In this document: positions 1-24,856 of the stretch, in pieces
How the letters are laid out: each line of letters starts with the position of its first letter
Position numbering within the stretch: the first letter of the stretch is position 1
IMG/VR virus record: IMGVR_UViG_3300043446_003625
Location: 1-24,856 of that record
Direction: 5' to 3' (one strand)
DNA from: a virus
Length of the DNA stretch: 24,856 bases
Position numbers and translations under genes: made by a program
The notes under the pieces: model-generated
Told to the model about the DNA's origin: nothing
Seen by the model: only the letters and a program-made list of their open reading frames with translations
Databases searched by the model: none

Positions 1-104
1 AAGGTCGAACGGTACTACTTGCTAAATATGTGATACCTCAAGGAATCACACTGTGGCAATTGTACAAATATCAAGAATCACCGCCCGCAAGGGTTTACAA
101 GTAG
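1..104 (+). other. Possible 3' end of an upstream gene (frame unresolved)
   Basis: Two readings of the left edge are possible. One frame is open from base 1 and stops at 31-33, which leaves a 19-nt gap before the next gene. Another frame is open from base 3 and stops at 102-104. It contains the protein-like stretch AKYVIPQGITLWQL but would overlap the next gene by 52 nt. Neither can be decided without upstream sequence. Neighbouring genes suggest a tail or baseplate protein, but this is only context. Confidence 0.25.
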
Positions 105-1804
105 ATTTACCTCAGCCCTTGGCCGGCGCTGAACTGGGCTGGGCAGTGGATGACCGTAGACTGTTTATTGGCAACGGCACACTGGAAGAAGGCGCCCCTG
201 TTGTTGGAAATACTGAAATCTTAACTGAATTTTCAGACATTTTTAGTTTTGCTGGTCAATACACCTATAAAGGTCAAGCTGCAGGTTACACAGCACAAAC
301 CGGTGCCACGCCCGGATCACCAATATCACAAAGCATTCAAAGCAGACTAGACAGTTATGCAGTGGTCACAGACTTTGGTGCCTTGGGCGATGGCAGCACA
401 GATGACACTGCTGCCATCAACCGAGCGTTGTATCAATTGTTTTGTGTACAAACCAATACCGCAATTCGTCGAAGTTTGTTTTTCCCCGCAGGTAACTACC
501 TAGTCACAGACACAATTAAAATTCCTCCTTATGCCAAACTCTATGGCGAAGGTGCCAACAGCAGTATTATTAATTTTTCAGTGCAAAACTGGGCAGCAAA
601 TACTGCCTATGTTGCAAGTACCTTGGTATACTATGCGCCTACTAGCACCTACTATAGAAGTATTGCACCTGTGCCTGCCTCGGGTATTGTCATTACAAAT
701 CCATTGTATTGGGCTGCTGAATCACTACCCAGTTACGTGGTACAGACAGCGGACAGTTTGCAACAAACAGGAGTGAATATTGCCACCAATGGTGCTACTC
801 CGCCACAAAATATTGAAATGTCTAGTATGGCCATTAGGACCGATCAGATTAACAACGGTCTGTTGATTGAAAATGCGCAACAATGTTCTTTCAGCAATAT
901 GGATTTTACAGGACCATTGTCTGAGGTTGATTTGACCACAACTGTGGATGATATTCGTGCAGTTGACTGGGCCAGCACAGTGAGTTTGCCATGCAAACAA
1001 GTAAATTTTGATAATTGTAAATTTTCTGGATTTACTTACGGTACAAATACCGAGCAACAAATTCAAGGATGTGTGTTCAGCAACGGTCAATTTGACACAC
1101 TGTATCAAGGGGCTATACTAGGTGGTGCATCACCCAGCAACGGCGGTCCCACTGGTGTAAAATTTATAGGCAATGTATTTGACAACATCTATGAAGAAGG
1201 CATATTCATCAATGGAGTGAGCTTGAATGCTTCTGGATACAACATCTTTTATGACGTTGGCAACCATTTCAGCGGCACTACCAGTCCTGCATCAGCAGTA
1301 ATTACAATAGATGCTATCAACAACATCAGTGTTGGTGACATGTTCCAACGCACCACAACATACAGTGGCACATATCCAAGAATCAAAATTTTCAATTCTA
1401 GCTCACAAACAATTCCTGCCAGCATTGGTGTTGATAGTGCCGCTCAGATCCAAATGGGCAGCTTTGTTAGGGAAACCGGGACTCAGGCCACACTCACAGC
1501 CGGCGCTTCAAACAGCACATTGTTCACAGTGAGTTCAGTACAGATCAAAGCATTCAGCATGGATTACACAATCACTGTAGAAACGTCTGTACGTACAGGT
1601 ACTCTGACAGTGGTTAATGATGCTGATGATTCAGCTGGCGATGGTTTAAGTTACACAGATGATTATGTGCAAAATTCAGACACTGACATTACATTGTCAG
1701 TCACCGACGTTGGCAGCACTATGAGTATAAATTACACTTCTAGTGGCAGTCGAGCCGCAGGGCAGATCTACTATAGTTTGACACATTTGGGTCGTAGTTA
1801 TTAA
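53..1804 (+). CDS. Phage tail spike/fibre with pectate-lyase-type beta-helix
   Basis: A 583-residue receptor-binding or depolymerase-type tail protein. The start is GTG at 53, preceded by AAGGAA at 40-45. Residues about 2-45 (ISRITARKG...LFIGNG) resemble the N-terminal virion-attachment domain seen in phage tail appendages of the Mtd_N type. From about residue 101 the motif VTDFGALGDGSTDDTAAI marks the pectate_lyase_3 right-handed beta-helix family, followed by FFPAGNYL and a KLYGEG turn. Residues about 180-222 look like an insertion rich in W and Y (W180 ... YW220) that recalls small chitin/cellulose-binding modules. The C-terminal 100 residues are Thr/Ser/Asp-rich beta-type sequence, as in spike trimerisation or binding tips. 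It probably binds or cuts a surface polysaccharide of the host; the substrate cannot be read from the sequence. Confidence 0.85.
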   Translation: MAIVQISRITARKGLQVDLPQPLAGAELGWAVDDRRLFIGNGTLEEGAPVVGNTEILTEFSDIFSFAGQYTYKGQAAGYTAQTGATPGSPISQSIQSRLDSYAVVTDFGALGDGSTDDTAAINRALYQLFCVQTNTAIRRSLFFPAGNYLVTDTIKIPPYAKLYGEGANSSIINFSVQNWAANTAYVASTLVYYAPTSTYYRSIAPVPASGIVITNPLYWAAESLPSYVVQTADSLQQTGVNIATNGATPPQNIEMSSMAIRTDQINNGLLIENAQQCSFSNMDFTGPLSEVDLTTTVDDIRAVDWASTVSLPCKQVNFDNCKFSGFTYGTNTEQQIQGCVFSNGQFDTLYQGAILGGASPSNGGPTGVKFIGNVFDNIYEEGIFINGVSLNASGYNIFYDVGNHFSGTTSPASAVITIDAINNISVGDMFQRTTTYSGTYPRIKIFNSSSQTIPASIGVDSAAQIQMGSFVRETGTQATLTAGASNSTLFTVSSVQIKAFSMDYTITVETSVRTGTLTVVNDADDSAGDGLSYTDDYVQNSDTDITLSVTDVGSTMSINYTSSGSRAAGQIYYSLTHLGRSY

Positions 1805-1809
1805 AAACA

Positions 1810-2235
1810 ATGTGGCCAAAAAACTTCAGTGAACGGCTGGAGAGTTGGGCGCAGTTAAGACAGCAATGTCAGACACTGGACCCTGAGCCTGCCTTGATCA
1901 AAATCAACAGTTGGTGGTTTGGTGCTCCCTGGTGCGCCTATCACCTGCACTGGGATGACCAACAAGATTGGCCTGATCCATGGCAGTTGCTGAGCGACAA
2001 TCAGTATTGTCCGGTTGCAAGAGGTCTGGGAATACTGTATACTATAGCAATGTTAGACCGTGAAGATCTACAGGATGTATGCATGATTGAGTATCAAAGC
2101 GACAATTTAGTCCTGGTTGCTAAAGAGAAATATATACTGAATTGGGATCCAGATCAAGTCGTAAATATCAGCCTGGGACCTATAAACCCCAGACGGCGTG
2201 TCAGTCAAGAACAAATAAAACAAAAAATTCGTTAG
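1810..2235 (+). CDS. Conserved-type phage protein of unknown function
   Basis: A 141-residue soluble protein, strikingly rich in Trp and Asp in its middle (INSWWFGAPWCAYHLHWDD, DWPDPWQLL). The C-terminal tail is basic and Gln-rich (NPRRRVSQEQIKQKIR). There is no signal peptide or membrane segment. It starts five bases after the tail-spike stop with only a weak Shine-Dalgarno, and it ends six bases before nrdA, so it is co-transcribed with nrdA. I do not recognise the family. Position alone does not say whether it belongs to the tail block or to the nucleotide cassette. Confidence 0.75.
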   Translation: MWPKNFSERLESWAQLRQQCQTLDPEPALIKINSWWFGAPWCAYHLHWDDQQDWPDPWQLLSDNQYCPVARGLGILYTIAMLDREDLQDVCMIEYQSDNLVLVAKEKYILNWDPDQVVNISLGPINPRRRVSQEQIKQKIR

Positions 2236-2241
2236 GAAAAG

Positions 2242-4560
2242 ATGAAAAGCATCACAGTTGTTAAGCGCAGTGGGCATAGAGAACCGCTCGCCTTGGAAAA
2301 ATGGCAGGCACAAATTGCCAAAGTATGTGCAGGGGTGGCAGATGTCAGCCAGAGCATGGTAGAAATCAAAGCACAGTTACACTTTTATGATGGGATTACC
2401 ACCAAAGAAATTGACGGTATAACCCTACGTGCCATTGTTGATCTCATTGACGTAGAATCAAATCCTGACGTTGGGCACACCAACTATCAGTACGTGGCAG
2501 GCAAACAACGACTCAGCATGCTACGCAAAGACGTCTATGGCTCATACGATCCTCCTCACTTGTATGAGATCGTGAAGACCAATGTGGCCACTGGCTTGTA
2601 CACTCCTGAACTCCTGGAGTGGTACTCTGAAGAAGACTGGAACCGCATGCAGGCCATGATTGATCATGACAAGGATGAGTCATACAGTTATGCCGCAGTG
2701 GAACAACTGATTGAAAAATACCTAGTTAAGAATCGTAGCACAGGACAGATATATGAAACTCCGCAAGTTAGATACATGGTGGCCGCTGCCACAGTTTTCC
2801 ACAGTGAAGAGCCTAACAGTGCTCGCATGCGTTACATTAAAGAATATTATACAGCAGCCAGTGATGGGCTTTTCACTCTGGCAACTCCTGTGCTTGCCGG
2901 TCTTGGTACTCCTACTAAGCAGTTTAGCAGTTGCGTTCTTATCCGATCCGATGATGACCTCGATAGTATATTTGCCAGCGGTGAGATGATGGCCAAGTAT
3001 GCCAGCAAACGTGCTGGCATTGGATTAGAGATTGGACGCTTACGTCCATTAGGAAGTCCTATTAGAGGCGGCGAAATCATGCACACCGGCATGATTCCAT
3101 TCCTAAAGAAGTGGTTTGGTGACTTAAGGAGTTGTAGTCAAGGTGGAATACGCAATGCTAGTGCTACTGTTTTTTATCCAATTTGGCATCATCAGTTTGA
3201 TGATCTTATCGTGCTTAAAAATAATCAAGGCACAGAAGAAACCCGAGTGCGTCACATGGACTACGGGGTGGTATTGTCTGCTTTTTTCTGGCGCAGATTT
3301 AAAAATAAAGGATCCATTACTTTCTTTGATCCCAATGAAGTACCAGACCTTTATGAGGCTTTCTACACAGACACGCAACGGTTTGAACGTTTATACACCC
3401 AGTACGAGAGTGTACCCGGCCTGCGCAAGAAAGTTATCTCAGCAGAGGAAGTTTTTCGGAGTGGAATTCTAAAAGAGCGCACTGACACTGGGCGCATTTA
3501 CCTTGTGTTCATTGACAACGTCATGAACCAAGGTCCATTTAATCCTGAATATCATACCATTTACCAGAGTAACCTTTGCTGTGAAATACTTCTTCCTACT
3601 AAACCCTTTAAACGTCTGGATGACCGTGATGGTCGTATCGCTCTTTGTACCTTGGGCTCAATCAACTGGGGTGCGTTCCGTAATCCAGAGGACATGCGTC
3701 GTGCTTGCCGTATACTTCAGCGTAGCCTGTGTAACATTCTTGATTATCAAGACTTTCTCTCCATCCAGTCTCAACTATCCAACGACGAGATCCAGCCCTT
3801 GGGCATTGGAATCACCAACCTCGCCTACTGGCACGCCAAACGCAGCCTCCGGTACGGAGACCGAGACGCCTTGGCCGAAGTCAAGTCATGGATGGAACAT
3901 CAAGCCTACTACTTAACCGAAGCCACTGTGGAACTGGCTCGTGAACGTGGGCCATGCAAAGATTCAGACAAGACACGTTATGGCAAAGGAATTTTTCCTT
4001 GGGAACTACGTGCCAAGGGTGTCAACGAGCTCACAGACTTCAATCCAGAACTAGACTGGGAAACTCTGCGCACCAACATGAAACAACATGGTGTACGCAA
4101 TGCCACACTCATGGCAGTGGCTCCTGTGGAATCTAGTTCAGTAGTGATCAACTCAACCAACGGCATTGAAATGCCCATGAGCCTAATTTCAGTCAAAGAA
4201 AGCAAGGCCGGAAGTCTTACACAGGTTGTGCCTGAGTATCACAAATTAAAGAATCGTTATCAACTGATGTGGGCACAAAAAGACTGCATTGGTTATTTGA
4301 AAACAGCCGCAGTATTGGCAGCCTATATTGATCAATCAATCAGCACCAACACATTCTACAATCCTGCACACTTTGCAGACCGCAAAGTACCCACCACACT
4401 GATTGCTAAAAATCTCATGCAAGCACATCACTGGGGTATCAAAACATTTTATTACAGTCTAATCAACAAACAAGGTGCCAAAGCAGCCAAAGAAGAAGCT
4501 GCACCACTTGCTGCCATAGACTTTGATGATGTTGAAGACTGCGAAAGTTGTAAACTATGA
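2242..4560 (+). CDS. nrdA: Class Ia ribonucleotide reductase, large (alpha) subunit
   Basis: A 772-residue alpha subunit that reduces NDPs to dNDPs with NrdB, supplying dNTPs for phage replication. An N-terminal ATP-cone (KRSGHREPLALEKW, residues about 8-21 onward) suggests allosteric activity control. The expected catalytic set is present: C231 (in FSSC) and C469 (in ALCTLGSIN) as the redox pair, and N444, C446 and E448 in SNLCCEI at the thiyl-radical site. Y737 and Y738 (KTFYYSL) form the radical relay to NrdB. The C-terminus carries the shuttle cysteines C767 and C770 (CESCKL) that would be re-reduced by glutaredoxin, which is encoded downstream. The length matches E. coli and T4 NrdA. A TAGGA sequence precedes the ATG. 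The gene overlaps the methyltransferase gene by ATGA. It appears intact and active. Confidence 0.97.
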   Translation: MKSITVVKRSGHREPLALEKWQAQIAKVCAGVADVSQSMVEIKAQLHFYDGITTKEIDGITLRAIVDLIDVESNPDVGHTNYQYVAGKQRLSMLRKDVYGSYDPPHLYEIVKTNVATGLYTPELLEWYSEEDWNRMQAMIDHDKDESYSYAAVEQLIEKYLVKNRSTGQIYETPQVRYMVAAATVFHSEEPNSARMRYIKEYYTAASDGLFTLATPVLAGLGTPTKQFSSCVLIRSDDDLDSIFASGEMMAKYASKRAGIGLEIGRLRPLGSPIRGGEIMHTGMIPFLKKWFGDLRSCSQGGIRNASATVFYPIWHHQFDDLIVLKNNQGTEETRVRHMDYGVVLSAFFWRRFKNKGSITFFDPNEVPDLYEAFYTDTQRFERLYTQYESVPGLRKKVISAEEVFRSGILKERTDTGRIYLVFIDNVMNQGPFNPEYHTIYQSNLCCEILLPTKPFKRLDDRDGRIALCTLGSINWGAFRNPEDMRRACRILQRSLCNILDYQDFLSIQSQLSNDEIQPLGIGITNLAYWHAKRSLRYGDRDALAEVKSWMEHQAYYLTEATVELARERGPCKDSDKTRYGKGIFPWELRAKGVNELTDFNPELDWETLRTNMKQHGVRNATLMAVAPVESSSVVINSTNGIEMPMSLISVKESKAGSLTQVVPEYHKLKNRYQLMWAQKDCIGYLKTAAVLAAYIDQSISTNTFYNPAHFADRKVPTTLIAKNLMQAHHWGIKTFYYSLINKQGAKAAKEEAAPLAAIDFDDVEDCESCKL

Positions 4561-5540
4561 CCATGGATTTTTTACACAGTATTGACTTTGAACATCACAA
4601 CGGGGTTTTGTTGAGCATGATCAATGACTATCTACGCAATGACTTTTATGACAATGTGTTGTCATCACATGTGTGGGGTCAGCCATGTTTGGACATAGGA
4701 TTTGGCACAGGTTTACTCACTGTATTAGCACTGAAACATGGGGCAACTTCCGTGGTGGCCTATGAATCAGATTCTGACCGTTTTGTGTTGGGGCAATACA
4801 TTATTGATCTGTTGGGGTTACAACAAAAAGTGCATCTCATTAACGAAGAATACGACCATACCAAAGGCCTACACAATGCCACTGTTGTTTTCACTGAAAC
4901 CCTGACAGGCAACCTATGGGGCGAGGGACTGTGGCACAGCATGCCGCGTGATCCGGGTGTTTGCTTTTTACCATCTCAGTTGTTTTTAGAGTTTTATGCA
5001 AGACCAGTGAGTGAGGCATTTGCCCGTGGGTTGATTCAAGAAGTAAAACCAGATGCACCATTGACTTTTGCCCCAGGCATAGATATTGATTCGCGATTTG
5101 TTGCTGCTGTAAATCTTTTGATGGCCAAAAAATATCAACACCCTGTAAAGGCCAAAGACAGAACAGAACTTGTACAAGGTATTGTTCACTTCCCTCGACA
5201 ACAAAACACCGTATGGGGCTGGGTACCACACATGCGAATGTCTGCCACTGGCACATGTGTGGCTAGATACACTGTGGATACCCAAAAAGTTACAATCAAT
5301 GACAAACCTATTGATTTTGATCAACTGAAATATCGCATGCAAATAGACACATCTGCCTGGTCCCAATCATTGATTTTGTTAACTCCCAGAGTTGGCATGC
5401 AACACGGTACAAATGTGATGTATCTTGATACTGGACACTGGGGACCAACTGAAAACCCTGTGTTGTTAAATTGTGTCAATCAAAATCTCACCGTGACACA
5501 CGATTTAAAATACGGAAGAATAACCTATAATTTGGAGTAA
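4557..5540 (+). CDS. PRMT-like SAM-dependent methyltransferase
   Basis: A 327-residue class I methyltransferase. Motif I is LDIGFGTGLLT (about residues 45-55), with an acidic post-I residue E70 in VVAYES. E114 and E123 (TETLTGNLWGE) have the same nine-residue spacing as the double-E loop of protein arginine methyltransferases. TGHWGPTENPVLL (about 292-304) matches the THW loop and the strand that follows it. This combination argues for a protein arginine methyltransferase-like enzyme rather than a DNA methylase; no target-recognition or DPPY motif is seen. The gene overlaps nrdA by four bases and ends two bases before nrdB, so it is translated as part of the nrd cassette. A second in-frame ATG at 4563 is an alternative start. 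The substrate is unknown. Confidence 0.75.
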   Translation: MTMDFLHSIDFEHHNGVLLSMINDYLRNDFYDNVLSSHVWGQPCLDIGFGTGLLTVLALKHGATSVVAYESDSDRFVLGQYIIDLLGLQQKVHLINEEYDHTKGLHNATVVFTETLTGNLWGEGLWHSMPRDPGVCFLPSQLFLEFYARPVSEAFARGLIQEVKPDAPLTFAPGIDIDSRFVAAVNLLMAKKYQHPVKAKDRTELVQGIVHFPRQQNTVWGWVPHMRMSATGTCVARYTVDTQKVTINDKPIDFDQLKYRMQIDTSAWSQSLILLTPRVGMQHGTNVMYLDTGHWGPTENPVLLNCVNQNLTVTHDLKYGRITYNLE

Positions 5541-5542
5541 CA

Positions 5543-6643
5543 ATGAGTCAAGCCCAATACAATCTCGCAACCAAAACCGACTATCTACATCGCAAGATGT
5601 TTCTTGATCCTGCAGGTCCTGTGACAATTCAACGCTTTGAAGAAGTCAAGTACAACAAACTGGTGAAGTTTGAACAAGAAGCACGTGGCTTCTTTTGGGT
5701 GCCAGAAGAAGTGTCACTCACAAAAGATGCCAATGACTTCAAAGAAGCCTCAGACACTGTCAAACACATCTTTACATCAAACCTACTACGTCAAACAGCA
5801 CTAGACAGTTTGCAAGGACGTGGACCAGCACAGGTGTTTACTCCTGTGGTGGGCATACCTGAACTGGAAGCCCTGATGTACAACTGGAGTTTCTTTGAAA
5901 CCAACATCCACAGTCGTAGTTACAGCCACATCATTCGCAACATCTACAATGTGCCCAAGGATGTGTTCAACACCATTCACGACACCAAAGAGATTGTGGA
6001 CATGGCCAGTTCAGTGGGTCGATACTATGATCACTTGCACATGGTCAACTGTGAAAAAGAACTGGAAGTTCCTGTGAAAGAAGCAGCACACATTCGTGCT
6101 ATCTGGTTGGCACTCAACGCCAGTTACGCCTTGGAAGCATTCCGCTTCATGGTCAGTTTTGCCACCAGCCTGGCCATGGTAGAGAATCGTATCTTTATTG
6201 GCAACGGCAACATTATCAGTTTAATCCTGCAAGACGAAATCCTGCACCGAGATTGGACTGCTTGGATGATCAATCAAGTTGTGAAAGAAGATCCACGCTT
6301 TGCTTCTGCCCGGGTGGAATGTGAAGCCGAAGTGTATCAGATGTATCTGGAGGTTATCCGTGAAGAAAAAGCCTGGGCCGACTACTTGTTCCAGAAAGGT
6401 CCGGTGATTGGACTCAACGCACAGATTTTGAAAGACTTTGTGGACTACACCGCTGCCAGTGCCTTGAAAGAAATTGGCATCAAATATCTGGAACCCGCAC
6501 CACGTAGCACACCCATTCCTTGGTTCATGAAGCACGTGGACACATCAAAGAAACAAACTGCACTGCAAGAGAATGAGTCAACTAACTATGTTATCGGCGT
6601 CATGAGTGACAGTCTTGACTACGACGAATTACCAAGTTTATAA
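5543..6643 (+). CDS. nrdB: Class Ia ribonucleotide reductase, small (beta) subunit
   Basis: A 366-residue di-iron, tyrosyl-radical subunit partnering NrdA. The metal ligands can be placed by comparison with E. coli NrdB: D88 (ALDSLQGR), E119 and H123 ([12 protein letters not shown]), E214 (LAMVE), E232 and H235 (DEILH). Y127 is the probable radical tyrosine. The acidic C-terminus with Y359 (DYDELPSL) fits the tail that docks on NrdA. One oddity is that E119 and H123 are four residues apart, where E. coli has three, because of one extra residue (N121). The start follows GGAGTAACA directly after the methyltransferase stop. The subunit appears functional. Confidence 0.96.
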
Positions 6644-6644
6644 T

Positions 6645-7853
6645 ATGAAAAAACGCAATTACACACCAGAAACAGTGCGCCGTCTGCAAGGATCGGTGCA
6701 GATTGAACACACGTTGGCACGTCGTGGTGCTGAAAAACTACGCAAACTTCTTGCCACCGAATCCTATATCAACACCTTGGGCGCCTACAATGGTCAGCAG
6801 GCTGTGCAGCATGCCAAGGCCGGATTAAAGGCAATTTACTTGAGTGGTTGGCAAGTGGCTGCGGCCAACAACACAGCCTTGCAAACCTATCCAGACCAAA
6901 GTCTGTATCCTGTTGACTCAGTGCCACGTGTGGTTCGTGGTATCAACAATGCCTTCCGCCGTGCTGATCAGATTGAACACAGCGAAGGCCAAGTGACCAC
7001 GGACTATTTCCTGCCAATCGTTGCTGATGCCGAAGCTGGCTTTGGTGGTGCATTAAACGCTTATGAACTCATGATGGCCATGATCGAAGCCGGTGCTGCA
7101 GGCGTACACTTTGAAGATCAACTCAGCTCAGAAAAGAAATGCGGACACCTGGGTGGCAAGGTCTTGATTCCCACCAACCAGGCCATTCGTAATCTCAATG
7201 CTGCCAGACTGGCTGCAGATGTAGCCGGAGTTGACACAGTGATCATGGCACGTACAGACGCTGAGGCTGCTACCTTGATTACCTCAGATCATGATCCACT
7301 GGACCGTGACTTTGTGATCAACGAACGCACCGAAGAAGGTTTCTACAAGTTTCGTAATGGTCTTGATGCTTGCATTGCTCGTGGACTGGCCTATGCGCCC
7401 TATGCTGACTTACTGTGGTTTGAAACATCCACCCCTGACCTACAACAGGCCAAACGATTTGCCGATGCTATCCATGCTCAGTACCCAGATCAGATGTTGG
7501 CCTATAACTGCTCACCCAGTTTCAACTGGCGCAAGTTTTTGAGTCTAGAAGAATGTGAAACATTCCAACGTGAACTGGGCGCATTGGGGTATAGATTTCA
7601 GTTTATCACATTGGCAGGATTCCACAGCACTAACCTTGCCACATTTGAACTGGCCGAAGCATACCGCCAACGTGGCATGGCAGGATACTCAGAAATGCAA
7701 CAGCGTGAATTTGCTGCACAACAACGTGGATTTACCACTGTGCGACATCAACGTGAAGTTGGTGTGGGATACTTTGATTTGATCGCGGAAGCAGTGGGTG
7801 CCACATCAACAGTGGCCAACAAAACGTCCACTGAAGCCGATCAATTCCATTAA
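6645..7853 (+). CDS. aceA: Isocitrate lyase
   Basis: A 402-residue isocitrate lyase that cleaves isocitrate to glyoxylate and succinate, the first step of the glyoxylate shunt. The signature KKCGH is intact (C166), within [18 protein letters not shown]. Other near-identical blocks to E. coli AceA are [60 protein letters not shown] and FQFITLAG. It is about 30 residues shorter than E. coli AceA, through a shorter N-terminus and two small internal deletions, all outside the catalytic motifs. The ATG at 6645 is chosen because it follows the nrdB stop by one base. An upstream in-frame ATG at 6606 would overlap nrdB by 38 bases. No malate synthase is in the window. Position inside the nrd cassette shows that it is a phage-borne metabolic gene and not flanking host DNA. 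Confidence 0.95.
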
Positions 7854-7874
7854 AATAACAACAAGGAGAATAAA

Positions 7875-8099
7875 ATGAAAGCTATAGTATGGTCAAAAGA
7901 TCAATGCGCCTTTTGTGAACAGGCCAAGAGCCTGTTGGAAATGAAGGGCATTGAATACGAAGTCCGCAATATCTCACAAGATTGGACTCGTGAACAATTA
8001 TTAGAAGCAGTTCCAACGGCTCGCACAGTGCCCCAGATCTTCTTGGATGAAGAATACGTGGGCGGATTTAACGAACTTAGAAAGAAACTCAATGGTTGA
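7875..8099 (+). CDS. Glutaredoxin
   Basis: A 74-residue glutaredoxin/NrdH-size protein with the dithiol active site C11-A-F-C14. It has the cis-proline motif TVPQIF (P54) and a GG pair (GG at 63-64) that binds glutathione or the partner. AAGGAG at 7863-7868 is a strong ribosome binding site. It lies at the end of the nrdA-nrdB cassette and is the likely electron donor to the C-terminal cysteines of NrdA. The CAFC site differs from the CPYC of classical glutaredoxins. Confidence 0.93.
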   Translation: MKAIVWSKDQCAFCEQAKSLLEMKGIEYEVRNISQDWTREQLLEAVPTARTVPQIFLDEEYVGGFNELRKKLNG

Positions 8100-8388
8100 A
8101 GCAGGAAAAACCTACACCTTGCGCATGGGCTATGGTGAAGAAATTGTGGCCAAAGTCACAGCAGTGAACGCAAACACTTACACACTGAGCAAGCCCGTGG
8201 CAGTGGTGCCTGGACAGCAAGGTATACAACTGATGAATTCATTGTTTACTGCAGATCCTGAGTCAGAAGTCACGGTAAATATAAACAGCGTGGCAATGAT
8301 TGCTCCTGTGCGTGAAGACGTTGGGGACAGTTATTTGGAAGCCACAACAGGCATCAAGCCTGTGCGTAGTAAAATCTTAATGGGATAA
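8092..8388 (+). CDS. Small beta-rich phage protein of unknown function
   Basis: 98 residues if the ATG at 8092 is used. This start overlaps the glutaredoxin gene by 8 bases and has a purine-rich run just upstream. An in-frame ATG at 8047 would overlap by 53 bases and is less likely. Repeated short strands (KTYTLRM, EEIVAKVTAV, TYTLSKPVAVV, SEVTVNINSVAMIA) suggest a small beta-barrel, perhaps Sm/SH3-like, but no enzyme motif is visible. It sits directly before the PAAR gene and may be co-regulated with the virion block. The function is not known to me. Confidence 0.75.
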   Translation: MVEAGKTYTLRMGYGEEIVAKVTAVNANTYTLSKPVAVVPGQQGIQLMNSLFTADPESEVTVNINSVAMIAPVREDVGDSYLEATTGIKPVRSKILMG

Positions 8389-8389
8389 C

Positions 8390-8674
8390 ATGCCACCAGT
8401 GCAACGTCAAGGTGACCCAAACTCATCGGGGGGTATAAACACTTCGGGTGTGGGCTCGGTGCGTGTTAACGGTCGCTTGATTGTTATACCTGGAATCAGT
8501 GTCACGCCTCATCCCTGTTGTGGGCAGCCCGGTTGCGGCATACACTGTTCAGCAGTCACAGCCGGTGGATCAGGCACAGTTCGTGCTGGCGGCAGGCCTG
8601 TAATTAGAGACAACGATATTGACACGTGTGGCCATCCACGAGTGGCAGGAAGCCCCAATGTGAGAGCAGGATAA
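8390..8674 (+). CDS. PAAR-domain spike tip protein
   Basis: A 94-residue PAAR protein that would cap the central spike of a contractile tail, like T4 gp5.4. It has the typical glycine-rich pseudo-repeats (SSGGINTSGVGSVRVNGR, GGSGTVRAGGRPVIRDND). A cluster of possible zinc ligands comprises H41, C43, C44, C49, H52, C53, C80 and H82. The start is one base after the preceding stop. Its TAA overlaps the next ATG (TAATG), so translation is coupled to the next structural gene. Confidence 0.88.
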   Translation: MPPVQRQGDPNSSGGINTSGVGSVRVNGRLIVIPGISVTPHPCCGQPGCGIHCSAVTAGGSGTVRAGGRPVIRDNDIDTCGHPRVAGSPNVRAG

Positions 8675-9822
8675 TGGCAGAATCAATAGCAACTCCTTTA
8701 CAACTATGGGCTGGTGTAGGCATGTATTCAGGAAATGCTATTACCACCAATGCTACATTAACCACCAACGTTGCTACCTACAATGCTTTGACGCCAATCG
8801 CTACCTTGCTGACTGCTATCAATTTGGCCAGCAGCCATGCCAACATCAGTGCTGGTACTTTGGCCAGTCTCAAAGCCATTGGCGCCAGTGTCAGCGGCAA
8901 TTTTTGTCCGGCCCTGGGTGATTCAGTGCCCAGCAATGTGTCATGGTCTGTGGGCAGTTCAGGTTATGCCTCCACTATTACTTCATCAGCCAGTACCTAT
9001 CTAGGCTCCGGCGACTTTGGAATATTTGCGCAGGCTTTTGGTGCTGCTCAAGGTTACATCAGTCTAACCAATGGCATCATCAATAGTGCAGTGAACGTCA
9101 ATAGCACAGACTTTCTTGGACCCACATTCACAGGCATGAACAATTTGATATCCGGTGATATTGGCAAAGTGAACTTGGCGTTTCCAGCCTTTGGTGCTGA
9201 CTTAGCCAACATAGGTTGTGCTGTGAAGTTTTCTCGAGTGGAGCAGATGGGCACACCGGCCAGTTTGTTGCAAAATCTTGCCGAATGCGGCAACATGATC
9301 AATGGATCTACACCGTGTGTCACTGCCAAACTTAAAGAACAAGGCTTGTCAGATAAGAACATTGCCGATCTGGTGAACGACAATGTTCAAACTTTATTCA
9401 ATAGAAATGGACTCACCCAGAATCAATTTGACACCCTGCAAAAAGCAGCCTATCCAGCCTTGGTCAATGTCACAGGTGATTGTTTGACCGAAGTACTGTC
9501 AATCTTGGACTGTACCACACCCAACATTGTGACCATGGCTGATCTGCTGAATCCAGCCAAACTGTATCCTACCAGTTACTCAAGTTTGACCTTGCCCACA
9601 CCCAATGGGCCTGTGTTGATCTACAACACCGACGGCTCAGTCAACAGTGTAATTGACCCCATACTGAATTCTGGCACAGTGAGTCCCAAGGGCTGTGATG
9701 ACTTGGCCAAGATTGTGCCATCAGCACAGGCTCAGGCCAACCGCGCATTGCAAATTGCCTATCAACAGGTCAAAGGCATACGTGGTATCACCACACAACA
9801 ATTGGCAGCGATACTGCAATGA
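8674..9822 (+). CDS. Putative virion structural protein (baseplate/spike region)
   Basis: About 382 residues from the ATG at 8674, which overlaps the PAAR stop. The composition is unusually rich in Ala, Ser, Thr and Asn with few charged residues, as in phage adhesins and baseplate proteins. It contains scattered cysteines (for example NFCPALGD, DCLTEVLSILDCTTPN). There is no signal peptide, enzyme motif or transmembrane pattern. It is coupled to the PAAR gene upstream and to a compositionally similar gene downstream (ATGA overlap at 9819-9822). The structural call is from context and composition only. Confidence 0.6.
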   Translation: MAESIATPLQLWAGVGMYSGNAITTNATLTTNVATYNALTPIATLLTAINLASSHANISAGTLASLKAIGASVSGNFCPALGDSVPSNVSWSVGSSGYASTITSSASTYLGSGDFGIFAQAFGAAQGYISLTNGIINSAVNVNSTDFLGPTFTGMNNLISGDIGKVNLAFPAFGADLANIGCAVKFSRVEQMGTPASLLQNLAECGNMINGSTPCVTAKLKEQGLSDKNIADLVNDNVQTLFNRNGLTQNQFDTLQKAAYPALVNVTGDCLTEVLSILDCTTPNIVTMADLLNPAKLYPTSYSSLTLPTPNGPVLIYNTDGSVNSVIDPILNSGTVSPKGCDDLAKIVPSAQAQANRALQIAYQQVKGIRGITTQQLAAILQ

Positions 9823-10676
9823 CCACACTTTCACAAACAGCAGCCGAAACAGCGGCCTACACCAAAAAACTTGGCACACTCAAAGGCCTTGATTTAATCA
9901 ATGGCCCATCATCTACACCTGTGCCACCAGCAGTGCCCACATACTATCTTACTCAGCTGGCCAAAGGCTCAGGACCCAATGGCACATTTTTGACCACAGA
10001 CTTTTTTGGATCGGCTGCTGGACTGCCCTACAACAATTATTTGGACACTGTCAACAGCACAATGGCTACGTTGATCTCAGCTGGTACCTTGAATACTCTT
10101 ACCACAATTTATTCACGCATGGGCAGTTTGCTCACAGGCACCTATGGTTCTCCACCTACTATTACAATACCAGCAGGTCCTGCCTCAGGTGTGTATGCTA
10201 CCTATGATGCTGCTTTGTCAGCATTGATCACAGCAGCCAATGCCGAGATTGGAGTAGTGATCTCTGCCATGGGGCCAACAACCACTGCCGCACTTAACAC
10301 AGCCTGGACTGCCATGGTCAAGCACAGTGCCAATGAATCAACATTTCAAAGCCTGGCAGCAATTAATTTTGGCAGTCTCACAGCTGGAGCACAGTTGCCC
10401 ATTACTGCTTTTATTCCAGCACTAGGCGGCTATGGCCAAGAAACACAACAGGGCATGGCCGCTGAATTTTTAGAGGCCATTGCCAACACTGCCAATCAAT
10501 ATGGACAGGCCATGGTGGGTGCGCTACGTGAAGGCCGTAACACTGCTGGTATCAATGCAGTGAATTTGAAAATTGACAATGCAGTGCCTAGCCTGCCCAA
10601 TGCAGTGCCACCACAGGCCACCTTAAGCAACAGCGAGTATACTCCAGCACAAGCCCGGGCACAAGTGCGACCCTAA
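9819..10676 (+). CDS. Putative virion structural protein, partner of the preceding gene
   Basis: A 285-residue Ala/Thr/Asn/Pro-rich protein with a low charge density. The ends are Pro-rich (NGPSSTPVPPAVPTYYL and NAVPSLPNAVPPQATL). There are no recognisable catalytic motifs. It overlaps the upstream gene by four bases, so the two are translationally coupled and probably assemble together near the tail spike. An A/T-rich hairpin follows the stop. Confidence 0.6.
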   Translation: MTTLSQTAAETAAYTKKLGTLKGLDLINGPSSTPVPPAVPTYYLTQLAKGSGPNGTFLTTDFFGSAAGLPYNNYLDTVNSTMATLISAGTLNTLTTIYSRMGSLLTGTYGSPPTITIPAGPASGVYATYDAALSALITAANAEIGVVISAMGPTTTAALNTAWTAMVKHSANESTFQSLAAINFGSLTAGAQLPITAFIPALGGYGQETQQGMAAEFLEAIANTANQYGQAMVGALREGRNTAGINAVNLKIDNAVPSLPNAVPPQATLSNSEYTPAQARAQVRP

Positions 10677-10692
10677 AAAGTAACACTTTTTT
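10675..10692 (+). terminator. Weak A/T hairpin after the virion block
   Basis: AAAAAGT and ACTTTTT pair around an AAC loop, and the run ends in six T. The stem is nearly all A-T, so this would be a weak terminator at best. It separates the virion genes from a promoter that starts six bases later. Confidence 0.3.
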
Positions 10693-10697
10693 GCTAC

Positions 10698-10726
10698 TTG
10701 ACCCGAAATGGCTGTCATGCTACAAT
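10698..10726 (+). promoter_or_regulatory. Sigma70-type promoter with TGn extension
   Basis: TTGACC at 10698-10703, a 17-bp spacer ending in TGC, and TACAAT at 10721-10726. It shares the -35, the spacing and the TGC extension with the promoter at 11194. The predicted transcription start is about 10733, which falls on the ATG of a small ORF. Confidence 0.55.
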
Positions 10727-10731
10727 ACAGC

Positions 10732-10875
10732 ATGAACCAAATAATGCATCTTAAACAAAAAGTACTACAGGCATACTATAGTACTAAGTTTTCTCTGGCA
10801 GAATTGCTGGTGATTCTAGGGCTGACAATTTGGTTGACCAAAATTGTGATTTTCTATATAATAGAGTTATTGTAA
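10732..10875 (+). CDS. Possible 47-residue single-pass membrane protein
   Basis: A short open frame. The N-terminus is hydrophilic and basic (MNQIMHLKQKVLQAYYSTK), followed by a hydrophobic stretch of about 25 residues (SLAELLVILGLTIWL...IVIFYIIELL). The shape is that of a small membrane protein. There is no Shine-Dalgarno, but the predicted transcription start of the promoter at 10698 lies at or next to the ATG, so it could be leaderless. The frame also contains the next promoter (10834-10862), so chance cannot be excluded. Confidence 0.35.
   Translation: MNQIMHLKQKVLQAYYSTKFSLAELLVILGLTIWLTKIVIFYIIELL
10834..10862 (+). promoter_or_regulatory. Sigma70-type promoter for the gene at 10892
   Basis: TTGACC at 10834-10839, a 17-bp spacer and TATAAT at 10857-10862. 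The transcript would start about 10869 and carry a short leader with AAGGAG before the ATG at 10892. It is a near copy of the promoters at 10698 and 11194. Confidence 0.75.
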
Positions 10876-10891
10876 ACAAAAGGAGCCAACT

Positions 10892-11167
10892 ATGTTTTAC
10901 ATCATTGCTCGTGGTACTGGAATGATTGTTACAGACGGTCCCAATAGGACTCGTGCTTACAAGACCTTTGGTGCCGCTCGTGCCACTAGAACTCGCCTGT
11001 GCAACAAAGCAGGCTGGAGTGTGAACGAACTCAGCATCATTGATACTAAGTTTTACCAGCCACGTATGGTTGAACGTACTAACCTGATGACTGGTGAAAA
11101 GTATCGGGAAGATGTCAACACCCCCAACTTCTGCTCACCTGCTTCAGAATCATTCTGGAGCATGTAA
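10892..11167 (+). CDS. Small basic phage protein of unknown function
   Basis: A 91-residue protein with a strong AAGGAG ribosome binding site about 8 bases upstream. The composition is basic and Thr-rich (RTRAYKTFGAARATRTRL, VERTNLMTGEKYRED), with no membrane segment. It is a single-gene unit, with its own consensus-like promoter and a terminator that overlaps its stop codon. This is typical of an early-expressed phage gene. I do not recognise the family. Confidence 0.75.
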   Translation: MFYIIARGTGMIVTDGPNRTRAYKTFGAARATRTRLCNKAGWSVNELSIIDTKFYQPRMVERTNLMTGEKYREDVNTPNFCSPASESFWSM

Positions 11168-11188
11168 TACTCAAGTATTACCTTTTTT
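11164..11188 (+). terminator. Intrinsic terminator overlapping the stop codon
   Basis: GTAATAC (11164-11170) and GTATTAC (11175-11181) pair perfectly around TCAA, and six T follow at 11183-11188. The hairpin includes the TAA stop of the preceding gene. Confidence 0.75.
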
Positions 11189-11193
11189 GGTGG

Positions 11194-11222
11194 TTGACCA
11201 ATAATTGCCAAAATGCTATAAT
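11194..11222 (+). promoter_or_regulatory. Sigma70-type promoter for 11254 onwards
   Basis: TTGACC at 11194-11199, a 17-bp spacer ending in TGC, and TATAAT at 11217-11222. The start would be about 11229. AAGGAG at 11242-11247 precedes the ATG at 11254. It likely drives the run of small genes 11254-12593. Confidence 0.8.
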
Positions 11223-11253
11223 ATGGACATATTGTAACGCAAAGGAGCCTGAC

Positions 11254-11520
11254 ATGAGCACAAAGACATTGCAAGCATTTGTTGATCAAGAGAACCAGTG
11301 GAGTTCAATGTTCAACAAAAACTACCAGCCATTGAGCTTGACCAATGCACAAGATCGTCAACGCATTGCCAGCATCATTGACAGCAAACTCAGTCCTGAG
11401 AACCTCAGTTGCGATGGTGAACTGCCCCGAGCAGAAGTTAATCGTCGCTACCGACAATTGAGCCGCTGTGCCAAAGAATTGCTCAGCATTGATCCTAGTG
11501 TTCAAATTTGGGAGTACTGA
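11254..11520 (+). CDS. Small phage protein of unknown function
   Basis: 88 residues from the ATG at 11254. This start is chosen because it has AAGGAG six bases upstream; the longer frame would begin inside the promoter. It is a hydrophilic protein, predicted mostly helical (STKTLQAFVDQENQW, DRQRIASIIDSKL, RRYRQLSRCAKELLSID). There is no known motif. It is the first gene of a tight series of small genes. Confidence 0.75.
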   Translation: MSTKTLQAFVDQENQWSSMFNKNYQPLSLTNAQDRQRIASIIDSKLSPENLSCDGELPRAEVNRRYRQLSRCAKELLSIDPSVQIWEY

Positions 11521-11521
11521 A

Positions 11522-11797
11522 ATGACAGACATCAAAGAAATCAATTCCGCAATCATGTTTGGCAGTTTCACTGACAGTGAGCTATCCAGCATACTCAGCG
11601 CCGTGCAGTATGCCAAGGCTCAACTTCGTAAGGAAAAAATTCGCTCATTCACCAAAGGTGACACAGTGAAGTTTTACAGCTCCAAACGTGGTGTCACTGT
11701 GACAGGCACTGTGACCAAGGTTGCCATCAAGTATGTCACAGTCAAAGACGGTGCGGTATTGTGGCGTGTGCCTGCAAATATGTTGGAGACAGCATAA
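11522..11797 (+). CDS. Small protein with SH3/KOW-like beta domain
   Basis: 91 residues from the ATG at 11522, one base after the preceding stop. The first half is helical (SFTDSELSSILSAVQYAKAQLRK at about residues 15-37). The second half looks like a small beta-barrel, with KGDTVKFYS, GVTVTGTVTKVA, KYVTVKDG and LWRVPANML resembling KOW or SH3-like nucleic-acid or protein-binding modules. The function is unknown. Its TAA overlaps the next ATG. Confidence 0.75.
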   Translation: MTDIKEINSAIMFGSFTDSELSSILSAVQYAKAQLRKEKIRSFTKGDTVKFYSSKRGVTVTGTVTKVAIKYVTVKDGAVLWRVPANMLETA

Positions 11798-12015
11798 TGA
11801 ATGAATGGGTATTACTCATTGCGTTATTCAGTCCAGGCGGCAACTACATTGACAAAATACCTGTAGCTATGCCTACCAAAACTGCATGTGAGCAAGCAAT
11901 TAAGACACTGCCCAAAAAAGGCGAGCACCCAATGGGAGTGCGATACCAAGGTATATGTGTGACCATGGACCATTGGACTGGTACAGCACCAATGAAAAAT
12001 GTTCCACTTGACTAG
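11797..12015 (+). CDS. Small protein with hydrophobic N-terminus, two cysteines
   Basis: 72 residues, starting at an ATG that overlaps the previous stop (TAATG) with GGAGA upstream. A short hydrophobic start (NEWVLLIALF) may be a weak signal or membrane anchor. Two cysteines (TACEQA and GICVTM) could form a disulphide if it is exported. The order hydrophobic start, Val/Pro strand, C-x2-(A/V), RYQGIC resembles the 58-residue product at 21734-21910, so the two may be distant relatives. The function is unknown. Confidence 0.65.
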   Translation: MNEWVLLIALFSPGGNYIDKIPVAMPTKTACEQAIKTLPKKGEHPMGVRYQGICVTMDHWTGTAPMKNVPLD

Positions 12016-12025
12016 AGAGTACAGA

Positions 12026-12193
12026 ATGACATTTCGACGCTGGTTAGAGATAATTTGGCAAGAGCATGTAGAGGAGTGCTGGGCATGGGAAGGTCATGCA
12101 CCAGCAATGACCAAGGCAGAATATTTTGCCAAATACAAATACTGGCTTAGACGTGAATACAGACATCAACAAGGAGAGAACCGTGGGTCTTGA
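12026..12193 (+). CDS. Small Trp-rich basic protein of unknown function
   Basis: 55 residues from the ATG at 12026, with AGAGAG upstream. A start at 11999 would overlap the preceding gene. It is Trp, Glu and Arg rich (FRRWLEIIWQEHVEECWAWEGH, KYWLRREYRHQQ) and probably helical. It overlaps the following gene by 11 bases and carries that gene's ribosome binding site inside its own frame. I do not recognise the family. Confidence 0.6.
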   Translation: MTFRRWLEIIWQEHVEECWAWEGHAPAMTKAEYFAKYKYWLRREYRHQQGENRGS

Positions 12194-12593
12194 TATGTAT
12201 GCTTATGTGGCTGCCAAGGCAGGTCAGCAAGATGAATTCTACGAAGGCGCCGAGTGGGACGAAGACTCAGGCAAGATGGTTAACTCTGCTGTGAACAAGC
12301 CCAGGGAACTGGCCTACTGGCGCAAACATCCCAACCTGCATGGCTGGATGGAACGACTGTGGCGTGAGCGCGGTGGCGAGGGCGACTTCAACGGTGACGA
12401 ATTAGAACTCACTGCTGAAGATTTGGACAATCTTGAATACGATGTACAAAACAATCGATTGCCACCAACGTCAGGATTCTTTTTTGGAGAAGGTGCTGAT
12501 GATTACTACAAACCCAGTGATTTGAAATTCATTCAGGAAGCCCGTGCAGAAATGTTCTTGGGTTTGAAAGTGTTCTATAATTCTTCATGGTAG
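12183..12593 (+). CDS. MGLDMY-type conserved phage protein
   Basis: 136 residues from a GTG at 12183. AAGGAG lies seven bases upstream and the product then begins MGLDMYAYV, the N-terminus typical of a protein family widespread in phages. An ATG at 12126 in the same frame lies inside the previous gene and is rejected. A conserved-looking core has AYWRKHPNLHGWMERLW, followed by an acidic segment (DFNGDELELTAEDLDNLEYD). The C-terminal region contains FFFGEGADDYYKPSD. The biochemical function of the family is not known to me. Confidence 0.85.
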   Translation: MGLDMYAYVAAKAGQQDEFYEGAEWDEDSGKMVNSAVNKPRELAYWRKHPNLHGWMERLWRERGGEGDFNGDELELTAEDLDNLEYDVQNNRLPPTSGFFFGEGADDYYKPSDLKFIQEARAEMFLGLKVFYNSSW

Positions 12594-12605
12594 GCCAGTA
12601 AATAT

Positions 12606-13982
12606 ATGAATGACATTGACTTTACACAATCACAATTCAACGGTATCTCTGTGGCAGCCGATTGGATAAGAGATCTTGAAAGCTCTGACAGCCGACTGCA
12701 CAAAGAACGTGTGATTGAAAAAGCACTAATGGCTGCAAAGTTGGGCAGTGCCAATGCGCAGTGTTTTCTGTTCAACTGCTATCAAGCGTACAATCCTTTC
12801 TACACATTCCATGTGAAACAGGTGCCTGAGAGCGAGGGCATTGAGCATGCTGAAAATCCTTGGCCTGTGTTTTGGGGACTGCTGGAAGGCCTACGCACAC
12901 AATCATTCTCTGGACATCGCGCCCGAGATGCCATCTTGGAAACCATGAAACGTTTTGACTCAGTGGAGTGGAACAATCTCTGCAGACGTGTGTTGATCAA
13001 AGACCTGCGATGTGGCATTTCAGAGAAGACCTTGAACAAGGTCTTGGGCAAAACAGAGTGGCGTATTCCAGTGTTTACTTGTCAGCTGGCACAAGATTCT
13101 ACAGACCAACCCAAGAAATTGAAGGGCATCAAACGCCTGGAGTGCAAGTTGGATGGCGTGCGTGTATTGGCTGTGGTGCAGGGCAAGTTTGATGTCACAC
13201 TGTACAGTCGCAATGGCAAAGAGTTTGCAAACTTTCCACAGATCGCAGATGCCATTGAAGAAAATTTCCGGGCATTTTCTAATTTACCACATGGCGGCCG
13301 TTTTGTATTAGACGGTGAGATTGTGGGTGAAAGTTTTCAGAAGTTGATGAAACAGGCACACCGCAAATCAGATGCTGTGACAGATGGCATGGTGTATCAT
13401 GTGTTTGACATCATACCGTTGAGCAGTTTCCAAGAAGGGCATTACAATGCGCAACAGTACAAACGCATTGAGCAGTTGGAAGAAGTCAGAGCCCGATTAC
13501 CCGAAGATGGGCCTATTCAAATCATGACGGGTCTGGAAGTGGACCTTGACACAGCCGAAGGGCATGACATCATGCAACGCTACGCTGAAGCCGCTGTGGA
13601 AGGCGGCTTTGAAGGTATCATGATCAAGAGCATGGATGCTCCGTACCTGTGTAAACGCACCGACTACTGGATGAAATGGAAACCCACCATTACAGTGGAT
13701 CTCAACATTGTGGGATTTGAGGCGGGCACTGGTCGCAATCTAAATCGGTTGGGTGCTATAATCTGTGAAGGAGATGACAATGGAAGACATATCCGTGTTA
13801 ATGTTGGCAGCGGCCTGTCTGATAGCGACAGGGATGAGTATTGGCGCAGTCGGGATCTTTTACTTGGTCACTTGGTTGAGATTCAGGCTGATGCAGTTAC
13901 TCAAAACCAAGACGGATCATACAGCCTGAGATTCCCGAGATTTTTACGTTTTAGAGATTTTGAAGCAGGAGAAAAAGTTTGA
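12606..13982 (+). CDS. ATP-dependent DNA ligase
   Basis: A 458-residue T4-type ligase that seals nicks during replication and repair. The adenylation motif K181-L-D-G gives the catalytic lysine, with VRVLAVV and LYSRNGKEF next (motifs I and Ia). Motif III is RFVLDGEIVG, motif IV EGGFEGIMIK and motif V DYWMKWKPT. After these comes an OB-fold region with VGFEAGTGRNLNRLGAIICEG. The N-terminal 150 residues form the helical DNA-binding domain (LCRRVLIKDLRCGISEKTLNKVL). The length is slightly below T4 gp30. The gene overlaps the next by TTGA. A small hydrophobic frame with its own signals lies inside its 3' part (see 13780-13929). Confidence 0.95.
   Translation: MNDIDFTQSQFNGISVAADWIRDLESSDSRLHKERVIEKALMAAKLGSANAQCFLFNCYQAYNPFYTFHVKQVPESEGIEHAENPWPVFWGLLEGLRTQSFSGHRARDAILETMKRFDSVEWNNLCRRVLIKDLRCGISEKTLNKVLGKTEWRIPVFTCQLAQDSTDQPKKLKGIKRLECKLDGVRVLAVVQGKFDVTLYSRNGKEFANFPQIADAIEENFRAFSNLPHGGRFVLDGEIVGESFQKLMKQAHRKSDAVTDGMVYHVFDIIPLSSFQEGHYNAQQYKRIEQLEEVRARLPEDGPIQIMTGLEVDLDTAEGHDIMQRYAEAAVEGGFEGIMIKSMDAPYLCKRTDYWMKWKPTITVDLNIVGFEAGTGRNLNRLGAIICEGDDNGRHIRVNVGSGLSDSDRDEYWRSRDLLLGHLVEIQADAVTQNQDGSYSLRFPRFLRFRDFEAGEKV
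13754..13762 (+). promoter_or_regulatory. Extended -10 element inside the ligase gene
   Basis: TGC followed by TATAAT at 13757-13762, the same nine bases as at 11214-11222 and 18359-18367. No good -35 sits 17 bp upstream (CGCAAT). It would start a transcript about 13769, just before the AAGGAG of an internal small ORF, and could also feed the downstream gene at 13979. Confidence 0.35.
13780..13929 (+). CDS. Possible overlapping small membrane protein inside ligase
   Basis: 49 residues in a second frame within the 3' end of the ligase gene. AAGGAG at 13768-13773 is spaced six bases from the ATG at 13780; another in-frame ATG lies at 13774. The product would be strongly hydrophobic (SVLMLAAACLIATGMS, IGAVGIFYLVTW) followed by a basic tail (RFRLMQLLKTK), the topology of a small inner-membrane protein. 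An extended -10 lies just upstream. It could still be chance, because the sequence is constrained by the ligase frame. Confidence 0.35.
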   Translation: MEDISVLMLAAACLIATGMSIGAVGIFYLVTWLRFRLMQLLKTKTDHTA

Positions 13983-14386
13983 AATATTTTGCATATGGCA
14001 TGAACACCAACAGCACACAGATGGCGCATCGTTGCCCAGATGCAGTGTGCCTGGGTCCAGCACGACTGCCCAACTATCAATTGGTGTTTCGTGGCGTGGC
14101 AGATATTGAACCTGCACCAGATACCTGGTGTGATGGTGTGCTGTGGGAAATTTCAGAACGGGATCTTGATGCCCTGGATGTGCTTGAAGGCTACCCTTGG
14201 CACTACACACGGTTCTCGGTGTTGGTGGAAACAGACTCAGATGCATGTTCAGCCCTAGTGTATCAGATTGTGGACCAGTCAGGCGAATCGCCGCCCAGCA
14301 ACTATTACTTGGACATGATCCTGGAAGGCTATGAACAAAATGGCGTGCCCGTGGACCAACTCATGGCCAATGTTGAATTATCATGA
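13979..14386 (+). CDS. Gamma-glutamylcyclotransferase-like protein (AIG2-like)
   Basis: A 135-residue protein with the family's N-terminal substrate loop (YFAYGMNTN, compare YGSN) and a probable catalytic glutamate E70 in DALDVLEGYPWHY. The start is TTG at 13979, overlapping the ligase stop (TTGA), with AGGAG at 13967-13971 seven bases upstream. Family members cyclise gamma-glutamyl amines to 5-oxoproline; the substrate here (glutathione breakdown product or modified protein/amine) cannot be told. It overlaps the next gene by ATGA. Confidence 0.8.
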   Translation: MKYFAYGMNTNSTQMAHRCPDAVCLGPARLPNYQLVFRGVADIEPAPDTWCDGVLWEISERDLDALDVLEGYPWHYTRFSVLVETDSDACSALVYQIVDQSGESPPSNYYLDMILEGYEQNGVPVDQLMANVELS

Positions 14387-14847
14387 AGAAAATCTTTTAT
14401 GAAAAGGTAGGTCGCAGGTATGTGCCTGTGCAAGAATACGACGAATACCTCATGGACGGCTTGCCTTATGGCAATCACCTAATCATGGTTTACCCTGGTG
14501 GGCAGAGCACTCGCTACAATGTCAATCCCGCCCTGGCACCCATGATTGCGGCAGGCCGTGTGGCCGAAGATCGGATGAGTGAGGCAGTGCGCCGGGCCAG
14601 CGAAATGCGTCCACGTCGTCAACCACTCACTGAAAAACAACAACAGGCCTGGCAAAATCTAAACCAGGCCCTGGGCGATGATGTCTACACCATGGAAGTT
14701 GCCAGTGCCAGAGACATTGCCGAAGCCGGTGTCAAGGCCATGCAAGAGGAAGCAGAACGACTCATGACCAATCCTGCTGTGAAACTGGCCTACGAGCAGT
14801 TTCTCCTGGTGTGTGAATTGACTAAAAAATCTGTTGACAACGCCTAG
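14383..14847 (+). CDS. Phage protein of unknown function, helical C-terminus
   Basis: A 154-residue hydrophilic protein. The N-terminal 50 residues are probably beta (FYEKVGRRYVPVQEYDEYL, YGNHLIMVYPGGQSTRY). The rest is helical and charged (RMSEAVRRASEMRPRRQ, AEAGVKAMQEEAERLM). There are no known motifs. The start overlaps the cyclotransferase gene by four bases. The -35 of the strong promoter at 14834 lies inside its last codons. Confidence 0.75.
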   Translation: MKKIFYEKVGRRYVPVQEYDEYLMDGLPYGNHLIMVYPGGQSTRYNVNPALAPMIAAGRVAEDRMSEAVRRASEMRPRRQPLTEKQQQAWQNLNQALGDDVYTMEVASARDIAEAGVKAMQEEAERLMTNPAVKLAYEQFLLVCELTKKSVDNA

Positions 14848-14862
14848 CACCCACAGTATAAT
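14834..14862 (+). promoter_or_regulatory. Full-consensus sigma70 promoter
   Basis: TTGACA at 14834-14839, exactly 17 bp, then TATAAT at 14857-14862: both hexamers match the sigma70 consensus perfectly. It is the strongest promoter seen in the window. The predicted start is about 14869, at the front edge of the structured region. Confidence 0.9.
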
Positions 14863-14868
14863 AACATT

Positions 14869-15059
14869 GCATGACCAGGGAGGTGGGTGGCTTAATGGCT
14901 ACAACGGTCGAGATCTCAAACCGGTTCCGTTGTAGGCCGTGGCATATTGTAAGCGGAAATCCCGTAGGTGAGACACTGGCTAGATCTGGCTTCAGATCAA
15001 AACCCGGGCTGGTACCCTGGGGAGTATGCCCATTTAGAATTAAACAGTGTAAAGGATAG
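14869..15059 (+). ncRNA. Structured RNA or long structured 5' leader, class unknown
   Basis: About 190 bases follow a perfect promoter and contain many inverted repeats. They are CTACAACGG/CCGTTGTAG (14899-14907 with 14927-14935), GCTTA/TAAGC (14890-14894 with 14950-14954), and GATCTG-GCTT-CAGATC (14983-14998). Further ones are CCCGGG with CCC-T-GGG (15003-15021), CCAGGG/CCCTGG (14875-14880 with 15015-15020), GGCATAT/GTATGCC (14941-14947 with 15024-15030), and ACACTG/CAGTGT (14973-14978 with 15045-15050). Some pairings exclude each other, as in a switch, and the last one ends just before the AAAGGA of the gene at 15062. It is not a canonical tRNA, since no T-arm is found. Alternatively a 54-residue frame (ATG at 14895, GGAGGT upstream, stop 15057-15059) is translated, but its codon use (CGG, AGG, CCG, GGG) is unlike the neighbours. 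Confidence 0.55.
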
Positions 15060-15061
15060 CA

Positions 15062-15379
15062 ATGTCTGTTGAAATTGGAACCTCTGCGCAGAGCATGTTT
15101 GAATCCCTCGACTCTCTTAAATCAACGCCCTTGGTCATGCACCGTATTCAAGTGCAACTCGATGATGTCCGGACTTGGTATGCAGTTATTAGAGAACTCA
15201 ACCAGACCTTTGGTATAGGCAAGTGGCGTGGCCAAAGCCATGTCAAACGCCGACTGGAAGGATTGATATGGAACATTGACCGTAGCATGTGGGTTTGGTT
15301 TGAAGTGCCTGATCCAACGTTTGCCACATGGTTGGCCGTTAAACTAGCCGTCCAAGTGCGAGTACCACCCAATAAATAA
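15062..15379 (+). CDS. Small phage protein of unknown function
   Basis: A 105-residue protein with AAAGGA eight bases before the ATG. It has a helical first half and a Trp-rich second half (DVRTWYAVIRELNQTFGIGKW, LIWNIDRSMWVWFEVPD). There is no signal peptide. The structured region immediately upstream suggests that its translation, or that of the following membrane gene, may be controlled by RNA folding. I do not recognise the family. Confidence 0.75.
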   Translation: MSVEIGTSAQSMFESLDSLKSTPLVMHRIQVQLDDVRTWYAVIRELNQTFGIGKWRGQSHVKRRLEGLIWNIDRSMWVWFEVPDPTFATWLAVKLAVQVRVPPNK

Positions 15380-15383
15380 TCTT

Positions 15384-16895
15384 ATGTTTCTCAGTTATAT
15401 CACCTTGTTTGTTGCACTAAGTTTGAGTGTGGTGGCGGCCTGGTACAGTATCATTGGCCTCACTGCCATTTTTGCCAGTGCCGTTATACCCATTATCATC
15501 ATGGGAAGTATCTTGGAAGTGGCCAAGGTCACTGTGACCATATGGTTGCATGAATACTGGCACAGATGTAGACTGTTGATGAAATTTTATTTGGTACCGG
15601 CAGTGGCCATGCTCATGGTCATAACGTCAATGGGTATCTTTGGTTTCTTGAGCAAGGCACATTCTGATCAAAGTCTAGTGTCAGGAGATGTACTCAGTCG
15701 GATAGCAATATATGATGAAAAGATCAAAACCCAAAAGGAAAACATTGAAGCCAACCGTCGAGCACTTAAACAAATGGATGAGGGAGTGGACTCGGTACTG
15801 GGCCGCTCAACAGATGAAAAAGGTGCTGACAAGGCTGTGTCTCTTCGAAAAGCCCAGCAGAAAGAGCGTGGTCGCCTTCAAGCAGAAATACTACAGTCGC
15901 AGAAGTCCATTGCGGAACTTAACGAAGCCCGTGCGCCTATTGCCGCCGAGGTGCGTAAAGTTGAAGCAGAAGTTGGGCCAATTAAGTATATCGCGGCGTT
16001 CATCTACGGGGACAATCCGGATGCAAACTTGCTAGAACGTGCTGTGCGTTGGGTGATCATCATACTTGTTGTGGTGTTTGATCCACTTGCTATCATGATG
16101 GTGTTGGCAGCCACAGAGAGTTTGAAATGGGAACGTGAGAATCGATTGCGTCCTAGAACTGAACCAGCCTACGAAGCCGACGACGGTCCACTGACTGATC
16201 AGCAACAAGAACAAATACAAGCCACTGCCGAGGCAGACATGCCCACCGGACCGGTAGTTGAGACCAGTGGGTTGTTTGATGAAGAATCAAAAGATCCACA
16301 TCCTCCGGGCTGGATGTATGATCAACTCCGATCAGTGCCATTGGAAGAAAAAGAAGTTGAAGAAATTGCGGAAGAATTTGATCGTGCCAGACATGCTTAT
16401 CTAGATCGGGGTTTTGATCACTTCAAAGACTTAAAACCCATGGTGGCTCAACCTGCACAGGACATGGACGAGGATGTTGACGAACCAGAGAGTATCAAAA
16501 ATGCCATCAAACAGTGGAAGAGTCAAAATCCAGATCGTACCATCAAAGAAGAACGTGCCAAACTTGCTGCCGGACGTATAGGAGAATTGCCATGGATGCG
16601 TTTGTTAGCCGACAATGATTTGGGACGCGAGCCTACTTCGGGGTTTGGCATTGCGTTTCCTGCTGCCCCCATCAAAGGCGATTCATTCATGCGTGTTGAT
16701 CAAATGCCTAATGTGTTGTACAAATTCAACGGACACCACTGGATTATTGTGGACAAAAATTTAACTGATAACTACACTTACGACGATGCCTATATTGAGC
16801 ATTTGATTTCCAAGCTCACATCGGGAGAATATGACCCAGACATGTTGAGTGATGCAGAAGCTGATGCTATTGCTCGCCGTGTAAAACCAATCTAA
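15384..16895 (+). CDS. Membrane protein with long coiled coil
   Basis: A 503-residue protein. Hydrophobic segments lie at about residues 3-22, 24-46, 68-90 and 223-245. Between the third and fourth (about 103-200) is a charged Lys/Glu/Gln-rich coiled coil (YDEKIKTQKENIEANRR, AQQKERGRLQAEILQSQKS). The C-terminal 250 residues are soluble and acidic with Pro-rich linkers and end in a compact region (YKFNGHHWIIVDKNL). Similar coil-containing membrane proteins are common in T4-like phages of aquatic bacteria, with no known function. A role at the host inner membrane (lysis timing, superinfection or replication anchoring) is only a guess. It lies four bases after the preceding gene. Confidence 0.75.
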   Translation: MFLSYITLFVALSLSVVAAWYSIIGLTAIFASAVIPIIIMGSILEVAKVTVTIWLHEYWHRCRLLMKFYLVPAVAMLMVITSMGIFGFLSKAHSDQSLVSGDVLSRIAIYDEKIKTQKENIEANRRALKQMDEGVDSVLGRSTDEKGADKAVSLRKAQQKERGRLQAEILQSQKSIAELNEARAPIAAEVRKVEAEVGPIKYIAAFIYGDNPDANLLERAVRWVIIILVVVFDPLAIMMVLAATESLKWERENRLRPRTEPAYEADDGPLTDQQQEQIQATAEADMPTGPVVETSGLFDEESKDPHPPGWMYDQLRSVPLEEKEVEEIAEEFDRARHAYLDRGFDHFKDLKPMVAQPAQDMDEDVDEPESIKNAIKQWKSQNPDRTIKEERAKLAAGRIGELPWMRLLADNDLGREPTSGFGIAFPAAPIKGDSFMRVDQMPNVLYKFNGHHWIIVDKNLTDNYTYDDAYIEHLISKLTSGEYDPDMLSDAEADAIARRVKPI

Positions 16896-16897
16896 AT

Positions 16898-18106
16898 ATG
16901 AAATCATCTGAAACATTAGACAATTGTAGTTTCTGCGGCAAACACAAAGATTCAGTGGCCAAGCTCATTGTAGGAGCAGATGTTTCCATCTGCAATGAGT
17001 GTGTGGACCTATGCCAGACTTTGTTGAAAGATGAGATACCCATCAAAGCCAAAGAGATAACAGATGAACCATTGGATCCTAGAGCCATCAAGGAACACCT
17101 GGATCAGTATGTAATTGGTCAAGATCAAGCCAAAATGGTGCTAAGTGTAGCCATTTCCAATCACTACAAGCGAATTTCCAAATCTGAATCAGACGTGGAA
17201 ATTGAGAAAACCAACATTCTCATGCTGGGTCCTACAGGATCAGGTAAGACCTTGTTGGCTCGCACAGTGGCACGATATCTGGATGTTCCTTTTGTAATTG
17301 CTGATGCCACAAGTCTTACCGAAGCAGGCTATGTAGGCGATGATGTGGAAAGCCTAATTTCCAGACTGTTCTCGGCAGCAGGCAATGACATACAAAAAAC
17401 TCAGCGCGGCATAATTTTCATCGACGAGATTGACAAGATCAGTCGTAAAAGTGAAAGTGCCTCAATCACTCGAGATGTGTCAGGTGAAGGTGTGCAACAA
17501 GCATTACTTAAATTAGTTGAAGGCACAAGATGTAGGATAACCCCACAAGGGGGGCGCAAACACCCTTCTGGTGAAACCATTGAAATTGACACTAGCAATA
17601 TATTGTTCATTGCTGGTGGTGCATTTGTGGGGCTTGACAAGATCGTAAAAAGCCGAGTGCGTGGTACCAGCATTGGTTTTAGAGCCGAAGTGTCGGCTGA
17701 CCAACAAGGTGACTTACACCAAACCACACCTGAAGATTTGATCAAGTTTGGGTTGATACCTGAGTTTGTGGGACGTTTTCCTAGTTGGGTGGCTTTGGAT
17801 GAACTTGATAAACAAGACTTAGTGCGAATATTGCAAGATGTCCGGCATAGCTATGTCAGCCAGTATCAGTGGTTGTTCCAACGAGATCAAGTAGAACTTC
17901 AATTCAGTGAAGACAGTTTGGATCTCATTGCAGAACGTACTATTGCCAACAAAACTGGTGCACGAGGCTTGCATTCAGAACTTGAACGAGTTTTGCTGCC
18001 ACACATGTACAATTTAGCTCGCTATCGCAAACACGGAATCCACACTGTTTCTATTGACTCCCAACAGGTAAATATTCCCAAGGAGCTCAAAGAAATAAAT
18101 GAATAA
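16898..18106 (+). CDS. clpX: ClpX ATPase, unfoldase subunit of ClpXP
   Basis: A 402-residue full-length AAA+ unfoldase. The N-terminal zinc domain has C10, C13, C32 and C35 (CSFCGKHK ... CNECVDLC). Walker A is GPTGSGKT (111-118), the pore loop GYVGD (144-148), Walker B FIDEID (174-179), the RKH-type loop RKHPSGE (about 220-226) and sensor 2 GARGL. The IGF loop that docks on ClpP is kept (I259-G260-F261). No ClpP gene is in the window, so it may redirect the host ClpP to phage-chosen substrates. It starts two bases after the membrane gene and overlaps rpsU by eight bases. Confidence 0.96.
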   Translation: MKSSETLDNCSFCGKHKDSVAKLIVGADVSICNECVDLCQTLLKDEIPIKAKEITDEPLDPRAIKEHLDQYVIGQDQAKMVLSVAISNHYKRISKSESDVEIEKTNILMLGPTGSGKTLLARTVARYLDVPFVIADATSLTEAGYVGDDVESLISRLFSAAGNDIQKTQRGIIFIDEIDKISRKSESASITRDVSGEGVQQALLKLVEGTRCRITPQGGRKHPSGETIEIDTSNILFIAGGAFVGLDKIVKSRVRGTSIGFRAEVSADQQGDLHQTTPEDLIKFGLIPEFVGRFPSWVALDELDKQDLVRILQDVRHSYVSQYQWLFQRDQVELQFSEDSLDLIAERTIANKTGARGLHSELERVLLPHMYNLARYRKHGIHTVSIDSQQVNIPKELKEINE

Positions 18107-18323
18107 ACCGCATGCTAGATCAGTGTTGGTACAAGACAACAACATAGAAAAAGCTCTACGCAAATTCAAGAAAAAAATTCAAAATTCTGGGGTGTTAAAT
18201 GATCTTCGTGAACGTGAATTTTACATCAAACCCACTACCGAGCGCAAACTCAAGCGCAGTGCAGCCAAAAACCGTTGGCGCAAGTACATTGAAGGTCAAC
18301 AACTTCCACCAAAAACTTATTGA
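18099..18323 (+). CDS. rpsU: Ribosomal protein bS21
   Basis: A 74-residue homologue of the small-subunit protein bS21, which helps mRNA recruitment near the anti-Shine-Dalgarno end of 16S rRNA. The diagnostic core REREFYIKPTTERKLKRSAA matches the bacterial motif RRREFYEKPTTERKR. The N-terminal half follows the family pattern (VLVQDNNIEKALRKFKKKI, GVLNDLR). The length equals bacterial bS21 (about 71). The ATG lies inside the clpX end (8-base overlap), so it is translationally coupled to clpX. Phage-encoded bS21 is known from some aquatic and very large phages and is thought to swap into host ribosomes. Confidence 0.93.
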   Translation: MNKPHARSVLVQDNNIEKALRKFKKKIQNSGVLNDLREREFYIKPTTERKLKRSAAKNRWRKYIEGQQLPPKTY

Positions 18324-18358
18324 TTTTTGCCAAAATCTAATAATTGAATTTCAGATTG

Positions 18359-18367
18359 TGCTATAAT
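18359..18367 (+). promoter_or_regulatory. Extended -10 promoter for hsp20
   Basis: TGC followed by TATAAT at 18362-18367 with no clear -35 at 17 bp. The predicted start is about 18374. It is the only promoter-like sequence between rpsU and hsp20 and gives hsp20 its own transcript. Confidence 0.6.
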
Positions 18368-18374
18368 AAATACT

Positions 18375-18404
18375 GTTGTAGATGCCCGGGTGGGGTCTAC
18401 CAAC
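18375..18404 (+). promoter_or_regulatory. Stem-loop at the 5' end of the hsp20 mRNA
   Basis: GTTGTAGA (18375-18382) pairs with TCTA-C-CAAC (18396-18404) with one bulged C. CCC and GGG can pair further inside. It would sit at the very start of the transcript, about 20 bases before AAAGGAGA (18424-18430). It may protect the 5' end or respond to temperature; it does not cover the ribosome binding site directly. Confidence 0.5.
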
Positions 18405-18436
18405 AAAGTCATCTTGCTTAATAAAGGAGAAAACAA

Positions 18437-18895
18437 ATGACAAAAACTCTAACCCTTCGCGCTTTTGATCTTCCCGCAATTCACAAATTTGGTATCGGTT
18501 TCGATAACTTGTTTGATGATCTCATGCGTGTGAATGCCCAACAAAGCAACACCAATTATCCACCTTATGACATTGTGCAAATCAACGATGATGAGTACAT
18601 GATTTCTGTGGCTGTGGCAGGCTTTGGGCCCGACAACCTTAATGTTACCAAGGACAAAAAAACCTTGATCATTGAAGGCAAGCACAGCCGTGACACAGTG
18701 GACAACGAAGATGCCACTACCAAGTACTTGCACAAAGGCATCAGTGAGCGCAGTTTCCGCAGAGAGTTTACTCTTGCAGACTATGTGGAAATCAGCAATG
18801 CACATCTTGAACTGGGCATACTCAGCGTACATTTAAAGCGCGAAGTTCCTGAACAAGACAAACCAAAGACCATTGCGATTACTTACAAAGAGTAA
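18437..18895 (+). CDS. Small heat-shock protein, Hsp20/IbpA family
   Basis: A 152-residue alpha-crystallin-type chaperone that holds unfolding proteins. The N-terminus (GIGFDNLFDDLMR) and the start of the alpha-crystallin domain (YPPYDIVQINDDEYMISVAVAGF) resemble IbpA. The domain continues with KTLIIEGKH, GISERSFRREFTLADYVEI and a closing LGILSVHLKREVPE. The C-terminus has PKTIAI, an I-x-I-like anchor. AAAGGAGA precedes the ATG. Hsp20 genes are common in T4-like phages of aquatic bacteria, where they are thought to help capsid or host proteins fold. Confidence 0.95.
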   Translation: MTKTLTLRAFDLPAIHKFGIGFDNLFDDLMRVNAQQSNTNYPPYDIVQINDDEYMISVAVAGFGPDNLNVTKDKKTLIIEGKHSRDTVDNEDATTKYLHKGISERSFRREFTLADYVEISNAHLELGILSVHLKREVPEQDKPKTIAITYKE

Positions 18896-18908
18896 TATAA
18901 TGTAAATA

Positions 18909-18934
18909 CAGTGACAGCGATTCTGCTGTCACTG
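18909..18934 (+). other. Perfect 10-bp hairpin between hsp20 and clpS
   Basis: CAGTGACAGC and GCTGTCACTG pair without mismatch around GATTCT. No T-run follows, so it is not a standard intrinsic terminator. It may be an mRNA processing or stability element. Three tandem copies of TAGCA follow at 18941-18955, just before the clpS ribosome binding site. Confidence 0.55.
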
Positions 18935-18965
18935 ATTGTATAGCATAGCATAGCAAGGAATAGAA

Positions 18966-19277
18966 ATGGCACAGAGCGACGTCCGTACAAGGATCAAACC
19001 ATCAGAGGCTGTAAAAGAGCCCCCTATGTTCAAAGTTATCTATTTGAATGATAACCAAACAACAATGGATTTTGTGGTGGACAGCCTTGTTGAATATTTT
19101 GATTACACTCCAGAGTCCGCTGAACAGATCACCATAGACATTCATCAAGCAGGACAAGCCACAGTGGCAGTGCTGCCCTATGAAGTTGCTGAACAAAAAG
19201 GCATTGAAGTTACACTGAGTGCCCGTGCTCAACAGTACCCACTGCAAATCAAACTGGAACCCGAAACAGTAAATTAA
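18966..19277 (+). CDS. clpS: ClpS, N-degron adaptor of ClpAP
   Basis: A 103-residue protein matching ClpS: a disordered N-terminal tail (about 1-19), then PPMFKVIYLNDNQTTMDFVVDSL, IDIHQAGQATVAVLPYEVAEQKG and YPLQIKLE. The residues that hold the destabilising N-terminal residue in E. coli ClpS are N34, D35, D36, M40 and H66; here they are N28, D29, N30, M34 and H60, so the second acidic residue has become Asn. Family members pass N-degron substrates to ClpA. No clpA is in the window, so host ClpA would be the partner. The stop overlaps the stop of the convergent phosphoesterase gene by four bases. Confidence 0.92.
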   Translation: MAQSDVRTRIKPSEAVKEPPMFKVIYLNDNQTTMDFVVDSLVEYFDYTPESAEQITIDIHQAGQATVAVLPYEVAEQKGIEVTLSARAQQYPLQIKLEPETVN

Positions 19278-20062
19278 TCGTCCACAATAATACGCAGTGG
19301 ATGATAAACGTACTGGCGCCAGTCAGTGTCTCCGCGACCCCGGCAGTTATTGACAAATCGTACACCATTACGTATTTGATCTACTGATCCATGGTAGTGA
19401 CCAAAACACCAAGTGTGCAATTTTTTTTCTGTATCTGCGCTCAACGCCCGCATCATGAATCCGTTGCCCATGGTGTTGAACCGCAGTGTCTCAGCAAGGC
19501 CAATGTCGTGTGCAATCAAACATGAATTAGGGACAGTATGTGTTACACACACGATCTTTTGAACATCGTTGTGTGTCTGCAATTTTTTTATACTTGTGGT
19601 CATGTATGTGGCATCTGTTGTGGCTAGTCGTCCTACAGTTTTAGCAATTTGTGCATTGACTTTGCATTGATTTTGAAACCATAATGAAGTTTGTTCAGCA
19701 TCAATTGATGGATCTAAATCATAAGTCCACCAACCATTGGTTCCGACGATTGCGACGCCATCTACAACCACTACATTGTCTTGCAAAAATACAACATTGG
19801 GGATGTTTCTTATGCGACGAACTAGATCAGCGTAACTGGCATGAAGATCATCATAATGATATCGATGCTCGTCATTGCCGTCCACATAAAATACAGCTTG
19901 ATAACATGCGGCAAGATGACGCAATGTGTCCATTACTACTTCGCGATCACGTGCAAGGTCACCAGCTACCACACAATAAGCACTGTTGGCCATGCCAGTC
20001 CAATCAAAATCAGGCCAGGTTTCTGCGTGAAGGTCAGAAATTAAATCAAATGCAAAACTCAT
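19274..20062 (-). CDS. Calcineurin-like metallophosphoesterase
   Basis: 262 residues with the full metal-binding set of the family: D10-x-H12 (SDLHAE), GD at 34-35 (VAGDLARD), GNDEH at 62-66, a later HT (CVTHTVPN) and GHYHG near the C-terminus. There is no signal peptide, so it is cytoplasmic. It is a different subfamily from the PlcP-like enzyme at 21816-22661. Similar proteins occur in T4-like phages with no proven substrate (cyclic nucleotide, nucleic acid or phosphoprotein are all possible). It is divergent from the gene at 20087, with 24 bases between. It lacks a clear Shine-Dalgarno. Confidence 0.85.
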   Translation of the reverse strand: MSFAFDLISDLHAETWPDFDWTGMANSAYCVVAGDLARDREVVMDTLRHLAACYQAVFYVDGNDEHRYHYDDLHASYADLVRRIRNIPNVVFLQDNVVVVDGVAIVGTNGWWTYDLDPSIDAEQTSLWFQNQCKVNAQIAKTVGRLATTDATYMTTSIKKLQTHNDVQKIVCVTHTVPNSCLIAHDIGLAETLRFNTMGNGFMMRALSADTEKKLHTWCFGHYHGSVDQIRNGVRFVNNCRGRGDTDWRQYVYHPLRIIVDD

Positions 20063-20086
20063 GATACATATTTAAAAGGAAATGGG

Positions 20087-20443
20087 ATGAACATTATATT
20101 TGGCGAAGCACTGGACACGCTTCCAGACAACTACACTGTGTTGGAACTAGATACTTTTGTATTGCCACCTGATGGTGCGGTGAGAACCAGTTACTGTGTG
20201 ATTGAAAAGGTACCAATCACAGATTTTCCTATGATGGAGGCCTATATCAAGGTACATGCGGACATGATGAAAGCCTATCGTGATAAAAACTGGGAGTATT
20301 GTTTGCATGCCATACAAGGGCTCACAGGTCGGTGGAACGGTGAACTAGATAGTTTTTACAGCAACTTGCTGGAAAGAGTCAAACATTATCAAGACCACAC
20401 ACCCAGTGATTACTGGACTGGTTATATAGACCGCACAGTTTAA
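20087..20443 (+). CDS. Phage protein of unknown function
   Basis: A 118-residue soluble protein with AAAGGA about eight bases before the ATG. It starts with a strand-rich section (LPDNYTVLELDTFVLPPDG, TSYCVIEKVPI) and then has a helical, aromatic section (YIKVHADMMKAYRDKNWEYC, GRWNGELDSFYSNLLERV). It is the only plus-strand gene between 19277 and 22736. It overlaps the convergent exported-protein gene by four bases. The family has no function that I know. Confidence 0.75.
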   Translation: MNIIFGEALDTLPDNYTVLELDTFVLPPDGAVRTSYCVIEKVPITDFPMMEAYIKVHADMMKAYRDKNWEYCLHAIQGLTGRWNGELDSFYSNLLERVKHYQDHTPSDYWTGYIDRTV

Positions 20444-20730
20444 ATTTCTGGCTTGCTAGAAGTTTCTCCGGCACCCAACACACAGGCCATTTTGACATCG
20501 TACTCAATCATGGTCCATGTACGTGTTTCTCGGTTCACCAACAGTGTGATCCATGTGCCTGTTGTGGTTTTGCCCACCCACAGCGGCGTCTCTTGATAGT
20601 TGATGGTGAAGTAGTTCATGACTGACTCTGCATCTGAACACTTCAACGGCTTGACTAAATCTACAATTTCCTGGGCGTTGGCTATGGTGCTGATTAGGCA
20701 GAATAGGAACGCCATTGCTGTATTTTTCAT
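20440..20730 (-). CDS. Small exported protein, last gene of the plcP-agt operon
   Basis: 96 residues. The N-terminus is a clear Sec signal peptide (MKNTAMAFLFCLISTIANAQ, cleavage after ANA or AQ), so the product is periplasmic or surface bound. The mature part has two cysteines (LKCSDAES, KMACVLGAG) and beta-type sequence (TTTGTWITLLVNRETRTWTMIEYD). CAGGAGA lies before the ATG. The gene starts 26 bases after the glycosyltransferase stop, so it is probably co-transcribed with plcP and agt. The function is unknown; a role in envelope change or phosphate scavenging is inference from the operon. Confidence 0.8.
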   Translation of the reverse strand: MKNTAMAFLFCLISTIANAQEIVDLVKPLKCSDAESVMNYFTINYQETPLWVGKTTTGTWITLLVNRETRTWTMIEYDVKMACVLGAGETSSKPEI

Positions 20731-20756
20731 AAATGGCTTCTCCTGAGTTTTATTTA

Positions 20757-21755
20757 TTAAACCACAGGTACCAAATTGTCTCTAAATATCTCCCAGGCAC
20801 GTTGCCATGACCAACGTTGACTGCCTTGCCATACTAGATGTCGTGGCAAGAATAAACAATCAGTTACGGCCTGCTTCAAATCTTGATTCATGCAGCCAGT
20901 GATGCCTTCGTCTATGACATCCAAAGGCCCTTGACAGGGATAGGCTGCCACTGGAGTGCCGCAGGCCATGGCTTCAATCATTACAATGCCAAAAGTTTCC
21001 CATTGACTGGGGAAAACAAATACATCAGCCAGGCTGTAATATTCGGCCAGTGCAGAGCCAGTTTTGAAGCCCACAAATTCCACTGTGGGATAGCGATTTT
21101 CTAATTCAACCCTGTAAGGCCCATCACCTACCATGATTTTTCTTGCACCAGCAAAGGGCAAGGCACAAAATGCATCAAGATTTTTTTCTTTGCTTACTCT
21201 GCTGACACACACCAATGTGGGTCTGAGAGCAGGCAATCTATCTCGTGGATAAAATATGTCACGATCTACGCCACGAGTCCATGGCACAATGTCGCCATCA
21301 AAGCCGTGTGTTCTCAACTCCTGTACCATGGTGTCTGTTGTGGTTAATACCTTGCCTGAATGTTTGTGAAACCAACGCACTAGAGGCCAAGTAATGCTTT
21401 CAGGTATACCAAACAGGGTTCTAAGTCCTTCTGGAAACTTAGTATGATAAGCAGTGTTGTACCTATAATGACGTTTGTCAAGATATTGTCTAGTACGCAA
21501 ACCAATAGGACCTTCGGTGGCGATGTGGATATGATCCGGACGGATCTCCTCAAGTATCTTGCCCAAGTTCCGCGGAAAGGCAATCTTGACTTGGTTGTAG
21601 CCAGGGCAATCAAAGTAGCGGAACCGCCGGGGATCAAGATATACAACACGATAGTTGTCGCGAATCGCACACGCCTCAATATTTTTATAGGTTGTAACCA
21701 CGCCATTGATTTGATCAGGTAAGTTGTCTGTGACTATGAGGATAGTTTTTGGCAT
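20757..21755 (-). CDS. agt: GT4 glycosyltransferase, probable Agt-type glycolipid synthase
   Basis: A 332-residue GT-B retaining glycosyltransferase. The N-terminal acceptor domain begins TILIVTDNLPDQINGVVTTY and has DHIHIATEGPIG. The donor domain has LVCVSRVSKEKNLDAF and the EX7E signature in WETFGIVMIEAMACGTPV. Close family types are the diacylglycerol and mannosyl/glucosyl transferases that sit next to plcP in bacteria. There Agt adds a sugar to the diacylglycerol released by PlcP. GGAGGG lies before the ATG, inside the end of the small ORF at 21734-21910. Family membership is clear. The acceptor is inferred from the plcP neighbour; an O-antigen or lipopolysaccharide role is the alternative. 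Confidence 0.8.
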   Translation of the reverse strand: MPKTILIVTDNLPDQINGVVTTYKNIEACAIRDNYRVVYLDPRRFRYFDCPGYNQVKIAFPRNLGKILEEIRPDHIHIATEGPIGLRTRQYLDKRHYRYNTAYHTKFPEGLRTLFGIPESITWPLVRWFHKHSGKVLTTTDTMVQELRTHGFDGDIVPWTRGVDRDIFYPRDRLPALRPTLVCVSRVSKEKNLDAFCALPFAGARKIMVGDGPYRVELENRYPTVEFVGFKTGSALAEYYSLADVFVFPSQWETFGIVMIEAMACGTPVAAYPCQGPLDVIDEGITGCMNQDLKQAVTDCLFLPRHLVWQGSQRWSWQRAWEIFRDNLVPVV

Positions 21756-21910
21756 CGGCCCTCCACTCGAAAACTTCGGAATTTCAATTCATAGGTCATG
21801 GTCTGCAACACCCGTTCACAGGTGTTTTGATCTGGGAAAATCAATTCTACTCGGCCGGGGCGATCCTGTGGATTGTTTATGTGTACTGCTATCAATATCA
21901 TCAACCACAT
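21734..21910 (-). CDS. 58-residue small ORF overlapping plcP and agt
   Basis: The frame is supported by CAGGAGA six bases before its ATG at 21908-21910. It overlaps the plcP 3' end by 95 bases and the agt 5' end by 22 bases, in other frames. The product starts with a hydrophobic run (MWLMILIAV) and then reads VELIFPDQNTCERVL and FRSFRVEGRC, with two cysteines as in a small exported protein. Its layout recalls the product of 11797-12015. The overlapped PlcP tail is not part of the conserved enzyme core, which makes a real second gene here more believable. Confidence 0.6.
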   Translation of the reverse strand: MWLMILIAVHINNPQDRPGRVELIFPDQNTCERVLQTMTYELKFRSFRVEGRCQKLSS

Positions 21911-22661
21911 TGTCAGTCTCCTGAAGCCATGTAACAATTTCCCAGCGACCGTCATGATGTTCAACCAAGGCAGTGCAGGATTCAACCCAGTCACCGTCAT
22001 TCATGTACACTATGCCATCTATGATTTTGATTTCGGCATGATGTATATGTCCACAAATCACACCATCAAAACCACGTTTTCTACAGTAGTCCACAAGATT
22101 ACGTTCAAAGTGAAAAATGAAGTCTACTGCTTTTTTAACCCGATGCTTAAGGAACAGGCTAAGGCTAAAGTACCCAAAACCCATACGATGACGAATCCAA
22201 TTAATCCTGGTATTGAGTCCAAGTATGATATCATATGCTTTGTCTCCTAACAATGCTAACCAAGGTGCCAGTCTTGTGATACCGTCGAATAAGTCGCCAT
22301 GCACCACCAGGTAATGCCGACCATCAGCACCTATGTGTTCCAATTGATTTACAACATCGATCATACCAAAACCAATGTTGTATTGCATGAACGGTCTTAG
22401 AAACTCGTCGTGATTACCAGCCACATAAACAATCCTAGTGTCGCGCTTACTATGACCCAAAATACGCCGTATGACATTGGTGTGGCTTTGTTTCCATCGC
22501 CATTTGTTTTGTTTGATTTTCCAAGCATCAATGATGTCTCCCACAAGATAAAGAGTATGACAACTGTTGTTTTTGAGAAAGTTGTTGAGTTTGTTGGCCT
22601 GGCTGTCTTTGGTGCCAAGGTGCACATCGCTGATAAAAATACTGCGGTATGTTTTTTCCAT
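21816..22661 (-). CDS. plcP: PlcP-like phospholipase C (metallophosphoesterase)
   Basis: 281 residues. The motifs in order are FISDVHLGT (D12, H14), LVGDIIDAWK (D42), AGNHDEFLR (82-90), VVHGDLFD (121-123), CGHIHHAEI (204-208) and NDGDWVESCTALVEHHDG. This pattern, especially GDWVESCTA after GHIHH, is that of the proteobacterial family usually auto-named UDP-2,3-diacylglucosamine hydrolase-like, which includes PlcP. PlcP removes phosphocholine- or phosphoethanolamine-type head groups from phospholipids during phosphate starvation. The linked glycosyltransferase and the upstream Pho-type sites favour PlcP over LpxH. The last 30 residues are a non-conserved tail overlapping a small ORF. No Shine-Dalgarno is seen, and the best -10 (TAAATA, 22666-22671) would make the transcript almost leaderless. 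Confidence 0.85.
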   Translation of the reverse strand: MEKTYRSIFISDVHLGTKDSQANKLNNFLKNNSCHTLYLVGDIIDAWKIKQNKWRWKQSHTNVIRRILGHSKRDTRIVYVAGNHDEFLRPFMQYNIGFGMIDVVNQLEHIGADGRHYLVVHGDLFDGITRLAPWLALLGDKAYDIILGLNTRINWIRHRMGFGYFSLSLFLKHRVKKAVDFIFHFERNLVDYCRKRGFDGVICGHIHHAEIKIIDGIVYMNDGDWVESCTALVEHHDGRWEIVTWLQETDNVVDDIDSSTHKQSTGSPRPSRIDFPRSKHL

Positions 22662-22682
22662 AATGTATTTAGATCAAAATCA

Positions 22683-22711
22683 GTTACAATAATGTTACAC
22701 TGTGGTCACAG
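22683..22711 (-). promoter_or_regulatory. Tandem Pho-box-like operator upstream of plcP
   Basis: Read on the minus strand there are three 7-base units separated by 4-base spacers: CTGTGAC, CACA, GTGTAAC, ATTA, TTGTAAC. The exact 11-bp period and TGT-A core are those of PhoB binding sites (consensus half CTGTCAT; phoE-type halves such as CTGTAAT). The last unit lies 11 bases before the candidate -10, where a Pho box replaces the -35. It implies control by the host PhoR-PhoB system. The site also contains a short palindrome (CTGTGACCACAG), so another regulator is possible. Confidence 0.6.
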
Positions 22712-22735
22712 AATTTTTTGTAGGTAAATATACCC

Positions 22736-23377
22736 GTGAAACCCACCATAGCCCTTTTTATTCATGATCCCCGGTGCTCGGTACAGAGTGGCAATGGCAT
22801 TATGCGAGCCTTGGGCGCAGATTTCCAATTCAAGATATTCAGTCGTAACGAAGTTGAAGATGTGTTCTTTGACAATGTTGACATGGTGGCAGTGCCCGGA
22901 GGTTTTGGTGATGCTGACAACTATGATCGACTGTTCAAACTCAATGCTCGTGCTGTGAAAAAATTTGTGCGATCCGGCGGCAGATATCTAGGCATCTGCA
23001 TGGGTGCATACTGGGCAGGGTCACATTATCTCAACATCTTGGATTCAGTGGATGCTGTGCAATACATGCGACGCCCACGGTCGGACACACGAAGACCACA
23101 TGCCAAGTATATGCCAGTGACCTGGCAGGGAGAGTCTGACCACATGTACTGGTATGATGGTTGTGCTCTTGTGGGTGATCGATCTCGATTTACCACAGTG
23201 GCCACATACTCCAACGGAGATGCCATGGCCATAATGCAGGGTAGGATTGGCCTAATAGGTTGTCACCCGGAAGCCGAGCAGTTTTGGTATGACAGTTATT
23301 CATGGATGCGTGGTCACTGGGCAGGTGGACATCATCATAGGCTGCGTGAATTTGCTGACCAACTCATGCGGTCATAA
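22736..23377 (+). CDS. Class I glutamine-amidotransferase-like protein (BPL_N type)
   Basis: 213 residues from a GTG at 22736; no better start is available and the ribosome binding site is weak (GTAGGT). The fold is that of DJ-1/class I amidotransferase domains. It has an AVPGGFGDADNY loop, a nucleophile elbow with C88 in YLGICMGAYWAG, and H177-P-E179 in GCHPEAE completing a Cys-His-Glu triad. This resembles the N-terminal domain of eukaryotic biotin-protein ligase and stand-alone homologues in aquatic phages, whose reaction is unknown. It is divergent from plcP and shares its 74-base upstream region, so Pho control could extend to it. Confidence 0.75.
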   Translation: MKPTIALFIHDPRCSVQSGNGIMRALGADFQFKIFSRNEVEDVFFDNVDMVAVPGGFGDADNYDRLFKLNARAVKKFVRSGGRYLGICMGAYWAGSHYLNILDSVDAVQYMRRPRSDTRRPHAKYMPVTWQGESDHMYWYDGCALVGDRSRFTTVATYSNGDAMAIMQGRIGLIGCHPEAEQFWYDSYSWMRGHWAGGHHHRLREFADQLMRS

Positions 23378-23399
23378 AAAAAGGCCCTGGTGGGCCTTT
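23376..23399 (-). terminator. Intrinsic terminator of the porin transcript
   Basis: AAAGGCCC and GGGCCTTT (23392-23399) form an 8-bp stem around a TGGT loop. On the minus strand it is followed by a T-run (the A-run at 23376-23382 on the plus strand), which makes it a strong terminator for porin. For the plus-strand gene ending at 23377 only TTT follows, so it is weaker there. Confidence 0.85.
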
Positions 23400-23451
23400 A
23401 GTACTGGTTACGAGTTCCAGCGCCGCTCAATCATTGCGGTCGGTTTATGCT

Positions 23452-24573
23452 TTAAAAGCGGTGTTGAATGCCAATAGCAAAGGCTTTTTGGCTGTACTTG
23501 CTGTCTGCATAGTTTGAACCACCACCATCTGGAACCCAACGGTCATACACTGTGAATGGGCTCACTGCACTGGCTCCACGGTCCGCAACCACATAGTCCA
23601 CAAACATTTCTGTGCGCTTGCTGAATGCATAGGTAGCACCCACAGCAGTCATCTTGACATCGTCTTTGCCAGCAGTGATTTTGTCCTGTACATTGTAGTA
23701 ACCAGCATTCAAGCCCACTGCATCGCTGACCTTGTACTTGGCACCAACAAACCAGGTGTTGGCATCGGTCTTGCCATCGGCCTTGCTAGAACTTGAGTAG
23801 TATGTGGTCTGTGCGGTGGGATTGCGTGTTTCAGCATAGCCTGTGTTCACAGTCAGTGCGGGCGTCACTGCAAATTTCACAGCCAGCAAGTCAATTTCTT
23901 GGCTGATCACTGTGTTGGTCAAACGTGCTTTTTCCTTGGTGTAGGCCACGTCAAAGGGTCCTGTGGTGTAGCGAACGCCCAGGTTGTAACTGCTTTTGTA
24001 TGACACGTCACCGGGTTGGTTGCCTGAACTGTATGAGCCATCAAACTTTAAGCCGCCAAAGTCGGGCGATGTGTAACGCAACATGTTGTCAAAGCGGCTG
24101 ATGCCTGATCCACCGTAGAAACCGGCATAACGTGCAATGGGCTTGAGGCCACCAAAATTCCAGTTGCCACGGCTATCAAACTCATCGGCCACTTGATACA
24201 AGAAGTTCTTGCCACGTCCCAATTGCACTTGACCAAAGTCACCGGCCAGGGCCATGTTGGCTTCACGATCAAACACTGTGGATCCTGTGGTGCCTGTGCC
24301 GCCTGAGTCTTTGCCCATGGCGCCTGTGCGTAGGCTGTAGTTGGCTTCTAGTTGGAACTTGGCAGTCAGGCCGCCACCTAGGTCTTCTGCACCCCGGACA
24401 CCAAAACGGTTGCTGTTATGTAACTGTTCTGCAAATCCTTTGAATTCACTGTTGTTGGAAGTGAATCCTGTGCCACTCACAGCACCTGCACCGGCCACAC
24501 CATAGACCTGAATGTTCTGGGCTTGTGCCAAGCCTGCGACGGTCATTGCCACCGCCAATACTAATTTTTTCAT
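23452..24573 (-). CDS. Outer-membrane porin, betaproteobacterial trimeric type
   Basis: 373 residues with a signal peptide (MKKLVLAVAMTVAGLAQAQ) followed by NIQVYGVAGAG and NRFGVRGAEDLGGGLTAKFQLE, the start of a 16-stranded Burkholderiales-type porin. Next is FDREANMALAGDFGQVQLGR, and the protein ends IQHRF with the terminal phenylalanine needed for barrel insertion. Alternating strands run to the end with no break, so it appears functional. AGGAGA lies before the ATG. It starts 26 bases after pstS on the same strand, so the two are probably one transcript, ended by the hairpin at 23376-23399. A phosphate or anion preference is inferred only from pstS. Confidence 0.93.
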   Translation of the reverse strand: MKKLVLAVAMTVAGLAQAQNIQVYGVAGAGAVSGTGFTSNNSEFKGFAEQLHNSNRFGVRGAEDLGGGLTAKFQLEANYSLRTGAMGKDSGGTGTTGSTVFDREANMALAGDFGQVQLGRGKNFLYQVADEFDSRGNWNFGGLKPIARYAGFYGGSGISRFDNMLRYTSPDFGGLKFDGSYSSGNQPGDVSYKSSYNLGVRYTTGPFDVAYTKEKARLTNTVISQEIDLLAVKFAVTPALTVNTGYAETRNPTAQTTYYSSSSKADGKTDANTWFVGAKYKVSDAVGLNAGYYNVQDKITAGKDDVKMTAVGATYAFSKRTEMFVDYVVADRGASAVSPFTVYDRWVPDGGGSNYADSKYSQKAFAIGIQHRF

Positions 24574-24599
24574 TTATTTTCTCCTATAGGTTAATGAAA

Positions 24600-24856
24600 T
24601 TATAACAATCCCAAACGCTGCCAATCAGCACGGACAGCGTTCTTGACCTTTTCAGGCAATGGAACATAATCCAGGGACAATGCTTCTCGGTCTCCTTTGT
24701 TAAAAGCCCAGTCAAAAAACTTCACAGTTTCTTTGGTGGCAGGAGACACAGATTCATAGACAATTATAAACGTTGCGGCTGTGATAGGCCAACCATTTTG
24801 GTTATTCAAGTTCACTGCCATACCTGGAACTGACCAGTTGGCACCGTTGGCCGCTT
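24600..24856 (-). CDS. pstS: PstS phosphate-binding protein, C-terminal fragment
   Basis: The last 85 residues or so of an open frame that runs off the right edge, so the 5' end is missing because of the window limit. The segment ANGANWSVPGMAVNLNNQNG followed by WPITAATFIIVYE matches the C-terminal region of PstS (compare NQQGWPLTAATFI in E. coli). It continues with TKETVKFFDWAFNKGD, LDYVPLPEKV and a final RADWQRLGLL. PstS captures phosphate in the periplasm for the Pst ABC transporter. No pstCAB is in the window, so host transporter subunits would be used. Phage pstS is known from cyanophages. Its promoter lies outside the window. Confidence 0.92.
   Translation of the reverse strand, partial: AANGANWSVPGMAVNLNNQNGWPITAATFIIVYESVSPATKETVKFFDWAFNKGDREALSLDYVPLPEKVKNAVRADWQRLGLL

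Follow-up and report, generated by a model that had tools for sequence, protein, structure and literature searches.

In a viral genome fragment we identified a site directly upstream of a plcP-like gene and its glycosyltransferase partner that is very probably a Pho-box promoter controlled by the phosphate regulator PhoB, as judged from its sequence; PhoB binding and a response to phosphate are inferred. The fragment is a record of 24,856 bases, analyzed over its whole length and referred to here as the window. Our best reading is of a composite promoter, in which a PhoB box is joined to the -10 element of a phage late promoter, with both PhoB binding and late sigma factor use inferred. Because a host-type switch and a virus-type late promoter precede plcP and pstS in many relatives, phosphate shortage probably activates these genes. 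The virus probably infects freshwater bacteria, and phosphate shortage in the host would turn on its plcP and, in its relatives, pstS as well. The support is comparative, not experimental, and there are no binding or transcription data.

Pho boxes consist of direct repeats of ~7 bp with an 11-bp period, of the type CTGTNAY, and the site conforms to this description (Table 1). On the minus strand, positions 22711..22683 hold the units CTGTGAC, GTGTAAC, and TTGTAAC, separated by CACA and ATTA. Units, coordinates, strand, period, and spacers are exactly those given in an earlier note on this DNA. Downstream of TTGTAAC follow 11 nt, the hexamer TAAATA, 4 nt (CATT), and the plcP ATG at 22661. The pattern TGTAAYN5TGTAAY has a single exact match in the window. 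The outer two units pair weakly (6.9 bits with the matrix described below) and relatives do not retain CTGTGAC; what is conserved is therefore a box of two units. Two units are enough for a PhoB dimer.

Table 1. Features of the plcP promoter region and the surrounding gene cluster (window coordinates unless a relative is named).
Feature	Position	Strand	Remarks
Third unit CTGTGAC	22705..22711	-	In phase with the other two units; not conserved in relatives
Putative PhoB half-site GTGTAAC	22694..22700	-	11 bp upstream of TTGTAAC; the two together make up the conserved Pho box
Putative PhoB half-site TTGTAAC, promoter-proximal	22683..22689	-	TGT.A invariant in aligned relatives
TAAATA, T4-late-type -10 element	22666..22671	-	C at 22672 gives CTAAATA
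plcP-like calcineurin-type phosphoesterase, 281 aa	21816..22661	-	Pfam Metallophos 5e-11
Family 4 glycosyltransferase, downstream of plcP	20757..21755	-	Pfam Glyco_trans_1_4 4e-23
Gram-negative porin (Porin_4)	23452..24573	-	Pfam 6e-42
pstS, C-terminal part	24600..24854	-	Cut by the right edge, promoter outside the record; tblastn to relatives
Glutamine-amidotransferase-like gene, divergent	22736..23377	+	Preceded by its own TAAATA (22725-22730), without a Pho box in that orientation
Structured RNA candidate, two hairpins, ~65 nt	23396..23462	-	Between the porin gene and its terminator; 71 bits with model R1
RNA candidate copies in relatives	L003 9190-9256; L014 3261-3326; L055 9936-10001; others

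Since circularity was to be avoided, we scored the site with a matrix obtained de novo and not with a fixed consensus. We took the 200 nt in front of 30 pstS genes from the likely host order, and expectation maximization without any phage seed yielded TTGTAATATTTCTGTAACATT. With this matrix, the lower two units (22683-22700) score 17.7 bits and take the top place in the window (the runner-up reaches 11.6 bits), within the range of the host pstS sites (12 to 26 bits). In Markov sequence a score this high has a chance of ~1e-6 per position, and AT-rich sequence raises the figure to 3e-6. The earlier note would have counted its PhoB reading as refuted by a matrix score no better than that of random intergenic sequence, and with a matrix from the likely host order the reading passed this test. 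We take that order to be Burkholderiales, an inference that rests on the type of porin and on a tmRNA of betaproteobacterial type in one relative (L014). The tmRNA gene lies at 11567-11977 (+) of that record, is of the permuted form (Rfam, 158 bits), and hints at the host type. The PstS of a close relative phage shares 63-66% identity with its best bacterial matches, and several of the genomes with these matches belong to the order reached from genome G195, which also has the best porin match.

We considered whether the box came with a host plcP gene and rejected this source, as the 320 nt upstream of 80 bacterial plcP relatives contain a similar pair in 3 cases only. Among bacterial plcP genes, the nearest (~60%) are mostly alphaproteobacterial. 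Given this affiliation and the scarcity of boxes at bacterial plcP genes, the promoter and the gene may have separate histories.

plcP has hundreds of viral relatives, and we fetched 80 viral plcP loci. Exact TGTAAY-N5-TGTAAY pairs were found upstream of both plcP and pstS, with identical geometry. For eight close relatives (G001-G006, G009, G010) we scanned entire records of up to 225 kb; each contains exactly two such pairs, one before plcP and one (where checked) before pstS, versus 0 to 1 matches for a reversed-pattern control. A site before pstS had been predicted and is present in relatives; in the window's own record pstS is cut off by the right edge. The expectation that related plcP phages conserve the units held for two of them and failed for the third, so that a conserved triple site is ruled out and the triple is peculiar to the window phage. 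Among non-redundant upstream regions, scores of at least 12 bits are reached by 40 of 84 plcP/pstS genes vs. 16 of 1032 other genes (Fisher 7e-37, an optimistic value because the loci are related and independence is overstated). All 36 exact pairs before the 84 plcP/pstS genes have a period of 11, with none at any other period from 6 to 21, and in 33 of them TAAATA lies exactly 11 nt past the last unit. Of the 41 plcP genes that possess a TAAATA promoter themselves, 39 have a TGTAAY unit. Another 23 of the 64 plcP relatives have no TAAATA promoter of their own; just one of these has a pair, and several sit downstream of pstS on the same strand. No such site was found at the plcP homologue of Synechococcus phage S-SRM01.

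We then ran the composite pattern TGTAAY-N5-TGTAAY-N11-TAAATA over the viral collection without regard to genes; the matches listed number 89, at 80 loci. The next gene is plcP or pstS in 66 of the 89 matches listed (35 plcP, 31 pstS). The rest are followed by a conserved alanine-rich protein family (6), other genes (10), or contig ends (7). A control scan with a period of 12 returned 57 stretches, none with plcP or pstS, and when the -10 was exchanged for one of sigma-70 type, placed at the offset seen in hosts, pstS followed in 3 of 80. Taken with the matrix score and the relatives, the scan extends the Pho-box reading beyond cyanophages, and to plcP.

Other genes also follow the composite element. 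An alanine- and valine-rich protein starting MRLEDLAARLVAVEAKLATLTGT represents a third gene type behind it (L029 5708-6371, L047 11626-12348, L011 11895-12625) and has no Pfam or PHROG match. In L222, L238, L248, and L254 the genes downstream of the composite element comprise, among others, a member of the Na/Pi cotransporter family, which is one of the 10 other genes counted above, and a recurrent membrane protein with the motif NDSVQTLGT. We do not accept the three NDSVQTLGT proteins as phosphate carriers, as there was likeness only and they matched nothing.

The earlier note also placed a candidate -10 downstream of the repeats. An element is indeed present, but it is the T4-late-like TAAATA and not of host type. 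PhoB-activated sigma-70 promoters are expected to have a TAnnnT hexamer 10 nt past the box; this is seen in 27 of 30 host pstS promoters and in none of 29 phage sites, 21 of which have TAAATA at offset 11 instead. Host promoters have A at -11 in 93% of cases, whereas 79% of the phage sites have T there, with the conserved TAAATA displaced by 1 nt. If the distance from box to transcription start equals that in the hosts, TAAATA would occupy -11 to -6, a register taken from the alignment, with the starts unmapped. For comparison, the T4 late core TATAAATA spans -13 to -6 and the late motif of phage Aeh1, CTAAATA, begins at -12 (PMC1524935).

TAAATA is the commonest hexamer upstream of the genes of these phages, with a peak 4-7 nt before the ATG and, in the close clade, a ~4-fold excess over the reversed-pattern control. 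Starts preceded by it lack a Shine-Dalgarno sequence, partly because the two elements would overlap. This arrangement (TAAATA 4-7 nt before a start without Shine-Dalgarno) accounts for 56 of 614 starts in relatives, and TAAATA also precedes starts in the window, at 15384 (+) and 19274-20062 (-) besides the two elements in Table 1. The gene at 15384 has a weak virion PHROG match. These cases point to leaderless transcripts from a T4-late-type promoter. The isolate Mosig, a pelagiphage, has a gene for the late sigma factor gp55 as well as pstS and plcP in divergent orientation; there, TAAATA precedes 6 of 14 virion genes vs. 1 of 21 others, and the plcP gene has ATAAATA 5 nt before its ATG. Between pstS and plcP, Mosig also has TTTAACA-AAAA-CTTAACA, suggestive of a SAR11-type box, although no SAR11 matrix was scored. 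The factor gp55 was found in four more distant plcP phages (G490, G491, G017, and G019). It was not detected in the records of the closest relatives, and the window record is itself a fragment. With gp55 undetected in the closest relatives, we consider the late-promoter half of the reading about as likely as not.

Could the site be an ordinary sigma-70 PhoB promoter, taken from the host and with a drifted -10, that is read early by the host polymerase with TAAATA as a poor -10? This alternative shares the PhoB half with the composite promoter and differs in the polymerase. The box and its distance to the -10 match those of host pstS promoters, and the hexamer TTAAAT retains four of the six consensus bases. 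PhoB is also known to work at promoters whose sigma-70 elements are poor. However, the loss of the -11 A and the 1-nt displacement described above are hard on such a promoter, and TAAATA stands alone, without a Pho box, before many genes. We therefore regard capture of a sigma-70 promoter as unlikely, although it is the most serious of the alternatives.

It is a good deal less probable that the repeats are read by a phage-encoded regulator, or by a host regulator other than PhoB. The TGTAAY half-sites are a subset of the host motif and our search for a phage regulator was not exhaustive, but a matrix built from bacterial pstS promoters alone fits the site, and the genes behind it are phosphate genes, namely pstS, plcP, and one Na/Pi cotransporter-like gene. 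The fixed distance to a phage -10 could suggest a general promoter element or a middle-promoter box with no link to phosphate. We give this very little credence and reject it as contradicted by the whole-record scans, in which close relatives have only two exact copies each, and by the rarity of high-scoring sites (at least 12 bits) before other genes. As for a chance repeat in AT-rich intergenic sequence, only the weak third unit, unique to the window phage, speaks for it. The probability of the matrix score and the conservation in relatives led us to reject this origin, which we consider negligible.

The plcP product is calcineurin-type, is distinct from LpxH (LpxH models matched only far below cut-off), and adjoins a lipid glycosyltransferase, as expected of PlcP, with phospholipase activity inferred. 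The glycosyltransferase is likely the partner in glycolipid synthesis, an activity also inferred. On the minus strand, the porin gene and the truncated pstS lie upstream of plcP, beyond the divergent gene, and the glycosyltransferase gene lies downstream. Full-length pstS genes of relatives pass the NCBIfam PstS cut-offs. No Shine-Dalgarno sequence precedes plcP, the transcript of which is apparently leaderless or nearly so; leaderless translation is inferred. Elsewhere, the window encodes an isocitrate lyase (6606-7853, +), which exceeds the curated NCBIfam cut-off with 691 bits and is flanked by genes for ribonucleotide reductase and glutaredoxin. It also has adjoining homologues of ClpX, Hsp20, and ClpS (16898-18106, 18437-18895, and 18966-19277, all +) that form a protein-quality-control block.

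In the proposed mechanism, host PhoB, phosphorylated by PhoR under phosphate shortage, would occupy the two conserved half-sites and assist RNA polymerase in opening a promoter that has the phage TAAATA late element, and not a sigma-70 hexamer, as its -10. The transcript would begin on the plcP start codon or a few bases from it. Cleavage of host phospholipids by PlcP would yield diacylglycerol and headgroups that carry phosphate; the glycosyltransferase would then glycosylate the diacylglycerol to a glycolipid, and the phosphate freed could go into phage DNA. In relatives, the same switch would drive pstS, together with the porin gene, and raise phosphate uptake. With the box at a constant distance of one helical turn ahead of a late -10 of T4 type, PhoB may act on phage late promoters as one input of an AND gate, so that the genes would fire only when the late program is running and the host is phosphate-starved; we see about as much reason to doubt this inference as to accept it. 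PhoB is known to act through contact with region 4 of sigma-70. According to published descriptions, T4 late promoters lack a -35 or upstream element (PMC2988020), and thus aid from PhoB to a gp55-containing polymerase is mechanistically unproven.

The cluster also contains a structured RNA candidate, which lies either at the 3' end of the transcript for pstS and porin or immediately upstream of plcP. It comprises a conserved AAAYCG, a first stem with covariation at five of its nine pairs, and a second, invariant hairpin, CTGG-AACTCGTAA-CCAG (CTGG-N9-CCAG). No Rfam family matches it. The model finds one copy each in 12 of 15 related phage records; among 300 bacterial genomes from the host order, one has a match. 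Of 62 copies obtained in a scan without regard to genes, 46 are no more than 4 kb away from a gene of the pstS/plcP cluster, often between pstS and plcP. A motif like GCTGGTCAGCGGCGTACAATGTG recurs just after the composite element in L220, L231, L251, and L281, and in L076 upstream of plcP; it is perhaps a second structured RNA.

That phages exploit the phosphate regulator of the host is already known from cyanophages. By inference from sequence, such use extends here to many uncultured phages of a non-cyanobacterial host type, includes lipid recycling besides phosphate uptake, and is coupled to a phage-type late -10. If the proposal is true, phosphate supply sets phage-driven lipid remodeling, and a site-specific host activator works on a phage late promoter, a feature absent from the T4 model. 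The 11-bp and 11-nt geometry makes both the PhoB and the late-promoter claims directly testable.

Cyanophage pstS and other cyanophage genes are under Pho-box control by the host PhoBR system, as in P-SSM2 and S-PM2d (PMC10976474 and references there), and Pho boxes have been searched for in cyanophages (PMC3037559). The precedent is experimental for some promoters, but predicted boxes, taken one by one, were not reliable predictors of PhoB binding (PMC10976474). The likeness lies in phage genes placed under the host phosphate regulator during infection. However, the cyanophage boxes are of the type CTTA-N7-CTTA or PyTTAAPyPyT/A and differ from the box described here, which precedes plcP as well as pstS, belongs to a non-cyanobacterial host type, and is fixed to a late-type -10. 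We found no paper on phage plcP in the openly licensed papers searched. In marine bacteria, plcP-glycosyltransferase clusters with predicted Pho boxes serve lipid remodeling under phosphate shortage (PMC4796936); the gene order, plcP followed by a glycosyltransferase gene, is the same, but those clusters are bacterial and this one is carried by a phage. With host-order PhoB-activated pstS promoters, the phage site shares two 7-bp units at 11 bp and an equal distance to the -10 region, and it differs in having TAAATA at offset 11 in place of TAnnnT at offset 10. With the late promoters of T4 and Aeh1 it shares the core and the register relative to the expected start, whereas the window phage adds what those of T4 lack, an activator site in fixed phase upstream.
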